From: Candidatus Nitrosopumilus sp.
Lineage (GTDB): Archaea > Thermoproteota > Nitrososphaeria > Nitrososphaerales > Nitrosopumilaceae
DNA length: 64,000 bases
Reading direction: 5' to 3'
Assembly: GCA_013215285.1 (NCBI GenBank)
Contig: JABSRD010000001.1
Location: forward strand, 124,001 to 188,000
Shown: piece after piece, positions 1 through 64,000 of the stretch
Layout of the letters: every line of letters begins with the position of its first letter
How positions within the stretch are numbered: position 1 is the stretch's first letter
Notes under the pieces: generated by a model
Databases searched by the model: none
What the model saw: the letters and a program-made list of their open reading frames with translations, nothing else
Told to the model about the DNA's origin: nothing
Made by a program: the position numbers and the translations under genes

Positions 1-411
1 ATATCTACAACACTCAAAGAAAATCAAGTAACTCTTTCTAAAAAAGATGTAGATGTAATGATAATTGGACATGGTAGTAAAGATCCTAATGCGCAAATGT
101 CATTAACTTACATTGTAAATGAACTAAAAGATTCCTATAGAAATGTTAGTAGATGTTGGTTGGAAATAGAACCACCAGATATTTTTGAGGGAATAAAAAA
201 ATGTGAAAAAGATAATCCTAAAGTTCTAGTGATTGTTTTTTATTTTTTACATGAAGGGGCACATGTAAAAACTGATATCAACAATGACTTGATTCCAGCA
301 CTAGAAAAATCAAATTTGAAAAAAACATACATCACAAAACATCTAGGAACAGATGAAAAAATGATTGATTTGATAATAGAGAGAGCAAAAGAGGTAGAGA
401 ATGCAAACTAA
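1..411 (+). CDS. cbiX: CbiX-type sirohydrochlorin cobaltochelatase (5' end outside window)
   Basis: Small CbiX-type chelatase, expected to insert cobalt into sirohydrochlorin early in the anaerobic cobalamin route. The visible part has the first metal-binding histidine in IIGHGSKD and the second in FLHEGAHVKTDI, the two hallmarks of the family. The frame is open to the first base of the window. The first ATG (58) would start at MIIGHGS, cutting the first beta strand very short, so the true start is probably upstream. The 3' end overlaps cbiC by 11 bases, suggesting translational coupling. The pathway role is family knowledge; substrate choice (cobalt rather than nickel or iron) is inferred from the cobalamin neighbours. 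Confidence 0.85.
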   Translation: MSTTLKENQVTLSKKDVDVMIIGHGSKDPNAQMSLTYIVNELKDSYRNVSRCWLEIEPPDIFEGIKKCEKDNPKVLVIVFYFLHEGAHVKTDINNDLIPALEKSNLKKTYITKHLGTDEKMIDLIIERAKEVENAN

Positions 412-1042
412 AAAAGGTCAATCAATTGAAGATGCAAGTATGCAAATGATTGAAGATGAAATTGGTACTCATCAATATAGTGAAAAAGAATGGCCCATAG
501 TTAGAAGAATTATTCATTCAACAGCTGATTTTGATTTTGCAGATAAAAATAAAATAATTTTTCACAAAGATGCAATTGATAGTGCAATGAATGCTTTAAG
601 AAGTGGTTGTAGCATTGTAGTTGATGTCAATGGTGTAATTGGGGGATTAAATAAACAAAATCCCAAAGATTTTGGAAATAGCATAATTTGTAATATTTCA
701 AATCCAGAAATTATGGAATTGGCCAAAAAAGAAGGAAAAACTCGTTCACAAGTGTCGATGAGAGCAGCAATTTCAGATATTGATGGTGGGATTATAGCTA
801 TTGGGAATGCACCCACTGCATTGATGGAGGTAATTCAGATGGTAAAAGAAGGAATTGTGAAACCTGCATTAATAATTGGAATTCCAGTAGGATTCATTTG
901 TGCTGCAGAGTCAAAAGAGGAATTATCAAAGTTAGATGGTGCGCCATTTATCACCAATATTGGCAGAAAGGGAGGCAGTTCATCAGCATCAGCAATAATT
1001 AATGCAATTTTTAAATTAATTAGAGCAGAATCAGGTTCTTGA
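401..1042 (+). CDS. cbiC: Precorrin-8X methylmutase (CbiC/CobH)
   Basis: Catalyses the methyl shift from C11 to C12 that turns (cobalt-)precorrin-8 into (cob)hydrogenobyrinic acid. At 213 residues it has normal family length. The catalytic histidine is seen at about residue 39 in RRIIHSTADFDF. Typical glycine-rich segments follow (DVNGVIGG, GNAPTAL, GIPVGF, GRKGGSS). The ATG overlaps the end of cbiX, so the two are probably co-transcribed. The 3' end runs 12 bases into the convergent cbiA. Function is assigned from family motifs and the cobalamin context. Confidence 0.93.
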   Translation: MQTKKGQSIEDASMQMIEDEIGTHQYSEKEWPIVRRIIHSTADFDFADKNKIIFHKDAIDSAMNALRSGCSIVVDVNGVIGGLNKQNPKDFGNSIICNISNPEIMELAKKEGKTRSQVSMRAAISDIDGGIIAIGNAPTALMEVIQMVKEGIVKPALIIGIPVGFICAAESKEELSKLDGAPFITNIGRKGGSSSASAIINAIFKLIRAESGS

Positions 1043-2386
1043 ATATTTTATACAATTTTTAACAAAAATTTCAGCATAATTTGAGCTATCAAAATAGAGA
1101 TGCCCATAGGAGGCTAGTGTATTGTATAGTATCATTCCATCTTGATGTTTTTTAATTCCCTCACCAATTTCTAAAGTATAAGCAAATTTAGAATCTGATG
1201 AAACTGAATCTAATTTAGAATAATGAAATTCATGACCTTGAAAATTATGTAGTTTTTCTGAGATCGGAGTTTTGGTTATAATTTGACCTTTTGTATAATT
1301 GAGTTTCATTTTTTTTGTCATAATAGTTTCAGCATCAAACAAACCAATCATTTTATGTTTTTTATTATCATAAATGATAGATTTTGTAAGATACATCAAT
1401 CCTCCACACTCAGCATAGATTGGAAGATTATCTTCAGCTAATTTCTTGATTATTTTTTTTATAGTATGATTTTTTTCAAGTGGATTACCTAAAACTTCAG
1501 GAAAACCACCACCAATGTAAAGTCCATTACATTTAGGAATTTTCTTATCTTTAACAGGACTAAAAAATTTTAGAATTGCTCCTTCACGACGTAGTGCTTC
1601 TAAATTATCTGAATAATAAAAATTGAATGAAGTATCAAGTGCAACAGCAATTGTAGTTTTTATTTTTTTATGTACAGGTTTTAATTTTTTTGGAAGAACA
1701 ATAGGGTTTTTTAGAATTTTGATTATTTGATGAATGTCTAAAGATTTTGAAATTATTTTGGATGTTTTTTCAATTTGGTTTTTTAATGTTTTTTTATTTA
1801 ATGTTGAAATTAATCCTAAATGTCTAGATTGTATATTTAGTAAAGGATTTTTTGGAATAACTCCAACAATGGGAATTTTAATTATTTTGAGAGCATCTCT
1901 ACACAAAATTTCATGCTTTTTACTACCTATTTTATTAAGAATAATTCCAGAAATTCGTGAATTGCTATGAAATTTTTGAAATCCCAGAACAGTTGCAGCA
2001 ATAGAACGAGCAGTTTTGCTTGCATCTAAAACTAAGAGTACAGGTGATTTTGTTATAGAGGCTACATGATGAGTACTTGCATGATTGGAATTTCCACCAA
2101 ATCCATCATAGTAACCCATTACACCTTCAATAATTGATATATCAGATTTTGAATTAGAAATAAAGCTATTCAACAGATGATTTTTTCCCATTAACCATAC
2201 ATCCAAGTTGTATGTTTCATGTTTTGAGATACTTGATAGATAACTAGGATCAATATAATCAGGCCCAACCTTAAATGGTTGAACTGAGTAACCTTGTTTT
2301 TGTAAGGCGTGAATAATAGCACATGTTATTGATGTCTTTCCAACACCACTTGTAACACCTGCTAATACAATTCTAGGAATTCTCAA
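1031..2386 (-). CDS. cbiA: Cobyrinic acid a,c-diamide synthase (CbiA)
   Basis: ATP- and glutamine-dependent amidation of the a and c side chains of cob(II)yrinate. The N-terminal dethiobiotin-synthetase-like domain carries a P-loop (GVTSGVGKTS, residues 10-19) and EGVMGYYDG near 87-95. The C-terminal class I glutamine amidotransferase domain has the nucleophile in YAECGGLMYL (Cys about 327) and a GHEFHYS-type motif near the end. The length of 451 residues is normal. It converges with cbiC with a 12-base overlap and is divergent from cobO, with an intergenic region of about 86 bases that must hold both promoters. Confidence 0.94.
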   Translation of the reverse strand: MRIPRIVLAGVTSGVGKTSITCAIIHALQKQGYSVQPFKVGPDYIDPSYLSSISKHETYNLDVWLMGKNHLLNSFISNSKSDISIIEGVMGYYDGFGGNSNHASTHHVASITKSPVLLVLDASKTARSIAATVLGFQKFHSNSRISGIILNKIGSKKHEILCRDALKIIKIPIVGVIPKNPLLNIQSRHLGLISTLNKKTLKNQIEKTSKIISKSLDIHQIIKILKNPIVLPKKLKPVHKKIKTTIAVALDTSFNFYYSDNLEALRREGAILKFFSPVKDKKIPKCNGLYIGGGFPEVLGNPLEKNHTIKKIIKKLAEDNLPIYAECGGLMYLTKSIIYDNKKHKMIGLFDAETIMTKKMKLNYTKGQIITKTPISEKLHNFQGHEFHYSKLDSVSSDSKFAYTLEIGEGIKKHQDGMILYNTLASYGHLYFDSSNYAEIFVKNCIKYSRT

Positions 2387-2472
2387 TTTGCATGACTAGG
2401 TTTATTTTTTATTTAAATCGATGTATTTGAGAAATACTCAATGTTTTTAGTAAGATTATTTGAATATAATAT

Positions 2473-3003
2473 ATGGAAAATGGTTTAACTATTGTTTATA
2501 CAGGAAAAGGTAAAGGAAAAACTACTGCAGCATTAGGAATTGTATTACGAGCTGTAGGTTATGAAAAAAAGGTGTGTATGATTCAGTTTATCAAGGGATC
2601 ATGGCATTATGGAGAAATGACTTCATCTAAAAAACTTGAACCAGAATTTGAAATGATTACAGTTGGTAAAGGATTTGTTGGGATTATAGATGATAAAACT
2701 CCAAAAGAAGATCATAAAGAAATTGCTAAAGAAGCAATCAAAATTAGTAATGAAAAAATCCAATCAGGAAAATACGATATTGTAATTTTAGATGAGATAA
2801 ACTATGCTGTAAATCTTGATTTAATTTCAGTGGAAGATGTTCTAAATTTAATAAAATCAAAACCACAAAAAGTAGATCTAGTGCTCACAGGAAATTATGC
2901 TAAAGATGAGGTTATAGAAATAGCTGATCTAGTTACAGAGATGAGAGAGATAAAACATCCATTTCAACGAGGTGTTAAAGCCAAAAAAGGGATTGATTTC
3001 TAA
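2473..3003 (+). CDS. cobO: Corrinoid adenosyltransferase, CobA/CobO/BtuR family
   Basis: Transfers the adenosyl group of ATP to cob(I)alamin or its precursors. The N-terminus has the characteristic P-loop TGKGKGKTTAA (about residues 10-20). ILDEIN follows at about residues 109-114, and PFQRGVKAKKGIDF closes the protein as in CobO/BtuR. It is 176 residues, typical for the family. It sits head-to-head with cbiA and starts a co-directional run that continues into the aIF2-alpha gene 40 bases downstream. Confidence 0.93.
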   Translation: MENGLTIVYTGKGKGKTTAALGIVLRAVGYEKKVCMIQFIKGSWHYGEMTSSKKLEPEFEMITVGKGFVGIIDDKTPKEDHKEIAKEAIKISNEKIQSGKYDIVILDEINYAVNLDLISVEDVLNLIKSKPQKVDLVLTGNYAKDEVIEIADLVTEMREIKHPFQRGVKAKKGIDF

Positions 3004-3043
3004 CCAGCAACATTAATTTACGCATAAAGAAGTTTTAGAAGAA

Positions 3044-3841
3044 ATGTCTACTGAAATTCAAGAAATGCCTGAACAAGGAGAGATTATTCTTGCTACAATT
3101 ACCAAAGTCATGGATCATGGGGCATATGTGACATTAGATGAATATGATGATATTTCAGGATTTTTACATATTTCAGAAATTGCACCAGGTTGGATTAGAT
3201 CAGTAAGTAGATTTGTTAGGGATGGTGAGAAAAAAGTTCTACTTGTAAAAAAAGTAAATACTAAACGTGGAGATATAGATTTATCATTAAAACAAATATC
3301 AAAAGACCAGAAAAAACAAAAATTAAAGGAAGTTAAAAAATATGAAAAAGGCAAAACACTATTACAAAATGTTCAAGAAAAAGGAAACTTGACAGATGAA
3401 GAAATTGAAAAATTAGAAGACAATATCTATTCTAAATTTGATTCAGTTTATGATGCATTTATAGAAATTGGACGAAATGGATTAGAATCTGTAAAAGAAT
3501 TAAAACTTGCAAAAAAAACTGCAGTCATAATTGAAGAAATTTGCTCTAAAATTAAACTTCCATCAGTTGAGATTAGAGGAATTATGGAAATTGCAAATGG
3601 TCAATCAAATGGAGTAGAAATTATTAAAAAAGTTTTGTTAGATGTTCTAAAAAAAGATTCTACAATAAATATTACTTATTTAGGAGCACCAAAATACAGA
3701 CTATCAATTACTTCGGATAATTTTAAATCTGCTGAAAAATTATTAAAACCAATTATCGCGGAAATTCAAGCAGACATAGAAAAGAAAAAAGGTTCATTCA
3801 AGTTTGCTAGAGAAGAATCAAGAAAGACCAGAGACAATTAA
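3044..3841 (+). CDS. eif2a: Translation initiation factor aIF2 subunit alpha
   Basis: Alpha subunit of the heterotrimeric archaeal initiation factor 2 that carries Met-tRNAi to the ribosome. An N-terminal S1/OB domain (about residues 10-85) contains [21 protein letters not shown]. It is followed by the helical middle domain and the C-terminal alpha-beta domain seen in eIF2-alpha. The 265-residue length matches archaeal homologues. The nop10 gene follows after one base, an arrangement common in archaea. The gamma subunit is nearby at 5044-6306 on the other strand. Confidence 0.95.
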
Positions 3842-3842
3842 G

Positions 3843-3998
3843 ATGAGATTTCAGTTAAGAAAATGCATCAAATGTTTTCAATATACGCTTAAAGAAAAGT
3901 GTACAAAATGTAATGAAGATACAATTTCTGCACATCCAGCAAAGTTTTCTCCAGATGACAAATACATGAGATATAGATTAGCTGAAAGATATTCATAG
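3843..3998 (+). CDS. nop10: Nop10, H/ACA ribonucleoprotein component
   Basis: Small zinc-ribbon protein of the archaeal H/ACA pseudouridylation complex, where it binds Cbf5. The 51-residue product starts MRFQLRKC and carries two CxxC pairs (KCIKC and KCTKC). It also has the conserved stretch [13 protein letters not shown] and ends in RLAERYS. A longer in-frame ATG exists upstream at 3804 inside aIF2-alpha, but this start, one base after that gene's stop, gives the family N-terminus. Probably an operon with aIF2-alpha. Confidence 0.95.
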
Positions 3999-4002
3999 AA
4001 AA

Positions 4003-4195
4003 TTATGATGTAGATTTGTAATCTTTATTCACTTCATAAACAAAAACACCAATCATAGGACCAATTTTCTCTTCAGTAAAACTAGATGATGCATAAACCA
4101 ATCTTAGTGGTCCATTACCATCAGAAGGAAATTTGATGTCTTTTTCATAAATACCAGTCATTCCAGGAACATAAGTTGGAGATTGTTGTGCTAAA
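4003..4195 (-). pseudogene. Remnant resembling the C-terminal end of an STT3-type oligosaccharyltransferase
   Basis: An open stretch of about 63 codons encodes protein-like sequence including YVPGMTGIYEKDIKF, PSDGNGPLRLVYASSSF and GVFVYEVNKDY before a stop. It resembles my recollection of the extreme C-terminus of thaumarchaeal STT3 oligosaccharyltransferases; this is not verified by search. No plausible start codon precedes the conserved part; the only upstream ATG (4260) lies inside the PEBP gene in another frame. It abuts the PEBP stop directly. The simplest reading is a decayed or truncated duplicate; a very small independent gene with an unusual start is possible. Confidence 0.4.
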
Positions 4196-4666
4196 TTATG
4201 GTGAATATCTACCTTGAAATTTAGTTTTTGAAATAATATGATTTTCCATATATTCTTCAATTTGCTTTTTTGTTAAACCCGATTTGGAATCTAATTTTTT
4301 ATCCAATGCATATAGTTTGAAGATGTACGTATGTTCTTTATCAGGAGGAGCAGGACCACCATAACCAATTTCTCCAAAATCAGTTTCACCCTCAATACAA
4401 TTTGAAGGAATAGAATTTTCTTTGAATTCAACAGTTTTAGGATCAATATTCCACAAAACCCAATGTACCCAAACTTTTCCAACAGCACCCATGGCATCAG
4501 GATCATCCATTATCAAAGCTAAAGATACCGTATTTTCAGGAACTCCGCTAATTTTTAATGGCGGACTAATATTTCCGTGCTTATAACCATATTTTTTTGG
4601 AATAATTTCACCATTTTCAAACGCGTCACTTTCTAAAGTTAAAGTCATATCAAAAATTAGTGTCAC
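4196..4666 (-). CDS. PEBP family protein (YbhB/YbcL type)
   Basis: Phosphatidylethanolamine-binding-protein fold, the bacterial/archaeal YbhB-like branch. The ligand-site signatures are visible: SPPLKISGVPENT, the DPDA motif in MDDPDAMG, VHWVLWNI, and the GYGGPAPPDKEHTYIFKLYAL block. Length is 156 residues. Residue 7 is also Met (start at 4648), which would give the more usual MTLTLESDAF N-terminus. No enzymatic role is established for most archaeal members. The gene ends where the oligosaccharyltransferase-like remnant begins. Confidence 0.88.
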   Translation of the reverse strand: MTLIFDMTLTLESDAFENGEIIPKKYGYKHGNISPPLKISGVPENTVSLALIMDDPDAMGAVGKVWVHWVLWNIDPKTVEFKENSIPSNCIEGETDFGEIGYGGPAPPDKEHTYIFKLYALDKKLDSKSGLTKKQIEEYMENHIISKTKFQGRYSP

Positions 4667-4682
4667 TCAAAGTTAAATTTTT

Positions 4683-5051
4683 CTAAGATTCTAAAACTAT
4701 TTTATCATTTGAAAAGGACATTATAGAACTTCCAAGATATTTTATTTGTTTTTTTAACTCTTTATCCATAGTGGCAACAATTACTCTATTGTTTGAAACA
4801 TAATCAAGTAGTTCTTTATCAGCAAATGTGCCATTAATTGGAATTATTTTAAAAATTTTTATGTAATTAAGAGTATATTGAATATCTTTGATTTTTTCTG
4901 GATTTTTCGCTAATTTAGTTAATTCATTTTTTACAACTTCAGGTACAACAAAAGTGATTGGGCCAATCTCAACATCAAGATTATCAATATTTTTGATTCT
5001 TCTAGTTGCTAAATGAATTAGAAAATTTGTGTCACAGATAACTTCAACCAA
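4683..5051 (-). CDS. PIN-domain protein, Fcf1/VapC9-like
   Basis: Probable PIN-fold ribonuclease of 122 residues. The first acidic residue of the active site is in ICDTNFLIHL (Asp about 7). A second conserved acid lies in VVPEVVKNEL, and ATMDKELK near residue 95 supplies the third. The start overlaps the 3' end of aIF2 gamma by 8 bases, so the two are likely translated from one message. This linkage suggests a role in rRNA processing or translation quality control rather than a toxin; no antitoxin gene is adjacent. Role inferred. Confidence 0.8.
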   Translation of the reverse strand: MVEVICDTNFLIHLATRRIKNIDNLDVEIGPITFVVPEVVKNELTKLAKNPEKIKDIQYTLNYIKIFKIIPINGTFADKELLDYVSNNRVIVATMDKELKKQIKYLGSSIMSFSNDKIVLES

Positions 5052-6306
5052 CTATTCCTGCACCAATTAATCTCCATCTTTCAGCAATTCTTCTACTGAT
5101 TGCCACATTTCCACCCTCAAATATGCATGCAGGTCTTCTAAGTTCAATCTCAATAATTTTTGATTTTATTTTGTTTACCTTACCTAATACAGGAGCAGTT
5201 CCAATGTTTAATCGAAGCAATTCTCCTGATTGAATGGGTTGAACTTTGATATCTTCAGTAATTCCTACAGCTAAATCAAATAAATTTACATCAAGTTTTA
5301 GTGTGATAGAATTTTCTGGAAGTGTTCCAGGTTTTCCAATTACAGAGCCAATAAATGAATCACTTCTAGTCATAGAAGGATCTAATTTAGTACCAATAGC
5401 AACCAAACCACCAGGTTTTACCGATTCAACAATTCCTGCAGCAGTTCCTAATGAAGTGATTTCAGTAATCAAGGGTTCATACAATTTCTTTTTCTCATTT
5501 AGAATACCAGGTTTAATCTCAACCTCATCACCAATATTGAAAACTCCCTGAGTTAAACTTCCACCAATTACTCCTCCTTTGATATCTTTTAATTTTATAC
5601 CAGGTTTATTCACATCAAAAGAACGTAAAACATGCATTATGGTATCTTTTTTTTCATCTCGTTCAGGAGTTTTGATTGTGGATTCGATAGAACTAATTAA
5701 TGCATCAATATTTAATCCAGATTGAGCAGAAATTGGAATTATTGGTGCTTTTGCAGCAGGTGTCCCTTTGATAAATTTTATAATATCTTGATAGTTTGTT
5801 AATACTTCTTTGTAAGAAAGCAAATCAACTTTATTTTGAACAATAACTATTTGTTGAATTCCAAGAGTTTGAAGTGCTAAAAGATGTTCTTTTGTTTGAG
5901 GTTTTGGAACTTTTTCATTTGCTGCAACTAGTAATAATGCACCATCCATTAATGCAGAGCCTGAAAGCATATTTGCCATCAAACTTTCGTGTCCTGGACT
6001 ATCTACAAAACTTACAACTCTAGATAATTCACTTTCCTCCCCACAATTGTTACATTTGGGAGTTGTAGAATATCCTAAAGGTTCTTCACAACTTTTACAC
6101 TTGTAGAATGCAGCATCAGAGTAACCTACACGAATAGTAATTCCACGTTTTAGTTCTTGACTATGTACACTAGTCCATGAGCCAGTTAATGCCTGAATGA
6201 GAGTAGTTTTTCCATGATCAACATGACCAGCAGTTCCAATGTTAACACATGGTTGATATCCATATTTTTTGATGTACCAATCAGGAAGTGTCTCTCTCCA
6301 ATGCAT
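5044..6306 (-). CDS. eif2g: Translation initiation factor aIF2 subunit gamma
   Basis: GTPase subunit of archaeal initiation factor 2. The G1 motif GHVDHGKTT lies at residues 27-35, then RGITI (switch I), a zinc knuckle (CKSC and CNNC), DSPGHE (G3) and QNKVD (G4). Two beta-barrel domains follow, as in EF-Tu-like factors. The length of 420 residues is typical. It is followed by an overlapping PIN-domain gene and preceded by S6e at 31 bases, so S6e, aIF2 gamma and the PIN gene form a probable translation operon read right to left. Confidence 0.96.
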   Translation of the reverse strand: MHWRETLPDWYIKKYGYQPCVNIGTAGHVDHGKTTLIQALTGSWTSVHSQELKRGITIRVGYSDAAFYKCKSCEEPLGYSTTPKCNNCGEESELSRVVSFVDSPGHESLMANMLSGSALMDGALLLVAANEKVPKPQTKEHLLALQTLGIQQIVIVQNKVDLLSYKEVLTNYQDIIKFIKGTPAAKAPIIPISAQSGLNIDALISSIESTIKTPERDEKKDTIMHVLRSFDVNKPGIKLKDIKGGVIGGSLTQGVFNIGDEVEIKPGILNEKKKLYEPLITEITSLGTAAGIVESVKPGGLVAIGTKLDPSMTRSDSFIGSVIGKPGTLPENSITLKLDVNLFDLAVGITEDIKVQPIQSGELLRLNIGTAPVLGKVNKIKSKIIEIELRRPACIFEGGNVAISRRIAERWRLIGAGIVG

Positions 6307-6337
6307 GAGTCAAAATGTAGAATCGGTATATGTTAAG

Positions 6338-6748
6338 TTATTCTTTTTTATCTTTAGTTTTTTCTTCGGTAGATTCTGCTTCATCTTTTACAGGTGTTTC
6401 TACTGGTAATGCACCATCAAATTTACAATTTATTTGATAGATTTCTTCTGATATTGTATTTCCACGCATTAATTTTCTTACTCTTTGTCCAGTTTCAGCA
6501 TCTTGCAAACCTACTCCTTTAGAAAGTAAAACACGTTTTCTTGCTGCACCGTGAATATCATTTCTCATAGGAATACCAGATTTGTCACTTCCTCCAGTGA
6601 GTTTTAGTTTTCCAGTTAACCCTACAATTGAAGCATCAGTTTCATTTCCTAGTTGTAATCCTAGTAAAGGATTTGCATCATTATCTTTGAGTTCTTTTGA
6701 TAGTGACTTTCCATTGATATCTGAGATTGTAAGTTTGAAGTTTGTCAA
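6338..6748 (-). CDS. rps6e: 30S ribosomal protein S6e
   Basis: Component of the small ribosomal subunit. Family signatures include KLTISDINGKS at the N-terminus, LTGGSDKSGIPMRNDIHG and LMRGNTISEEIYQINCK. At 136 residues it is slightly longer than the minimal archaeal form because of an acidic/basic C-terminal tail rich in Glu and Lys. First gene of a leftward translation cluster with aIF2 gamma. Confidence 0.95.
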   Translation of the reverse strand: MTNFKLTISDINGKSLSKELKDNDANPLLGLQLGNETDASIVGLTGKLKLTGGSDKSGIPMRNDIHGAARKRVLLSKGVGLQDAETGQRVRKLMRGNTISEEIYQINCKFDGALPVETPVKDEAESTEEKTKDKKE

Positions 6749-6824
6749 GTATTCGGAAAAAAAGTCAAACGACTAATTAACCTTTGGACATTATTTTTAA
6801 ATCAAGATTCACAAAGATGAACGT

Positions 6825-6947
6825 ATGGTAGAAGACATCAAATGTCCAAAGTGTGATAGTAAAATGGTAGATTTGCAAGCATGTCATATGTTTTGCCCCA
6901 ACTGTGGTTCTCATTTAGATTGTTCAGATAAAGGAAATTACTGGTAA
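6825..6947 (+). CDS. Tiny zinc-ribbon protein (40 aa)
   Basis: Short reading frame beginning MVEDIKCPKCDSKM, with a second pair in FCPNCGSH and further cysteines in between and after. The two CxxC pairs spaced about 15 residues apart are typical of a zinc ribbon. Its stop (TAA, 6945-6947) touches the stop of the convergent zinc-ribbon gene on the other strand with no spacer. Function unknown; cysteine spacing and clean start make it likely real. Confidence 0.7.
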   Translation: MVEDIKCPKCDSKMVDLQACHMFCPNCGSHLDCSDKGNYW

Positions 6948-7121
6948 TCACATTCCAGATCTATCTGGAATATAATCAAACGCCATATTGATTGCTTGAT
7001 CTTTCATGATTTCAATATAGGCATCATAATCTGCTTCAAAATTACAATGAGGACATTTTACTTTAGTAATTTTATCATCTAAGACTGCAACTTTTTCACA
7101 TTCTGGGCATCTTGCATCCAT
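6948..7121 (-). CDS. Small zinc-ribbon protein (57 aa)
   Basis: The frame starts MDARCPECEKVAV, with the second pair in VKCPHCNFEADYDAY. The remainder is a mixed helix ending in YIPDRSGM. The CxxC...CxxC pattern indicates one zinc ribbon. The stop codon abuts the stop of the convergent gene at 6825-6947. No specific family recognised; such micro zinc ribbons are common near transcription and translation genes in archaea. Confidence 0.72.
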   Translation of the reverse strand: MDARCPECEKVAVLDDKITKVKCPHCNFEADYDAYIEIMKDQAINMAFDYIPDRSGM

Positions 7122-7141
7122 GAATTAGTTTACCAACCAAG

Positions 7142-7150
7142 ATATTTAAT
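7142..7150 (+). promoter_or_regulatory. TATA-like element upstream of tRNA-Gly
   Basis: An A/T octamer-like element (ATATTTAAT) centred about 27 bases before the first tRNA nucleotide, the spacing expected for an archaeal TATA box with transcription starting at or just before the tRNA. Assigned from position and composition only. Confidence 0.45.
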
Positions 7151-7173
7151 CATAATTAATGAATACGTTCTAA

Positions 7174-7247
7174 GCGGAGTTAGTTTAGCCTGGTATAACG
7201 TCAGCTTCCCAAGTTGAAGGCCACGGGTTCAAATCCCGTACTCCGCA
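7174..7247 (+). tRNA. tRNA-Gly, anticodon CCC
   Basis: A full cloverleaf can be drawn: acceptor GCGGAGT pairs with ACTCCGC, and a short D stem is GTT/AAC. The anticodon stem is TCAGC/GTTGA with loop TTCCCAA, placing CCC at positions 34-36. The T arm is CGGG/CCCG around TTCAAAT. No intron is present and CCA is not encoded. The stop of the leftward C39/TPR gene begins at the next base. Confidence 0.95.
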
Positions 7248-8210
7248 TTATAATTCTCTAATTGCTTGTTCTATTATTCCTCTATCTGAGGCTTGAGGAA
7301 AATATTTCAAATAACTTTTGAGATCTTCTTTTGCATTAGAATTTTTGTTTTGTTTTTCTCTAAGATAAGCACGATTTTTGTAAATTTTGGCAGATCTTTT
7401 TGGATCAATTTCAATAGCTTTGGTATAGTAATTTTCTGCTTTTTCAAATTGATTTATTTTAAGATAAAAATTTCCAAGACCATTGTAAGTAAGATAAGAT
7501 CTGTTGTTAATTTCTAAACATTTTTCATAGAATTTTATACATTCAGAAGAATTTTGTTCATTTAACATTGAACCTAACAGATGTAAAGTAGTTGGATTAT
7601 TAGGATCAAGTTCTATTGCTTGTTTTAATGAATCAAGTGATTCTGTAGAATTTTTTAAAATATTTAGTCTCTCAGATACAAAACACAATCGATTTGATTT
7701 GTTACTAGAATCATTTTCTAGTTTTACAGAAGATAAAATATCTGATGGGGCCAATATTATCAATAATCGTCCTTCTTCAGACCATTCCTTGTCAAAAATA
7801 TCCTGTGGAATTGCCCCTTCTTGTTGTTCTCCTTTTTGATTACCTTTTTGAATATAATGAAGAATTGTTTTTTCTTCATTATTATAACCAGTAATGATAG
7901 AGGCATGCTGTGTAATTTCGGGTATTCCTGGAAGAATTACAATTGGAGGAATTCCAGAATCAATAATTTTTTTTAATTCAGATAATGATGAATGAACTAT
8001 TTTACACGTCAGACCATGTCTTTCAGCAGATTCGATTCCTTCAATTAAAATACTGCCATCAAATCCTGAATATTTTTTTGCAGTTTCTATTGCTTCGGCC
8101 ATAGGTAATTCAATATTCCAATATTTTGATACCACATTGATGGGTAATGGAAGACAAATATTTTCCTCATCTATAAGAGGCAATAACAATTCGTGATTTT
8201 CTTGTTCCAC
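7248..8210 (-). CDS. C39-like papain-fold domain fused to TPR repeats
   Basis: The N-terminal half (about residues 10-155) resembles a C39-type cysteine-peptidase-like domain: a Cys near 18 followed by a hydrophobic helix ending SKYWNI, and QHASIITGY supplying a His near 104. A proper CGPA-type Cys motif is not seen (ICLPLPINVV), so activity is uncertain. From about residue 185 there are at least three tetratricopeptide repeats (AIELDPNNPTTLHLLG, TYNGLGNFYLKINQFEKA, AIEIDPKRSAKIYKNRAYL). There is no signal peptide. It is the last gene of a leftward run with an amidotransferase and a UPF0182 protein. Confidence 0.7.
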   Translation of the reverse strand: MEQENHELLLPLIDEENICLPLPINVVSKYWNIELPMAEAIETAKKYSGFDGSILIEGIESAERHGLTCKIVHSSLSELKKIIDSGIPPIVILPGIPEITQHASIITGYNNEEKTILHYIQKGNQKGEQQEGAIPQDIFDKEWSEEGRLLIILAPSDILSSVKLENDSSNKSNRLCFVSERLNILKNSTESLDSLKQAIELDPNNPTTLHLLGSMLNEQNSSECIKFYEKCLEINNRSYLTYNGLGNFYLKINQFEKAENYYTKAIEIDPKRSAKIYKNRAYLREKQNKNSNAKEDLKSYLKYFPQASDRGIIEQAIREL

Positions 8211-8244
8211 TAGTAAAACAAATTTTCAGAGTTATTAAAATCAA

Positions 8245-8787
8245 TCAAAGAGAACAGAATTTTTCAATTAAATCATGACCATCTTGACTCATTTCTGGAT
8301 GAAATTGGGTTCCAAAAATTGATTTTTTTTCATATTGAATGATTTCATAGTTACAATTCTTTGATTCAGCAAGTGGAATCAATTTATCAGGTAACTTAGA
8401 TATCTCAAATCCATGACTTTCAAATACATTTAGAGAATCACTTGAGATTAAATTTTTTGTTAAAACATTAATTGTTTCATTTCCTTTTTGAAGTGATGAA
8501 ATTTTTCTAATTGTTCCTCCTAAAGTAAGAGCCAAAATTTCTGCACCATAACAAATTCCAAGTAATTTTATATTATTTTGAATTGAATAAGTAATAATTT
8601 TAGAATTTATTTCATTAATTTTTTTTTCATTTTTTCTTCTTCCAGATAAAATAACAGAATTATAATTTTCAAGTGAATTTAAATTTAAAAGTTGAGGAGT
8701 TTGTATTTCAAATGAAATATTTTTTTCATTTAAAAAATCAGTTAAATTTTTTGTGTAAATAGAACCATTATCAACAACAAGAAGCAA
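8245..8787 (-). CDS. Stand-alone class I glutamine amidotransferase, GuaA-N-like
   Basis: A 180-residue class I GATase domain. The nucleophile is in GICYGAE and the catalytic histidine-glutamate in GTQFHPEM. It resembles the separate glutaminase subunit of archaeal GMP synthase, but no synthetase subunit lies nearby, so the ammonia acceptor is unknown. The start is a TTG directly after the stop of the UPF0182 gene, with no spacer, suggesting translational coupling. Alternative: a GATase-like hydrolase with another substrate. Confidence 0.75.
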   Translation of the reverse strand: MLLVVDNGSIYTKNLTDFLNEKNISFEIQTPQLLNLNSLENYNSVILSGRRKNEKKINEINSKIITYSIQNNIKLLGICYGAEILALTLGGTIRKISSLQKGNETINVLTKNLISSDSLNVFESHGFEISKLPDKLIPLAESKNCNYEIIQYEKKSIFGTQFHPEMSQDGHDLIEKFCSL

Positions 8788-11643
8788 TTAGTTGCCTACC
8801 TCAATTGAGACATAATGCATCTCAGATATTCCATCTTTGACTAAAATTGTTCCAATATTGAGATTATTTTCTTCATGCCACATGAATACTCTATCAGTAC
8901 GTGGTTTTACAAAGTCATCAATGAATTGAGACAAAAACTCTTCAGTATCTGCACGATCATTTTCAGTAAAGAAAAATAATTCTCCTTCATTAAATGATAA
9001 TGGAACCTGAACAGTGGTTGGTTCAGCAATTGTAATATTGTTTTCTTCAAATACAGATTTTATAATATCAATTCTATCGCTTCTAACTAATTCAACATAA
9101 TCAACATCAGCAACTGTAGCAATTGATGATACCCCAGAAACTTTCTTCAAATATGCTTCAAATGCTTCTTCTTGAGTTTCACCCAATCCAACAAAATATT
9201 CTCCATTAAATGCTGCACCTACTGCTGCAATCGTGCCTAGCTGAGCAACTACACCACCTGCACCTGCAGTATAAACTGGAATAAAGTAAACATCATGATC
9301 ACCAACACGATACAAGATATTATCACCAATTCTTGGATTTCTCAAAAGTGTCTTTAGTTGAGCGAAATCAGGATCTCTATCAAGTGCTTCTCTAACAGCA
9401 GTTGGGCCAATTAATTTAGTTGTAGAATTTAGTGGGACTTCATAAAACTGCAAGTTTCCTAGATTTGTAAGATCATTTTCAACTATCATATATCCTGCAA
9501 GGTTTCTACCTTGAGATCCACGTAATTCTAATGACAACAATCCTAGAAATTCTATTTGCTCAAAACCTGGTGGTTTTGCTTCAACATAATAAGTATCCAA
9601 TCCACGTGGAATTTCATAGAATTCATTAGCTTGAATAAATGTCTCAACATTTGTTACATGGTAAATATTGTACATTTCTGTTTTCCAATTAAACAATTCA
9701 GCTGGATATCTAACTTGTTCTTCTAACCAATCAGGTATTGGTTTGAATTGATCAGAGTATTGACTAGCAAACATTTCTGTAAAGAAATCATCTCCAGTTC
9801 TTAATAGTTGAATATCACCATTGTATGCATCTACAAGTGCATAACCTACTAAACGCAAGTAAGGGTTACCAACAGACCAAGGAACATCACTTGTATCAAA
9901 TCCAACAATCAATGGAATAAGCCAGTAAGAATTTTCCTCATCAGTTACAGGAACCGAGTCTAATTCTTTTCCAAACAAATTATATAGAAAATAAGGATAA
10001 AGAATTTCCATTCTGTCATTGACATCTTTGTATCTCATTATATGGACTGATTCAGTTGGAAATGAAAGTAAAAAGTTTGGCTCAAAGGCCCAACTTTGTG
10101 GTGGAGAAACATCCAATCCTCCAGAACCCGAATAAAATACACCTCCAAGTTCTGCACTAGTTGAGTCTCTAGAATTAGGAAAACCTGACCATGTTTGTTC
10201 AAATAATCCGCCTTCACCATAGTAAATTTCTCTTTGTTTGAAGAATTTGCTGCTATCAACAATCTTACCATCAGTTGCTTCAAGAGTAAGGAATCCATTT
10301 GGAACATGAGTATAGACCAAATGTTCGTTATACCATCTATTTTCAGCGCTTACAGATGTTGGAAGAATTGGCTTCATTGAAGCAGTCCAATACAAAGTAT
10401 TGTTAAAACGAAGAATGTCATTATCTTCAAAGTCTACATATGGAATAAGTCCTATCTCAGGCTTTAATTTGGCAAAAGCTGCCTCCCAATCCCAAATTCG
10501 AATTACATCAAGAACATCACTATTTTGTTGTACATAATTTTGGATATTATTTGGAGAAACAGATGTTAGCTTAACATCATGAGTATTTTCCTGTACATTA
10601 TCTAATTCACCAAGATATCGATTTACTCCAATTTGTTGAGCTGTGTATGGTCCTAAAAATTCAATCTTCTTTGCATCAGCAATACTATTGTTAACAGAAA
10701 TAACTCCTGCTACAATTATTGTAATTGCAATAATTGTTAGAATTCTAATGTATACATCTCGCTTAAACATATGAGTTAGAACACGTGCTCTAATTCTATC
10801 AACTAATGAAAATGCAATTAATGAAAAACCTATGAAAAGAATACCGCCAATAAGATATCGTGTATTGTAATCAATTTGATCAGTAAAGAAGAGGTTAAAG
10901 CCTGCCCAAAGTACACCGATACCAATTATTCCCTCAATTGTTGAAACATAATTTAGATATCGGGGTTTTCCATCATCAGAGTCCTTAATGAATAAAGTAA
11001 TTACATTAATAATTCTATGAATTCCAACATACAAAACTAAACGTAAACCAATTGCTCCAAGGATTGGAGGAATCAATATTACCAAAGCAGGAATCATTGG
11101 AACAACTTTTTCAATTGCATAGTTTGGATCAGTGTCAGGAGTTACAAATGGTAAAGAAAATAAATTTGGTAAATGTTCAATGCCCAAAGAATTGCCATCA
11201 ATAAATGACATTGCTGCAAATCCAAACATAATATTTGCAAAAAATGCTCCAAAAAGTAAAATTTTGGTGATTTGCCAGATGATAAATTGTAGATGACTTA
11301 TTTTGTAATCTTTAAAATTTTTAATATTACTAGATAGGGGTTGTCGTCCTCCACTACCAAGAAATCCTATTGCGGTGCTAATGGCATACCAGAAAATTGA
11401 AGATCTTGCAGAAATATTTACACGTACAAGAGCAATTATTGATAGAATTACCGTAGAGACTAGTGTGTAAAAGAGAGGTTTAGTAAATTGCTCACCAAAT
11501 TCAGTAAAATTCATGGATAAAACTACTGCTTGATTTCCTACAGTAACAAAAATTACAATCCCAATTATAGCAATAATGGCTAATCTGATGTATTTTCCAG
11601 CATCAGTAGGCGGAGTCTGCTTATCAGTAGAGGCACTATACAA
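8788..11643 (-). CDS. UPF0182 family integral membrane protein
   Basis: A 951-residue member of UPF0182 (COG1615). The first ~310 residues hold about seven hydrophobic segments (for example LAIIAIIGIVIFVTVGNQAV and ILTIIAITIIVAGVISV). A long extracytoplasmic region follows, with family stretches such as YWTASMKPILPTS and YIPVYTAGAG-like FIPVYTAGAGG. The start codon is TTG; no closer ATG fits. Molecular function of the family is unknown. It heads a leftward unit with the amidotransferase (0-base spacing) and the C39/TPR gene. Confidence 0.88.
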   Translation of the reverse strand: MYSASTDKQTPPTDAGKYIRLAIIAIIGIVIFVTVGNQAVVLSMNFTEFGEQFTKPLFYTLVSTVILSIIALVRVNISARSSIFWYAISTAIGFLGSGGRQPLSSNIKNFKDYKISHLQFIIWQITKILLFGAFFANIMFGFAAMSFIDGNSLGIEHLPNLFSLPFVTPDTDPNYAIEKVVPMIPALVILIPPILGAIGLRLVLYVGIHRIINVITLFIKDSDDGKPRYLNYVSTIEGIIGIGVLWAGFNLFFTDQIDYNTRYLIGGILFIGFSLIAFSLVDRIRARVLTHMFKRDVYIRILTIIAITIIVAGVISVNNSIADAKKIEFLGPYTAQQIGVNRYLGELDNVQENTHDVKLTSVSPNNIQNYVQQNSDVLDVIRIWDWEAAFAKLKPEIGLIPYVDFEDNDILRFNNTLYWTASMKPILPTSVSAENRWYNEHLVYTHVPNGFLTLEATDGKIVDSSKFFKQREIYYGEGGLFEQTWSGFPNSRDSTSAELGGVFYSGSGGLDVSPPQSWAFEPNFLLSFPTESVHIMRYKDVNDRMEILYPYFLYNLFGKELDSVPVTDEENSYWLIPLIVGFDTSDVPWSVGNPYLRLVGYALVDAYNGDIQLLRTGDDFFTEMFASQYSDQFKPIPDWLEEQVRYPAELFNWKTEMYNIYHVTNVETFIQANEFYEIPRGLDTYYVEAKPPGFEQIEFLGLLSLELRGSQGRNLAGYMIVENDLTNLGNLQFYEVPLNSTTKLIGPTAVREALDRDPDFAQLKTLLRNPRIGDNILYRVGDHDVYFIPVYTAGAGGVVAQLGTIAAVGAAFNGEYFVGLGETQEEAFEAYLKKVSGVSSIATVADVDYVELVRSDRIDIIKSVFEENNITIAEPTTVQVPLSFNEGELFFFTENDRADTEEFLSQFIDDFVKPRTDRVFMWHEENNLNIGTILVKDGISEMHYVSIEVGN

Positions 11644-11690
11644 AATCGAATTTTCTTATGATTTGGTAAATTAATGTCTTACCAGCAAAA

Positions 11691-12812
11691 TTAAGCTATT
11701 GTTGCTAGTTTTTTACAAATCATATAGACTGCAGCAAAGATAGGAATTGTTACTTTTTCGTTGGTATACAGACCAAATTTTTTATTTTTTAGTTTAAATT
11801 CTATTGGACAATTTGCAAAAACTTCTATGGAATCATCACTTAGAAAAGATGCATCATTGTATGGATCAAACTTTGTTAAATCTTTGCAGAAAATTTTTGT
11901 AAGACCACTTTTACTGTTAATAGAACCAGGTAATCTAAATATTCTGTGAATATCCATAGTTACATTAGGATCAATTTTTACTCCAATATTTTGAGATACA
12001 TCATCTAGAGTTTTTTGAAAAGATGAGTAGCCATTAGATATTAACTCTGAAATAATTTTTGAGCGTTTTGATTTTGTGCCAAATACTTGTTTGGAAAATC
12101 TTCCTTTCCATCCATTTTCATCAAAATCTGGAAAAGATGAGCGATTTGGTTTGAATTTTTTCATTCCAAATGTTTCAGGAATAGCACCGCGAAATGAAAT
12201 ATAATCAGTTAATTCAGATCTTTCCCTAGAGCCAATTTGTTGAAATTGTGAATCATACACATAAACATGAAATCCCTCATTACCTGAAAAATAAACATGA
12301 ATGTTTTCTTTAGATACAGCCAAATCATCAATTAGAACTTCAGATAGTTTAGATACTTCAGTTTTTGAGGAGTCAATACAATTTTTACAAGGTAATGATT
12401 TTTTTTCTATTTTTGTAGAACTACATTTTAAACAGCGTTCAGAATTTTTTGAGACTTGATTGCATTCATTACATATTGATACAGTATGATTTTCTCTGCA
12501 AGACAAATTAAGATCTTTTGCATCAATATCAAAAATCAGATCTGCTTCTTTCCAGTCTTTTTCGTTCATAGGTAAATTAGGAAATGAATAGTATGCATTT
12601 GAACAATAGACATCAGATGGAATATTTTGCATAAATAATAGGTGTAATTCTTTATCATCTTTTATTGAAATATGACGTGTCATTCCAGAATTGAATTTTT
12701 GATAGCCAAATTCTCTTTCAGATGAACGTTCAGGTACTCGAATTAGATCAGAGTGTTCAAAATAGTATTTTTTGAATGAATCTTCTAAGAATTTGATGTC
12801 AGTTTCTTTCAT
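11691..12812 (-). CDS. priS: DNA primase small (catalytic) subunit PriS
   Basis: Archaeo-eukaryotic primase catalytic subunit that makes RNA primers. The two metal-binding aspartates are in LIFDIDAKD (about Asp95 and Asp97). A zinc-binding insertion has several CxxC pairs (CNEC, CLKC, CKNC). YFSGNEGFHVYVYD carries the SGxxGxH motif, and DIHRIFRLPGSINSKSGL is the C-terminal signature. Length 373. Its ATG overlaps the stop of priL by one base (TAATG), so the two subunits are translationally coupled. Confidence 0.95.
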   Translation of the reverse strand: MKETDIKFLEDSFKKYYFEHSDLIRVPERSSEREFGYQKFNSGMTRHISIKDDKELHLLFMQNIPSDVYCSNAYYSFPNLPMNEKDWKEADLIFDIDAKDLNLSCRENHTVSICNECNQVSKNSERCLKCSSTKIEKKSLPCKNCIDSSKTEVSKLSEVLIDDLAVSKENIHVYFSGNEGFHVYVYDSQFQQIGSRERSELTDYISFRGAIPETFGMKKFKPNRSSFPDFDENGWKGRFSKQVFGTKSKRSKIISELISNGYSSFQKTLDDVSQNIGVKIDPNVTMDIHRIFRLPGSINSKSGLTKIFCKDLTKFDPYNDASFLSDDSIEVFANCPIEFKLKNKKFGLYTNEKVTIPIFAAVYMICKKLATIA

Positions 12813-13837
12813 TACTTTCTCTTCTTTCCAAATTGTAGTGGATTTATGATATTATCACATTCTGGTATAGCAAAACAAAGATCTTGTGTTTTTAGTTTCT
12901 CACAAGAAGGGCAAGTGTATTTTGTACCACTTCCAGAAGCTCCAGCCAGATGATTTAGTTGGTAAAGTGTAACTCGTTCATTATAATCAGGGGCGTTTTT
13001 GAATAATGGTGCTATCTGCTCTACTGATTGACCCTTTGACAGCAAAAAAGCAGCTAACATGAATCTTCCAGAATGTGGAAGGTTTTCGCCCTTTTCAAGC
13101 TCTTCAATTGCATGTTTAATGCATGGAGGATGTTCTCCCGTGGTTACAGTAAAAGTAATGAATTTTTTTGATAGTAAAACAAGTTTGTTTACAGAATCCT
13201 CAAAACCAGGAATCATTGTAGGTGTTTTTGCATTGATAATTTTTGAGTTGATGTATGTTCCCAGTTCTTTTCTTATCAGTCTAACTGTTTCATGAGGAGT
13301 AAGAAAGACTTTTCCATTTTCTACATGTCTGTTAATTAGTTTCCATTCTCTTTCATGAAAATTGATTGAGTGTTTTAGATAATCAGATACTGAAATGACA
13401 AAGTAATCATCAAGTTTTTCAACTTGAACTGAAAAGAGATCATCAATTATTCTAATTGCTAATTGTTTTTTGGACTCGTCTGAAATATTTGCGAGATCTC
13501 TTTCAAGATATTTTTCTGCACGTCTTGCCTCTGCAAGGGAGAATCTCTTGATGAGAGTATGCATACCACTTAATTTCAATAATACTATAGCCAAAAGAAA
13601 TGAGAAAACTTCTCTAGGAAGAGTAGCATCATTTGAAACTTGCTCCCCAATTATATCTGATTTGTAGATTTTTCCATCAGCTGCAACCTGAATTCTATTA
13701 AATGCCTTGTCGATTAGTTGTTTTAGATCAGGATCTGTTCCAAATTGCTCTAGTGTAAACCCTTTATCTTTAAGATATTGACCTGCATCTGCTAAAAATG
13801 GATATTTTGCAATTTCATCTTGTCCAAGTTCTAGCAT
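12812..13837 (-). CDS. priL: DNA primase large subunit PriL
   Basis: Regulatory iron-sulfur subunit of primase. The N-terminal helical domain starts QDEIAKYPFLADAGQYLK. The C-terminal domain carries the cysteines expected to ligate a [4Fe-4S] cluster (HPPCIKHA, YTCPSCEKL, QDLC) and the conserved HSGRFMLAAFL block. The length of 341 residues is typical of archaea. It directly precedes priS on the minus strand with a one-base overlap. Confidence 0.95.
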   Translation of the reverse strand: MLELGQDEIAKYPFLADAGQYLKDKGFTLEQFGTDPDLKQLIDKAFNRIQVAADGKIYKSDIIGEQVSNDATLPREVFSFLLAIVLLKLSGMHTLIKRFSLAEARRAEKYLERDLANISDESKKQLAIRIIDDLFSVQVEKLDDYFVISVSDYLKHSINFHEREWKLINRHVENGKVFLTPHETVRLIRKELGTYINSKIINAKTPTMIPGFEDSVNKLVLLSKKFITFTVTTGEHPPCIKHAIEELEKGENLPHSGRFMLAAFLLSKGQSVEQIAPLFKNAPDYNERVTLYQLNHLAGASGSGTKYTCPSCEKLKTQDLCFAIPECDNIINPLQFGKKRK

Positions 13838-13923
13838 GATAGTGATTTACCTAATTTACTTAAAAATCAAGTTTTTTGAATTTTGATGCTGGTTTAAATT
13901 ATGTTTTAAGAAAATTGTGACAT

Positions 13924-14763
13924 ATGCAGATTGGTTGTCATGTTTCAATATCAGGATCAATTGACAAAGCAGTAGATAATGCTGTTGAAAGAAAGTGTTC
14001 TGCTTTTCAGATTTTTACTAGAAATCCAAGAGGTTGGCACGCAAAAGAACTCACCAAAGAAGACATTGCTAATTTTAAATCAAAACTCAAAGAGAGTAAA
14101 ATTGATAGATTTGCAACTTGTGCACATATGCCATATTTACCAAATCTTGCATCACCAAAAGATGATGGATTTGAAAAATCAGTTGAAACTTTGATGAGTG
14201 AAACTGAAAGATGTGCACAATTAGGAATTCCATATCTTGTAACACATCTTGGAAGTCATTTGGGAACAGGGGAGGAAGCTGGAATTAAAAGACTAGTAGA
14301 AGGTTTGACAAAAGCAGGACAAACAAAAAATGACGTAATAATTCTATTAGAGAATACTGCAGGTCAGAAAAATTCTGTTGGTTCTGATTTTAAACAGTTA
14401 GGAGAAATTTTTAGTCAATTAAAACCTGCAAAAAAATTTGGTATTTGTTTTGATTCTTGTCATGCATTTGTTGCAGGATATAATTTGAAAACAGAAAAGA
14501 AAGTTAAAGATGTGTTTGATGAGTTTGAGAAATATGTAGGAATAAAAAATTTAAAAATTCTTCATCTAAATGATGCCAAAGGAGATGTTGGTTGTAATCT
14601 TGATAGGCACTATCATTTAGGATTAGGTGGAATTGGAGAAAAAGGAATTGCATCCATTGTAAAATTTGCAACTAAGCAAAAAATCCCTATAATTTTAGAG
14701 ACTCCAATTGATGATGACAGAGATGACTTTGAAAATGTTAGAATAGCAAAAGGATTTGCGTAG
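13924..14763 (+). CDS. nfo: Endonuclease IV (AP endonuclease)
   Basis: Zinc-dependent apurinic/apyrimidinic endonuclease for base-excision repair, with a TIM-barrel fold. Metal-ligand motifs are visible in order: GCHVSISG, CAHMPYLPNLASP, VTHLGSH, LLENTAGQ, GICFDSCHAF, HLNDAKGDVG, DRHYHLGLG and ILETP. Length 279 residues matches the family. Divergent from the primase operon; 31 bases before glyS. Confidence 0.95.
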   Translation: MQIGCHVSISGSIDKAVDNAVERKCSAFQIFTRNPRGWHAKELTKEDIANFKSKLKESKIDRFATCAHMPYLPNLASPKDDGFEKSVETLMSETERCAQLGIPYLVTHLGSHLGTGEEAGIKRLVEGLTKAGQTKNDVIILLENTAGQKNSVGSDFKQLGEIFSQLKPAKKFGICFDSCHAFVAGYNLKTEKKVKDVFDEFEKYVGIKNLKILHLNDAKGDVGCNLDRHYHLGLGGIGEKGIASIVKFATKQKIPIILETPIDDDRDDFENVRIAKGFA

Positions 14764-14794
14764 AAATTTATTCAATGACTAAGAGAATGAAATA

Positions 14795-16252
14795 ATGGAT
14801 TATGAAGCAGTAATGAAATTGGCACTTGAGCGTGGATTTTACTTTCCTAGCTGTGAAGTTTATGCTGATGCACAAGCTGGATTCTGGGAGTATGGACCAT
14901 CAGGAGTTAGTTTGAAAAATAAATTTCTTGAATTGTGGAGAAGGGAGTTAATTAGAAGAGATGGGATGCTAGAAATTGATGGATCTCAAATTATGTCTAA
15001 ATCAGTTTTTGAAGCATCAGGACATTTAGGAAACTTTGCTGATCCAATAATAAAATGTACAAAATGTAATTCAACTTTTAGAGCAGATAGAACAATTGCT
15101 GAAATTACACAAATTGAAATTCCTGAGAGTGCTGATTTGGAGGAATTCGATAATGCCATTTCACAAAATAACATAAAGTGTCCAAAATGTAAAGGGGACT
15201 TTGATAAAGTGAAAAAATTTAACATGATGTTTAAAGTCGGTATTGGTCCTGAAGGAGAAGAGGCATACCTTAGACCAGAAACTTGTCAATCAATTTTTGT
15301 TGATTTTCCCAGACTTTACAAAACTATGAGAGGAAAACTTCCGTTAGGAATAGCCCAAGTAGGAAAAAGTTTTAGAAATGAGATAGCACCAAGACAGAGT
15401 CTTCTTAGATTACGTGAATTTTATCAAGCAGAAATTGAGGTATTTTGTAATCCTACAAAACTAGATGAAGTAGAAAAGTTTGTAGAAATTCAAGATACAA
15501 TAATTAGAGTACAGACAGATGCAGAACCTGTCTCCATGACATGTAAAGAAGCAGTAGATTCAGGTGTTATTCCAAACAAGTTGGTGGCATATTATTTAGG
15601 AATATTAACAGAATTCTATGAAAAAACAGGAATTGATATTTCAAAAAGTAGATTCAGAAAATTGGGAGATAAAGAAAAGGCATTTTATGCAGAAGTTGCA
15701 TTTGACTTTGAAGTAGAGACTACACTAGGATGGCTTGAACTAGTTGCATGTAACTATAGATCAGACTATGATTTGACTAGTCACGCAAAAAAGAGTAAAG
15801 TGAAATTTGAAGTGATGGATAATGATGAAAAGGTTCTTCCACATGTATTTGAGATTTCAATGGGTATTGATAGGAGTCTCTATACAATTTTGGAGCATTC
15901 ATTAAAAGATGATAAAGAACATGAAAGAATAGTTTTATCACTTAAACCATACTTGTCGCCAGCACATGTAGGAATTTTGTCACTAGTAAAAAAAGATGGG
16001 TTAAAAGAAAAAACTGATGAAATTTATCTTCAAATTAAAAGAAAGTTTGATGCATTTTTAGATCATTCAGGTGCTATAGGAAGACGATATCGTAGACTAG
16101 ATGAAATTGGTGTACCATTTGCAATTACAGTTGATCATCAAACTTTAGAAGATGATACTGTAACAATTAGACAAAGAGACTCCATGGAACAAACTAGAAT
16201 AAATATATCTGAATTAGATTCAATTCTTTCAGAGTCTGTTGCGTTTCCCTAG
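14795..16252 (+). CDS. glyS: Glycyl-tRNA synthetase (class II, homodimeric type)
   Basis: Charges tRNA-Gly. Class II features include GFWEYGPSGVSLKNKF at the N-terminus, RPETCQSIFVDF, motif 2 GKSFRNEIAPRQSLLRLREF and motif 3 FEISMGIDRSL. A C-terminal anticodon-binding domain follows (GRRYRRLDEIGVPFAITV). A zinc-binding CTKC/CPKC pair lies in the insertion near residues 90-150. Length 485 is slightly short of eukaryotic forms but normal for archaea. The last 4 bases overlap the convergent surface-protein fragment. Confidence 0.96.
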   Translation: MDYEAVMKLALERGFYFPSCEVYADAQAGFWEYGPSGVSLKNKFLELWRRELIRRDGMLEIDGSQIMSKSVFEASGHLGNFADPIIKCTKCNSTFRADRTIAEITQIEIPESADLEEFDNAISQNNIKCPKCKGDFDKVKKFNMMFKVGIGPEGEEAYLRPETCQSIFVDFPRLYKTMRGKLPLGIAQVGKSFRNEIAPRQSLLRLREFYQAEIEVFCNPTKLDEVEKFVEIQDTIIRVQTDAEPVSMTCKEAVDSGVIPNKLVAYYLGILTEFYEKTGIDISKSRFRKLGDKEKAFYAEVAFDFEVETTLGWLELVACNYRSDYDLTSHAKKSKVKFEVMDNDEKVLPHVFEISMGIDRSLYTILEHSLKDDKEHERIVLSLKPYLSPAHVGILSLVKKDGLKEKTDEIYLQIKRKFDAFLDHSGAIGRRYRRLDEIGVPFAITVDHQTLEDDTVTIRQRDSMEQTRINISELDSILSESVAFP

Positions 16253-17355
16253 TCTGAATATACAGTAATTGTTTCAGAGTTTATTCTATGTTTAACTTTG
16301 ACAGTCAAATCTTTAACTGCTTGAGCTAGTGGGATTAATCCTTCTTCAGTTTCCAATGTAACTACCCAATCACCTACAAGTGGATCAATTGAGGTAATTG
16401 AAAATCTTTCAAATGAACTATCAGGACCACTATACTTGACTCTCAATGTTTGTCCGTCATATTGAACACTATCTAGTCCACCTCTATTTGATCTAGTACT
16501 GTCTTTTACTGAACATTCTTCTGATGAACCAATAATACACTGTCCATTAGGTGCAGTTACTTGGAAGTTGAATTCATCAGTTAATGAATTTGATGCATAA
16601 ATCAATAATGGTTCAGATAAAACATTTCCATCTCTTTCTACTATTTCGAGTGTTTTCATATCATATGCAGACATTGATTCTGTTCGTGGATAACTATAGA
16701 GTAGTGCTGAATCAGTAATCTCAGTACTACCATACAAATCTACTTTGCCTTGAAGTTTGTATTCAGATAACCCTTCAGAATGTGGTACTTTCCAATCAAA
16801 TGATACTTTGGTTTGACCAGTCTCAAAGAATTCTGCTCTTTCAGATACGACCTTACCATCTACTATTAATGAAACAATACCATATGCAGGGGATTGATCA
16901 TTGTTGATGAACAAATCAGGTCTAATTATAGAATTACTCTGTTTAATTGATGGTACGTCCAATTCTAATGATACATCAGGTGGGGTAATTGGTTTTACAC
17001 CTATAGTATAATGTACAGATTCAACTTCAGATAGTTCTTCATCAATAATGTGTAGCCAATATCCAATTGCTGGATCTTGCATTAGGAATGATGGAATAGT
17101 TCCAGTTACTAGATAAGATGATTCAGTAAATATCATTGGTTCAATATTCATTCTAATTGCAATGTATTCATCATCAGTTTGTCCTAGAGTGATGGTTCTT
17201 AGTTCAGCTCTCTTTAGTGGATTTTTACTATCAATGATTGCAGAAATTGTAAGGTCTTGTTCTGATACATAGGAGAATTCTGAATCAGTATCAGCTCTGT
17301 GTTTTGTAGCATTATCAATTTGGAAGTTTACATCAAATATTCTAGGTAACTTCAT
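16249..17355 (-). CDS. 3' portion of a giant surface protein, detached by a small inversion
   Basis: The 368-residue frame begins MKLPRIFDVNFQID without signal peptide or ribosome-binding context and reads like the middle of a protein: beta-rich Ig-like segments, a LRVKYSGPDSSF stretch and a basic C-terminal tail. It is in the same frame as the 1977-codon ORF upstream, but four stop codons lie between them. The intervening 70 bases, if flipped, remove all stops and join the two ORFs in frame at LSFTV-PRIF. I therefore regard this as the C-terminal ~15% of one secreted protein. Whether it is translated alone from its ATG is unknown; that ATG itself lies in the inverted bases. Confidence 0.7.
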   Translation of the reverse strand: MKLPRIFDVNFQIDNATKHRADTDSEFSYVSEQDLTISAIIDSKNPLKRAELRTITLGQTDDEYIAIRMNIEPMIFTESSYLVTGTIPSFLMQDPAIGYWLHIIDEELSEVESVHYTIGVKPITPPDVSLELDVPSIKQSNSIIRPDLFINNDQSPAYGIVSLIVDGKVVSERAEFFETGQTKVSFDWKVPHSEGLSEYKLQGKVDLYGSTEITDSALLYSYPRTESMSAYDMKTLEIVERDGNVLSEPLLIYASNSLTDEFNFQVTAPNGQCIIGSSEECSVKDSTRSNRGGLDSVQYDGQTLRVKYSGPDSSFERFSITSIDPLVGDWVVTLETEEGLIPLAQAVKDLTVKVKHRINSETITVYSD

Positions 17356-17418
17356 GTGAAGGAGTTGTCATAATAGTTAATATCCCAGATGATGAATTTA
17401 GTGAATTGTCATTTACAG
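17349..17418. other. 70-bp in-place inversion splitting the giant surface-protein gene
   Basis: On the coding (minus) strand this segment contains four in-frame stops. On the plus strand it is open and reads TSCEGVVIIVNIPDDEFSE..LSFT. Reversing exactly these 70 bases gives, on the minus strand, NAAIHL-TSCEG at one joint and LSFT-V-PRIFDV at the other, both in frame. This merges the two ORFs into one of about 2365 codons (16249-23346). The segment ends share only a 3-base inverted match (ACT/AGT), so no substantial recombination site is visible. Confidence 0.72.
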
Positions 17419-20400
17419 TAGGTGAATTGCAGCATTAACTGAATTTTCTGTAGTTCCTTTTTCTTCAGTTACAATAACCATCAAGAATGTCTCATCTGAA
17501 GTTATTGGTATTTCATAGAGATATCTATCGACTCGTGTAATCTTGTTTAATTCTTCATATGATTGATCATTAGATAATATAGCTTGAACTGTGCCAGTCT
17601 TTGTAGTATGAATGGTAACTGTTGGTGGAGAATCTGCATCACTTGAAACTAAAATCTTTGCAATGTTTTCTTCACATTTATCATATGATACCTCATTAAT
17701 TGTGAGTGGAGTTCCTAGAATTCCACCAAATCCACCTGCACCAGATGATCCAGGACCAACACCAATTCTACCTCCACCTGAACTTCCAGAGCTTGGTGAA
17801 CTTGATGAACTTGGTGATGAAGATCTCTTTGATGAAACTGATTTCTTTGAAAAGTGATTTGCACCAAATTCTACCTCACAGGAATCAGTTTCGGTTGTAG
17901 ATGGTTCATTAGATAATATAGTATCTACAGTACTTACCCAAGTTGAACCAACTAGAGTATGGATTTCTATATCAGCACATCCATTTTCTAAAGTGGCAAT
18001 ATTACTAGATGTTGGTTTTGGAATCAAAACTTTAATCTTTCCAGGTACATCGTGATTATTTTCATCACCCCAGTTGAATCCATCAGTGCCAGAACTTTCT
18101 TCATAGGGATACTTTACATCAATGAATAATTCTAATTCATTTGAAATACCGCTACTATCTAGTGTAGGTGCATTAATAATTACATTAGAAGTTTCAAGTA
18201 CAATCCAATCTTCTGTAAGAGATCCAGTTGTTGTACTAGATGGATGTGATGTTACTTCAAAATTCAATATACCACCAAATGATGGTAGTAAAGATGATTG
18301 AACGGGTAATACCATTTTCTGTCCTGGGATTACTGCTACAAATGGTGGTGTTGATACTGTTTGATGATTTGTAGTTTCACTTGAAACTAGAGGTGACATT
18401 ATTGCAGTAAGAGAGTTAACTGAAGGTAGTATATGGGTTGGAATGTTAGAATTTGCAATTATATCACTTCCACTTGTTCCAGGAGCGGTATTTTCTGAAA
18501 TTACAATTGCAGGTTGAATAGCAGATGCAGAGGATATACCTGCAGTATTTGCAGATCCTACAACAGTAATTTCTGGTAAGTCATCAGATGAAGTAAGTGT
18601 GGATGAACTAGTGCTAGTTTCAATAGTATGTGTACCTGAAATTTGTAATAGTACACCAGCACTAAGATCAGGTGCATCACTTGATGTAGTAGGTTCAGTA
18701 TTTTCTATGCCAGCTGTATCTACAAGTATGAATTTTGTAACAGTTTCTGATGCTATATCAATATGTACAGTTGTAGAATTAGTTGTTAGTGTTGCTCCTA
18801 CAGGAGGTGATATTTGTTCAACTAAATAATCTCCAAATGGAATTGGATCTAGTTTAACAGTTCCAAAAATACCGACATCAGGGAATACACCATCAGTTAC
18901 TGATAATGAACTGAGTCCAGTAGATGGATTAGGTGTAATACGGTATGATGCACCTAGTTGGGCTACACTATCATTTGCTGTTAGTAGCGTTAATGCGCCA
19001 TTTGGTGGTGCAGTAGATACTATACTAGCTGGAGTAATTGCAATATCTCCTTCAATATCAGATACAGGATTTGTTAATTCTACAGTAGGTGTGTTGCCAA
19101 CTCCTAATGGCGGGGATATCGTAAGTAAAACAATATTTCCAGATACTGATACTGACTCTGAGATAGTTGGAATTGTGGTAGCTGAGATTGATCTTAAAAT
19201 ATTGTCATCGATTGTAGGAATTGTGGTTGCTGTAATTGTTATGATTGCAGAGTCAGAGATAGTTGGAATTGTGGTACCGACAATAGTTCGTTGAGCATTA
19301 TCATCGATGGTAGGAATTGTAGTTGCTGTAATTGTTATGATTGCAGAGTCAGAGATAGTTGGAGTAGATAGACCAATAATTGGTCTCTCTAAATATTCTA
19401 CCCAAACAAATGCATCATTACCAGATTTAGTAAATGAGCCAGCAACAGTATGACCTTGTTGTAATGGTTCTCTAACTGCTGCTGCAACAGCAGAGAATTT
19501 TCCACCTTGACCTGAAGCACTAGACTCCAAAAATTCAGTTACTGTAGATGTGGAAGTAATTGCACCAGTTCCAGCACCATTAGTACCTCCACCTACACCA
19601 ACAATGATGCTGTTAGTAGCAGTGGTGGTTAATGTTTGGGAAAAGGGTGATGTGGTATCAACAATATTTTGAACACCAATACCAGATATACCAGTCAATA
19701 CCTGTGCAGCTGCATTCCATTTTGTAGGTGTAGCAGACCATGTAACCACAATATCACAGCTAGTACCACCATCAATAGGTACCAAAGAGAAAATTCCAGC
19801 ATATGCATTACCAGAACCAGAATTTATAGAATTATCAGCTGTACCCATACTTGTTGAACCTTGTGAACACGAACCACCACCACCGTAATTTACTGATAAT
19901 ACTGATTCTGTATTTGGGATGTGACCGCCTATAGTAACTACTATTAATGGATCATCACCAAAATCGACTCCACTTGTATCAATTGGAAAGGTTTGTGTTG
20001 ATGTGGTATCTACAGCACCTTGAGCAGTAGCAGTATCAATAACTGAAGAAGGATCGTTTGCTACAAACCATGGTCTTGCCTCAGTATACACTAAATTATT
20101 TTCATATTGAATTTCAATAGGACCTAAATCATAAAGACTTGGGAAATCAAATGGAACTGAATATGTATAACTTGCAGATGTTTTATCATCTACAAGTGTT
20201 CTAGTCCATGTTAGTATTTTTCTATCTCCAATAGTTTCAACTAAAGCATCAGTTTGTACATTAAGTACTGCAGGAATTGTTTCAACTATAGTAATAGAAT
20301 TGCCACCAATAAATGACTTGATATCAATTACAACATCAAATGCATTAGGATTAGTTGTTGGATCAATCTTGCTTTGAGTAGTTCTGATAATATCATAGTC

Positions 20401-23346
20401 ATAAAAAGTTGCTACATCAAATGTTGTATCAAAGCTAGTGTTAATTCCATCTGCTTTTGCATTGATAGTAACTTTGTATGTTCCTTGATTATTTGTTACG
20501 TAATTTGTCTCATAAAGTCCAATTTCTGAGCCTGAAATAATACCAGAATTTGATGAAATTGTTCTGATTTGATTATTTGGACTAGTAATACTCATTGATA
20601 ATTCTGCATCATCTATTGGATGACCTTCTGAGTCAAGTACTACAATTACAAAGTTAGCACTTTCTCCAGGATGATATGTACTCTTATCAGTATTTAGTGA
20701 TACTAATCCCCAAGCAAATTCAGATTCTACAGTGTGTTGTTCACCATTTACAATAATAATTATTACAATTTTGTAAAGTCCTGGTTTGGTATCAACATCT
20801 GGTAAAAATTTGATGTCAAATTTACCATCTCTTAATTTTTCAATTTGAGTAGTAATATTTTTCTGATTTCCTTTAGAATCATAAATTGATATATTAATTT
20901 GTTCTTCAGAACCACTCCAGTTATTTGATTGTACAGTAACATCAACTTCAACATCACTTATACTTTCAATGTTTGTGATTTTCTCTTCTATATTATTACT
21001 CATGTTAGTATATTTTGTTTGAGAGATTTTCTGAGTTGTTTGTTTGAGTTGTTGTATAAGTAATTTTAATTCACTTTTTAGTTCTTTGATTGTTGTTTCA
21101 TCAAGGCTGTTTGTTGATTTTAGTGATGTAAATCTATCTTTAAATTCTTGAATTTGTTGTTTTGTGTTTGCAATTTCAATTCTTGATTCATCATCTATAG
21201 TTTGTGGTACTGCATCTACAAATGGAATTAAAATATTTATGAATCCTAATGTTGGATTAGCAATTTCTGTAGTTGGTTCTAATGTAGATTCTATACTTAA
21301 TTCTTGATCAATTTTATCAAGAGTAATTTTAAATTCTTCTAATAATAATGAAGTTTCAAGTTCTTCGATCTCATTTAGTAAGACATCATATTCATCATAA
21401 AATTCTAAAATAATTTCTACATCTTGAGTTATTTGATATGAACTTTCAATAGAATTAAGTGTTGGAGTTACATCTAATGGAGTAATTTCAACAATTACAG
21501 GCTCAATTATGCTATTTTCAGGCATGATTTCAGTTGATGTTTGGTTAGTTGATGTGATTTCAGTTGATGTTTGGTTAGTTGATGTGATTTCAGTTGATGT
21601 TTGGTTAGTTGATGTGATTTCAGTTGACTCTGTGATCATTTCAGTAGAGTTGATATTATTAACTAATTGTTCTAATTCCATTTGAGCAATAATTTCTTCA
21701 ATACTTAACTCAGATATTGTAATCAATGCTGCATACGTATCTTTTGTTTGTTCATACATTGCAAAAATTTGTTCATCATCTAAAACATAATCATATAATG
21801 ATACATCATCAATTTCTCCAGAAAATTGATTTTTTGGTGTGATTTCTTGATTTTTTGTGGTTAAAGTAGCACCAATCACAATATCTTCTTCGGATTTAAT
21901 ATTTTCAACAGTTGTAGTATCTAATTTTCCATTTGGTGCAAGAATTGGAATACCAGTAACTTCTTCAGTTCCTTCTCTAGTACCATTAACAAAAATTCCA
22001 ATAAATTTACCTGTAAATGTAGAAGATAAGAATGACCAATCTTCTGTAATTGTACTAGTAGATTCAACAGTAGTCCATTTTATACCATCAAATACTGAGA
22101 ATGTAGCAGTTTTTTCTGATTGTATGTTGTTGTTAATTGCTAGAGAAAATGATTTGTATTTGCTTAAGATAGTAAATTCTGGTGAGCCAGATGAATAATC
22201 AGGTTTTACCCATGCAGTTATTGTCAAACCATCAAGATCATCAGTAACTGTAACATTTTCTATTTGAATAAAGTTACCCTGACCATTTAATTCTAGAATT
22301 GATAATTCTGGTTCAGTTATGATTTCAGTTGAGGTGGAGTTTGTCTCTGTAACTAATGTATCAAATTGAAATGAAACAGTAGCCTCTGGAATAATAATTT
22401 CTGGTTCAGTTATGATTTCAGTTGAGGTGGAGTTTGAGATAGGCTCAGTTGAGGTGGAGTTTGTTTCAATTGGAATAGTTGAGGTGGAGTTTGATAATAT
22501 GATTTGCCCTGATAAATTCATTAAATTGTTTTCTTGATCATCAATAATTCCTTCAAAAGAGAATTCTTCAGCATATGCATATCCCCAATAATTGTTTGAA
22601 ATTAATAAAGGTGTAGAAATTGTGGATGAAACTAAAATAATTACAAAAAAGAAAACCATACTTTTACGTAAGTATGATATACGTATCTGTTCGAAATTAG
22701 ATTTTAAAATGAATAAACTAAAAATTAATATAAGAATTATAATTAGCGAAATAAATTCCCAGTTTTGTATAGAATCAGTTGAAAATAAATTAATTTCAAA
22801 ATAATTAAACGGTAATAAAATTATATTTGAAAATATTAAAGAATTTTCATTTTGAGTAATTTCATTTTGAATAATTTCATTTTGAGTAATTTCATTTTGA
22901 GTAATTTCATTTTGAGTAATTGATTTAAGTTCATTAAAAATAATTCCATTAAATAATAAATTTGAAAATTTAAAGAATTTTTCAAATTTTATTCTTTCAT
23001 TAATTCTTTCAAGAGTTGAAAGTGAATTCCAATTTGAATGATGAACAAAAAATAAAGTTTTAATTAAATCAACAGAATCAGAAATTTGAATTAGATCATT
23101 ATTTAAATTTTGATCGGAAATAATATTTTTAATTTCTAAATTATTTTTTTTAAACAAAACATTATCAGAAATTTGTACTGAATCATTTTTTTGTGTAAAA
23201 TAAAAATTTAGAGATTGTTGTTCATCTGAAAAATATAACTCATTTGTAATATATGGGTTAACTTGAGTCATTGAAACAACAGACAATGATAAAATAAGAA
23301 TTGTAAAAATTGCAAAATTCTTTTGATTGAATGGCCTAAATCTCAT
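17413..23346 (-). CDS. Giant secreted repeat-rich surface protein (N-terminal 1977 codons)
   Basis: A probable cell-surface protein. It has an N-terminal signal-like segment (residues 11-28), NEITQ repeats near 146-166, a membrane segment near 200-215, and a second signal-peptide-like segment at about 230-259 ending AYAEE. Thr/Ser-rich NSTSTE linkers rich in N-glycosylation sequons follow. Next is a LamG-like lectin domain (about 350-535, DGLTITAWVKPD ... GEIDDVSLYDYVL), three TNQTSTEITS repeats, a coiled coil (about 715-795) and an MG2/Ig-like domain near 885-975 (DKSTYHPGESANF). Thr-Ile repeats lie near 1315-1400 and a Ser/Gly-rich linker near 1832-1870. The current stop arises inside the inverted 70-bp segment, so the original protein continued into 16249-17348. 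Confidence 0.82.
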   Translation of the reverse strand: MRFRPFNQKNFAIFTILILSLSVVSMTQVNPYITNELYFSDEQQSLNFYFTQKNDSVQISDNVLFKKNNLEIKNIISDQNLNNDLIQISDSVDLIKTLFFVHHSNWNSLSTLERINERIKFEKFFKFSNLLFNGIIFNELKSITQNEITQNEITQNEIIQNEITQNENSLIFSNIILLPFNYFEINLFSTDSIQNWEFISLIIILILIFSLFILKSNFEQIRISYLRKSMVFFFVIILVSSTISTPLLISNNYWGYAYAEEFSFEGIIDDQENNLMNLSGQIILSNSTSTIPIETNSTSTEPISNSTSTEIITEPEIIIPEATVSFQFDTLVTETNSTSTEIITEPELSILELNGQGNFIQIENVTVTDDLDGLTITAWVKPDYSSGSPEFTILSKYKSFSLAINNNIQSEKTATFSVFDGIKWTTVESTSTITEDWSFLSSTFTGKFIGIFVNGTREGTEEVTGIPILAPNGKLDTTTVENIKSEEDIVIGATLTTKNQEITPKNQFSGEIDDVSLYDYVLDDEQIFAMYEQTKDTYAALITISELSIEEIIAQMELEQLVNNINSTEMITESTEITSTNQTSTEITSTNQTSTEITSTNQTSTEIMPENSIIEPVIVEITPLDVTPTLNSIESSYQITQDVEIILEFYDEYDVLLNEIEELETSLLLEEFKITLDKIDQELSIESTLEPTTEIANPTLGFINILIPFVDAVPQTIDDESRIEIANTKQQIQEFKDRFTSLKSTNSLDETTIKELKSELKLLIQQLKQTTQKISQTKYTNMSNNIEEKITNIESISDVEVDVTVQSNNWSGSEEQINISIYDSKGNQKNITTQIEKLRDGKFDIKFLPDVDTKPGLYKIVIIIIVNGEQHTVESEFAWGLVSLNTDKSTYHPGESANFVIVVLDSEGHPIDDAELSMSITSPNNQIRTISSNSGIISGSEIGLYETNYVTNNQGTYKVTINAKADGINTSFDTTFDVATFYDYDIIRTTQSKIDPTTNPNAFDVVIDIKSFIGGNSITIVETIPAVLNVQTDALVETIGDRKILTWTRTLVDDKTSASYTYSVPFDFPSLYDLGPIEIQYENNLVYTEARPWFVANDPSSVIDTATAQGAVDTTSTQTFPIDTSGVDFGDDPLIVVTIGGHIPNTESVLSVNYGGGGSCSQGSTSMGTADNSINSGSGNAYAGIFSLVPIDGGTSCDIVVTWSATPTKWNAAAQVLTGISGIGVQNIVDTTSPFSQTLTTTATNSIIVGVGGGTNGAGTGAITSTSTVTEFLESSASGQGGKFSAVAAAVREPLQQGHTVAGSFTKSGNDAFVWVEYLERPIIGLSTPTISDSAIITITATTIPTIDDNAQRTIVGTTIPTISDSAIITITATTIPTIDDNILRSISATTIPTISESVSVSGNIVLLTISPPLGVGNTPTVELTNPVSDIEGDIAITPASIVSTAPPNGALTLLTANDSVAQLGASYRITPNPSTGLSSLSVTDGVFPDVGIFGTVKLDPIPFGDYLVEQISPPVGATLTTNSTTVHIDIASETVTKFILVDTAGIENTEPTTSSDAPDLSAGVLLQISGTHTIETSTSSSTLTSSDDLPEITVVGSANTAGISSASAIQPAIVISENTAPGTSGSDIIANSNIPTHILPSVNSLTAIMSPLVSSETTNHQTVSTPPFVAVIPGQKMVLPVQSSLLPSFGGILNFEVTSHPSSTTTGSLTEDWIVLETSNVIINAPTLDSSGISNELELFIDVKYPYEESSGTDGFNWGDENNHDVPGKIKVLIPKPTSSNIATLENGCADIEIHTLVGSTWVSTVDTILSNEPSTTETDSCEVEFGANHFSKKSVSSKRSSSPSSSSSPSSGSSGGGRIGVGPGSSGAGGFGGILGTPLTINEVSYDKCEENIAKILVSSDADSPPTVTIHTTKTGTVQAILSNDQSYEELNKITRVDRYLYEIPITSDETFLMVIVTEEKGTTENSVNAAIHLL
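19139..19366 (-). repeat. Tandem Thr-Ile repeat in surface-protein gene
   Basis: Imperfect tandem repetition encoding units of the form ATTIPTI(S/D)(D/E)... (ITITATTIPTIDDN, VGTTIPTISDSA and variants), about four or five units. Two long stretches including ATTGTTATGATTGCAGAGTC are nearly identical. Likely a slippage or recombination hotspot that varies in length between strains. Confidence 0.75.
21527..21625 (-). repeat. Three near-perfect 30-bp repeats encoding TNQTSTEITS
   Basis: Three consecutive 30-base units encode STEITSTNQT-type decapeptides, each with an N-glycosylation sequon (NQT). Near identity at DNA level indicates recent expansion. They form a flexible, probably glycosylated linker in the surface protein. 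Confidence 0.9.
22849..22923 (-). repeat. Five 15-bp repeats encoding NEITQ
   Basis: Five tandem 15-base units encode the pentapeptide NEITQ, with one unit reading NEIIQ. They lie in the N-terminal module between the first signal-like segment and the membrane segment. Protein-coding minisatellite, not a CRISPR: units are directly adjacent with no spacers. Confidence 0.9.
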
Positions 23347-23864
23347 AATAACAAATACGGGATTTTTTGCATTAAGAGGGGAGGAATTTTTCCATCATAA
23401 TGAATACCGAACTGGCATTATCAAGCCCAGAAAATGCCATTTTGGAATGATTGAATTATTAGAATAATATTTAAAAACTACAAATTTTTTTTAAAATATT
23501 GAGAAATGAATGATTCTCATAAAAATTGTAAATAAATACAAAATAAAAAGTAAAATATATTTTTTATTTATTTTAAACTTAAATCAAAATATAATTTATG
23601 AAATAAAATCATTAAATTCTTTTAAAAAATATTTTTAGTTAAATTAATTATCCATTAAAAAAATAATAGCATTTTTTAATATTTTAAATTAAATAAACAA
23701 AACAATTTAAAAATTAATTATACATTAATGAATAAAAATATATATTAAAATTAATTATCAAACATTAAATTATTATAACATTTTGGTTGTACATATCAAA
23801 CTTCTACATACCAAAGTTAGATATAAGAAAATTATGTGAGTTTAATAAGATATATTCAATCATA

Positions 23865-23963
23865 ATGGATCTTCAGACACCAGAATTGATAGATGATCTA
23901 ATAACAAAACATCAAAGTCTTCCATTAAAGTCACGGAATACAAGATTAGTTTACTTGAAATAG
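23865..23963 (+). pseudogene. Short protein-like frame (32 codons), probable remnant
   Basis: Starts with ATG and reads MDLQTPELIDDLITKHQSL followed by PLKSRNTRLVYLK, then TAG. Composition is protein-like (amphipathic helix, then basic segment), but it is very short and isolated in an AT-rich region. No family recognised; could be a remnant or a microprotein. Confidence 0.3.
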
Positions 23964-24156
23964 GATTTAATACTTGTAAGGTAGTATCAATAGATTTTAT
24001 CATATTTACAAAAAAGAATCATGCAGAGTATTTCTAAAATAATATTAATATATTCTAAAAATGTGTAATCCTCTTTTAAAATTAATTCAATAGGGCATAG
24101 TAATTTACAAAATGTTATAGATTTTCATTCTTTTACAACGTAATTTGAAAAAATGA

Positions 24157-24414
24157 GTAAGCAATGTCATATCACCAAATGTTTATAATAACAAAAAGTC
24201 TGTTAATGTCAGATTTAGAACTGAAGAAATTGATATAATAAACAAATATTTCATAGAAAGATGGTATTTTGATTCAGACATGTATAGATTATTCGGATTG
24301 AAATCTTATGTTAGATTAAATATGTTATACCTTATAAAAAATGGCCAGCGTGAAATGATAACAATGTCTATAGTTAAATCAAGACTACAAGTATTCCAGA
24401 AGAAAAATGACTAA
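24157..24414 (+). pseudogene. Open frame without start codon (about 85 codons), probable remnant
   Basis: The frame after TGA (24154-24156) reads VSNVISPNVYNNKKSVNV, then RFRTEEIDIINKYF, ERWYFDSDMYRLFGLKSYVRL and KSRLQVFQKKND, ending in TAA. The balanced residues look like a real small protein, but there is no in-frame ATG before DMYRLFG and no clear GTG/TTG. Either a decayed gene or one with an unusual start. Confidence 0.35.
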
Positions 24415-24735
24415 ATTTATCACAAGAAAAAATATTCAGAACAATCTTACTTCTCAGATACAGAAATTGTAATAAATTGCATGATTCAAAAGTTATCATA
24501 TCCTACTACTAGCTGAAATTTTTACTCATAAATTTTATAATTATCTAAAATTTGTGCCAAAATTAGTTTTATATAATTGTAAAATAAAAAATTTCTTGCA
24601 CTGTGGATTAATCACAGTTTTTATCAGATTAATAGAATTGTTTATTATTAATCTAAAGTTTTAAAAATAATACAATATGATTTAAGAGGGATTTTATTCT
24701 AACAACCTAGAAATAAAAATTAGATATTAAAAAAA

Positions 24736-25206
24736 CTATTTGGTTGTATTATTTCGAAACCTATCTAATTTTGCATCAGGGTATGAGCCTAACTCTGTAA
24801 CAAATATTTCATATTTTCCTGCATGGCGTGGAGCTTCTTCTAAAACATACCACACATGTAAACTTGAAGTATCTCCTTTTAGTTTATCACATTGTAGGAA
24901 TAATGTATTTGTTGAATTATCAAACTTGAGTTCATTTACTAGTTTATTGCTATTAATGAAATAATTATGATCAACAATTAATTGAAATTTATCTGAATGA
25001 ACTTTACATAAATTGCCTTGTAATTCTTTTAATTGTATAAGAACTGTATTTTTAACAATATTCCGGTCAATAACATCATCCCAATTTATAGGAGTAAATG
25101 ACTCTAGTTGAGAACCTAAAAAAGATTCATCTAGAGGATTAGTTATCAAGAACAATGCAATAATACCTACAAGAATTATCGGAATTAGAAAAATTGTGTT
25201 AGTCAT
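24736..25206 (-). CDS. Membrane-anchored protein, unknown function
   Basis: Using the ATG at 25206, the 156-residue product starts MTNTIFLIPIILVGIIALFL, a single N-terminal membrane anchor or uncleaved signal. A roughly 125-residue soluble domain follows with two or three cysteines (NLCKVHS, FLQCDKL) and the segment SSLHVWYVLEEAPRHAGKYE. An upstream in-frame ATG (25227) adds seven residues but overlaps the preceding gene. No family recognised. It follows the frameshifted exported-protein gene in the same direction and may be co-transcribed. Confidence 0.65.
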   Translation of the reverse strand: MTNTIFLIPIILVGIIALFLITNPLDESFLGSQLESFTPINWDDVIDRNIVKNTVLIQLKELQGNLCKVHSDKFQLIVDHNYFINSNKLVNELKFDNSTNTLFLQCDKLKGDTSSLHVWYVLEEAPRHAGKYEIFVTELGSYPDAKLDRFRNNTTK

Positions 25207-25223
25207 ATCAAAAAAAAGATAGA

Positions 25224-25869
25224 TCAAGTACTTGTACTTGAAATATCAAAGTTGTATGTGATTGTGACAGATTCACCATCTCCAAGTAATACATCAGCTG
25301 TATCAACTACTGCAAACAATACTGATGAACAATTTCTTGCATCTGCATCACCTGAATCGGCTGAACAAACTGCAATATGTGTGATTGTATCACCACCCCC
25401 ACCAATTTGCATTGTTTGCTTGATTTGCAGTGAATGTTAGCGGACCTATAGTTGCTATTTGGCCACTTGTACCAGTTATAGCAAAAGTCTTACAGTTCAA
25501 ATCACCTGAGTTTGCTGATGCATTATCTGCTGCATCATGGGCTGTGCCCCATGCACCTGCTGCATCACCTTCAGTTGTTGATGGTGTTTGTGCACCAAGG
25601 CAAATTGCGCCAATATCAACATTATCTGCTGTATCAGTCAATCCTGTGAATGTATTGTCGATAATATTATCTTCACCAGCATCAAATAATCTATTATGAA
25701 CTGATTGTTCGAAGATAGTATTTCCATCAACGTCTTGTTGGGTAATTGTTGCCATACCATACATTGCAAATTCACTTGAATCTGCAATACCTGATGGTAT
25801 CATGAGAACAGTTAGCATACCTAACAAAGCGGATGTTGTAACATACGTTATTGTTGTAGATTTCTTCAT
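25224..25869 (-). pseudogene. Exported pilin-like/structural protein gene with frameshift
   Basis: The first frame (25390-25869) encodes a signal-like N-terminus (MKKSTTITYVTTSALLGMLT) and a Thr/Asn/Asp-rich exported domain up to TFTANQANNA, then runs into NWWGW and a stop. The second frame (25224-25412) picks up with QIGGGGDTITHIAVCSADSG and ends TYNFDISSTST. Together they read as one secreted beta-rich protein of about 213 residues. One base too many (or two too few) near 25390-25412 breaks it; a run of five C on the plus strand lies there. Sequencing error, phase-variable tract or true mutation are all possible. Confidence 0.7.
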
Positions 25870-25961
25870 TAATTATACAGCAAAATTTTAGTATATAATT
25901 AAGGCGGATCAGTTTTTGATAACAAAGTTCCAAATTGGAACTATCTTTAATCTATGATAGA

Positions 25962-26213
25962 TTATTGGTCGCCCATAATTGGGGAATCGGTAGCATTAAT
26001 AAAATACATTTTCTTTCCTTGTTCATTCAAAGTTGAAGTAATATCTTTTGAAATACCAACAGAATCATTGATTTTGATTGATTCAGTCAATTTAGATTCA
26101 ATGTTAGGATCTTCATCAAATTCAGAATTAGAAAAGATTATCAATGTAGCTGTAATAACTAATGCAATTCCAACAACAAGTCCAGGAATTTTGAATTTCA
26201 CAATAATAAACAA
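25962..26213 (-). CDS. Small single-pass membrane protein
   Basis: 83 residues: a short N-terminus, one membrane helix (PGLVVGIALVITATLIIFSNS) and a polar extracytoplasmic tail with SIKINDSVGISKDI. Divergent from the downstream glycosyltransferase. No family recognised; the clean hydrophobic segment and isolated ORF support a real gene. Confidence 0.55.
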   Translation of the reverse strand: MFIIVKFKIPGLVVGIALVITATLIIFSNSEFDEDPNIESKLTESIKINDSVGISKDITSTLNEQGKKMYFINATDSPIMGDQ

Positions 26214-26271
26214 CTAGTCCCATTATTAAAGATTTTAATAAATATCAGATTTTTTATCAATTGAATTAACA

Positions 26272-27420
26272 ATGATAGAAAATGACAAACCACAGATTTC
26301 CATAATAATTCCAACATATAATGAATCTCAAAATATCCTACAAGTTTTAAAATCAATTAAAGATAATTTACCAAAAAAAATTGTTACTCAAACAATAGTT
26401 GTAGACGATAATTCTCCAGATGGAACAGGAAAAATAGTTGAAGAGTACTTGAAAAGTTTTAAAAAAATGGCAGATTATACAATTGAAATTATTCATAGAA
26501 AAACTAAAGATGGTTTAGGTTCTGCAATTCTTAAAGGAATTCAACAAGCTAAGGGTGACATGATAGTTGTAATGGATAGTGATTTTTCTCATCCACCACA
26601 AATTATTCCAAAATTAATTGAATCAATTAAAAAATATCAATGTGATATTGCAGTTGCATCACGATACATCAATGGAGGAAAAATTCAAGGTTGGTCACTA
26701 AAAAGAAAACTTATGAGTAAGTTTGCAACATTTGTTGCAAAAAAAGGATTAGGAATTAATACAAAAGATCCAATGTCGGGATTTTTTGCATTCAAACGAA
26801 ATATCATTAAAGAATTAAACATAGATGCAATAGGCTACAAGATTCTTTTAGAAATACTAGTAAAAACAAAAGGTGTAAACATCAAAGAAATTCCATATAC
26901 TTTCCAAAATAGAGAATTAGGTTCTAGTAAATTAAACACAAAAATAATTTTAGATTATTACAAATCAGTATGGAAATTATATCGTTATGATAAACAACAA
27001 GAAAGACGTTCATCAGTCAAATTTCTATCAAAAGCAGCTAGATTCTACACAGTTGGTGCTTCAGGATTTGTTGTAAATTACATGATTTCATTACTACTTG
27101 CTGGAGGGGTTTCTGATATGTGGTATTTACATGCAAATGTTATAGGAATAATTGCATCAATTACTACTAATTTTATTTTAAACAAAACATGGACATTTGC
27201 AGATAGAGACTTTAGAATAAAAAAGACCATATCACAATATGGAAAGTTTGCAATGTTTAGCTCACTGGGTGCACTAGTTCAGTTAGGAATGGTCTATTTC
27301 CTAGTAGATAGTAATGAAGTATCATATCCACTAGCCTTGATTTTAGCAGTAATGACTGCAGCATTTGGAAACTTTGTTTTAAACAAAAAATTTACCTTTA
27401 AAGAAAAGCTACTAAACTAG
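26272..27420 (+). CDS. Dolichol-phosphate mannosyltransferase-like GT2 enzyme with GtrA domain
   Basis: The N-terminal GT-A domain of glycosyltransferase family 2 has IIIPTYNES, VVDDNSPDGTG, VMDSDFSHPPQ and DPMSGFFAFKR, matching polyprenyl-phosphate mannose/glucose synthases. From about residue 260 a GtrA-like membrane domain with four hydrophobic segments follows (FYTVGASGFVVNYMI, NFILNKTWTF, FGNFVLNKKFTFKE). Probable role: making polyprenyl-phosphate sugars for protein N-glycosylation or envelope glycans. Sugar specificity is not determinable from sequence. Confidence 0.9.
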   Translation: MIENDKPQISIIIPTYNESQNILQVLKSIKDNLPKKIVTQTIVVDDNSPDGTGKIVEEYLKSFKKMADYTIEIIHRKTKDGLGSAILKGIQQAKGDMIVVMDSDFSHPPQIIPKLIESIKKYQCDIAVASRYINGGKIQGWSLKRKLMSKFATFVAKKGLGINTKDPMSGFFAFKRNIIKELNIDAIGYKILLEILVKTKGVNIKEIPYTFQNRELGSSKLNTKIILDYYKSVWKLYRYDKQQERRSSVKFLSKAARFYTVGASGFVVNYMISLLLAGGVSDMWYLHANVIGIIASITTNFILNKTWTFADRDFRIKKTISQYGKFAMFSSLGALVQLGMVYFLVDSNEVSYPLALILAVMTAAFGNFVLNKKFTFKEKLLN

Positions 27421-27461
27421 TTTTTTTAAAATAAAAATAAAAACTAACGTCTTTTACCTAA

Positions 27462-28115
27462 CTACTCAAATGAGGAAGAAGTAGAGGTTTGAGACGAAAG
27501 TCCAGTTGAAGATGGTACAGATGGGAACTTATCACCAATCTGTTGCTCAGCTACTGCAGATGCTTCTTGAAGAATCTTTTCTGTTTCTTCGTTTGCGACA
27601 TCAGACTCCATACTAAAGGAGTCTCCTGCAAGTGAATCCATCATTAATCCATCAAGTGTCTGAGTCATTGCATTCAATTCTGAATCAGCTTCTGGCATAA
27701 ATCTTCCAAGCGATGACTTCAATCCCTTCATTGTAGACATTGCTGGTCCAATTGCTACCATAGCATCACCAAGATCATGAATCGTTGTCAGTCTTAGTTG
27801 GACTTGTTCTAATGACATTCTTGCGTTGCCGAGCATCTTTGTAACTTTACGAATTTCAGCTAATTCGTTTGACAAAACTCTACTTGTGCTAGTATCATGT
27901 TGCTGCATTGCAGTCACGACTCTCTGAAAGAGTTGCGCATCTCTTTCGTGCAGTTTTGTAAGCATAGAGTCCATTTTTGAGATTTGGACTTGTAGTTTGT
28001 TTACTGCAGTTTGGATTCGTGGTTTTAATGCACCTTGAGGCTTTACTGCTTCACGGAGTTTGCCAGTTACGCTTTGGGTCTCTTGTCGAGCCCAAGTCTT
28101 ATCGAAGTTTGGCAT
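27462..28115 (-). CDS. cdvB: CdvB-family ESCRT-III-like cell division protein (paralogue 1)
   Basis: Thaumarchaeal ESCRT-III homologue expected to polymerise at membranes during Cdv-type division. The core (about residues 15-165) is a helical Snf7-like domain containing KPQGALKPRIQTAVNKLQ, SMLTKLHERDAQLFQRVV and NELAEIRKVTKMLGNAR. A Ser/Thr-rich C-terminal tail follows. It is strongly similar to the second copy at 52057-52698. No CdvA or CdvC gene is adjacent, so it is a dispersed paralogue. Exact orthology (CdvB versus CdvB1/B2-like) cannot be fixed here. Confidence 0.85.
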   Translation of the reverse strand: MPNFDKTWARQETQSVTGKLREAVKPQGALKPRIQTAVNKLQVQISKMDSMLTKLHERDAQLFQRVVTAMQQHDTSTSRVLSNELAEIRKVTKMLGNARMSLEQVQLRLTTIHDLGDAMVAIGPAMSTMKGLKSSLGRFMPEADSELNAMTQTLDGLMMDSLAGDSFSMESDVANEETEKILQEASAVAEQQIGDKFPSVPSSTGLSSQTSTSSSFE

Positions 28116-28220
28116 GTGTGATGCTTTTGAAATTGGCTCTTAATGAGAGGTGTAAATTTAGATCAGTTTTGAGGTAAATTTAGCTAACAAACTATTATTG
28201 CAGATTTATTTTTCATAATT

Positions 28221-28983
28221 GTGGCAAGAATTGCAATATTTGATTCAGGATTAGGTTCGTTATCAATAATTAAAGAAATTCGTAAAGTATCAAAAAATGA
28301 AATTATCTATTTTGCAGATCAGAAAAACTATCCATATGGAAAGAAATCTCAGGCTCAATTACGCACAATTATTCAAAAATCAATAAAACTATTACAAGAA
28401 AATTTTTCACCAGACATCATAGTTGTAGCATCAAATACTCCTAGTCTTATGTTGAATTTATCAAAACAAAAAGTAATTGATGTAAAGCCACCACTAGCAA
28501 TTGCAAAAAAAATCTCAAAGTCAAAACAAATTGGAATTCTTGCAACAAAATCTGCAATTGGTAGTAAAGGATTATCACAGTACATTAAAAAAAATAGTTT
28601 TTCAAAATCATTTAAAATTTTTAAAATTAATGGTTCTAATCTTGTAGATTTAGTAGAGTCTGGAAAATTTCTTACAGATAAAAAATATTGTAAAAAAATA
28701 ATTAAAAAGGATTTGAGAATTTTATCTAAATCATCAATTGATGTAATTACATTATCTAGTACTCATTTACTATTTTTAAAACCATTATTAAAAAAAGAAT
28801 TCTCCAATATACAATTTATTGATCCAGGAAGTATTGTTACACAAAAAAATTTATTCAAAAATTAAAAACAAACAGTCAAAAAGAAATTCATTAAAGATTT
28901 TTACATCTGGCAATGTAAAACTATTTCAAACTAAATTAAATAAAATAGGAATAAAGAATAAAGTTAATTTTTTGAAATTTTAG
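28221..28983 (+). pseudogene. Glutamate-racemase-like protein with frameshift and both catalytic Cys replaced by Ser
   Basis: GTG start; FDSGLGSLSIIKEIRK, YFADQKNYPYG and VTLSSTH-like ITLSSTHLLFLKPL mark the Asp/Glu racemase (MurI) fold. The two catalytic cysteines of MurI (ACNT and GCTH) are both serine here (VVASNTPS, LSSTH). The first frame stops at 28863-28865 after 214 codons. One base later another frame continues KQSKRNSLKIFTSGN ... KVNFLKF to 28983, which looks like the usual MurI C-terminus. A single-base insertion in an A/T run (AAAAATTAAAAAC) explains this. The extension overlaps the convergent cbiF end by 20 bases. Thaumarchaea lack peptidoglycan, so the role is unclear. Confidence 0.75.
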
Positions 28984-29734
28984 ATTTTCTATACCCGTGA
29001 CTGAATTTCTTATCATATAATTTAGAATATTCATAGGTTTTAGGATCAATCACATCACTAATAATTACAATTGCAGTTCTAGTAATTTTTTCATCTCTAA
29101 CTTTTTTAGCAATGTCACCTAGTGTTCCTTTAACGATTTTTTGGTCTGGCCAACTTGCTCTATACACAACAGCTACTGGTGTAGATTTTTTGTATCCGCC
29201 AGCAATTGCTTCAGTTACTAAATTAGATATCAAATGAATGCTTAGATAAAAAATCAAAGTAGCTTTATGTTTTGCAAGTTCAGATATTTTTTCTCTCTTT
29301 GGAACTTTAGTTCTTGATTCAGCCCTTGTTACGATAATTGTTTGAGTAACTCCAGGAAGTGTTAATTGCATTCCAAGGGCAGCAGCTGAGGCTAGAAATG
29401 CAGTAACTCCAGGCACAACAGTTGATTTTATTCCTTTTTTTTCTAAATTATCAATCTGTTCTTTGATTGCACCATAAATTGAAGGATCTCCATCATGTAA
29501 CCTAACTACAAGTTTATCTTTTTTTGCATTTTTATAAAGCAAATCAAAAATTTCTTCTCTAACCATTCCAGATGCATCATATAATTTTCCTTTTTTACAT
29601 AATTTCAAAATAGGTTTTGGAATTAATGAACCTGAATAAACTACTACATCTGCTTTTTGAATTAATTTTTTTGCTTTAACAGTAATTAGTTCAGGATCAC
29701 CTGGACCACATCCAACAAAAAATACATCAGACAC
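28964..29734 (-). CDS. cbiF: Cobalt-precorrin-4 C11-methyltransferase (CbiF/CobM)
   Basis: S-adenosylmethionine-dependent corrinoid methyltransferase acting at C11. The N-terminal VGCGPGDPELIT and YSGSLIP, then LHDGDPSIYGA, VPGVTAFLASAAALG and VVYRASWPDQKIV, are diagnostic for CbiF/CobM. The GTG start overlaps the 3' end of cbiL by 8 bases. Length 256. Part of the leftward unit cbiT-cbiL-cbiF, separate from the cbiX-cbiC-cbiA locus at the window start. Confidence 0.94.
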   Translation of the reverse strand: MSDVFFVGCGPGDPELITVKAKKLIQKADVVVYSGSLIPKPILKLCKKGKLYDASGMVREEIFDLLYKNAKKDKLVVRLHDGDPSIYGAIKEQIDNLEKKGIKSTVVPGVTAFLASAAALGMQLTLPGVTQTIIVTRAESRTKVPKREKISELAKHKATLIFYLSIHLISNLVTEAIAGGYKKSTPVAVVYRASWPDQKIVKGTLGDIAKKVRDEKITRTAIVIISDVIDPKTYEYSKLYDKKFSHGYRKSKISKN

Positions 29735-30449
29735 GTTTTACCACCAAAATTGAAAAGTACTTTGTAGTTAAAGTATCATCATTTACTTCACCCAAAGTCA
29801 TTGTTCGAATAATTTCATGGTCTGTTCCCAAATCTTGTCCAATTGCAAAAAGAGAATTATCAGGAAATCCAGATTCTTTTAGAACTTTAATTACTTGATC
29901 AAAGTATCTACCATCTTTAAGAAATATCATTGATTCGGAATGCTTTGCAATCTCTTTGACACTACTCAAATCATAACAAGATGGAATAATTGCAACTTTT
30001 TCTGCACCCTCTGCAACACTGATACCAACTTTTGCTGCAAAAGAAAATATTGAAACGATTCCTGGAACTACAGTAATATCCATATCAGGATATTTTTCTT
30101 TCAAATCTCTATGCATGTAAATCCAAGTACTATACAGATATGGATCACCTATTGTAATATACACAACATTTTTTCCTTTCAAAACAGTTTCAGCCATTAT
30201 TTTGGCATTTTTTTTCCAAGATGCTTCTAGAATATCTTTATCTTTAGTCATTGGAAAAATTAGCTTTATAATTTCTTGATTTTTTGATTTATCAATTATA
30301 GATTCTATTACAGAAAAAGCAATACTTGGTCTTTCTTCTTTAGAAGCTGGACACATGATAATGTCGGCATTCTGAATCGCTTTTACCGCTTTTACTGTAA
30401 GAAGCTCTACGTCTCCAGGACCTACTCCTATTCCAATTAATCCAGGCAT
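29727..30449 (-). CDS. cbiL: (Cobalt-)precorrin-2 C20-methyltransferase (CbiL/CobI)
   Basis: SAM-dependent tetrapyrrole methylase adding the C20 methyl to (cobalt-)precorrin-2. Signatures: GIGVGPGDVELLTVKA at the N-terminus, IGDPYLYSTWIYM and VPGIVSIFSFAAKVG. It is 240 residues, typical for the family. Spaced 36 bases after cbiT and overlapping cbiF by 8 bases, indicating one operon. Confidence 0.93.
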   Translation of the reverse strand: MPGLIGIGVGPGDVELLTVKAVKAIQNADIIMCPASKEERPSIAFSVIESIIDKSKNQEIIKLIFPMTKDKDILEASWKKNAKIMAETVLKGKNVVYITIGDPYLYSTWIYMHRDLKEKYPDMDITVVPGIVSIFSFAAKVGISVAEGAEKVAIIPSCYDLSSVKEIAKHSESMIFLKDGRYFDQVIKVLKESGFPDNSLFAIGQDLGTDHEIIRTMTLGEVNDDTLTTKYFSILVVKRV

Positions 30450-30485
30450 GAAATATGTGCCTAAACTCCCAATTAAAAATCTAGA

Positions 30486-31076
30486 TTAAACTCGAGAAGC
30501 AGAAATTATGGTTACAGGATTTCGTGCAAGCATCATAGTTCCTGTAGTAGTTTTTCTGCTCTTTGAAATGGTTACCTGAGTAATATCAACTGCTTCAAAC
30601 TGTAGTTTCTCTAAAATCTGTAAAACTGCTGAGAGTGTTTCAATAAGAATAGTACCAATTACTATTCTACCCCCAGACTTTAGTTTGTTCTGAGATAATT
30701 CAACAATTTCTTTTGTATCACCACCAGTTCCTCCAATGAAAATTGCATCAGCTTGTTCTAGTTCTAAAATTTTTTCTTTAGCATTGCCAAAAATAGTTGT
30801 AATATTTGAAATTTGGAATTTTTCTGCATTTTTTTTAGTTAATTCTATAGCTTTTTCATCATAATCAATTGCTAATATTTTTCCAGATGATTCAACTTGT
30901 AGTGCAGCTTCAACGGAGATTGAACCGCTTCCACAACCAATATCATAAACTACTTGTCCTGGTTTTAGTCTTGCTTTACTAATTTGAATAGTCCGTACTT
31001 CTTCTTTTGTGATTGGAACTTTCTCTGCGCGCTCAAAATATTCATCAGGAATTCCAGGTGTTTTATAATTCCACAT
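30486..31076 (-). CDS. cbiT: Cobalt-precorrin-6Y C15-methyltransferase, decarboxylating (CbiT)
   Basis: Class I SAM methyltransferase that methylates C15 and decarboxylates the acetate at C12. Motif I is VYDIGCGSGSISVEAAL; FIGGTGGDTKEIV and TTTGTMMLARNPV follow as in CbiT. Length 196 residues, the stand-alone CbiT form (no fused CbiE). First gene of the cbiT-cbiL-cbiF run. Confidence 0.92.
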   Translation of the reverse strand: MWNYKTPGIPDEYFERAEKVPITKEEVRTIQISKARLKPGQVVYDIGCGSGSISVEAALQVESSGKILAIDYDEKAIELTKKNAEKFQISNITTIFGNAKEKILELEQADAIFIGGTGGDTKEIVELSQNKLKSGGRIVIGTILIETLSAVLQILEKLQFEAVDITQVTISKSRKTTTGTMMLARNPVTIISASRV

Positions 31077-31107
31077 ATAATATCATCTGCTAATTTTAGT
31101 AATAAAA

Positions 31108-31587
31108 TTAGATATTGATTCCACTAGAAGTAGTTCCTGTATGAGTTAATGTGAATGACACAATCCAAGAAAACAAATACAAAAAGACATAGCTTCCAAT
31201 TGCCTGTGTGACAATTTTTTTCCTATCTGATGATGGCAATTGCATTTTCATTCCCTTTGCAATAACAATTGTTCCAAGGAATATTGCAATCATAAATCCA
31301 ATTGAGGCCCATCTTCTTTCTTCACCTTCAATTCCTTCAAAAATTATAGTTGCTACAATTCCTCCAATAATAGCTAGGCTAACACGTAACCAAAATAATT
31401 TATTTAGTTTTCTGTCCTTTTCACTTTTTTCAGCTACACTAACTATTGGATTTTTAGAAGGATCTCCGGAAATAGGTTCAGATTTTTCAGTTTCAGGAAT
31501 ATCTGATGTCTCATCTACTATTGATTCTTTTTTAGAGTCATCAGAATCAATTGTAGGTTCAGATTTTTTCTTTTTGAATTTTGCCAA
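31108..31587 (-). CDS. Small multi-pass membrane protein with charged N-terminus
   Basis: 159 residues: about 60 N-terminal residues rich in Lys, Glu, Ser and Asp, then three or four membrane helices (LAIIGGIVATIIFEG, ASIGFMIAIFLGTIVIAKG, AIGSYVFLYLFSWIVSFTLT). No family recognised. It precedes cbiT by 31 bases in the same direction and could share its message, but no link to cobalamin is evident. Confidence 0.65.
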   Translation of the reverse strand: MAKFKKKKSEPTIDSDDSKKESIVDETSDIPETEKSEPISGDPSKNPIVSVAEKSEKDRKLNKLFWLRVSLAIIGGIVATIIFEGIEGEERRWASIGFMIAIFLGTIVIAKGMKMQLPSSDRKKIVTQAIGSYVFLYLFSWIVSFTLTHTGTTSSGINI

Positions 31588-31690
31588 AGTAAATTTCTAG
31601 CGTGACTCAAGTAAACCATGTTTAATATCTTTGGTCAAGTTTGGGCACAAAATAGCAAGGATATAATTTTAGACGTAAAAGCACATCGTT

Positions 31691-33637
31691 ATGACTCTAG
31701 CAGGAATAGAATTACGATATTTAGTAGATCAAATTTCAGAACAAGTTCAAGATTACTACATTAGCAATATTTATGGAATAACAAAAGATAGTATTCTCTT
31801 CAAACTTCACCATACTGAAAAAAGTGATCTATTCATGATGGTATCAACTTTTGGAGTTTGGCTAACTACAGTAAAAATTAATCAGATGGAACCAAACAGA
31901 TTACTCAAAAGATTACGAAGTGATCTGCTTAGATTAAAATTAAAAAAAATTGAACAAATTGGTGCAGAAAGAATAGCATATTTTACTTTTGAAGGATTTG
32001 GAAAAGAGTTTGTTCTAGTGGGGGAATTTTTTGGAGATGGAAATATTTTACTATGTAACAAAGATAAGAAGATTCTTGCATTACAGCATTCAATAGATGT
32101 AAGACATAGAAAATTAAGAGTTGGGTTAGAGTATGCAGTACCTCCAAAAAGTGAATTAGATATTTTTAATATATCAGAATCTGATTTCAATGATCTTAAA
32201 ATAACAGATTTAGGTTCTGCAAAATGGTTTGGTCGAACTTTAGGTTTACCAAAAAAATATGTTGAAGGAATTTTTGAAATTGCAAACGTAGATCCAAAGA
32301 AAATTGGTAATTTATTAACTGGCGAGGAAATAAAAAAAATCTTCGAAAATACAAAGAAAATTGTTTCAGATGTAATATCTGGAAATCATGATGCAATAAT
32401 AGTTAGAAATGAAAAAACAGAAGTTCTTCCATTAAAATTAGGAAAATTAGATGGAGAAATTATCAATGCTAATAGTTTCATTGAAGGGTTAGATACAGTT
32501 TTTACAGAAAATATTGTTAAAAAAGGAAAAGCAGTTCAATCAAGTGCATCTGATAAAAAAATTGAACAATTACAAACACAAATTTTTGAGCAAGGAAAAG
32601 CAATTGAAACAGTAAAAGAAAGATCAAAAAATATTACAAATGTTGCAAATTCCCTTTTTGAAATGGTTTCAAGAGGAATAATATCAATAGAGGATGTTTC
32701 AGCACAAGAAATTTTAGCAATTAATAATGCAAAAATAATTAATGAAAAAGGAATTTCATTAATGATAGTTCAAGATGAAAAAATAAAGGTAAACACAAAA
32801 TCTCCTCTTCAATCAATTGCATCCATATTATTTAATGAAGCAAAAAAACAATCAGGTGCAATTAGTTCAATTCAAGAAATTAAAGAAAAAACAGAAAAAA
32901 AGTTAGAAAAGTTTCAAAGTAAAACAGAATCTGAACAGGATTTGATGTTAGTCACAGAAATTAGAAAGAAAAATTGGTATGAAAGGTATCGATGGTTCTT
33001 TACATCTGATGGGTTTCTTGCAATTGGTGGTAGAGATGCTGCATCAAATTCAGCAGTAGTTAGAAAACATTTGGTGAAAAATGATAAAATATTTCATGGT
33101 GATATTTTTGGATCACCATTTTTCATTTTAAAAGATGCACAAAATGCTCCTGATACAAGTATGAATGAAGTTGCACAAGCTACAGTTTGTTTTAGTCGCG
33201 CATGGAGAGAAGGAATGTATGGAGTGAGTGCTTATTGGATAAATCCTGAACAAGTAAAAAAATCTGCTCCTAGTGGAGAATTTCTTCCAAAGGGATCATT
33301 TACAATTGAAGGACAACGAAATTTTATCAAAAGTGAAAATCTTAGACTATCAGTAGGAATAATTCCACAAGAAGAAGGACATGTACTAACATGTGGTCCA
33401 CCAGAGACAATAAAGAAAAATTCTATTTGTTATGCAATAATTGAACCAGATGGAAGTGAAATGGTTGATGCAGCAAAGAAGATAAGAATAGAATTTACAA
33501 AAATTTATGAAGAAATTACAAAGAAAATAAGTATTGATGATTTTGTTCGTGTTTTACCTGCAGGAAAAAGTCAAATTAAAGAAGTAGGAATAGGAGATTT
33601 ACAAAAGCTAGAATTTACTGATAATGAAGAGGATTAG
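31691..33637 (+). CDS. rqcH: NFACT family protein (RqcH/Rqc2-like)
   Basis: Archaeal member of the NFACT (FbpA/Rqc2/NEMF) family that binds stalled large ribosomal subunits carrying peptidyl-tRNA. NFACT-N domain (about 1-190: MTLAGIELRYLVDQI, SIDVRHRKLRVG, YAVPP); helix-hairpin-helix and long coiled coil (about 280-420); NFACT-R domain (KNWYERYRWFFTSDGFLAIGGRDAASN ... HGDIFGSPFF shows the hallmark GGRDA). Length 648. Convergent, 23-base overlap, with the phosphomevalonate dehydratase small subunit. Confidence 0.9.
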   Translation: MTLAGIELRYLVDQISEQVQDYYISNIYGITKDSILFKLHHTEKSDLFMMVSTFGVWLTTVKINQMEPNRLLKRLRSDLLRLKLKKIEQIGAERIAYFTFEGFGKEFVLVGEFFGDGNILLCNKDKKILALQHSIDVRHRKLRVGLEYAVPPKSELDIFNISESDFNDLKITDLGSAKWFGRTLGLPKKYVEGIFEIANVDPKKIGNLLTGEEIKKIFENTKKIVSDVISGNHDAIIVRNEKTEVLPLKLGKLDGEIINANSFIEGLDTVFTENIVKKGKAVQSSASDKKIEQLQTQIFEQGKAIETVKERSKNITNVANSLFEMVSRGIISIEDVSAQEILAINNAKIINEKGISLMIVQDEKIKVNTKSPLQSIASILFNEAKKQSGAISSIQEIKEKTEKKLEKFQSKTESEQDLMLVTEIRKKNWYERYRWFFTSDGFLAIGGRDAASNSAVVRKHLVKNDKIFHGDIFGSPFFILKDAQNAPDTSMNEVAQATVCFSRAWREGMYGVSAYWINPEQVKKSAPSGEFLPKGSFTIEGQRNFIKSENLRLSVGIIPQEEGHVLTCGPPETIKKNSICYAIIEPDGSEMVDAAKKIRIEFTKIYEEITKKISIDDFVRVLPAGKSQIKEVGIGDLQKLEFTDNEED

Positions 33638-34001
33638 TAGAATCAGTATCAAGTGATATGTTCATTCCACTTTCAATAGATGAGAATTCTTCATCAGAGA
33701 TAATAATTAATGGAATATTTGCTAATGCACATCCAGTAGCCACAGTTAGATCTGCTTTTTGACAAATCATTGCAAGTGGTGCAGTGTTATTTGATTTGAT
33801 TGAATAAATGGTATATGCTCCAACACTACTCCCAACACCTGAAGGAAATACAAGAATAATATCTTTGAGTGATTTTTCAAAAAGATCATGATTTTTGTCA
33901 CTAATAATTCCAGTTTTTTTATCAACAGTACCTAAAAAATTGATAGAGTCTTTAGATTTTAAAACAATACCTTGTACTTTTCCTGAAACTAAAACTTTCA
34001 T
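33615..34001 (-). CDS. Aconitase X swivel domain; phosphomevalonate dehydratase small subunit
   Basis: DUF126/AcnX swivel subunit of 128 residues. Family features: GIVLKSKDSINFLGTVD with the DKKTGIISDKNHDL segment, and VFPSGVGSSVGAYTIYSI. In archaea this subunit pairs with the AcnX catalytic subunit to dehydrate 5-phosphomevalonate in the modified mevalonate route to isoprenoid lipids. Its ATG overlaps the catalytic-subunit stop (ATGA). The 3' end overlaps the convergent NFACT gene. Confidence 0.88.
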   Translation of the reverse strand: MKVLVSGKVQGIVLKSKDSINFLGTVDKKTGIISDKNHDLFEKSLKDIILVFPSGVGSSVGAYTIYSIKSNNTAPLAMICQKADLTVATGCALANIPLIIISDEEFSSIESGMNISLDTDSTNPLHYQ

Positions 34002-35152
34002 CTTGTCTCATCTTCAATAATTTGTGATAGTGATTTTAAATTTACACCTACACCATTAGAATTTTTTAGATAAAATGCGCCTTTGATACTGTTTGTAGTA
34101 ACTGCATCAACACTATCTTTACTAATTAAAGGAGTAAGACATGTACAACAATCAGAAAGAATTTCACATCCTGCACGTTCAAGTTCATTTGTATATCCAA
34201 TTTTTCTTGCTTGCTCTTTTATGGTTCTAGGAGTAAATACCATACATCTTTTTTGAAAAGAACGTCCCTTTAATTTTCCAACAAGATCAGATATTTCATC
34301 TAATCCTAATTGAGGACTACCAAGTGTAATGATGTCACCTTTTTCAGCAGTATTTAGCTCATCGTGAATATTTTGTAATTCTTTTTCATCAAAATCTATT
34401 TTTTCACAGTTAGAATCTCCCTCTCCAAAAATAAATTTAGCACAAGTTCCAGATGTTCCCATTCCACCACACATTGCTTTACATTGCCTGTTATCCATCT
34501 CTCCAAGACCGGAGATATTTACAGATGTATCTCCAACTTTTCCTGCAAAAAATCCAAGCATTCCATATGTTAATTCATTAGGATTTTTTACATTCATTCG
34601 AATTGTAATATTTGGAGTATCCTCTTTTCGTAGTGAGGAGTAAGGACTTTTTCCAGTAAGTGCACTAGCTAGAGCACTAAAGGCACTTTCCTTGTTTGTT
34701 TTAAGATTATCATAAGAATTTGCATGAATTGCAGCATTGCTTTCTGCAAATGCAACTTGAGTTCCATTTTTTGGAATATCAAAAATCTCATATGGAATAC
34801 ATGAAAATGATGGAATAACACCCATTGCTTCATATGAGTTTTTAATTGAGAGTTGTTTTGAGATAAAATTCTCATCTAAATTATAATTTGATACATTATC
34901 AATATCAAATCCCATTGGATTAAGAGTTGTTTTTACTTTAACTCGTGCGTTTTTACTAATACCTGATAGAAATTCTTCTCCTGCATCACCAATTGTATTG
35001 TAATTAACACCTGCAAGATGAGCCCATTCTATTGGAATTAATTTATCAGCATCTGTTGCCTCACCTGTTGCAACTAGGATTCTGTATGCAGTCTGCATAG
35101 TTTCTCCTTGTTCGCCTTTTAGTGCAGATTCTTCTTCTCTTGTTAATTCCAC
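33998..35152 (-). CDS. Aconitase X catalytic domain; phosphomevalonate dehydratase large subunit
   Basis: AcnX (DUF521) catalytic subunit of 384 residues, GTG start. It begins MELTREEESALKGEQGET and contains PIEWAHLAGVNYNTIGDAG, CIPYE (a candidate iron-sulfur ligand), FAESNAAIHANS and CGGMGTSGTC..F-type cysteines, as well as LSDCCTCLTP. With the small subunit it forms the dehydratase of the archaeal mevalonate pathway. This function is family knowledge from characterised archaeal enzymes; the pairing is supported by the 4-base overlap. Confidence 0.9.
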   Translation of the reverse strand: MELTREEESALKGEQGETMQTAYRILVATGEATDADKLIPIEWAHLAGVNYNTIGDAGEEFLSGISKNARVKVKTTLNPMGFDIDNVSNYNLDENFISKQLSIKNSYEAMGVIPSFSCIPYEIFDIPKNGTQVAFAESNAAIHANSYDNLKTNKESAFSALASALTGKSPYSSLRKEDTPNITIRMNVKNPNELTYGMLGFFAGKVGDTSVNISGLGEMDNRQCKAMCGGMGTSGTCAKFIFGEGDSNCEKIDFDEKELQNIHDELNTAEKGDIITLGSPQLGLDEISDLVGKLKGRSFQKRCMVFTPRTIKEQARKIGYTNELERAGCEILSDCCTCLTPLISKDSVDAVTTNSIKGAFYLKNSNGVGVNLKSLSQIIEDETR

Positions 35153-35218
35153 AAATAATTAATTAATTAACAACGTTTTATGTGTAATTAAAAACAATAG
35201 AACTAAAATGGTTTAAAC

Positions 35219-35572
35219 CTATTCAGGACATGTTTGACCAATTAATATATCATCATCATCACAATCATTATTGTTAGATACCCATGAACCTGTTGGTTGA
35301 TCACATGCTGATTGTTGAGGACCACTAGGATCACCTAATCCATCACCGTCATTATCAAAATACCAAATTATTAGATCACATGGTTCACTATCACAATGTG
35401 GATTTTTGTCTTTAACTTTGTCTTTACCATTTGCATTTGCATTATCGCAACCTCTGGCTTGACCAGGATTATCATTTGCTACATCTGCAAAAACACTGGT
35501 TCCCATACTTCCTAAAAGAAGTCCTGATACCATGATTGCTGTAATTACAAATACAGTAATGAAGTTATTCAT
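35219..35572 (-). CDS. Small secreted Asp-rich protein with a calcium-binding-like repeat
   Basis: 117 residues. Signal peptide (VTAIMVSGLLLGSMGTSVFA-like core ending in FADV), then a charged region and a Cys-rich domain with YFDNDGDGLGDPSGPQQSAC and NNNDCDDDDILIG. The DxDxDGxGD pattern resembles thrombospondin type-3 or metallo-peptidase-associated calcium repeats. Six or so cysteines could form disulfides outside the cell. Small surface or secreted protein of unknown role. Confidence 0.75.
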   Translation of the reverse strand: MNNFITVFVITAIMVSGLLLGSMGTSVFADVANDNPGQARGCDNANANGKDKVKDKNPHCDSEPCDLIIWYFDNDGDGLGDPSGPQQSACDQPTGSWVSNNNDCDDDDILIGQTCPE

Positions 35573-35689
35573 ACAATATGAAATGAATTCTTAATATATA
35601 AAATGTACATTTTGTCAGACAGAAATGTGACAAATCTGGTTTCAGGTTTTTTCTTCAGATATTTATCAAGTAGAAATGATGGATATTCA

Positions 35690-36346
35690 ATGACTATAAA
35701 AAAAATTTTAGATGGAATGATGGATACCATGAATTCGATAAAACCACCTAGAATTACAGCATTACAAGATTTACATGATGCAGAAACTGGTCCATTCAGT
35801 ATTCTTATTGGAACTATACTTTCTGCAAGAACTAAAGATGAAATGACAACAAAAACAGTCAAAGTATTATTCTCAAAATATAAAAATCCAAAACAACTTG
35901 CAAGTGCTAAAGTAAAAGATGTAGAAAAAATAATAAAATCAATTGGTTTCTATCATGTAAAATCTAAAAGAATTATTGAGGTTGCAAAAATTATTCATAC
36001 AAAATACAAAGGAAAAGTTCCTGATGACTTAGACACACTAGTTCAACTACCAGGAGTTGGAAGAAAAACTGCTAATTGTGTTCTAGTTTATGCATATGAA
36101 AAACCAGCCATTCCAGTAGATATTCACGTTCATAGAATTTCAAATAGGCTTGGACTAGTAAATACAAAAAATCCCGAAGAAACTGAACAAGAATTAATGA
36201 AAATAATTCAAAAAAAGTATTGGTTAGACATTAATGATACTTTTGTTATGTATGGACAAAATATTTGCAAGCCAATTTCTCCAATGTGTGATGTATGTAA
36301 GATTAAAAAAAGTTGTAAATATTATAAAACTAAGAACGCTTCTTAG
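35690..36346 (+). CDS. nth: Endonuclease III (DNA glycosylase/AP lyase)
   Basis: Base-excision repair enzyme for oxidised pyrimidines. Starting at ATG 35690 gives 218 residues, the usual length; an upstream ATG at 35603 adds 29 unlikely residues. Helix-hairpin-helix LPGVGRKTANCVL with the catalytic Lys, catalytic Asp in PVDIHVHRISNRLG, and a C-terminal [4Fe-4S] loop Cx6Cx2Cx5C (CKPISPMCDVCKIKKSC). The 3' end overlaps the convergent membrane-protein gene by 17 bases. Confidence 0.95.
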   Translation: MTIKKILDGMMDTMNSIKPPRITALQDLHDAETGPFSILIGTILSARTKDEMTTKTVKVLFSKYKNPKQLASAKVKDVEKIIKSIGFYHVKSKRIIEVAKIIHTKYKGKVPDDLDTLVQLPGVGRKTANCVLVYAYEKPAIPVDIHVHRISNRLGLVNTKNPEETEQELMKIIQKKYWLDINDTFVMYGQNICKPISPMCDVCKIKKSCKYYKTKNAS

Positions 36347-37013
36347 TTAAAATCAGTACTCCAACTATAATCCCAATACCTATTGCAACATAAAATGGGA
36401 AAAAAGCAAACACATTCTTTGCAGGATCACCTGATAGAAATTCTATCTCCATACTTCCAGAATTTACTGCAGGAGGATCCGTTGAACCATCCTTCCCATG
36501 AACAGTGTAGGAATCAATTGCAAATTGACCTATATCCACATTTGTAACTACAATTCTTACCCCATTATTCACAGTTAATCCAGCTCTATCGGTGTATGTC
36601 ATGATTACTTTTGCATCAGGATACCACCCCCTATCCAAATTTTTATGAATTACAACGTAACCTTCTTTTTGAGTTTGAACTGCGACCCATAATTTATTAT
36701 CAGGTTGAGGGCCCATTCCAACTTCAATAAAGTCTGTTCCTGGAAGAATACTATTGTATAATCTAAAAACAGCATTTCCGTTTGGATTGGCATAAAGTAA
36801 ATTATTATCAATTGTTACTTGCCAACTAACTCCATGAACACCATCAAGTGGTATGATTGGTGCATCTCTTAAAACACCATTAAATTCTTCAGCAGGAATT
36901 TCTATTGATTCCATAATTAATGATGGATTTTTTACTTCTTGAGCAAATGCTGGAGTAATAATAAATCCTGAAAGTAAAATTAAAGCAAGAATATATTTCA
37001 CAAATTTGAGCAA
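36330..37013 (-). CDS. Exported protein with C-terminal membrane anchor
   Basis: 227 residues: signal peptide (ILALILLSGFIITPAFAQE), an extracellular beta-rich domain including VHGVSWQVTIDNN and DRGWYPDAKVIMTYTD, and a C-terminal transmembrane helix (VAIGIGIIVGVLIL) ending in a basic KKRS. Topology suggests a surface-anchored protein. No specific family recognised. It follows the ATP sulfurylase gene by 18 bases on the same strand. Confidence 0.75.
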   Translation of the reverse strand: MLKFVKYILALILLSGFIITPAFAQEVKNPSLIMESIEIPAEEFNGVLRDAPIIPLDGVHGVSWQVTIDNNLLYANPNGNAVFRLYNSILPGTDFIEVGMGPQPDNKLWVAVQTQKEGYVVIHKNLDRGWYPDAKVIMTYTDRAGLTVNNGVRIVVTNVDIGQFAIDSYTVHGKDGSTDPPAVNSGSMEIEFLSGDPAKNVFAFFPFYVAIGIGIIVGVLILTKKRS

Positions 37014-37031
37014 GTTTGATTGAATAAAAAT

Positions 37032-38174
37032 CTAATCAACAAAAGGTTTTGGATGATTCAAAATTACTTGTGCAACTTCAGGTCTTAGAATAAATTCAGA
37101 TGGTGCTTCACCATTTTGAATCATTTCTCTAAGTTTAGTTCCACTGATTTGCACTTTAACATCATTATCATGTGGACATGCTTTTGGAGTTGTATATGTA
37201 AGACATTTTCTACAATAGAAAAATGGCGGAAAGAACACTGGAGAAATTTCTAGTTCCGGATAATCCTCAAAGATTTTTTGTGCAGCAAATGGATCATAAA
37301 ACTTTCCAACTCCTGCATGATCTCGTCCAATTATGATATGTGTACATCCATAATTTTGTCTCATAATTGCATGATGAATTGCCTCTTTTGGTCCAGCATA
37401 CTTCATTTGTGTATGTAGGGTTCCAAGTTTGCATCTGTTTTCAGGATAGTATAATTTTATCATAGTTTCATAACATTTTACAATAACTTCATCAACAAAG
37501 TCACCTGCTTTTTTCTTTCCAATAATTGGATTGACAAACACACCATCACGTGTTGTAATTGATGTTTTTTGTAGCATTTCATGTGCTACATGTGGAGGAT
37601 TTCTAGTTTGAAATGCACAGATTGTTTTCCAGCCTGCTTGTGTAAATGCTTCTCTTGTTTGGATAGGTGTTAGTCTATTTTTTCTAATTTCAGTATCGTC
37701 AGGTCTTTGAATATAATCAATTTTTCCACTAACCAAATAATCCTTCATTGACATTGTATATGCAACACCTGGGTGTGATGCATCAGTTGTACCATAGATT
37801 CCTTGTGAGGTCTTTTCTTTATCAAAAGAAAATGTTTCTTCAACATGAATCACTGCAATACCTATTCCTTGAGGATTCTTAATCAACACATCACCTGCTT
37901 CTTTCATTTTTGATGCTGTTTGTTCATCAACATCTAGAACGATTGGAATGGTCCAAGCTAAATCATTTGATAATCTTCCACGTGAAACAACACTTTCAAA
38001 GTCTTGTTTACTCAAAAATCCTTCAAGGGGACTAAAAATTCCATCAGCTATATTTTCAACATCGTTTGCAAGATCTTCACTAATTGTAATTGCGAATAAT
38101 CCAGTAGGATCAATTTTAGTAATTCTGTTAATTAGAATTCCACCATGTGGTTTGATTGAATTATTCTCAGACAT
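37032..38174 (-). CDS. sat: ATP sulfurylase (sulfate adenylyltransferase)
   Basis: Makes APS from ATP and sulfate. Catalytic motifs [11 protein letters not shown] and GRDHAGVG are present, with a zinc-like CRKC...CPH cluster near residue 320 as in prokaryotic Sat. The TTG at 38183 would overlap the cysH stop; the ATG at 38174 gives [12 protein letters not shown], matching the family start, so I use it (380 residues). It lies one base after the cysH stop, so the two form a sulfate-assimilation operon. Confidence 0.94.
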
Positions 38175-38175
38175 A

Positions 38176-38901
38176 CTAGTCAATCCGTTTACGCTCTATA
38201 TGAAGGCCACACTCTTTGTTTCCCCCTTGTTCCCACCACCATCTTCCTGCTCTAAGATCTTCTCCAGGTTTTATGGGTCTTGTACAAGGTTCACATCCAA
38301 TACTAGGATAGTTTTTGTCAAGAAGACTGTTGTATGGTAGATTATTCTTTTTGATGTGTTCTTGAATTTGTTCCCAAGTCCAATCAATTATAGGATTAAT
38401 CTTTAGAATTCCACCATGACCAGAATCTAATTGAAATATTGTAACATTCTCTCTAGTTTTAGTTTGATCACGTCTTAATCCAGTAATCCAGCCATCCAAA
38501 GTATTCAACATTTTGTTCATTGGATGTACTTTACGGATTTCACAACATAATTTTCTATTATCTACACTGTCATAAAATAAATTCAATCCTTTTTCATTAA
38601 CCATATCTTCAACTTCTTTAGTATCAGGAAATAGTACTTCTATTGAAATATTGTATTTCTTTCTTACAACATCCATAATATCATAGGTTTCCTGTGGAAG
38701 TCTTCCAGTGTCTAATGTAAAGAATCTAAATTTCGGGTTAATTTTTAGCATAATATCCATAATTACTGCGTCTTCTGCACCAAAGCTTGATGCTTTTGCA
38801 ACTTTTGGATGAAGGTTATCAGATACCCATTGAAGTGCCTCCTCAGTTGTTTTAATTTTAGAATTTAGATCATCAACTTGTTCTTGTGTGAATTTTGCCA
38901 C
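38176..38901 (-). CDS. cysH: APS/PAPS reductase (CysH), iron-sulfur type
   Basis: Reduces activated sulfate to sulfite. GTG start, 241 residues. Motifs: [12 protein letters not shown] (PP-loop-like), [19 protein letters not shown] and the C-terminal KECGLH catalytic Cys. The CC pair in LCCEIRKV together with GCEPCTRP are the four cysteines that bind a [4Fe-4S] cluster in APS-type reductases; classical PAPS-only reductases lack them. So APS is a likely substrate despite an APS kinase elsewhere in the window. Confidence 0.92.
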
Positions 38902-38984
38902 AGAATCATTTGAAGTATTTGTTTTATATTGATTACCAAAGTTTTGTGCTAAATTATAAACAAGTAAAATTCAAAGTAGAGAAT

Positions 38985-40097
38985 ATGAATGAAATATCAT
39001 ATGTTATAGTTTTTCCAACCATATTTTCAAAAAATAAAATTTCGCAGCTTGTAATTAATATTAAAAAAATTCTCAAGATAAAAAATCAACAATTCAAATC
39101 TGTAAAACGAGATGGAGATATAATTTTGGTTGATGTAAATGATCCTGTATTTGCATCATCTGCTATCAATTTACTTTTTGGTATTGAAAAAATTGTAATA
39201 GCAAGACAGGTAAAAAATAATTTTCAAGGTGTTGTTTCAGAAATTACATCTGTAGGTGGTAATTTACTCTTAAAAGGTGAAAAATTTCTAGTAAAAGTTG
39301 AGGGAACATCAAAAGGATTTCTTACAAAAGATATAGAAATTGCTGCAACATCAAGTATAATAGAGAAAAAATCAAAACTTGGTGCTCATCCAGGAACAGA
39401 TGATAATTATGATAAACTATTGTATACATATCTAACAAAAAACAATGCATACATCTGTATTTTTTCAGATAAAGGGAGAGGTGGGATTCCAAATCATTCA
39501 CAAAGTCAAAAGACAATTTGTGCAATATATGATGAAATATCTGCAGTTTCTTGTTTTGAGACAATTAAACAAGGTTATGATACCAAAATCATAGTTTGTT
39601 ATAGACAGAAATCAGAATTAATGAATCTAGCTAAAATAATTAATCAGATAATTCCAAGACTAGTACAAGAAAATATTGAATTAGAATTTTATCAACTAAA
39701 GATAAAACCAAATGGAATTAAAAATTACTTGACTTATGTAAATTCCATATTGGAAATAATGTTACAACATTCAAGTGATCATGTGTCACTAGCTTTGTCG
39801 CCATTAGTATTTTCAACTGATTTTATTGATAATTCATTAAAGCAAACATTCCAAAGAAAAAAAATTCCAATAGTTCCACTTTCTGGAGTAGATATTGAGT
39901 TGTTTAGTGATGCAAAAGAGATAGGACTAGAAAGAAATCTTAAAAAATTAGAAAAAATAGTCACAATCACATCTAATGAAGTTCCTGCTTTTGCAAAAAA
40001 GGAAGTAGAATTTGCCCTCAAAACAAAGAAAATAATTTCAGTTAAAGTAGGATCTAATAATGTTCATGATATTTTGGACTCGTTAGAGAATCACTGA
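38985..40097 (+). CDS. ThiI-like THUMP-domain protein lacking a PP-loop
   Basis: Start at ATG 38985 (370 residues); a longer frame from 38895 adds 30 low-complexity residues. The N-terminal half matches the ferredoxin-like plus THUMP arrangement of ThiI, including a RVEGTSKGFLTKDIEIA-type core (VKVEGTSKGFLTKDIEI) and KLGAHPGTDDNYD. At the position where ThiI has its PP-loop SGGxDS the sequence reads AVSCFETIKQGYDTK, with no ATP-pyrophosphatase motif. It may be an RNA-binding partner rather than a 4-thiouridine synthase. Confidence 0.65.
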   Translation: MNEISYVIVFPTIFSKNKISQLVINIKKILKIKNQQFKSVKRDGDIILVDVNDPVFASSAINLLFGIEKIVIARQVKNNFQGVVSEITSVGGNLLLKGEKFLVKVEGTSKGFLTKDIEIAATSSIIEKKSKLGAHPGTDDNYDKLLYTYLTKNNAYICIFSDKGRGGIPNHSQSQKTICAIYDEISAVSCFETIKQGYDTKIIVCYRQKSELMNLAKIINQIIPRLVQENIELEFYQLKIKPNGIKNYLTYVNSILEIMLQHSSDHVSLALSPLVFSTDFIDNSLKQTFQRKKIPIVPLSGVDIELFSDAKEIGLERNLKKLEKIVTITSNEVPAFAKKEVEFALKTKKIISVKVGSNNVHDILDSLENH

Positions 40098-40127
40098 GAA
40101 TTTAAACGGTATATTTGGTTTCATATT

Positions 40128-41363
40128 GTGCTCAAAATAGGAGAATTCATCTATCCTTGGGGAAGTGGTCATTATTCTCGAATGATGAGGTTCAATGAAG
40201 CATTAAGTGATCATATCAATGAGAAATTTGAGGTTCATTTTTCAAGTAAGGGCCACGTTTATGAAAAATTATTGAAAAAATTTCCAGATGAAAAAGAGAA
40301 AATTCATGAAATTTTAATGCCAACACCAATTGATGGAAAATTTGGTCCAAGTGTTTCAAAATCATTAATGAATTTGTTATTACCAATTTCAAATAATCCT
40401 TCACTGATAAAACAAATTATAAGCTATTTGCGAGAAGAGAGAAAATTATACAATAAAGAAAAATTTGATCTTGTAATTAATGATGGCGATATGGGTTCAA
40501 ATATTTTGGCAAAGAATAGAAATATTCCAAGTTTATTTGTAACAAATCAATTTAGACCAAAACTATACAATTCAAGATCATATCTGTATCCATCACTAAT
40601 TTTTATTGCAAAACAAATTATTAAAGCATCAAAAATTCTTGTTGCAGATTCTCCACCTCCATATACTATGTGTGAATATAATCTAAATTTTATAAAAGAG
40701 GCAGAAGAAAAAGTAGTTTATGTTGGACATTTTACAAATAGTAAACCAATTAAAAAAGAAAATATCTCTGATCTTGAAAATTTAATTAAAAATAATCAAT
40801 TTGGATATTGGATGAGAACAGGAAATGAATCTACTAACGACGGCACTGGTCAAAGATATGAAAAAGTATTTCATAAAAATGAAATGAAAAATGAAAAGAG
40901 AATTATTTCTCATGCAAAAAATGATTCAAGTATTGATTCTGTAATAGGAAAAGATGGAAAAAAATATTCAATAGTTAATGCTTTAGAAAAAAAAATAGAT
41001 TGGATACAAATTGATGTTGGTTTTCTTTCAGAGCAAGAAAAAGACACAGTTTTGAATTTATGTAAATATGCAGTTGTTAATGGTTCACATACTGTAATGG
41101 GTGAGATTATGGGTGGAAAATCAAAGCCAATAATTGGAATTCCAATCTATGACGAACATACTAACAACATCAAATGGGCAGAAGAGAAGAATTTAGGAAT
41201 ATTAGCCATAAAAACAAAGCAAGTAATTCAAGCAATTTCTAAAATTAAAGAGAATTATGAAGAGTTTGAAGGAAGTTTAGGTGAATTTTCCAAGAATTTT
41301 GTTCCTAATGGGGCAGAAAATTCTGCAAAAATTGCAGCTCAAATTTTAGAAGAAAAGAAATAA
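40128..41363 (+). CDS. GT-B-like glycosyltransferase family protein
   Basis: GTG start, 411 residues. The N-terminus KIGEFIYPWGSGHYSRMMRFNEAL has the G-hairpin typical of GT-B (MurG/UGT-like) enzymes, and NDGDMGSNILAKNRNIPSLFVTNQF follows the same fold. Near the C-terminus VNGSHTVMGEIMGGKSKPIIGIPIYDEHTNNI resembles the donor-binding region (pattern GxxTxxExxxxxxPxxxIPxxxxQ). The middle insertion (about 225-280) is unusual. Donor and acceptor are unknown. Preceded at 31 bases by the THUMP protein gene. Confidence 0.75.
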   Translation: MLKIGEFIYPWGSGHYSRMMRFNEALSDHINEKFEVHFSSKGHVYEKLLKKFPDEKEKIHEILMPTPIDGKFGPSVSKSLMNLLLPISNNPSLIKQIISYLREERKLYNKEKFDLVINDGDMGSNILAKNRNIPSLFVTNQFRPKLYNSRSYLYPSLIFIAKQIIKASKILVADSPPPYTMCEYNLNFIKEAEEKVVYVGHFTNSKPIKKENISDLENLIKNNQFGYWMRTGNESTNDGTGQRYEKVFHKNEMKNEKRIISHAKNDSSIDSVIGKDGKKYSIVNALEKKIDWIQIDVGFLSEQEKDTVLNLCKYAVVNGSHTVMGEIMGGKSKPIIGIPIYDEHTNNIKWAEEKNLGILAIKTKQVIQAISKIKENYEEFEGSLGEFSKNFVPNGAENSAKIAAQILEEKK

Positions 41364-41386
41364 TACATTATTTTAAGAATTTTTCT

Positions 41387-41456
41387 TATCTGGCACGCGG
41401 GATTTCGATGGGCGAACGGACCGCAAGGGATGATGAAAAAATCCGCGTGTCAGATA
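41387..41456 (+). ncRNA. Candidate structured RNA: GC-rich long hairpin
   Basis: A GC-rich island in an AT-rich intergenic space. A 15-bp stem (TATCTGGCACGCGGG pairing with TCCGCGTGTCAGATA, two G-U pairs) closes a loop of about 40 bases that holds GGGATGATGAA, matching a box C consensus (RTGATGA), but no clear box D. The long helix is too strong for a simple terminator, and no T-run follows directly. Strand is undetermined; plus is assumed because of the TGATGA motif. Could be a guide RNA relative, a k-turn RNA or a cis-acting element. Confidence 0.5.
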
Positions 41457-41508
41457 AAATATCGATCATCTAATAATGTGGGAACGCTTTTATGGAAAAA
41501 ATTAAGCC

Positions 41509-41829
41509 ATGTCATCAGTGCCTAATTGTCCAGAATGTACAGCAAGAGAAAAAAAGAAAATTATTACAAAATATGAAGAAGAAACTGCTGAAGAAGAAAG
41601 AGGCAGAGATGATTTATTCAAATTATTTGATGAGATTGAAATTCCAATGAAGATAGATCCTGCTAGAAAGAATAATTTTATTTGTAAAAGATGTGGATTG
41701 TATGCTACAAGAGAACAAGTATCAGATATCAGATACAAACTAAATCAAAGAGAAAGAACACGTGATGACAAACATGATGACTATCTTGAATGGTGGTCAA
41801 AAAGTAAAAAAGAAAAAGCAGAAAACTAG
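41509..41829 (+). CDS. Small protein with split CxxC zinc-binding motifs
   Basis: 106 residues. CPEC near residue 8 and CKRC at about 60 could together bind one zinc ion; the helical, highly charged segments between and after them (EEETAEEERGRDDL, KLNQRERTRDDKHDD) suggest a nucleic-acid or ribosome partner. No family recognised. Followed after 11 bases by another small gene in the same direction. Confidence 0.7.
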   Translation: MSSVPNCPECTAREKKKIITKYEEETAEEERGRDDLFKLFDEIEIPMKIDPARKNNFICKRCGLYATREQVSDIRYKLNQRERTRDDKHDDYLEWWSKSKKEKAEN

Positions 41830-41840
41830 AGAAATTCAAC

Positions 41841-42239
41841 ATGGTAAAAAAGAAAGACGATATGCCAGATTGGGTTACTGATGAAATTCAAAATGCTAAA
41901 TTTAAGAAACCCGTTGAGATGAAAAAATCAGGTTACATTCTTGAATTTTATTATGAAGACAATAAACTAGATGTGCAATTATATGATTCTGTAGAAGATG
42001 GAAGACATATTGTAACAATGGATGTAGAAAAAAGTATCAAAATTGATGATTTGTTAAAGGGTGAAGTTTATGAATTTATTTTTGATCAACACAAAGCTCC
42101 ACTAAGCAAAAAAGTTTCAGATTATCTTACAAAGGAAAAAGAAATTGATATGAATGCGATTTACCAATTTGAATTAAAATCATTAGAATTGGTAGATGTA
42201 GGCTCCAACGAGGCTACAAATGATAAAGTAGAAGAATAA
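41841..42239 (+). CDS. Conserved-looking small acidic protein, unknown function
   Basis: 132 residues, starts MVKKKDDMPDWVTDEI. Balanced alpha/beta composition with segments SGYILEFYYEDNKLDVQLYD and KGEVYEFIFDQHKAPLSKK; acidic tail. No membrane segment or motif. Probably co-transcribed with the zinc-binding gene 11 bases upstream. Function not recognisable. Confidence 0.65.
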   Translation: MVKKKDDMPDWVTDEIQNAKFKKPVEMKKSGYILEFYYEDNKLDVQLYDSVEDGRHIVTMDVEKSIKIDDLLKGEVYEFIFDQHKAPLSKKVSDYLTKEKEIDMNAIYQFELKSLELVDVGSNEATNDKVEE

Positions 42240-42241
42240 AA

Positions 42242-43042
42242 TTAAATTTTTTTTATAGAATCTAATTGATTTTTGAAAGATTTGCCCAATATAGGATTGA
42301 TAAAATACGGAAATGTATTTTTTAACCATACTGCAACACGTGCTATACCTGGAACAATAATTTCTAATCTTGAGGAATTAGATGCTTTTAAAATTGCCTT
42401 TGCTACTGTTTTTGAATCAAGTGACATTGGGGAGAATTTTGGCATTTTTTCAAATGATGGATGATCAAAAAAGCTAGTTCTAACCATTATTGGACTAACA
42501 ACAGTGATTCCAACTCCAGTATTTTTTAGCTCATGCTTAAGACCTTCTGAAAATCCTAGCATTGCAAATTTTGATGCACAATATGAAGCAATTCCAGGTA
42601 ATCCAAAGCTTGCTGCAACAGATGCAACATTGACAATGTGTCCAGACCTTTTTTCCAGCATTAATGGAAGAAAATTTTTGATGCAATAAATCATACCAAA
42701 ATAATTGGTTTCCATTTGTGATTCTATATCATCAATGGTTAGATCAGACACAGTTCCATAGATTGCAAATCCGGCATTATTTACTAAAATATCAATAGAA
42801 TTGAATTTTTTAAAAACTATTTTTGACATTTCTTTCACCTGTTCTTTTTTTGATACATCACATTGACAAACAAGTATTGATACATGAAAATTTTTTAATT
42901 CATTTTCAATTTGTTCAAGTTTATCTTTTTTTCTCGCAACCAAGATAATATTAGCACCTGCTTTTGCAAATTTTATTGCTGTTTCTTTACCAATTCCAGA
43001 AGATGCACCAGTGATTAAAACTACTTTATTTTTGAAATCCAC
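42242..43042 (-). CDS. Short-chain dehydrogenase/reductase
   Basis: Classical SDR of 266 residues: cofactor site TGASSGIGKE, NNAG at about residue 88, catalytic Ser in NVASVAASFG and YxxxK in YCASK. A hydrophobic/basic C-terminus (VAVWLKNTFPYFINPILG) suggests membrane association, as in the DltE/YqjQ-like or 11-beta-HSD-like branch. Substrate unknown. Ends 2 bases from the convergent small gene. Confidence 0.9.
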   Translation of the reverse strand: MDFKNKVVLITGASSGIGKETAIKFAKAGANIILVARKKDKLEQIENELKNFHVSILVCQCDVSKKEQVKEMSKIVFKKFNSIDILVNNAGFAIYGTVSDLTIDDIESQMETNYFGMIYCIKNFLPLMLEKRSGHIVNVASVAASFGLPGIASYCASKFAMLGFSEGLKHELKNTGVGITVVSPIMVRTSFFDHPSFEKMPKFSPMSLDSKTVAKAILKASNSSRLEIIVPGIARVAVWLKNTFPYFINPILGKSFKNQLDSIKKI

Positions 43043-43076
43043 AAATCAAAAAAAACAATTAAAGATAAAGTGGTTT

Positions 43077-44093
43077 CTATGTAGATTGTGGTTTTGATAT
43101 CTTACTTAGTGCTAATTTCACTAAAAGTAGCCATGTAATTGCAATTGGGACATAATAAGTTGCAATTCTCCAACCAATAACTGCATCCCAAGCAACAGTT
43201 CCCTCAGGAATACTAAAGTCAAATGGATTCAAATTATTCAAATAAGCTACAATTCCAAATTCTGCCAAGCCAGAACCACCAATTGTAATTGGTAAGTTTG
43301 CAATTGCATTAGCACCCAATACAGCCATTATAGAATCAAATGCACTAATTACATATCCTGTTCCCATTGCGATAATCATAAAAGATATTCCATAAAAAAT
43401 CCAAGATGCAAGTGAAAGTAAAAATGATATTGTAAAGATCTTTTTGGTTTCAGGAGTGTTTATGTTTTGTCTGATCATAGTACATGTTTCATCCATCCAT
43501 AAATTGGTTTGAGTAATAATTTTTGTACCTTTTTCTTTTCCTAATTTTTTGACAATACTTTCAAGTATATTTGGAACTTGGAATGTATGTTTAGATGATA
43601 AGAAAAATAAAACAGTCCATAAAGATGTAATAGAAATACTAATAGCTAAAATTACTCCTCCAACTACATATGCTCCATTAAATATTGCAATGATTCCAGC
43701 AACTATTGCTAACAAACCTCCTGCGATTACTTCAGTTACAATATCCATAATTACAATCCAAGTAGATTTTGAAAGAGCTACTCCTTTTTTCTTCAAATAA
43801 TAAATTACTACAAATTCTGCTCCAATAAACATAGGAGTAGTAAATTTAATAAATTCACTACCAACTCTAACACCTATTAATTTTCCAATAGAATCAAAAC
43901 CACTAATATATTTTCTAGTGATGTATGCAAATTTTACTCCCTGAAGACCTAGTTTGATCATCATTACAACAACTGCACCAACAAATGGAAAAAATCCAAT
44001 TGCCAATACATCATCTAATTTGATATCAAATTGAATAGCAATTATTAAGATAGGAATTAAGGTAACAGGAATAGCTACTAATCTCCAATTCAT
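43077..44093 (-). CDS. UPF0104/LPG-synthase-TM-like (flippase-like) membrane protein
   Basis: 338 residues with about eight membrane helices and the family hallmarks VGSEFIKFTTPMFIGAEFVVIYYLKKKG and a TIGGSGLAEFGIVAYL motif near the C-terminus, matching the AglD/UPF0104 integral membrane family. Possible role in lipid or glycolipid transfer. It follows the SDR gene's promoter side by 34 bases in the same direction, so the SDR is likely downstream in one transcript. Confidence 0.85.
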   Translation of the reverse strand: MNWRLVAIPVTLIPILIIAIQFDIKLDDVLAIGFFPFVGAVVVMMIKLGLQGVKFAYITRKYISGFDSIGKLIGVRVGSEFIKFTTPMFIGAEFVVIYYLKKKGVALSKSTWIVIMDIVTEVIAGGLLAIVAGIIAIFNGAYVVGGVILAISISITSLWTVLFFLSSKHTFQVPNILESIVKKLGKEKGTKIITQTNLWMDETCTMIRQNINTPETKKIFTISFLLSLASWIFYGISFMIIAMGTGYVISAFDSIMAVLGANAIANLPITIGGSGLAEFGIVAYLNNLNPFDFSIPEGTVAWDAVIGWRIATYYVPIAITWLLLVKLALSKISKPQST

Positions 44094-44161
44094 TTGATAA
44101 TTTTTTTAAAGAATCAAATATGAAAGTTAAGGAAATTTGCAGGTATTACAAAAAAATACGC

Positions 44162-44177
44162 TTAATTTTAGGCGTGA
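44162..44177 (-). promoter_or_regulatory. Shared upstream motif TCACGCCTAAAATTAA, copy 1
   Basis: On the minus strand, about 70 bases before the flippase-like gene start. Nearly identical to the element at 57658-57674, which lies in the same orientation before another gene, differing by one A. An 11-base core also occurs at 47749-47759. Possible operator or promoter-proximal element; meaning unknown. Confidence 0.4.
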
Positions 44178-44193
44178 AAATTTGGAAATAGAT

Positions 44194-44346
44194 TTAGCTT
44201 GAATTTTTTTGTTGGTTTTGAAGGTCTTTTTTGATTTCTCTAAATAATGAATCTAACATATCAAAGTCTGAAAAATTTTTTTCTTCAAGTAATTTTTGCA
44301 CCAAATCTTTGAGATGAATTTCCTTTTCGAATATATTTTGAATCAC
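44194..44346 (-). CDS. Small helical protein with GTG start (50 aa)
   Basis: Frame from GTG (44346) reads IQNIFEKEIHLKDLVQKLLE, then EKNFSDFDMLDSLFREIKKDL and a polar tail. Amphipathic helices and absence of stops in an otherwise AT-rich spacer support a real microprotein. Function unknown. It lies between the flippase-like gene and the GPN GTPase. Confidence 0.45.
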   Translation of the reverse strand: MIQNIFEKEIHLKDLVQKLLEEKNFSDFDMLDSLFREIKKDLQNQQKNSS

Positions 44347-44483
44347 AAATAAAATAAAATTTAATCAGTTAAAGATCAAGTGGAATTTTATCTTGTTTGT
44401 TAATTCCAATTTTGTATTTTCTAAGAGAAAAATATGATAATCAAGCTAGTTTGAAATATAGGCAAATAAAGAATCAAACAGGT

Positions 44484-45242
44484 TTGAAAACAATTTTTAT
44501 TTCAGGTACTGCTGGTTCAGGAAAATCACTCCTGTCATCAAAGTTATACGATTATTACACAACAAATGGAGCATTTGCTGCAGTCATAAATTTAGATCCA
44601 GGTGTAGAAAGTGTACCATATACTTGTGATATCGATGTTAGAGATTTTGTTGATTATGTATCTATAATGCAACAATATGGTTTGGGTCCAAATGGTGCTT
44701 TAGTAATGGCAAATGATTTGATTGCATCAAAAATTGATGATATTAAAAATGAAGTAGATACAGTAAATCCAGATTATCTAATTGTAGATACACCAGGTCA
44801 AATTGAATTATTTGCATATCGTTCTAGTGGACATTTTATTGTAGAGAATATTTCATCAGAAGAAAAGACTAGTATTTTTCTTTTTGATGGATCACTAATA
44901 ACTTCACCAGTAAATTTTGTTTCAATTGCGCTACTGGCAACATCAATTAGATTACGATTGAATTTACCAACAGTTAACGTATTAACAAAAACAGATCTAA
45001 TTGGGGATAAATTAAAAGAGATACTCCAATGGTCATCAAATTTGAAAAAATTAGAAGATGCAATTTTCAAAGAAGCAGATGGAGATACATATACACTAAC
45101 TACAAATATTTTACGAGGTTTGAATCTTAGTGGATTTGCACAAGGATTAATTCCAATTTCAAATGTTACAGGGGAAGGTTTTATCAATCTTGAAAGTGCT
45201 CTGAGCAGAATTCTTAATTTAGGTGAGGAGACAGAAAATTAG
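44484..45242 (+). CDS. GPN-loop GTPase
   Basis: Archaeal GPN-loop GTPase of the Npa3/XAB1 family. P-loop SGTAGSGKS right after the start, DPGVESVPY, the diagnostic Gly-Pro-Asn in GLGPNGALV, DTPGQIELF (G3) and TKTDLIG (G4). An earlier TTG (44397) would add 29 atypical residues; the TTG at 44484 gives MKTIFISGTAG and is preferred (252 residues). Eukaryotic relatives assist RNA polymerase assembly. It abuts thrB with no spacer. Confidence 0.9.
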   Translation: MKTIFISGTAGSGKSLLSSKLYDYYTTNGAFAAVINLDPGVESVPYTCDIDVRDFVDYVSIMQQYGLGPNGALVMANDLIASKIDDIKNEVDTVNPDYLIVDTPGQIELFAYRSSGHFIVENISSEEKTSIFLFDGSLITSPVNFVSIALLATSIRLRLNLPTVNVLTKTDLIGDKLKEILQWSSNLKKLEDAIFKEADGDTYTLTTNILRGLNLSGFAQGLIPISNVTGEGFINLESALSRILNLGEETEN

Positions 45243-46163
45243 TTGGCCTCAAAGATCACTGTAAAAGCTCCATCATCAACTGCAAATTTAGGTCCTGGAT
45301 TTGATGTATTTGGGTTGGCACTAAATGCATTTTATGATGAAATTACATTAACTAAAACAAAAAGTGGAATTACAATAATCACAGATGGAAATGTACCTAC
45401 AAATCCTGAAAAAAATACTGCAGGATTAGTTGTAAAAAATATGAAAAAAAAATTCAAAATCAAAGAAGGTATCGAAATTAAAATCAAAAAGGGAGTACCG
45501 GCAGGATTTGGAATGGGAAGTAGTGCAGCATCAGCTGCTGCTGCTGCAGTGGCATTTGATAAATTATTTAGACTTAAACTTGATGGAAATTCTCTAGTAG
45601 AATTTGCAGGTTCTGGAGAAAAAGCTAGTGCAGGTACAATTCATTATGATAATGTTGCAGCTTCTGTTTTGGGTGGATTTGTAATAGTAAAAACAAATCC
45701 TTTGGATGTAATTAGAGTAGAACCCCCAACAAATCTTAGAATGTGTATCGCAGTTCCAGATATTGGCGTTCCAAAAAAGAAGACAAAAGTATCAAGAGGG
45801 GTAATTCCAAAAAAAATTAAGTTTACTGATAGTATTTTGAATTTATCAAATGCTGCAGCAATTGTTGCAGGATTTATGAAAAAAGACCTAGAATTAATTG
45901 GTAATTCAATTAAAGATGTGATAGTTGAACCTGCAAGACAACATATGATACCAGGATTTACCAAAGTGAAACAAAATGCTCTAAAAGCTGGAGCATTAGG
46001 TGTAACAATTAGTGGTGCAGGGCCATCAGTAATTGCATTCTCAAAAAGTTCTTCTAATTTGAAAAAGATCAGTAAAGCAATGTCGAAAGGATTTGAATCT
46101 ACAAATACAAAATGTCAAATAATTATCTGTAAACCTAGTAAAGGTGCAATAAATAAAAAATAA
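45243..46163 (+). CDS. thrB: Homoserine kinase
   Basis: GHMP kinase making O-phosphohomoserine for threonine synthesis. N-terminal VKAPSSTANLGPGFDVFGLAL, the ATP-binding PAGFGMGSSAASAAAAAVAF and C-terminal GVTISGAGPSVIAF are characteristic. TTG start (45243) directly after the GPN GTPase stop; length 306 is normal. Operon-like with the GPN GTPase and queC. Confidence 0.94.
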   Translation: MASKITVKAPSSTANLGPGFDVFGLALNAFYDEITLTKTKSGITIITDGNVPTNPEKNTAGLVVKNMKKKFKIKEGIEIKIKKGVPAGFGMGSSAASAAAAAVAFDKLFRLKLDGNSLVEFAGSGEKASAGTIHYDNVAASVLGGFVIVKTNPLDVIRVEPPTNLRMCIAVPDIGVPKKKTKVSRGVIPKKIKFTDSILNLSNAAAIVAGFMKKDLELIGNSIKDVIVEPARQHMIPGFTKVKQNALKAGALGVTISGAGPSVIAFSKSSSNLKKISKAMSKGFESTNTKCQIIICKPSKGAINKK

Positions 46164-46178
46164 ATTCAGTTGAAGATT

Positions 46179-46853
46179 ATGAAAAAAGCAGTTATTGTAT
46201 TTAGTGGTGGAATAGACTCTGTTTGTGCAGTTTCATTTTTGAAATCAAAATATGAATTGTATGGAATTACTTTTTCATATGGACAAAAAGCAGACATGGA
46301 AATTGCTGCTGCAAAATCTTTTGCAAAGAAACTTGGATTAAAACAACATAAAATAATTGATATTGGTTTTATGAAAGAGTTGTATGGAAATTCAAATGTT
46401 TTGACAAGTACTAAAAGAAAAATTCCTAGTAAATTTGAATATTCAATTGTAGTTCCAATTAGAAATGCAGTATTTTTATCAATTGCATCTGCATGGGCTT
46501 TTACACTTAATGCTTCACTAGTTGTATATGGTGCACATACTGGAGATAAACACTATCCTGATTGTAGACCAATCTTTGCAAAAAAATTAGAATCTGCATT
46601 TAATCAAGGAGAGATTGATGGAATTAATACTAAATTAAGAAAAAGTATTCATATTTGGTCACCTTATCGTGAAGGGTTATCAAAAAAAGATTTACTCAAA
46701 GCTGGAATGAAAGTTTTAGGAGATTCTATCTTTAAAACTTGGAGTTGTTATTCAAATAAAAAATATCATTGTGGAGTTTGTGAATCATGTAATAATAGAA
46801 AAATTGCATTTCAAAAAGCTGGTATCATTGATAAAACAAAATATCTAAAATAA
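46179..46853 (+). CDS. queC: 7-cyano-7-deazaguanine (preQ0) synthase QueC
   Basis: Converts 7-carboxy-7-deazaguanine to preQ0, the precursor of archaeosine in tRNA. PP-loop FSGGIDS at the N-terminus, SYGQKADMEI, VPIRNAVFLSIA, and the C-terminal zinc site TWSCY ... CGVCESCNNRK. ATG 46179 used; a TTG nine bases upstream is possible. folE and queE are on the opposite strand within 2 kb, forming a small preQ0 locus. Confidence 0.94.
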   Translation: MKKAVIVFSGGIDSVCAVSFLKSKYELYGITFSYGQKADMEIAAAKSFAKKLGLKQHKIIDIGFMKELYGNSNVLTSTKRKIPSKFEYSIVVPIRNAVFLSIASAWAFTLNASLVVYGAHTGDKHYPDCRPIFAKKLESAFNQGEIDGINTKLRKSIHIWSPYREGLSKKDLLKAGMKVLGDSIFKTWSCYSNKKYHCGVCESCNNRKIAFQKAGIIDKTKYLK

Positions 46854-46855
46854 TT

Positions 46856-47104
46856 CTAGTATCCATTTTGAAGAACTTTTGTTAGAATTAAACGTCTAAT
46901 TCCAATATACCAAACAAGAAAGAAGATGCCCATAATTCCTATAAACATATAATTTTGTACTTCTGGAGTTAATCCTTCAATAGAATTAGTAATTTTACTT
47001 GATGCTATCAGAGAAATTGCAATAAGAAGTATACATTCAATTGCATACCATATCCAATGAGGGAATGATTCTTTTGGAATGTGAATATTTGGATGCACTC
47101 CCAT
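46856..47104 (-). CDS. Small two-helix membrane protein
   Basis: 82 residues with two clear hydrophobic helices (WYAIECILLIAISLIASS and YMFIGIMGIFFLVWYIGI), a short N-terminus and a basic C-terminus. No family recognised. Convergent with queC, 2 bases apart, and 43 bases downstream of folE on the same strand. Confidence 0.6.
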   Translation of the reverse strand: MGVHPNIHIPKESFPHWIWYAIECILLIAISLIASSKITNSIEGLTPEVQNYMFIGIMGIFFLVWYIGIRRLILTKVLQNGY

Positions 47105-47147
47105 ATTGATAATTAAAAATTTAGATTATTTAATTATTCAGTATACT

Positions 47148-47705
47148 CTAAAAGTAAGAGTCAGAGGCACGTTTTCTAATAAGTGTCATTATACCTTCTT
47201 TTTCATCTTTATTTTCATAAATTCCTCTAAATGCAGTTGAGGAAAGCGTTGCATCATTTCTAACACCTCGCATTTTCATACAAAGATGTTCTGCATCAGC
47301 CAAAACTACAACCCCTTTAACTCCTTGAGCATACAGTTCATCAGCAATATTTTTGGTTAATCGTTCTTGAATTTGTAATCTTTTTGAATATTTTTCAACT
47401 AATCTGACAAGTTTTGATATTCCAAATACTCTACCATTTGGGGAATATGCAATGTGAATTTTCCCAAAAAATGGCAACATATGGTGTTCACACATTGAAT
47501 AAAATTGAATATTGCGTGCAATAACTGCATCAGAATCTTCTGAAAACTGTACAGATAATTCTGAATCAGAATCATATCCAGCAAAAATTTCTTTGTACAT
47601 ACTTGCAATTCTTTCAGGAGTTTCTCGTAATCCTTCACGAGTAGGATCCTCACCAATTTCAATGATTAATTCTCTAATGAGTTTCTTTACACGTTCTTCA
47701 TTCAT
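47148..47705 (-). CDS. folE: GTP cyclohydrolase I (FolE)
   Basis: Converts GTP to 7,8-dihydroneopterin triphosphate, first step towards preQ0 (and pterins). Zinc site CEHHMLPFFGK and the later Cys in AEHLCMKMRGV, plus GRVFGISKLVRLVE, are the type-IA signatures. Length 185. Its position beside queE and queC points to archaeosine synthesis. A copy of the CGCCTAAAAAT element lies about 50 bases upstream. Confidence 0.94.
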   Translation of the reverse strand: MNEERVKKLIRELIIEIGEDPTREGLRETPERIASMYKEIFAGYDSDSELSVQFSEDSDAVIARNIQFYSMCEHHMLPFFGKIHIAYSPNGRVFGISKLVRLVEKYSKRLQIQERLTKNIADELYAQGVKGVVVLADAEHLCMKMRGVRNDATLSSTAFRGIYENKDEKEGIMTLIRKRASDSYF

Positions 47706-47748
47706 GTTATATTCTCACAGAATTTTTCTAGTATTTGAACCTAATCAG

Positions 47749-47759
47749 ATTTTTAGGCG
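47749..47759 (-). promoter_or_regulatory. CGCCTAAAAAT element upstream of folE
   Basis: Eleven-base core shared with 57658-57674 and, less exactly, 44162-44177, all oriented towards the downstream gene. Here it lies about 50 bases before the folE ATG, between folE and queE. Unknown significance. Confidence 0.35.
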
Positions 47760-47769
47760 AGTAGAAGGA

Positions 47770-48483
47770 TTATGGAGCTCCAATAAATTTGTGTAATTGT
47801 GGAACTACCTTAACATCAATGTAATGTGGATATACTAAATCATACAAATTCAATAAAAGATCTAAAGAAGGTTCAGAAACACCATATGTTGGTTGAATAA
47901 TAAATCCATCAATATCATCTTTAGAAATAACATTAAAGATTTGTTTTGTTAATTCTTCAAATTCATTTAATTGAGTTTTGGAACTAACTACAATTTTGAT
48001 GTAAGTTATTTTTTTTGCACTTACAGATGATTCAAGACACTTCATCGTATGACCAATTAATTTTTCATAATGTTCAGAGTCTACAAAATCAGAATCTTTT
48101 GTTTTAAATTCAATTTTAACAATATCCATAAATGGCAAAACATGATTGAATCTATCAATATCAAAACATGATGATTCAAGATATGTGGGGATTTTTTTTT
48201 CTTGAATATGTTTTGCAAGTTGGGCTACTGCTTGATGTTGAATTAAAGGATCACCACCTGTGAAATTTACTTTGTAAGTTTGATGTTTAAGATTAGAATC
48301 AATTAGTTGGTTTGCTTCCTCAATTGTATATTCTGTACCAGAATCAAGTGGAAGGGATTCCTTGGTGTCACAATAAAAACAAGTAAAAGGACATCCTGCA
48401 AGTCTCACAAACAGAGTCTTTGTTCCATAAAGAATTCCTTCACCTTCAACTGATGTAAATATCTCAAATAATCTTACTTTCAA
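47770..48483 (-). CDS. queE: 7-carboxy-7-deazaguanine synthase (QueE), radical SAM
   Basis: Radical SAM enzyme in preQ0 synthesis. The N-terminus IFTSVEGEGILYGTKTLFVRL leads into the cluster-binding CPFTCFYCDT (Cx3Cx2C). NFTGGDPLIQ follows, as in QueE. Length 237. Upstream of folE on the same strand, separated by 64 bases, with queC nearby, so three of the preQ0 genes are grouped; QueD is not in the window. Confidence 0.93.
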   Translation of the reverse strand: MKVRLFEIFTSVEGEGILYGTKTLFVRLAGCPFTCFYCDTKESLPLDSGTEYTIEEANQLIDSNLKHQTYKVNFTGGDPLIQHQAVAQLAKHIQEKKIPTYLESSCFDIDRFNHVLPFMDIVKIEFKTKDSDFVDSEHYEKLIGHTMKCLESSVSAKKITYIKIVVSSKTQLNEFEELTKQIFNVISKDDIDGFIIQPTYGVSEPSLDLLLNLYDLVYPHYIDVKVVPQLHKFIGAP

Positions 48484-48527
48484 GTAATAATAGTAATTTA
48501 TTTCATTATTTATTCAATGAGTTTTTG

Positions 48528-48722
48528 TTAATGCATTACAGGTTCTTTTGTATAAAATAATCCTGCGATAAAAAATACCACTCCCAATATTCCTATTGTG
48601 CTTCCAATGAGTTCTACTTGATTTTGTAAATCGCCTTCAATTGGAGCCCATAACCAAGCCATCAAAGCACCCACTATTATCATTGGAATACCCACACCAA
48701 TTGTAATTGCTTTAGATGCCAT
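48528..48722 (-). CDS. Small two-helix membrane protein
   Basis: 64 residues with two hydrophobic helices (TIGVGIPMIIVGALMAWLW and IGSTIGILGVVFFIAGLFY). Similar in design to other tiny thaumarchaeal membrane proteins (compare 54314-54523). No function recognisable. Confidence 0.6.
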   Translation of the reverse strand: MASKAITIGVGIPMIIVGALMAWLWAPIEGDLQNQVELIGSTIGILGVVFFIAGLFYTKEPVMH

Positions 48723-48798
48723 ACTGAATTCTGTTTAGAAAATATATATGAATTTTATGGTGATTAATCTAGATTTTTTTGTGTGTGATAATTTCAGT

Positions 48799-49149
48799 TT
48801 ATTGATTTAGATTAACAATTAGTTGTTTTGCAGAAATTATCTCATTTTGAGAATCATATGTAATCACATAAAGCATTGCAAATGAACCATTAGGAAAGGG
48901 TGTTACATTGTTAAATGTAATATTATCACTAGATGTAGATTTTACAGTATTTGGATTACAGCTGACACAACCTATTGTGTAATTTTTTGCTTCATCATCA
49001 TGATTCCAAGTGATTTTAATTGTAGCAGAGTCACCATCATAATTTGATACAAATGTTTTGACATTATCAAGAGGTTCGGCAAATGCCTGATTACTAAAAA
49101 TTACGCCAGTTACTAATACAAACAGGCCTAATAATGCAATAATGTTCAA
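48799..49149 (-). CDS. Small secreted protein, fibronectin-III-like segment
   Basis: 116 residues: signal peptide (LLGLFVLVTGVIFSNQAFAEP) and one beta-sandwich-like domain (SATIKITWNHDDEAKNYTIG) with a Cys pair CVSC. The ATG overlaps the stop of the upstream membrane winged-helix gene by 4 bases (ATGA), so they are co-translated. Function unknown. Confidence 0.7.
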   Translation of the reverse strand: MNIIALLGLFVLVTGVIFSNQAFAEPLDNVKTFVSNYDGDSATIKITWNHDDEAKNYTIGCVSCNPNTVKSTSSDNITFNNVTPFPNGSFAMLYVITYDSQNEIISAKQLIVNLNQ

Positions 49150-50150
49150 TCCTCTTCCTCCAAATCGTTTCTTAATTTAACCATATTTTGCAAGTCTTTT
49201 TTATAAATTTCTACTACATCTATTCTTTCTAATCGTTTTACAGCTCTCCACATGGTAGTTCTAGGTTGAAGAAATTTTTTTCGTAGATCACTTTCAAAAA
49301 CTTCGCCTCCATTTTCAGAGATGAATTTTACAATCTCTTTATCATCTGCACGCATATCTAGTCTAAAACTGAAAATGGTATTAGGATCTATAGATTCAGA
49401 TTGTTTTTCAGATGTAATCACTGGTGTTTGTATCTGAGGTTTTGATTGTTTTTTCTTTATTACAATAGCTGTTCCAATACTTGTTGCAGCAATTGAGCCA
49501 ATTACTAATCCAATTATCATAATATCAGATGTAAGTCCAGGTTGATTTGGTATAATTTCTGGAGTAACTCCAAAAATGTAATCAATTTGAGTAGGTCCGC
49601 TAAAAAGTTCTAGTTTGATTTGCTCATCAATTTGTTCCATGTTAGTTGGTAAAACATCCATTCCTACAATTACAGAATTTTCAGGCATTAGTAATGAATA
49701 GTTTGATGGGGAATCAAATGAAAAAGTCCAAACTCGTCCTTCTTTAGAAATTAAATCATGAATATCATAATCAATAGTAATAATTGATAAATCTAAAGTT
49801 TCAATTGTTACTATATCATCAATAATATCTCCAGATAACAAAGAACCATTTTCTCCAACTGCTGCAAAATTATCAACAGACGGACCAAAAAGACTCAGTT
49901 CAAAATTTGAGGAATCTACATCCATCTGAGAGAATACATGTGTAGAACCATCAGAATTTATGGTAAGTTCAAGAGTTCGAGTAGAGCTGAATGAGGTCTG
50001 TAAAGGTATTGTTAGTGCAACTACGATTAAACCAGCCATTATCAAAGGTGTGTTAACCATTGTTTCGAGTATACCCTCAGTCCTTACAAAAAGCATTCCA
50101 TCTTCTCGAAGAAACTCTTTCCTATGAATTGGTACGATTTCTGGATTCAT
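49146..50150 (-). CDS. Membrane protein with C-terminal winged-helix DNA-binding domain
   Basis: 334 residues. First membrane helix at about 33-50 (TPLIMAGLIVVALTIPL), an extracellular region of about 170 residues, a second helix near 215-235 (IMIIGLVIGSIAATSIGTAIV), then a cytoplasmic winged-helix domain (KEIVKFISENGGEVFESDLRK ... PRTTMWRAVKRLERIDVVEI). This architecture suggests a one-component membrane sensor-regulator. It lies 4 bases after a small winged-helix gene and overlaps the secreted-protein gene downstream. Confidence 0.78.
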   Translation of the reverse strand: MNPEIVPIHRKEFLREDGMLFVRTEGILETMVNTPLIMAGLIVVALTIPLQTSFSSTRTLELTINSDGSTHVFSQMDVDSSNFELSLFGPSVDNFAAVGENGSLLSGDIIDDIVTIETLDLSIITIDYDIHDLISKEGRVWTFSFDSPSNYSLLMPENSVIVGMDVLPTNMEQIDEQIKLELFSGPTQIDYIFGVTPEIIPNQPGLTSDIMIIGLVIGSIAATSIGTAIVIKKKQSKPQIQTPVITSEKQSESIDPNTIFSFRLDMRADDKEIVKFISENGGEVFESDLRKKFLQPRTTMWRAVKRLERIDVVEIYKKDLQNMVKLRNDLEEED

Positions 50151-50154
50151 AACA

Positions 50155-50415
50155 TCAATACCTTAGATTCATGCTCTCCACTAATCCCTGAAATCTCTTA
50201 AATTCCTGAAAAAATTGAAGTCCTTTTTCAGTAATTTGAAAGACTCTATTCCTGTCAGTTTTGACTGATTCTACTAAGCCTGCTTCTACCAATTTCTCAC
50301 ATTTGTCTAGTACTGCATAGTGAGAAAGGTTAGCCTTTCGAGAGATTGCAGATATAATGATTCCATCACGACCGCCATCAGCGGTAACGTCTAAGATATC
50401 ACCCATTATGCCCAT
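50155..50415 (-). CDS. Small winged-helix transcription regulator
   Basis: 86 residues with a single winged helix: ILDVTADGGRDGIIISAISRKANLSH, then KCEKLVEAGLVESVK and FQITEKGLQFFQEFKRF. Similar to the thaumarchaeal small wHTH regulators. First gene of a leftward operon with a membrane winged-helix protein and a secreted protein; probably autoregulates from the 340-base intergenic region to its right. Confidence 0.8.
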   Translation of the reverse strand: MGIMGDILDVTADGGRDGIIISAISRKANLSHYAVLDKCEKLVEAGLVESVKTDRNRVFQITEKGLQFFQEFKRFQGLVESMNLRY

Positions 50416-50490
50416 TTCTGACCTGTATTGTTGTTTTGATATGCTAAGTATAGATCAAGTTAGTATTATAGGGACATTCTGAAACCTCAA

Positions 50491-50513
50491 AGCGGAACGC
50501 ATAGCGGAACGCA
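50491..50513. repeat. Two 11-base direct repeats AGCGGAACGCA
   Basis: Two identical 11-mers spaced 12 bases apart start to start, about 75 bases upstream of the winged-helix gene and inside a 340-base divergent intergenic region. Spacing of about one helical turn makes an operator for a dimeric regulator plausible. Confidence 0.5.
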
Positions 50514-50620
50514 ATTTTAGTTGGAAAAATATCATATTTTTTTACAAAAACGATTCGGGGAAGAAATTCATAGAAATTTTGTGCCTAAAAATTTGATTAA
50601 AAAATTTGATTTTTCTTGAA

Positions 50621-50662
50621 AAAATACCATTTTTAATATTTTTAGAAAAATAATGGTATTTT
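50621..50662. repeat. 11-base perfect inverted repeat
   Basis: AAAATACCATT (50621-50631) and AATGGTATTTT (50652-50662) form a perfect inverted repeat with a 20-base A/T-rich spacer. Lies between divergent genes (winged-helix regulator and a broken exported protein); operator or cruciform-like element. Confidence 0.5.
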
Positions 50663-50699
50663 AAGAATTTATAGTCATTTTCAATAAATTTTGCATGTA

Positions 50700-50727
50700 A
50701 GGAACAGGACGATTCCTCGTTGTTCCT
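50700..50727. repeat. 7-base inverted repeat AGGAACA/TGTTCCT before the exported-protein gene
   Basis: AGGAACA at 50700-50706 and TGTTCCT at 50721-50727, 14 bases apart, ending 28 bases before the ATG at 50756. Position suits a transcriptional operator or a leader hairpin. Confidence 0.45.
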
Positions 50728-50755
50728 AATCTATCATTTTGATATAATTCTGAAT

Positions 50756-51430
50756 ATGAAAAAATCTCAAAAAAGATCAATTGGTGTTATTGCAATCCTT
50801 TTGATGCTTGGTGCTTCACCACTATCTGTAACTTACTCATTTGCAGATTTTGGAAACTATCAAGAAGGTAAGAAGGAACAACAAAGTAACCAAAAAGAGA
50901 GATTTGGTGCAATTCTTACTGAAAAAATTGTTGATGGAAAGCTGAAAGTACAACATTATGAATTGCCTGATGACATTTCATAAAAAGATATGCAGAGAAT
51001 GCTATCATCTGATGGTGAAACATCTAGTTGGGCATTTGTGAATACAAATGCATATCATTCAGGAATAATTCTCTTTGATGGAAAAGCATTTAAAATTGGA
51101 GAAAATCTCTGGAAGATTTCTACAAATGGTGTGTTAAATCTTGGAGAAAGGCAGTTTGACCTAGAATTAAATGGAAAATCCAATGGAACCCAGATGATAT
51201 TGAATGGGACTGCCTCAGTGGGAAAACTCAGTTACAAAATCATATTTTCTGGAAAAGTTTCAGAAACAGATGAAGAGAATGTATTTGAAATTTTCTTTGT
51301 AAATTTGGTCACAAAAAATCCGGAATTAGGTGAAAATATCAAATTTCCACAAATTGAGGAATTAATCATCAATTTAGAAAAATCAATCGAGTCTAATCAA
51401 GAATTCAGAAATATGATATTGATTAGATAA
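50756..51430 (+). pseudogene. Exported protein gene interrupted by an in-frame TAA
   Basis: From ATG 50756: signal peptide (MKKSQKRSIGVIAILLMLGA) followed by a polar region up to VQHYELPDDIS, then TAA at 50981-50983. The same frame continues KDMQRMLSSDGETSSWAF and a roughly 145-residue beta-rich domain (NAYHSGIILFDGKAFKIGE) to 51430. One substitution in a single codon restores a 224-residue secreted protein. An independent downstream gene from ATG 50990 is possible but would lack a signal peptide. Confidence 0.75.
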
Positions 51431-51530
51431 TCACCTTTTTTTCTTTTTTTTTTGACTAAAAATCATTCACAAGGTCAGCTTTGAGATTCATAGTAACTTT
51501 TTATTCCCATTTTAAAAAGAATATTATAAA

Positions 51531-51998
51531 ATGTTTGACAAGTTCAAAAATGATGAGGGAGGAGAAATGGTAGAAGAAAGACCTGAAGAAAGTTCCAATG
51601 CAGAATCTGTAGAAACTCCAGCTAAATCTAGTCAAATTGGAATTGGAGAATTAATGGGAAAACGTGCCAAGCTAGAAGAGGCAATTGATTATGTTGGTTT
51701 AATGATTAAGAATCTCAAAGATAAAAGAACTTCACTTGAAAAAGATATTGAAGAAGAATCTGTAGATATTAAAAATCTCAAAGAAAAACTTCAAAAGGTT
51801 AGTGAATACATTGATGAGGAAAACAGAGGAATTACAGAACTTGCCAATAAAAGAAAGCAAGTAGAATCAGAAGCTGATCAAGCGGGTGTTATAATCAATG
51901 ATTTACGAAACAAATTATCAAGTGTTGATAAAATTATTGATGATGAAGGTAATAGGGTAAAGCAAATCAAAGAAGCAAGAAATTATCTAGAAAGTTAG
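51531..51998 (+). CDS. Coiled-coil protein, unknown function
   Basis: 155 residues; after an acidic N-terminus (residues 1-35) almost the whole protein is heptad-rich helix (MGKRAKLEEAIDYVGLMIK, LKDKRTSLEKDIEEE, ANKRKQVESEADQAG). No membrane segment. The adjacent convergent gene is a CdvB-like protein that is also helical, but a link is only positional. Confidence 0.75.
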   Translation: MFDKFKNDEGGEMVEERPEESSNAESVETPAKSSQIGIGELMGKRAKLEEAIDYVGLMIKNLKDKRTSLEKDIEEESVDIKNLKEKLQKVSEYIDEENRGITELANKRKQVESEADQAGVIINDLRNKLSSVDKIIDDEGNRVKQIKEARNYLES

Positions 51999-52056
51999 AT
52001 TGTAATCTAAGAGATTTGAATGTACGAAGTATGGCTAAAACAGGGTTAAAATTGAA

Positions 52057-52698
52057 TTAGAGGAATTTTGTACTAGTTGTTTCTTGTGTACTTGTTGGTA
52101 CTGATGGAAACATTTGACCTGCAGAACTCTCAGCAACAGCTGTAGCTTCTTTTAGTATTCTCTCAGATTCTGTGTTTGTAGACTCATCAATTCCAAATGT
52201 GGCATCCCCTGAGAAACTTTCAGTCATAAATCCTCCAAGCATTTCAGCCATTTGGCCAATTTCTTGTTCAGCTCCAGGCATAATTTTTCCAAGAGAAGAT
52301 TTTAGATTTTTCATTAATCCCATTGTTGGCATGATTGCTACAACAGTATCTCCAAGATCGCTAAATGTGGTTAAACGTAATTCAATTTGTTCTAATGCAA
52401 TTCTAGCACTACTCATGATTTTAGTAACTTTTCTAATCTCAGCTAATTCATTTCCAAGAATTTTACTAGTTCTAACATCATGTTTTTGAGTTGCTTCTAC
52501 AATTCTTTGAAATAATTGTGTATCACGTTCTTGTAGATTTTTTAACATTGAATCTAATTTTTTAATTTGTAATTGTAATTTTTTAACTCCATCCTGAATT
52601 CTTGGTTTGAGTGCTCCTTTAGGTTTGATAGCATCATTAATTTTTTCAGTAATTCCTGATTTTGGTTGTTTTGACCATTTACTGTGTAAACTAGGCAT
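52057..52698 (-). CDS. cdvB: CdvB-family ESCRT-III-like protein (paralogue 2)
   Basis: 213 residues from ATG 52698; the longer frame to 52911 has no family similarity upstream of MPSLHSKW. The Snf7-like core has KPKGALKPRIQDGVKKLQL, SMLKNLQERDTQLFQRIV and NELAEIRKVTKIMSSAR, matching the copy at 27462-28115 nearly motif for motif, and a Ser/Thr-rich tail. Dispersed paralogues suggest division of labour in Cdv-type division or membrane remodelling. Confidence 0.85.
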   Translation of the reverse strand: MPSLHSKWSKQPKSGITEKINDAIKPKGALKPRIQDGVKKLQLQIKKLDSMLKNLQERDTQLFQRIVEATQKHDVRTSKILGNELAEIRKVTKIMSSARIALEQIELRLTTFSDLGDTVVAIMPTMGLMKNLKSSLGKIMPGAEQEIGQMAEMLGGFMTESFSGDATFGIDESTNTESERILKEATAVAESSAGQMFPSVPTSTQETTSTKFL

Positions 52699-52837
52699 AA
52701 ATTTGATTTCAGAATATGTACTTAATTTTGAGTGTGAAAAATGGTTAACCGGACGTGAAATTTCACTAACAAAGATTGAATTTTTTCTCATATTTAGATA
52801 AAAATATTTTTTATAATAGAGCCTAGAAACTGCTTCA

Positions 52838-53269
52838 TTGAAGAAAAAAATTGTAATAATTTTCATAGTTGTAATAATTGGAATTCTTTTAGTAAATTTT
52901 TCATCAGACAAATCTGAAAAAATGAATAGTGCTATTTTTCATGTGACTCTTGCTGATCCAGATTTATACATTAATGGAGTTTATGCTGAAAAATTTACTA
53001 TTGACAAGGGACAATATTCTTTTAGATTTGTTCCAAATGGAAGTAGTCCAGAGATATTATCAATTTCAATAAATGGTAAGAATTTTGATTTCTCTGAAAA
53101 TTTTAAACTACAAAGTACCTTACATGAAACTGAAATCTCAGAATATTTTACATGGGAGTATGAAGGAGGAAAAATTATTGAGATTTCAGAGATCCAAGAA
53201 GTTTCAATTATTATTAATCCAAATGGAAATGTGATAGGTTCGGTATCTGTAGATATATTAGAAAATTAA
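52838..53269 (+). CDS. Membrane-anchored or secreted small protein
   Basis: TTG start; MKKKIVIIFIVVIIGILLVN forms an N-terminal anchor or signal, followed by about 120 residues of beta-rich sequence (FHVTLADPDLYINGVYAEKF, SYEYFTWEYEGG-like EYFTWEYEGGK). No family recognised. Divergent from the CdvB copy; its 3' end lies 2 bases before the multi-hairpin RNA candidate. Confidence 0.65.
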   Translation: MKKKIVIIFIVVIIGILLVNFSSDKSEKMNSAIFHVTLADPDLYINGVYAEKFTIDKGQYSFRFVPNGSSPEILSISINGKNFDFSENFKLQSTLHETEISEYFTWEYEGGKIIEISEIQEVSIIINPNGNVIGSVSVDILEN

Positions 53270-53271
53270 AA

Positions 53272-53397
53272 GGCGTTAACCCCTAACTGCAGAACAATGA
53301 GAGATTTCCTCTCGTGGTCAAATGCCTCAACATTTGATTGCCTTTTCCGTTCTGCGGGGCTACGCAGTTTAGTCGATAGGAATTTGAACCTTCGGCA
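53272..53397 (-). ncRNA. Candidate structured RNA with three nested hairpins
   Basis: A GC-richer 126-base island between genes. Plus-strand coordinates of helices: GCAGAAC (53289-53295) with GTTCTGC (53349-53355), enclosing GAGAG/CTCTC (53299-53313) and TCAAATG/CATTTGA (53318-53337). An outer helix CTAACT/AGTTTAG flanks them, and a CTGCG/CGCAG hairpin (53352-53367) competes with it. GGGG and CCCC tracts could form a pseudoknot. Minus strand is favoured: a TATA-like TTAAATAG lies upstream and a T-run follows GGTTAACGCC. Family not recognised. Confidence 0.55.
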
Positions 53398-53532
53398 TTA
53401 ATTATTATAGTAACTTTAACTATTTAACATTTAATATAATAAATTATAAAAAACAATAATATTTTTTGAAATATTTTATGCCTAATAAGAAGTAAATTCA
53501 TCTATAAATTACGAATTTTCATTCAAAAATTA

Positions 53533-54276
53533 TTGAAATTATCTGGAAAAATTGCATTAGTAACTGGAGGAAGTCGTGGAATAGGATTTGCTACAGCTAA
53601 AATTTTGTCAGAAAATGGAGCAACAGTTGTAATTACAGCAAAAAACTCAGAACGACTAAAAAAATCAACATTGGAAATTCCTAATTCAATTGGTATTGTT
53701 GCGGATATTAGAAATAAAGTTGATGTAAAAAATGTCATAAATAAAATAATTGAAAAATTTGGTAAATTAGATATTCTTGTAAATAATGCAGGAATATTTC
53801 CAAAAATTAAACAATTACATGAGATTGATGAAGATGATTGGAATGAAGTTTTAGATGTGAATCTTACAGGACAATTTAGATTTACAAAGGAGGCAATTCC
53901 TCATTTGCAAAAAACATCTGGATCAATAATTAATATTTCATCAGATGCAGGATTAAAAGCATATCAGGGATTTAATGCTGATGCTTATTCTGCTTCAAAA
54001 GCTGCTTTAATTTTACTTACAAAATGTTGGGCACTTGAATACGCTAAAGATAAGATTAGAGTGAATTGTATTTGTCCCGGAGTAGTAGATACAGATATGA
54101 CAAAGCCATTTTTGAAAACTCAAAAAGATAGAGAATTCATGGACAGTGAGCATCCTATAGGTAGAATGGGTCAACCTGAAGAAATAGCTAAAACAGTAAT
54201 GTATTTTGTATCAGATGATTCATCATGGACCACAGGGACAATACTTGCAATAGATGGAGGACAATCAATAAAATGA
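53533..54276 (+). CDS. Short-chain dehydrogenase, FabG-like
   Basis: TTG start, 247 residues. Cofactor motif TGGSRGIGFATA, NNAGIFP, catalytic NISSDAG and YSASK, and C-terminal ILAIDGGQS mark a FabG-type SDR. Archaea lack bacterial fatty-acid synthesis, so the substrate is likely another beta-keto or sugar compound. Followed after 37 bases by a small membrane protein gene. Confidence 0.9.
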   Translation: MKLSGKIALVTGGSRGIGFATAKILSENGATVVITAKNSERLKKSTLEIPNSIGIVADIRNKVDVKNVINKIIEKFGKLDILVNNAGIFPKIKQLHEIDEDDWNEVLDVNLTGQFRFTKEAIPHLQKTSGSIINISSDAGLKAYQGFNADAYSASKAALILLTKCWALEYAKDKIRVNCICPGVVDTDMTKPFLKTQKDREFMDSEHPIGRMGQPEEIAKTVMYFVSDDSSWTTGTILAIDGGQSIK

Positions 54277-54313
54277 ATTCACATAAATGTAATACATCAT
54301 TGGTGAAAAGAAT

Positions 54314-54523
54314 ATGATTAAAAATAGAAAAGATAAAGCTAAATTAATAATTCTCTTAGGAGGAATTTGGATAATTGTTTCATTACCACTACCATGGATA
54401 ATTAACAACCCCACAGTTTCTGAATCTTCATTTTATACAATATTGGGAATTATTGGCATAATGTCTATTCCATTTATTGCTCTAGGGATAGCATGGACAC
54501 TAAAACCCGAACTTACAACTTAG
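54314..54523 (+). CDS. Small two-helix membrane protein
   Basis: 69 residues with two membrane helices (LIILLGGIWIIVSLPLPWI and LGIIGIMSIPFIALGIAW) and a basic N-terminus. Ten bases upstream of the CysQ-like gene in the same direction. No family recognised. Confidence 0.6.
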   Translation: MIKNRKDKAKLIILLGGIWIIVSLPLPWIINNPTVSESSFYTILGIIGIMSIPFIALGIAWTLKPELTT

Positions 54524-54533
54524 GAAATTTTAA

Positions 54534-55349
54534 TTGAAAGGTATTCCCATAGTTGATAAAATTCCTGAATTAGATATTGCTATCAAGGCTGCAAATGATG
54601 CTGGAAATGCAATTTTAGAAATTTATCAAAGAGATTTCAAAGTATCTAAAAAAAGTGATGATTCTCCTATTACAGATGCAGATCTTAAGAGTAACGAAGT
54701 AATTAAAAAAATTCTTTCACAAACAAAACATGCAATTTTATCTGAAGAAGACAATGATGATCAAAGTAGATTATCAAAAGAGATGATTTGGATTGTAGAT
54801 CCACTTGATGGAACTTCAGATTTTATTGATAAAACAGGTGAATTTACGGTAATGATTGCATTAATTAAAAATAAAAAACCAATTCTAGGAGTAATTGGTT
54901 GGCCTACAGAAAAAACATTGTTTGTTGCACAAAAAGATAGTGGGGCATTTAGATATTCAAATGATGAATGGCAAAAAATATCTGTAACTACAGAAACAGA
55001 ACTCACAAAATGTAGAACCGTTGGATCAAGACACCATTTATCAGATAAGGAAAAATCATTTATTAAAAAATTAGGAATTAAAGATTTTACAAGCATAGGC
55101 AGCTCATTAAAAGTTGGAAAAATTAGTTCAGGGGAAGCTGAAGCATACATTACAACTACAAATAAAATGAAAGAATGGGATTCAGCTGCATCTTATTGTA
55201 TTATTTCAGAAGCTGGAGGAAAAATGACAGACATGTTAGGAAATGACATCACATACAATAACAAAGAAGTGTATCATCAAAATGGAATTTTGGTAACAAA
55301 TGGATTAATTCATGAGAAAATTGTTGAAGAATTTAAAAAATTAGAGTAG
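54534..55349 (+). CDS. cysQ: Inositol-monophosphatase-superfamily enzyme, CysQ-like
   Basis: TTG start, 271 residues. Metal-binding signature ILSEEDNDD, WIVDPLDGTSDFI and the C-terminal EWDSAASYCIISEAGG define the family. Adjacency to APS kinase (8-base overlap at the 3' ends, convergent) and the DPLDGTxDFI variant support 3'(2'),5'-bisphosphate nucleotidase activity, clearing PAP made in sulfur metabolism; inositol phosphatase is the alternative. Confidence 0.85.
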   Translation: MKGIPIVDKIPELDIAIKAANDAGNAILEIYQRDFKVSKKSDDSPITDADLKSNEVIKKILSQTKHAILSEEDNDDQSRLSKEMIWIVDPLDGTSDFIDKTGEFTVMIALIKNKKPILGVIGWPTEKTLFVAQKDSGAFRYSNDEWQKISVTTETELTKCRTVGSRHHLSDKEKSFIKKLGIKDFTSIGSSLKVGKISSGEAEAYITTTNKMKEWDSAASYCIISEAGGKMTDMLGNDITYNNKEVYHQNGILVTNGLIHEKIVEEFKKLE

Positions 55350-55856
55350 GTTTCTTCCTTTAAGAAAATCCCTTACTTTGTTTGCACTATCTGAAAGTGA
55401 ATCATGTTCTGTGTCAATTACTAAATCCGCATTTTCTGGAGCCTCATAAGGATCATCAATTCCTGTAAATCCTTTGATTTCTCCTTTTCTTGCTTTGGCA
55501 TACATGCCTTTGACATCTCTTTCTTCACATTTTTCAAGTGAACATTTTACATAGCATTCTGCAAATTGATCACCTGAATTGATAATCTCTCTTGCATTTT
55601 CTCTGTTCTCAGCATATGGAGATACTAGCGATACTACACTAGGAACACCATGATTCAACAAGAGTTTAGCCAAATGAGCAACTTTTTTGTTGTGTTCATC
55701 ACGTCCTGCTTTTGAAAAATCTTTTGGAGAAAACCATTCTCTTAGTTCATCACCGTCAAGCATTGCTAAATTTGGTATATCTTTTTGCAAATCTTTTACG
55801 ATTGTAGTTTTTCCTGAACAAGGAAGGCCGGTCATCCAAAGAATGAAAGGTTTCAT
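55341..55856 (-). CDS. cysC: Adenylylsulfate (APS) kinase
   Basis: Phosphorylates APS to PAPS. P-loop MTGLPCSGKTTI, DGDELREWF, FSKAGRDEHNKKVA, PYAENRENAREI and GFTGIDDPYEAPENADLVIDT are APS-kinase signatures. Length 171. Convergent with the CysQ-like gene. With sat and cysH at 37-39 kb it completes sulfate activation, although the cysteine-rich CysH may use APS directly. Confidence 0.93.
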   Translation of the reverse strand: MKPFILWMTGLPCSGKTTIVKDLQKDIPNLAMLDGDELREWFSPKDFSKAGRDEHNKKVAHLAKLLLNHGVPSVVSLVSPYAENRENAREIINSGDQFAECYVKCSLEKCEERDVKGMYAKARKGEIKGFTGIDDPYEAPENADLVIDTEHDSLSDSANKVRDFLKGRNLL

Positions 55857-56005
55857 GAAGAAAAATATCTAAACAGGACATAAAGAGCTTACGTTAATTT
55901 TTAAATCAAGACTAATTTTCAAGCTATTTGATTTCTTTAATGATATCCTAAAATCAAATAAATCTAGTTTAACTTTTATCCATACATGTTTATCTGTAAT
56001 TATTA

Positions 56006-57086
56006 ATGAATCTCATAATTTTGTCTATTTTGAATTTGATTAGAGGGCAAGGTGGTGAAATTATTTCATTGTCTGATTTTGATGTAAGTTTTATTTTTGA
56101 TAAAATTTTTGAAATACAAAATTCTATTTCAACACTATCTATTCAAGATGGTCCAATTGCATCAGCTCCTGTAATATTACTTGCAGCAGGAGTAGTAATT
56201 TTTCTTGGAGTTGCAGGAGAAGCATTTTTCAAAAAAACAGGAATACCAGATGTTGCATTTTTAATGGTTCTTGGAGTAATAATAGGACCAGTATTAGGAA
56301 TTATACAACCAGAAGCTGTAATTGAAGTAGTGCCATATTTTGCGGCACTTGCATTAATAATTATTATGTTTGATGGTGGGGGTTCCTTGGATGTATATCT
56401 CAACAAAGCTTGGTAATGCTCAGCATGCATACATGCTCACATTAGGAATTTTGTTTGTTTTGTTCTTTTTAGCAAATTCGTTTGGGGAATCAGGTGCTTT
56501 AACTGCACTTGTGTTTGGTTTAATGCTTGGAAATAAACGCCATCTCTCACGAGTACTCAAATTTAAGCTGCCAAGAATTGAGTTAGATGATCCTACACAT
56601 AATCAACTAACATTTTTGGTAAGATCATTTTTCTTTGTGTTTGTAGGATTAATGGCAAGTTTTGGACAAGTAGAATATGTTGTGTTTGGAATTTTGATTA
56701 CAATTGCTGTTTTTGGTGGAAGAATATTTGTTGGAAAAATAACTCTAACAAAAAGATTTTCCAAGCTTGATAGAGCTGTAACTAATTCAATGATTCCTAG
56801 GGGATTAGCTGCTGCAGTACTTGCAACATATCCTATAACTATGGGTTTACCAAACGCTGAAGCTTATCCACAAATAATTTTCTTTATCATTTTATCATCA
56901 GTAATTATTACTACAATTGGCTTAGGAAAATCAAAGAAAATTCCTCCACCCGAATCAGTTGAGGGTGGATTTGTTAAAAAATCACCAGAGGATTCTGATG
57001 ATGGTGGATTAATTGAAAAGACGACTGATAATTCAATGACTGATTCGGTTGATGGTGGATTTGTTAAAAAATCTGATTTTAACTAA
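56006..57086 (+). pseudogene. Cation/proton antiporter with central deletion and frameshift
   Basis: The first part (56006-56416) has the N-terminal helices of a CPA-type antiporter (PVILLAAGVVIFLGVAGEAFF, PDVAFLMVLGVIIGPVLGI, ALIIIMFDGGGSLDVYL) and stops. The second part, in another frame, resumes at about 56400 with KLGNAQHAYMLTLGILFVLFF, GALTALVFGLMLGN and MIPRGLAAAVLATYP and ends in a cytoplasmic tail with two SV(E/D)GGFVKKS repeats. Relative to a full antiporter about 130 residues of the middle, including transport helices, are missing at the junction. A non-functional deletion product or a misassembly. Confidence 0.75.
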
Positions 57087-57169
57087 GTTTGTTAACTATG
57101 CAAAACTTGGTAATTTTACAAAATTAGAGCCTGAATTATACAAAAATTTACAACAGATTAACATGAAAA

Positions 57170-57475
57170 CTAAGAGTTTAGTTTTTCTTTAATTGTTTGA
57201 ACATATTTTTTATTATATTCGTTAAATTGTTGAATCTTATTTTGAGCCAACGCCATAGCACCAGGTCTACTGTTGATATGTTTTTCAGTAGCTTTTTGTT
57301 GTTCTAAAAGATTCTCAAGATTTTCTTTTGGTTGTGATTCTAATTCTGCAAGTAAAATTCCAAGTTCTTTTTCAAAAATATTTTTCATGTCAGGAATTTC
57401 AGGTGGATCAGCACCAATGATTTCTTTGGTAGTTATTTTTCCAAATACTTTCTTATCTAATTCAATCAATAACAA
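57170..57475 (-). CDS. Small coiled-coil protein
   Basis: 101 residues, mostly helical and charged (KNIFEKELGILLAELES, NLENLLEQQKATEKHIN, ALAQNKIQQFNEYNKKYVQ). No membrane segment. Function unknown. Lies convergent to the broken antiporter. Confidence 0.6.
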   Translation of the reverse strand: MLLIELDKKVFGKITTKEIIGADPPEIPDMKNIFEKELGILLAELESQPKENLENLLEQQKATEKHINSRPGAMALAQNKIQQFNEYNKKYVQTIKEKLNS

Positions 57476-57657
57476 AATAAAGAATTAGTTGTATAAATTC
57501 AATTTCATTTGAAAAGAATTTGGAAAAAACGAGTGTAGTGTAATCAAACATTTTATCTTTAGATAATTTTATTGCTTTTTGATGACTTATTATGTAGAAG
57601 TAGAAAAGGAAAAGAAAAATATCTAGCTCAGATTGTAAGATAAAATTAGTAATTTAA

Positions 57658-57674
57658 TCACGCCTAAAAATTAA
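57658..57674 (+). promoter_or_regulatory. Shared upstream motif TCACGCCTAAAAATTAA, copy 2
   Basis: About 36 bases before the ATG of the 57710 gene and just upstream of a TATA-like CTTATAAG. Matches the element at 44162-44177 except for one A and shares its core with 47749-47759, each pointing towards the downstream gene. The position immediately upstream of the TATA element suits an activator or BRE-proximal site. Confidence 0.45.
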
Positions 57675-57709
57675 AGTTCTACTTATAAGAAATCAATGTC
57701 AATAGAATT

Positions 57710-57982
57710 ATGGCAGTCCCAACTGATATCGAGGAATTTGTTGAAAAGCACATCAAATTAATGATTTCTCAAACTGAAACGTATCTACCTTTTATCAAAG
57801 TAGCATTTCCATACTCAAATAATATGGCAGATAGTGTTTACAATCTAATTATTGGTAGTGCATTATCTGTATTTGTAAATCAATATGCAATAAAGATGAA
57901 AAATCCAACTGTAGAAGATTTTACAGAATTTGGAAAGACTGCTCTTAAATATAGAGATCAGATTGACCAGTTTTTTAAATAA
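57710..57982 (+). CDS. Small conserved-looking helical protein
   Basis: 90 residues, soluble and mainly helical: PTDIEEFVEKHIKLMISQTE, VYNLIIGSALSVFVNQYAI, DFTEFGKTALKYRDQIDQFF. It has its own promoter-like sequence (TATA at about 57682). Ends one base before the convergent small gene. No family recognised. Confidence 0.65.
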   Translation: MAVPTDIEEFVEKHIKLMISQTETYLPFIKVAFPYSNNMADSVYNLIIGSALSVFVNQYAIKMKNPTVEDFTEFGKTALKYRDQIDQFFK

Positions 57983-58213
57983 TTAGGCCAATTCGCCTAG
58001 AAAGTGAATAGTATCATTAGTTACAATAACTGTTCTATCTCTTGGAACACGGTATAATTTTTTTGAACCGTTATTTGATTGGACAATGAGTTTTGAAAAT
58101 GGATCTTTGAGTGATTTGTAAAGAACTCCTTTATCATTTGCTGATTGAGACCAATTAGTTCCCTGAACAAATGAAATTGTTTGAAATTTTACAACTTGAT
58201 AGGAATAAACCAT
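57983..58213 (-). CDS. Small beta-rich protein next to CrcB
   Basis: 76 residues, starts MVYSYQVVKFQTISF and contains LIVQSNNGSKKLYRVPRDRTV; predicted beta-rich, soluble. Six bases downstream of crcB on the same strand, so co-transcribed. No family recognised; a regulatory or accessory role to fluoride export is only positional inference. Confidence 0.6.
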   Translation of the reverse strand: MVYSYQVVKFQTISFVQGTNWSQSANDKGVLYKSLKDPFSKLIVQSNNGSKKLYRVPRDRTVIVTNDTIHFLGELA

Positions 58214-58219
58214 TTCTAA

Positions 58220-58600
58220 TTAATTAGTAATAATTGCACTCATTAAGGATTTGCCTCCAATTAGTGCTGCAATAGATAATCCCACATTTGCAATAATATT
58301 GATTGCAAGTATTCCATATTGATTATTTTCTAGAAGATTATTCGAATCAAGTGCAAACGATGACATCGTAGTAAGTGATCCACAAAATCCTACTGCTGCA
58401 AAAAGAGAATATCTTCCATCAAGATGGTATTGTTCTGATATTATTACAAATGCGCCAAGGATAAATGCGCCAATAACATTGACTATCAAAACATTGACAG
58501 GTAATGTATTGAAAAGTAAAGGTGATTCAGTAACCTTGTATCTCAAAAAAGCTCCAAGTACAGAACCAACTGCAAGAAAAACATATTCCAGACCTTTCAT
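58220..58600 (-). CDS. crcB: Fluoride channel CrcB/Fluc
   Basis: 126 residues with four membrane helices. Family signatures: GSVLGAFLRYKV, NVIGAFILGAF and GFCGSLTTMSSFA, the segment lining the fluoride pore. Works as a dual-topology dimer in characterised members. Followed on the same strand by a small gene at 6 bases. I see no clear fluoride riboswitch in the 130 bases upstream. Confidence 0.92.
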   Translation of the reverse strand: MKGLEYVFLAVGSVLGAFLRYKVTESPLLFNTLPVNVLIVNVIGAFILGAFVIISEQYHLDGRYSLFAAVGFCGSLTTMSSFALDSNNLLENNQYGILAINIIANVGLSIAALIGGKSLMSAIITN

Positions 58601-58730
58601 CTATACGACATACACTAAAGACATTATTAGTGCTATTTGTGACGATTTTAATTCAATTTGTTCCTAAATTAATAATAATTTGGAGAAATGTGTCTATGGT
58701 TTTTATAGGTTCAATATTTTCCCAGACTGA

Positions 58731-58922
58731 ATGACCATTAAACTAAGATGTGATGACTATGGTTTTGAGTGTGAATTTGCACTAGATGAAGAAAAAACTA
58801 TAGGATTAATCCAAAAATTAAGAGATCATTTTGAAGAAGAACACGGAATTGATTATACAATTGAGGCAGTAACTCAAATGATTACAAATCGTGGGCATTC
58901 TTTAGAATCAATAAAGAAATAA
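58731..58922 (+). CDS. DUF1059-family small protein
   Basis: 63 residues: MTIKLRCDDYGFECEFALD and the LIQKLRDHFEEEHGIDYT helix match the DUF1059 pattern (C..G..C..........H....H). Two cysteines and two histidines could form a small metal site. Function unknown. Confidence 0.75.
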   Translation: MTIKLRCDDYGFECEFALDEEKTIGLIQKLRDHFEEEHGIDYTIEAVTQMITNRGHSLESIKK

Positions 58923-59103
58923 ATTTTAAAAAAAATTATTTTTCATTTTTAACATTTATTATAATGTGTTTTGTATGTAAAACAAGAATTTTAGTTTATT
59001 ATAAAAAAATTAAAGGAATTTTTTGTTTACAAAGTTTTGTTATGATTATAAAATTACCTAAAACGATTTATTTTTATTTTAAAAGTGCAAATAGTTTACA
59101 GTA

Positions 59104-60024
59104 GTGATAAAAAATTATTCAAATGATTATGATGTCAAGTGTGAACTAGATACTTGCAAAACCTATCCTGCAATAACAGACTCTGATAGAGGTGAAATAA
59201 TTTGTGGGGGTTGCGGTCTTATCCTAGTGCAAAACATATCTGATGCATCATATGAAAGCAATGGTTACACTCAAGAAAGTTTTATGAAATTAGCAAGAAC
59301 AGGTCCAGCTACATCATTAACAATGTATGATAGAGGACTATCGACTGTTATTGGAGCCAATAAAGATTCTACTGGAAAACCATTGCCTAGCAAAACAAAA
59401 TATGAGTTCAATAGATTACGAACATGGGATCAGAGAAGCAAATCAAGAAAAACTGCTTCATTTAGTAAGGCATTTACTTTACTTCACGGAATGAAAACGA
59501 AATTAGGAATACCAAATAATACTGTAGAAAATGCAGCCTATATTTACAGAAAAGTAGTTGATGCAAAACTAACAAGAGGAAGAACAATGGCATCATTAAT
59601 TTCTGCATCTTTGTATGCAGCATGCAGGGAAAATAACATTCCAAGAACACTGGATGATATTGCTAATGCTGCAAATATTGAAAGGCGAATACTATCTAGA
59701 GATTTAAGAACTATAATCAAAAAGCTTGGATTAAATCTTAATCAATATGATACTGCTTCATTTATCTCAAAAATTTCAAATAACATGAATCTAAAAGAAA
59801 AGACCAAACGAGATGCATTTGAGATACTAAGAAAATGTGAAAAAGAACAAATTACTGCTGGAAAACATCCTGTGGCACAAGCTGCGGCTTCATTGTACAT
59901 TTCATGTATAATAAATGGTGAAAAAATCAGTCAAAAAAAGTTTTCAGTGGAATCTGGAATAAGTGATGTAACAATCAGAAATAGAACTGTATTAATCAAG
60001 AAAACATTAAAGCTAGTTGAATAG
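59104..60024 (+). CDS. tfb: Transcription initiation factor TFB
   Basis: Archaeal TFIIB that recruits RNA polymerase to TBP-bound promoters. GTG start, 306 residues. N-terminal zinc ribbon (CELDTC ... CGGCGLI) followed by the B-finger region and two cyclin repeats (about 115-205 and 215-305), with AASLYISCIINGEKISQ in the second. Thaumarchaea encode several TFBs; this one is not linked to other transcription genes. Preceded by a 180-base AT-rich spacer. Confidence 0.94.
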   Translation: MIKNYSNDYDVKCELDTCKTYPAITDSDRGEIICGGCGLILVQNISDASYESNGYTQESFMKLARTGPATSLTMYDRGLSTVIGANKDSTGKPLPSKTKYEFNRLRTWDQRSKSRKTASFSKAFTLLHGMKTKLGIPNNTVENAAYIYRKVVDAKLTRGRTMASLISASLYAACRENNIPRTLDDIANAANIERRILSRDLRTIIKKLGLNLNQYDTASFISKISNNMNLKEKTKRDAFEILRKCEKEQITAGKHPVAQAAASLYISCIINGEKISQKKFSVESGISDVTIRNRTVLIKKTLKLVE

Positions 60025-60041
60025 ATTATTTTAAAAAAATT

Positions 60042-60479
60042 CTACAAGTTAATTGTGGTAGAAACTATTTTTTCAAATAATATATTTTTTAGTTGACTAA
60101 GCAAATCCATCATTACTTTGATTTGTTCCATTATTACTTCTTTAAGACTTTGAATAGTATCATTAAGTTCAGATATTTCAGCTTGAAATCTTGACTTTTC
60201 ATTTTTTAGAGTTGATATTTGACCTTGGAGATCAGTATTTTGTTGTTTTAATTTGTTATTTTCTTCAGTTAATCGTTGCATTTTTTCTGATTCAGTTTCT
60301 CCTGGAAATGGTATAGGGGTAGGTACAGGTTCTGGCATTCTGATGGGTTCTGGTTCTGGAGTAGGTGCAGGAATTTGAGGAGGTTTTGGTTCTTGTTCAG
60401 TTTCAAATGCTAAAGTAAATTGAACAGTACTAACTAAGAAAATTGTAATAGTTAAACCAAAAATTAGACTAGTTTTCAT
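60042..60479 (-). CDS. Secreted protein with Pro-rich linker and coiled coil
   Basis: 145 residues: signal peptide (LIFGLTITIFLVSTVQFTLAF), a Pro/Glu-rich stretch of the type PEPEPIRMPEPVPTPIPFP, then a coiled coil of about 75 residues with hydrophobic heptads (LQGQISTLKNEKSRFQAEI). Probably anchored at the cell surface by self-association. No family recognised. Convergent with tfb. Confidence 0.7.
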   Translation of the reverse strand: MKTSLIFGLTITIFLVSTVQFTLAFETEQEPKPPQIPAPTPEPEPIRMPEPVPTPIPFPGETESEKMQRLTEENNKLKQQNTDLQGQISTLKNEKSRFQAEISELNDTIQSLKEVIMEQIKVMMDLLSQLKNILFEKIVSTTINL

Positions 60480-60551
60480 TTTATTCTATCAATAATAATA
60501 GAATAATTTTGTATATGAATATGATTATAAATTTCTAAATGAAAAGAAGAG

Positions 60552-60769
60552 TTATTTGTAGAAATCAGGTTCTTGGTCTCTTTTTTGTTTTGGAAGATCA
60601 TCCATAACAGCTTGAACGACTTCATTGTGATTATATGTTAAATGTCTAAGAAATTTTGCTGATTCATCTGCTCTTTTTTTTGATCAGCAAATAACATTTC
60701 AGGGCTACTTAATTCAGCCATCATCGTATTGCATTCCTGACATGGATCAAAATCAAGATAAAGTTTCAT
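60552..60769 (-). pseudogene. Small Cys-containing protein gene frameshifted at an A8 run
   Basis: From ATG 60769 the frame reads MKLYLDFDPCQECNTMMAEL and SSPEMLFADQKK, then reaches eight A (minus strand) and shortly a stop. Adding one A continues RADESAKFLRHLTYNHNE and VVQAVMDDLPKQKRDQEPD to FYK and TAA at 60552. The restored product of 72 residues looks natural, with a CxxC pair. One-base homopolymer deletion is the likely cause, sequencing error or mutation. Confidence 0.75.
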
Positions 60770-60804
60770 TATTTTGTCTCATTCTCCTTAGTATTTAGAC
60801 TATT

Positions 60805-62952
60805 TTATGAATTGAGCAATGGTGCCTCTTTTTTTCGAGGTTTTACCTTATCTACTGCATCAATTAGATCTTGTTGAGAAATCTTGATTTCTTTAATATT
60901 TTGAGATTTACCACTTACATATCGTTTTAGAGCTGCCATTGCTGCTCTGTTTGCAACTGCACCTATTTCTGCTCCACTAAAACCATCTGTTAATTCTACA
61001 AGTTTTTCAATCTTAACATCATTTGCAAGTGGTTTCTTTTTGGTATGAATCTCAAAGATTTGTTGTCTTCCTTTGGTATCAGGATTAGGTACCTCAATTA
61101 TTCTATCAAATCTTCCAGGTCTTAACAAAGCCTCATCTACAATATCTAGTCGATTAGTTGCACCAATTATCAAAACATTATGTAATTCCTCTAATCCATC
61201 AATCTCAGTTAGAATTTGAGATACAACACTTTCTGTAACATGTGAACCAGAATCACTACTACCTCGTCTAGGAACAAGGGCATCTACTTCATCTAAAAAG
61301 ATGATACATGGTGCTGCTTGTCTTGCTTTTCTAAAAATTTCTCTAATTCCTTTTTCAGATTCTCCAACCCATTTTGAAAGTAATTCAGGACCTTTTATGC
61401 TAATAAAATTAGACTCTGTCATGTTTGCAAGAGCTTTTGCAATCAAAGTTTTACCAGTTCCAGGTGGACCATGAAGTAGTATTCCTTTTGGTGTTTCTAC
61501 ATTGACATAATCAAAGGCTTCTTTATGTTTAATGGGCCATTCAATTGCTTCTCGAAGTTCTTCTTTTAATGCATCCAAGCCTCCAACATCATCCCAACTA
61601 ACATCTGGAATTTGCACTTGGACTTCTCTGAGTGCACTTGGACTAACTTCTTTTAATGCGTCTCTAAAATCTTCACTAGTAATTCTAATTTTTTGAAGAA
61701 TTTCTGAAGAAATTTTATCTTCATCAAGATCAATTTTTTCATCTGCAAGAATTCTACGAAGAGATCTCATTGCAGCTTCTTTTGCTAACACTTCTAAATC
61801 AGCTCCTACAAATCCGTGTGTGATCTTTGAGATTTGTTTAAGATCTACTTTGTCATCAATTGGCATACCACGTGTATGAATTGAAAGAATATCGAATCTT
61901 CCTTCATCATCTGGAATTCCAATTTCTATTTCTCTATCAAATCTTCCAGGTCTTCTTAGTGCAGGGTCAATCGAGTCTGGTCTGTTAGTAGCTGCAATTA
62001 CTACAACTTTTCCTCTAGATTTCATTCCATCCATCAATGTTAAAAGTTGAGAAACTATTCTTTTTTCAAGCTCACCTGATACCTCATCTCTCTTTGGAGC
62101 AATAGAATCAATCTCATCTATGAAAATTATACTAGGTGAATTTTCCTCAGCTTGTGTAAATATTTCTCTGAGTCTTTCTTCACTTTCTCCATAGTGTTTT
62201 GCCATTATTTCAGGACCGCTAAGTGAGACGAAATTAGCATTAGTTTCTCCTGCTACTGCTTTTGCAAGTAATGTTTTACCAGTTCCCGGAGGACCATATA
62301 GTAAAACTCCTTTCGGTGCCTCTACGCCTATTTTATCAAACAATTCAGGATGTCTCATAGGTAATTCTACCATTTCTCGAATTTTCTTAACCTCGTTTTT
62401 TAGACCACCAAGTTCATCATATGTAATTCTTGGAATAGATGCATCAATTATTTTAGTCATTGAACCAAGTTTGAAAACTGTATTTTCAGTAACAATAACC
62501 GGTTTTGATGGTTTTGTACTAGTTACAATAAATTGTATTTTTCCACCCATTTGTGTTGGTAATTGAATTGAATCATGAACAGTAAAAACATGATTCTGAA
62601 AATTGGCAATCATTACATCATGTAATTGTTCTCCATCGATAGGCAATTTTTCAGTTGGTGATAATGTAATTTGTTCAGCATTAGAAGCTTCAACAGATTT
62701 AATGGATATTTTATCTCCAATTCCTGCACCAATATTTAATCTAGTAATTCCATCTATTTTTATAATTCCTGTTCCATATTCTTCAGGAGTTCCTGGCCAA
62801 AGTTTTACATGTGTTTTTTTATTATATGTTAACTCTAAGATTTGACCTGTATTCCATTTTTGATCTTCAATTATTTTGGGATCAACAATTGCTTTACCTC
62901 TTCCAACATGTTGTTGTGCAATTTCATCTATTTTTAAAATAATTTCATTCAT
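60805..62952 (-). CDS. cdc48: Cdc48/VCP-type AAA ATPase
   Basis: Double-ring AAA unfoldase of 715 residues. N-terminal double-psi barrel domain (about 1-185), D1 ([19 protein letters not shown] Walker [15 protein letters not shown] Walker B, then an [19 protein letters not shown] stretch) and D2 ([45 protein letters not shown]). The protein ends about 20 residues after the last helix ([15 protein letters not shown]). Likely partners are archaeal proteasome or ubiquitin-like systems; Hsp20 lies 27 bases upstream in the same direction. Confidence 0.95.
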
Positions 62953-62979
62953 ATTATTACCTCAAAAAATAAGAGGGGT

Positions 62980-63477
62980 TTATTCAACCTCCACCTTTTT
63001 GCCTTTTGGTTTTTCTTCAACTAGTTTGAAGATCAGTTCTAAAATTCCATTTTTGTAAGAAGCCTTTGCAGAATTCTCATCAACTTTATGTTGTAATGGA
63101 ACTTTTACGTGATACTTCTTTTTGTCATGTTCTGCAGAAAGATCTACAATTTTGTCTTCAACGACAATTTTGACATCAGTTTTTTCAACTCCTGGCATTT
63201 CAACTATGAGTTTTACTACCTTTTCTTTTTCATCAACAATTGTATCAACCATTGGCTCTCTTGTATCAGAAATTGAAAGTTGTTCTGGTTTGATGTTTCC
63301 ATATTCCTGTACAACGGGTTTTCCATCTGGACCAACAGTCATTGTATAACCGTAATAATTTGGACCAGAATCAAAGCTATTGCCCTTGAATTCTTCAAAA
63401 ATGTCATTCATGTTAAAAAAAGAGCTTGACATTTTTTTGAAGAGTCTACCAATTTCACTATCAAAGAAAGTTGTCAT
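62980..63477 (-). CDS. hsp20: Hsp20/alpha-crystallin-family small heat-shock protein
   Basis: Chaperone holdase of 165 residues. The alpha-crystallin domain covers about residues 75-160, with VKLIVEMPGVEKTDVKIVVED and KASYKNGILELIF; a short Phe-rich N-terminal arm carries SFFNMNDIFEEFKG. It lacks the usual C-terminal IxI, ending in a Lys-rich KGKKVEVE. Adjacent to cdc48, forming a protein-quality-control unit. Confidence 0.92.
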   Translation of the reverse strand: MTTFFDSEIGRLFKKMSSSFFNMNDIFEEFKGNSFDSGPNYYGYTMTVGPDGKPVVQEYGNIKPEQLSISDTREPMVDTIVDEKEKVVKLIVEMPGVEKTDVKIVVEDKIVDLSAEHDKKKYHVKVPLQHKVDENSAKASYKNGILELIFKLVEEKPKGKKVEVE

Positions 63478-63508
63478 ATTAATCTACTAATTGTAATATA
63501 TATGACAT

Positions 63509-63517
63509 TATATAAAG
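63509..63517 (-). promoter_or_regulatory. TATA box of hsp20
   Basis: On the minus strand CTTTATATA, preceded by an A-rich BRE-like AAA, centred about 36 bases before the hsp20 ATG. Transcription would start near 63488, leaving a short leader. Spacing and sequence fit an archaeal promoter. Confidence 0.6.
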
Positions 63518-63596
63518 TTTAGTTAAAAATCATTGATTTCTTACATAATCCTATTATAACTGACATTACATAATAACCTTAATGAGGATTTCAAGC

Positions 63597-64000
63597 ATGT
63601 CAATACCTGAAGTTGTTAAAGAGATCATCACTAGAAATCGCTCAATTTATGATTGTATGAAAATGGATTTGATAAATTATACAGCATTAGCAGTAAAAAT
63701 TCAACCAGAAATTGAAAAAAATTTAGGAAATACTGTTAATCTCAACACAGTTGTAGTTGCAATAAAACGATATGCAGATTCATTTGAAATTAAGGAAGAA
63801 ATCAAAGAAGAGTCAGTTTTGAAAAATGCTCGATTGGTTTTGACTGATGGAATTATGGATATTAAATTTTCAGTAAAGGATTCAAATGAAATGGATCCTA
63901 TGGTAATTTTAGATAAGTTTTCCAAAATAACGAGTGATTATGAGTTTTTTAGACTGTCTGATTCTTTTAGATTTCTTGCTGAAGATATGGAAGACATTAG
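63597..64000 (+). CDS. Unrecognised protein, 3' end outside window
   Basis: Open from ATG 63597 (or ATG 63582, five codons earlier) to the window end, at least 134 codons. MSIPEVVKEIITRNRSIYDC begins a helical segment; LAVKIQPEIEKNLGNTVNLNTVVVAIKRY and RLVLTDGIMDIKFSVKD look like alternating helix/strand, perhaps an ACT-like fold. Divergent from hsp20. No family recognised. Confidence 0.6.
   Translation, partial: MSIPEVVKEIITRNRSIYDCMKMDLINYTALAVKIQPEIEKNLGNTVNLNTVVVAIKRYADSFEIKEEIKEESVLKNARLVLTDGIMDIKFSVKDSNEMDPMVILDKFSKITSDYEFFRLSDSFRFLAEDMEDI

Follow-up and report, generated by a model that had tools for sequence, protein, structure and literature searches.

A conserved hairpin of ammonia-oxidizing archaea as a candidate single-k-turn guide RNA for 16S rRNA nucleotide C1402

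Guides for the eukaryotic counterpart of 16S rRNA nucleotide C1402, such as yeast snR70 and human SNORD43, are two-motif snoRNAs. The Arabidopsis guide for this counterpart is At1gCDbox192, and the same source gives C1402 as 2'-O-methylated in E. coli and the equivalent nucleotide as likewise methylated in yeast, human and Arabidopsis; in its Table 1, the archaeal entry for the site is blank (PMC11542601). Bacterial C1402 contacts the P-site codon, and its modification tunes the P site (PMC5053481). Archaeal predictions for helix 44, in the available text of a survey of seven archaea, are sparse and fall at other positions (PMC4644070). The nucleotide modified by a C/D guide follows from the fifth-nucleotide rule (PMC7994747, PMC7089733), and the rules for the C/D k-turn are laid out in the introduction of PMC7994747. 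As for architecture, Deryusheva and Gall describe a symmetrical two-domain RNP with two C/D motifs as essential in archaea and report that a permuted C'/D' single-domain guide was inactive in frog oocytes (PMC6770171).

The window analyzed here, a stretch of 64,000 nt from a Candidatus Nitrosopumilus genome, contains a hairpin that we read, with good confidence, as the gene of a small guide RNA of ca. 70 nt with a single k-turn, which would direct methylation of C1402 in 16S rRNA. The initial annotation had suggested a small RNA, C/D-like and with a k-turn; that direction proved correct, while the D' box, the guide and the target described below had escaped it.

The hairpin and its distribution

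The hairpin occupies positions 41387 to 41456 of the window, within an AT-rich spacer that separates ORF 40128-41363 from ORF 41509-41829. Its 15-bp stem (P1), supported by folding and by covariation, pairs 41387 to 41401 with 41442 to 41456 on the plus strand, and the folded segment had a minimum free energy of -27.6 kcal/mol, compared to a mean of -16.68 for 200 dinucleotide shuffles, none of which was equally stable (z = -4.03). When 20 nt of flanking sequence was included at both ends, z was -2.03 and seven of the 200 shuffles were equally stable. The motif GATGATGA lies in the loop at 41429 to 41436. The 15-bp helix with a TGATGA-bearing loop first noticed in this spacer is real. Among 29 loci of the same genus, mean pairwise identity was 0.94 for the element, against 0.70 and 0.67 for the 22 nt upstream and downstream, respectively, and 0.76 for the end of the upstream gene (the 300 nt preceding the upstream flank).

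An alignment of 48 rows was made out of 58 sources, omitting four loci whose core was not visible (L091 to L094, E of 0.19 to 0.77) and the near-duplicates L020, L026, L075, L085, L097 and L112. Standard pairs filled 87.5% of its paired cells, and 17 of the 19 pairs were changed on both sides. None of 500 shuffles matched any of the observed covariation measures, and the signal was lost when the partners were slid against each other. The hairpin, with its identity above that of the flanks and its abundant two-sided pair changes, exceeds chance; the check on compensatory changes proposed with the initial annotation came out in its favor, both here and in the covariance searches.

A BLAST search with a region of 96 nt found the element in 33 of 61 genomes (its own and 60 relatives), namely, in 31 of the 37 genomes of the genus and in two others, with a single match in each except for two in G054. 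A first covariance model, built from 25 sequences, had matches in 262 of the 400 order genomes sampled, spanning 40 of the 66 genera in the sample. The element was single-copy in 257 of these, with two matches in the other five, and it was found in 166 of the 209 order genomes with at least 90% completeness and at most 5% contamination. A broader model, built from 48 sequences and applied with strict filters across the phylum, matched 77 of 397 genomes, all from the order, which contributes 84 genomes to that sample; none of the 313 genomes outside the order matched. Under looser filters (E up to 1), nine of 22 previously negative order genomes and one of two class-level genomes gave a match, as did none of six genomes from the rest of the phylum. 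Of these ten, seven were confirmed to have the core (L167, L168, L171 and L173 to L176), and the remaining three (L169, L170 and L172), matched by model R2, lacked it in a motif search and were not counted as verified. Even with these filters, the near-complete family genomes G214, G217, G254 and G300 gave no match. Minus-strand covariance matches were the mirror image of the helix and were set aside.

A pattern that excludes P1, scanned over named genomes, occurred in at least 120 stretches, with 109 archaeal and 11 bacterial ones, as judged by record title, among the matches listed. The archaeal matches listed came from Nitrosopumilus, Nitrosarchaeum, Nitrosotalea, Nitrososphaera, Nitrosocosmicus, Nitrosotenuis and Cenarchaeum, as well as from a Methylarchaceae, a Geothermarchaeota and a Bathyarchaeota bin. 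A P1-like helix (score of at least 9) stood beside 107 of the 109 archaeal matches listed, compared to two of the 11 bacterial ones and 15% of shuffled flanks, and we took the bacterial matches to be due to chance.

At the element in the window, Rfam 15 gave no family at or above the gathering cutoff; the only one of four low matches (E up to 10) to cover the hairpin, mir-3492, was rejected with 13.9 bits against a cutoff of 44. A scan of 20 loci, of which 18 carry the hairpin and two an ordinary C/D-type pattern, gave tRNAs as the only Rfam matches. Among the papers listed by a title and abstract search of mostly non-subscription literature, none dealt with this RNA or with C/D sRNAs of ammonia-oxidizing archaea, and the available text of PMC5069720 holds nothing on this RNA. 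On the comparative evidence, the hairpin is a conserved small-RNA gene across ammonia-oxidizing archaea, with a promoter-like box of its own and without an Rfam family.

Loop anatomy and the predicted 16S rRNA target

In the 48-row alignment, the loop consists, in this order, of the guide, CNGA, a short stem and RUGANGA. Box D' (41417 to 41420, plus strand) reads CGGA in the window and in its genus and CNGA in nearly all rows; the G of its GA is invariant and the A nearly so. The initial annotation had seen no convincing box D, and this D'-type box lies 5' rather than 3' of box C. Clade f10 has one extra nucleotide ahead of the GA, which is why its register requires a D' of 5 nt. The short C-stem, CC-GCAA-GG at 41421 to 41428 (plus strand), is CC-GNAA-GG in the genus and longer elsewhere, with compensated bases; 91.5% of its cells were paired in the 48 rows, and both of its two pairs showed changes on both sides. 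Box C' follows at 41430 to 41436 (plus strand) as ATGATGA, and the TGATGA initially described as box-C-like belongs to a box C of the form RUGANGA, the UGA and, past one variable base, the GA being invariant in 48 of 48 rows. Base 2 of CNGA and base 5 of RUGANGA formed a standard pair in 28 of the 48 rows (U-A in 13, G-C in seven). The C-stem, a putative 3-nt bulge (41429 to 41431, plus strand, as placed by sequence) and the tandem GA, i.e., the elements of a k-turn, are thus present at the level of sequence and covariation, and CNGA-stem-RUGANGA would correspond to a C/D k-turn whose boxes follow each other from D' to C'. An H/ACA-like RNA, also suggested at first, is not supported by the alignment: close to where the stem ends on its 3' side, ACA occurred in two of the 48 rows and the looser ANA in 18. 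A mini-hairpin UCG/CGA within the guide (model R1) was dropped, since its C changes to U or A in relatives and the partner remains G.

At four loci of genus g2 (L173 to L176), the guide, D', CCC-GAGA-GGG and C' are retained and P1 is weak or absent; P1 is therefore dispensable in some loci. These loci possibly represent an even smaller guide.

The guide (CGATGGGCG, 41406 to 41414, plus strand) spans nucleotides 11 to 3 as counted upstream from D', with nucleotide 5 being G41412. Because no 23S rRNA was found in the genome of the window and its 16S match ends at model position 828, pairing was tested on 14 relatives, including one of the same genus (G021), in a search that covered rRNA. In all 14 (L087 being counted with a 5-nt D'), guide nucleotides 3 to 11 pair without gaps with CGCCCGUCG at 16S positions 1400 to 1408. 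As a numbering check, the site begins at position 1400 of E. coli rrsH, so the fifth guide base stands opposite C1402, the nucleotide that the fifth-nucleotide rule indicates. In the window, where D' is CGGA rather than CUGA, the duplex of guide and 16S rRNA has one G-U pair.

Complementarity to rRNA with free G-U pairing is frequent by chance: 88% of 2,000 shuffled guides had some run of 9 bp and 41% had one covering nucleotides 3 to 11, and the real guides, too, have other rRNA complementarities, with runs as long as 11. Under a strict rule, by which nucleotides 3 to 11 must pair with at most one G-U (G043) or none (G049), 16S 1400 to 1408 was the sole site in each of these two rRNA loci. 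Among 20,000 shuffled guides, some site was found for 10.6% with one G-U and for 1.9% without, and none of them reached 1400 to 1408 in either locus.

This pairing in 14 of 14 genomes would also suit an rRNA chaperone or assembly RNA, whose k-turn RNP would keep the 1400 region unfolded or set the timing of 30S assembly and would not methylate C1402. Archaeal C/D sRNAs are credited with chaperone activity as well (PMC7994747), and an RNA with a single k-turn may not support catalysis (PMC6770171). A chaperone, however, has no need of a fixed register to D', and the duplex observed here covers nucleotides 3 to 11, as a methylation guide requires, and sets the fifth base upstream of D' against C1402, which is methylated elsewhere (PMC11542601). 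We consider a chaperone without methylation unlikely and retain the reading as a methylation guide.

Gene context and guide machinery

The TATA-like hexamer ATAATA lies at 41360 to 41365 (plus strand), 26 nt before the 72-nt model match, a suitable distance for such a box, where it overlaps with the stop codon of the ORF upstream; a TATA-like box precedes the hairpin at all 29 same-genus loci. Of 42 lineages, 28 (13 of 17 in the family and 15 of 25 in other families) had one of 13 such hexamers, chosen by eye and without a shuffle control, at -26 to -29. Five more of the other-family lineages had one at -22 to -24 and five had none, and in several lineages (e.g., L079, L083, L086 and L088) no such hexamer occurred from -35 to -16. 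Downstream, outside the RNA, the promoter-like AACGCTTTTA of the following gene (41484 to 41493, plus strand) was found at 29 of 29 same-genus loci.

The neighbors are constant inside the family and mostly changed beyond it. Loci L001 to L031 had the upstream ORF in 30 cases of 31 and the downstream ORF in all 31, and both were present at the 20 loci from other genera of the family; at 26 distant loci, the upstream ORF was never found and the downstream ORF was found nine times. At L072, L074, L083 and L167, a tRNA gene follows within 50 nt on the same strand, so that RNA and tRNA may be co-transcribed. These data bear on whether the hairpin belongs to a neighboring gene, either as the 3' end or terminator of the upstream one, from whose stop codon it starts at a distance of 23 nt, or as a leader element of the downstream one. 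The constant neighbors within the family would agree with this, but TATA-like boxes on both sides of the hairpin and a loop that stays unchanged at the distant loci and ahead of the tRNA genes make it very unlikely. The regulatory hairpin that had been considered at first is likewise improbable as an element of the downstream gene, given the intervening promoter-like sequence and the different neighbors at a distance.

Pfam assigned no family to four neighboring ORFs. The product of ORF 41509-41829, without a Pfam match, has CPEC and CKRC pairs resembling a zinc ribbon, and a relative is encoded near the RNA at three of three f3 loci and nine of the 26 distant ones. By eye, two minus-strand ORFs at 37032 to 38901 of the window look like an ATP sulfurylase and a PAPS/APS reductase.

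Genes for fibrillarin and Nop5 were found in 12 of 12 genomes, and ordinary C/D-type patterns occurred in 25 of 61 genomes of the order (44 matches, versus six in a reversed control), some of which, in coding sequence, may be due to chance. The guide machinery is therefore present, and this RNA represents a special arrangement within that machinery. Loci L320 to L323 and matches in genomes G087, G107 and G079 share a recurring C/D-type motif that carries GAAAAGCC between its box C and CTGA; it looks like a C/D sRNA of the ordinary type that is conserved in the family.

Predicted mechanism and relation to known guides

Position 8 of the guide alternates between C and U opposite G1405 with the 16S pairing kept, which is consistent with a 16S partner at that position. 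The same alternation is informative on a guide for the stem of the 23S A-loop (UCGCCYAUY), to which nucleotides 2 to 10 pair in eight of eight genomes with U at position 8; in the six with C, this pairing is broken in every case, because the 23S base remains A, and the 16S pairing is intact in all 14, so that a 23S target is extremely improbable.

A strict search for a C-type box, this guide and CTGA in the same register gave four matches in the 397 phylum genomes and none in the order of the window. By eye, two of them, L163 and L164, look like full double-guide C/D sRNAs and L165 looks C/D-like; L166 is probably a chance match. That L163 and L164 carry this guide in an unchanged register lends independent support to C1402 as the target. 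It also leaves very little room for a k-turn that solely binds L7Ae, as a regulatory element or sink without rRNA pairing, since such a role, for which the k-turn anatomy and the L7Ae-mRNA binding proposed in an archaeon (PMC5539422) might be invoked, explains neither this sharing with ordinary C/D sRNAs nor the invariant GAYGGGCG outside the k-turn in the 48-row alignment.

As a methylation guide, the RNA would fold its D' and C' boxes into a k-turn to which L7Ae, Nop5 and fibrillarin bind, its guide would pair with helix 44 of pre-16S rRNA, and fibrillarin would methylate the 2'-OH of the P-site nucleotide C1402, which lies opposite the fifth base upstream of D'. The position held by the terminal box C/D k-turn in ordinary archaeal sRNAs is here occupied by the long P1 stem, which closes the guide loop and probably protects the ends. 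The RNP might contain one k-turn per RNA or two hairpins on one Nop5 dimer. It seems rather more probable than not that this is a naturally occurring archaeal C/D guide, distributed across the order and built on one permuted C'/D' k-turn, in which half a C/D RNP catalyzes or two hairpins share a Nop5 dimer, and that a dedicated hairpin guide replaces the double-guide sRNA for Cm1402 in ammonia-oxidizing archaea.

If true, ammonia-oxidizing archaea would set the widely conserved decoding-site Cm1402 by means of a dedicated hairpin guide. An order-wide guide in these abundant archaea would supply a candidate for the blank archaeal entry at C1402, and the single-k-turn layout would be a natural test of the requirement for two symmetrical motifs in archaeal C/D RNPs. 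An alignment and a model are now available for an RNA without an Rfam match at the scanned loci.

With archaeal C/D box sRNAs, which work with L7Ae, Nop5 and fibrillarin, this RNA shares RUGANGA, CNGA, the stem and bulge of the k-turn, and a guide directly upstream of D' that meets its rRNA site by the fifth-nucleotide rule. Unlike them, it has a single C/D motif in D'-to-C' order and one guide, with no terminal box C or D and with a hairpin of ca. 10 to 15 bp closing the guide loop. A terminal RUGAUGA within 45 nt 5' of the guide was found in none of the 48 rows (TGANGA in three) and CTGA within 40 nt 3' of C' in four; a further C/D motif at the termini, with a guide of its own, is lacking. 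The RNA fits an archaeal C/D sRNA in every feature tested except the terminal motif, and, given the absent terminal boxes and the two-domain requirement (PMC6770171), we do not file it as an ordinary one. L163 and L164, from other Thermoproteota (as well as the C/D-like L165), share the guide GAUGGGCG two nucleotides before CUGA in the same register, and the former two differ in having, by eye, the order C-guide-D'-C'-guide-D, a short terminal stem and no P1 hairpin. The laboratory single-domain and permuted C'/D' guides also combine one k-turn with a single antisense element, and the permuted form has the order seen here, but they are artificial and eukaryotic, and the permuted form was inactive in that setting (PMC6770171). 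With the eukaryotic guides for the counterpart of C1402, the likeness lies in the target, the same nucleotide by homology. Bacterial RsmI yields the same product, 2'-O-methyl C1402, but as a stand-alone protein enzyme (PMC5053481).
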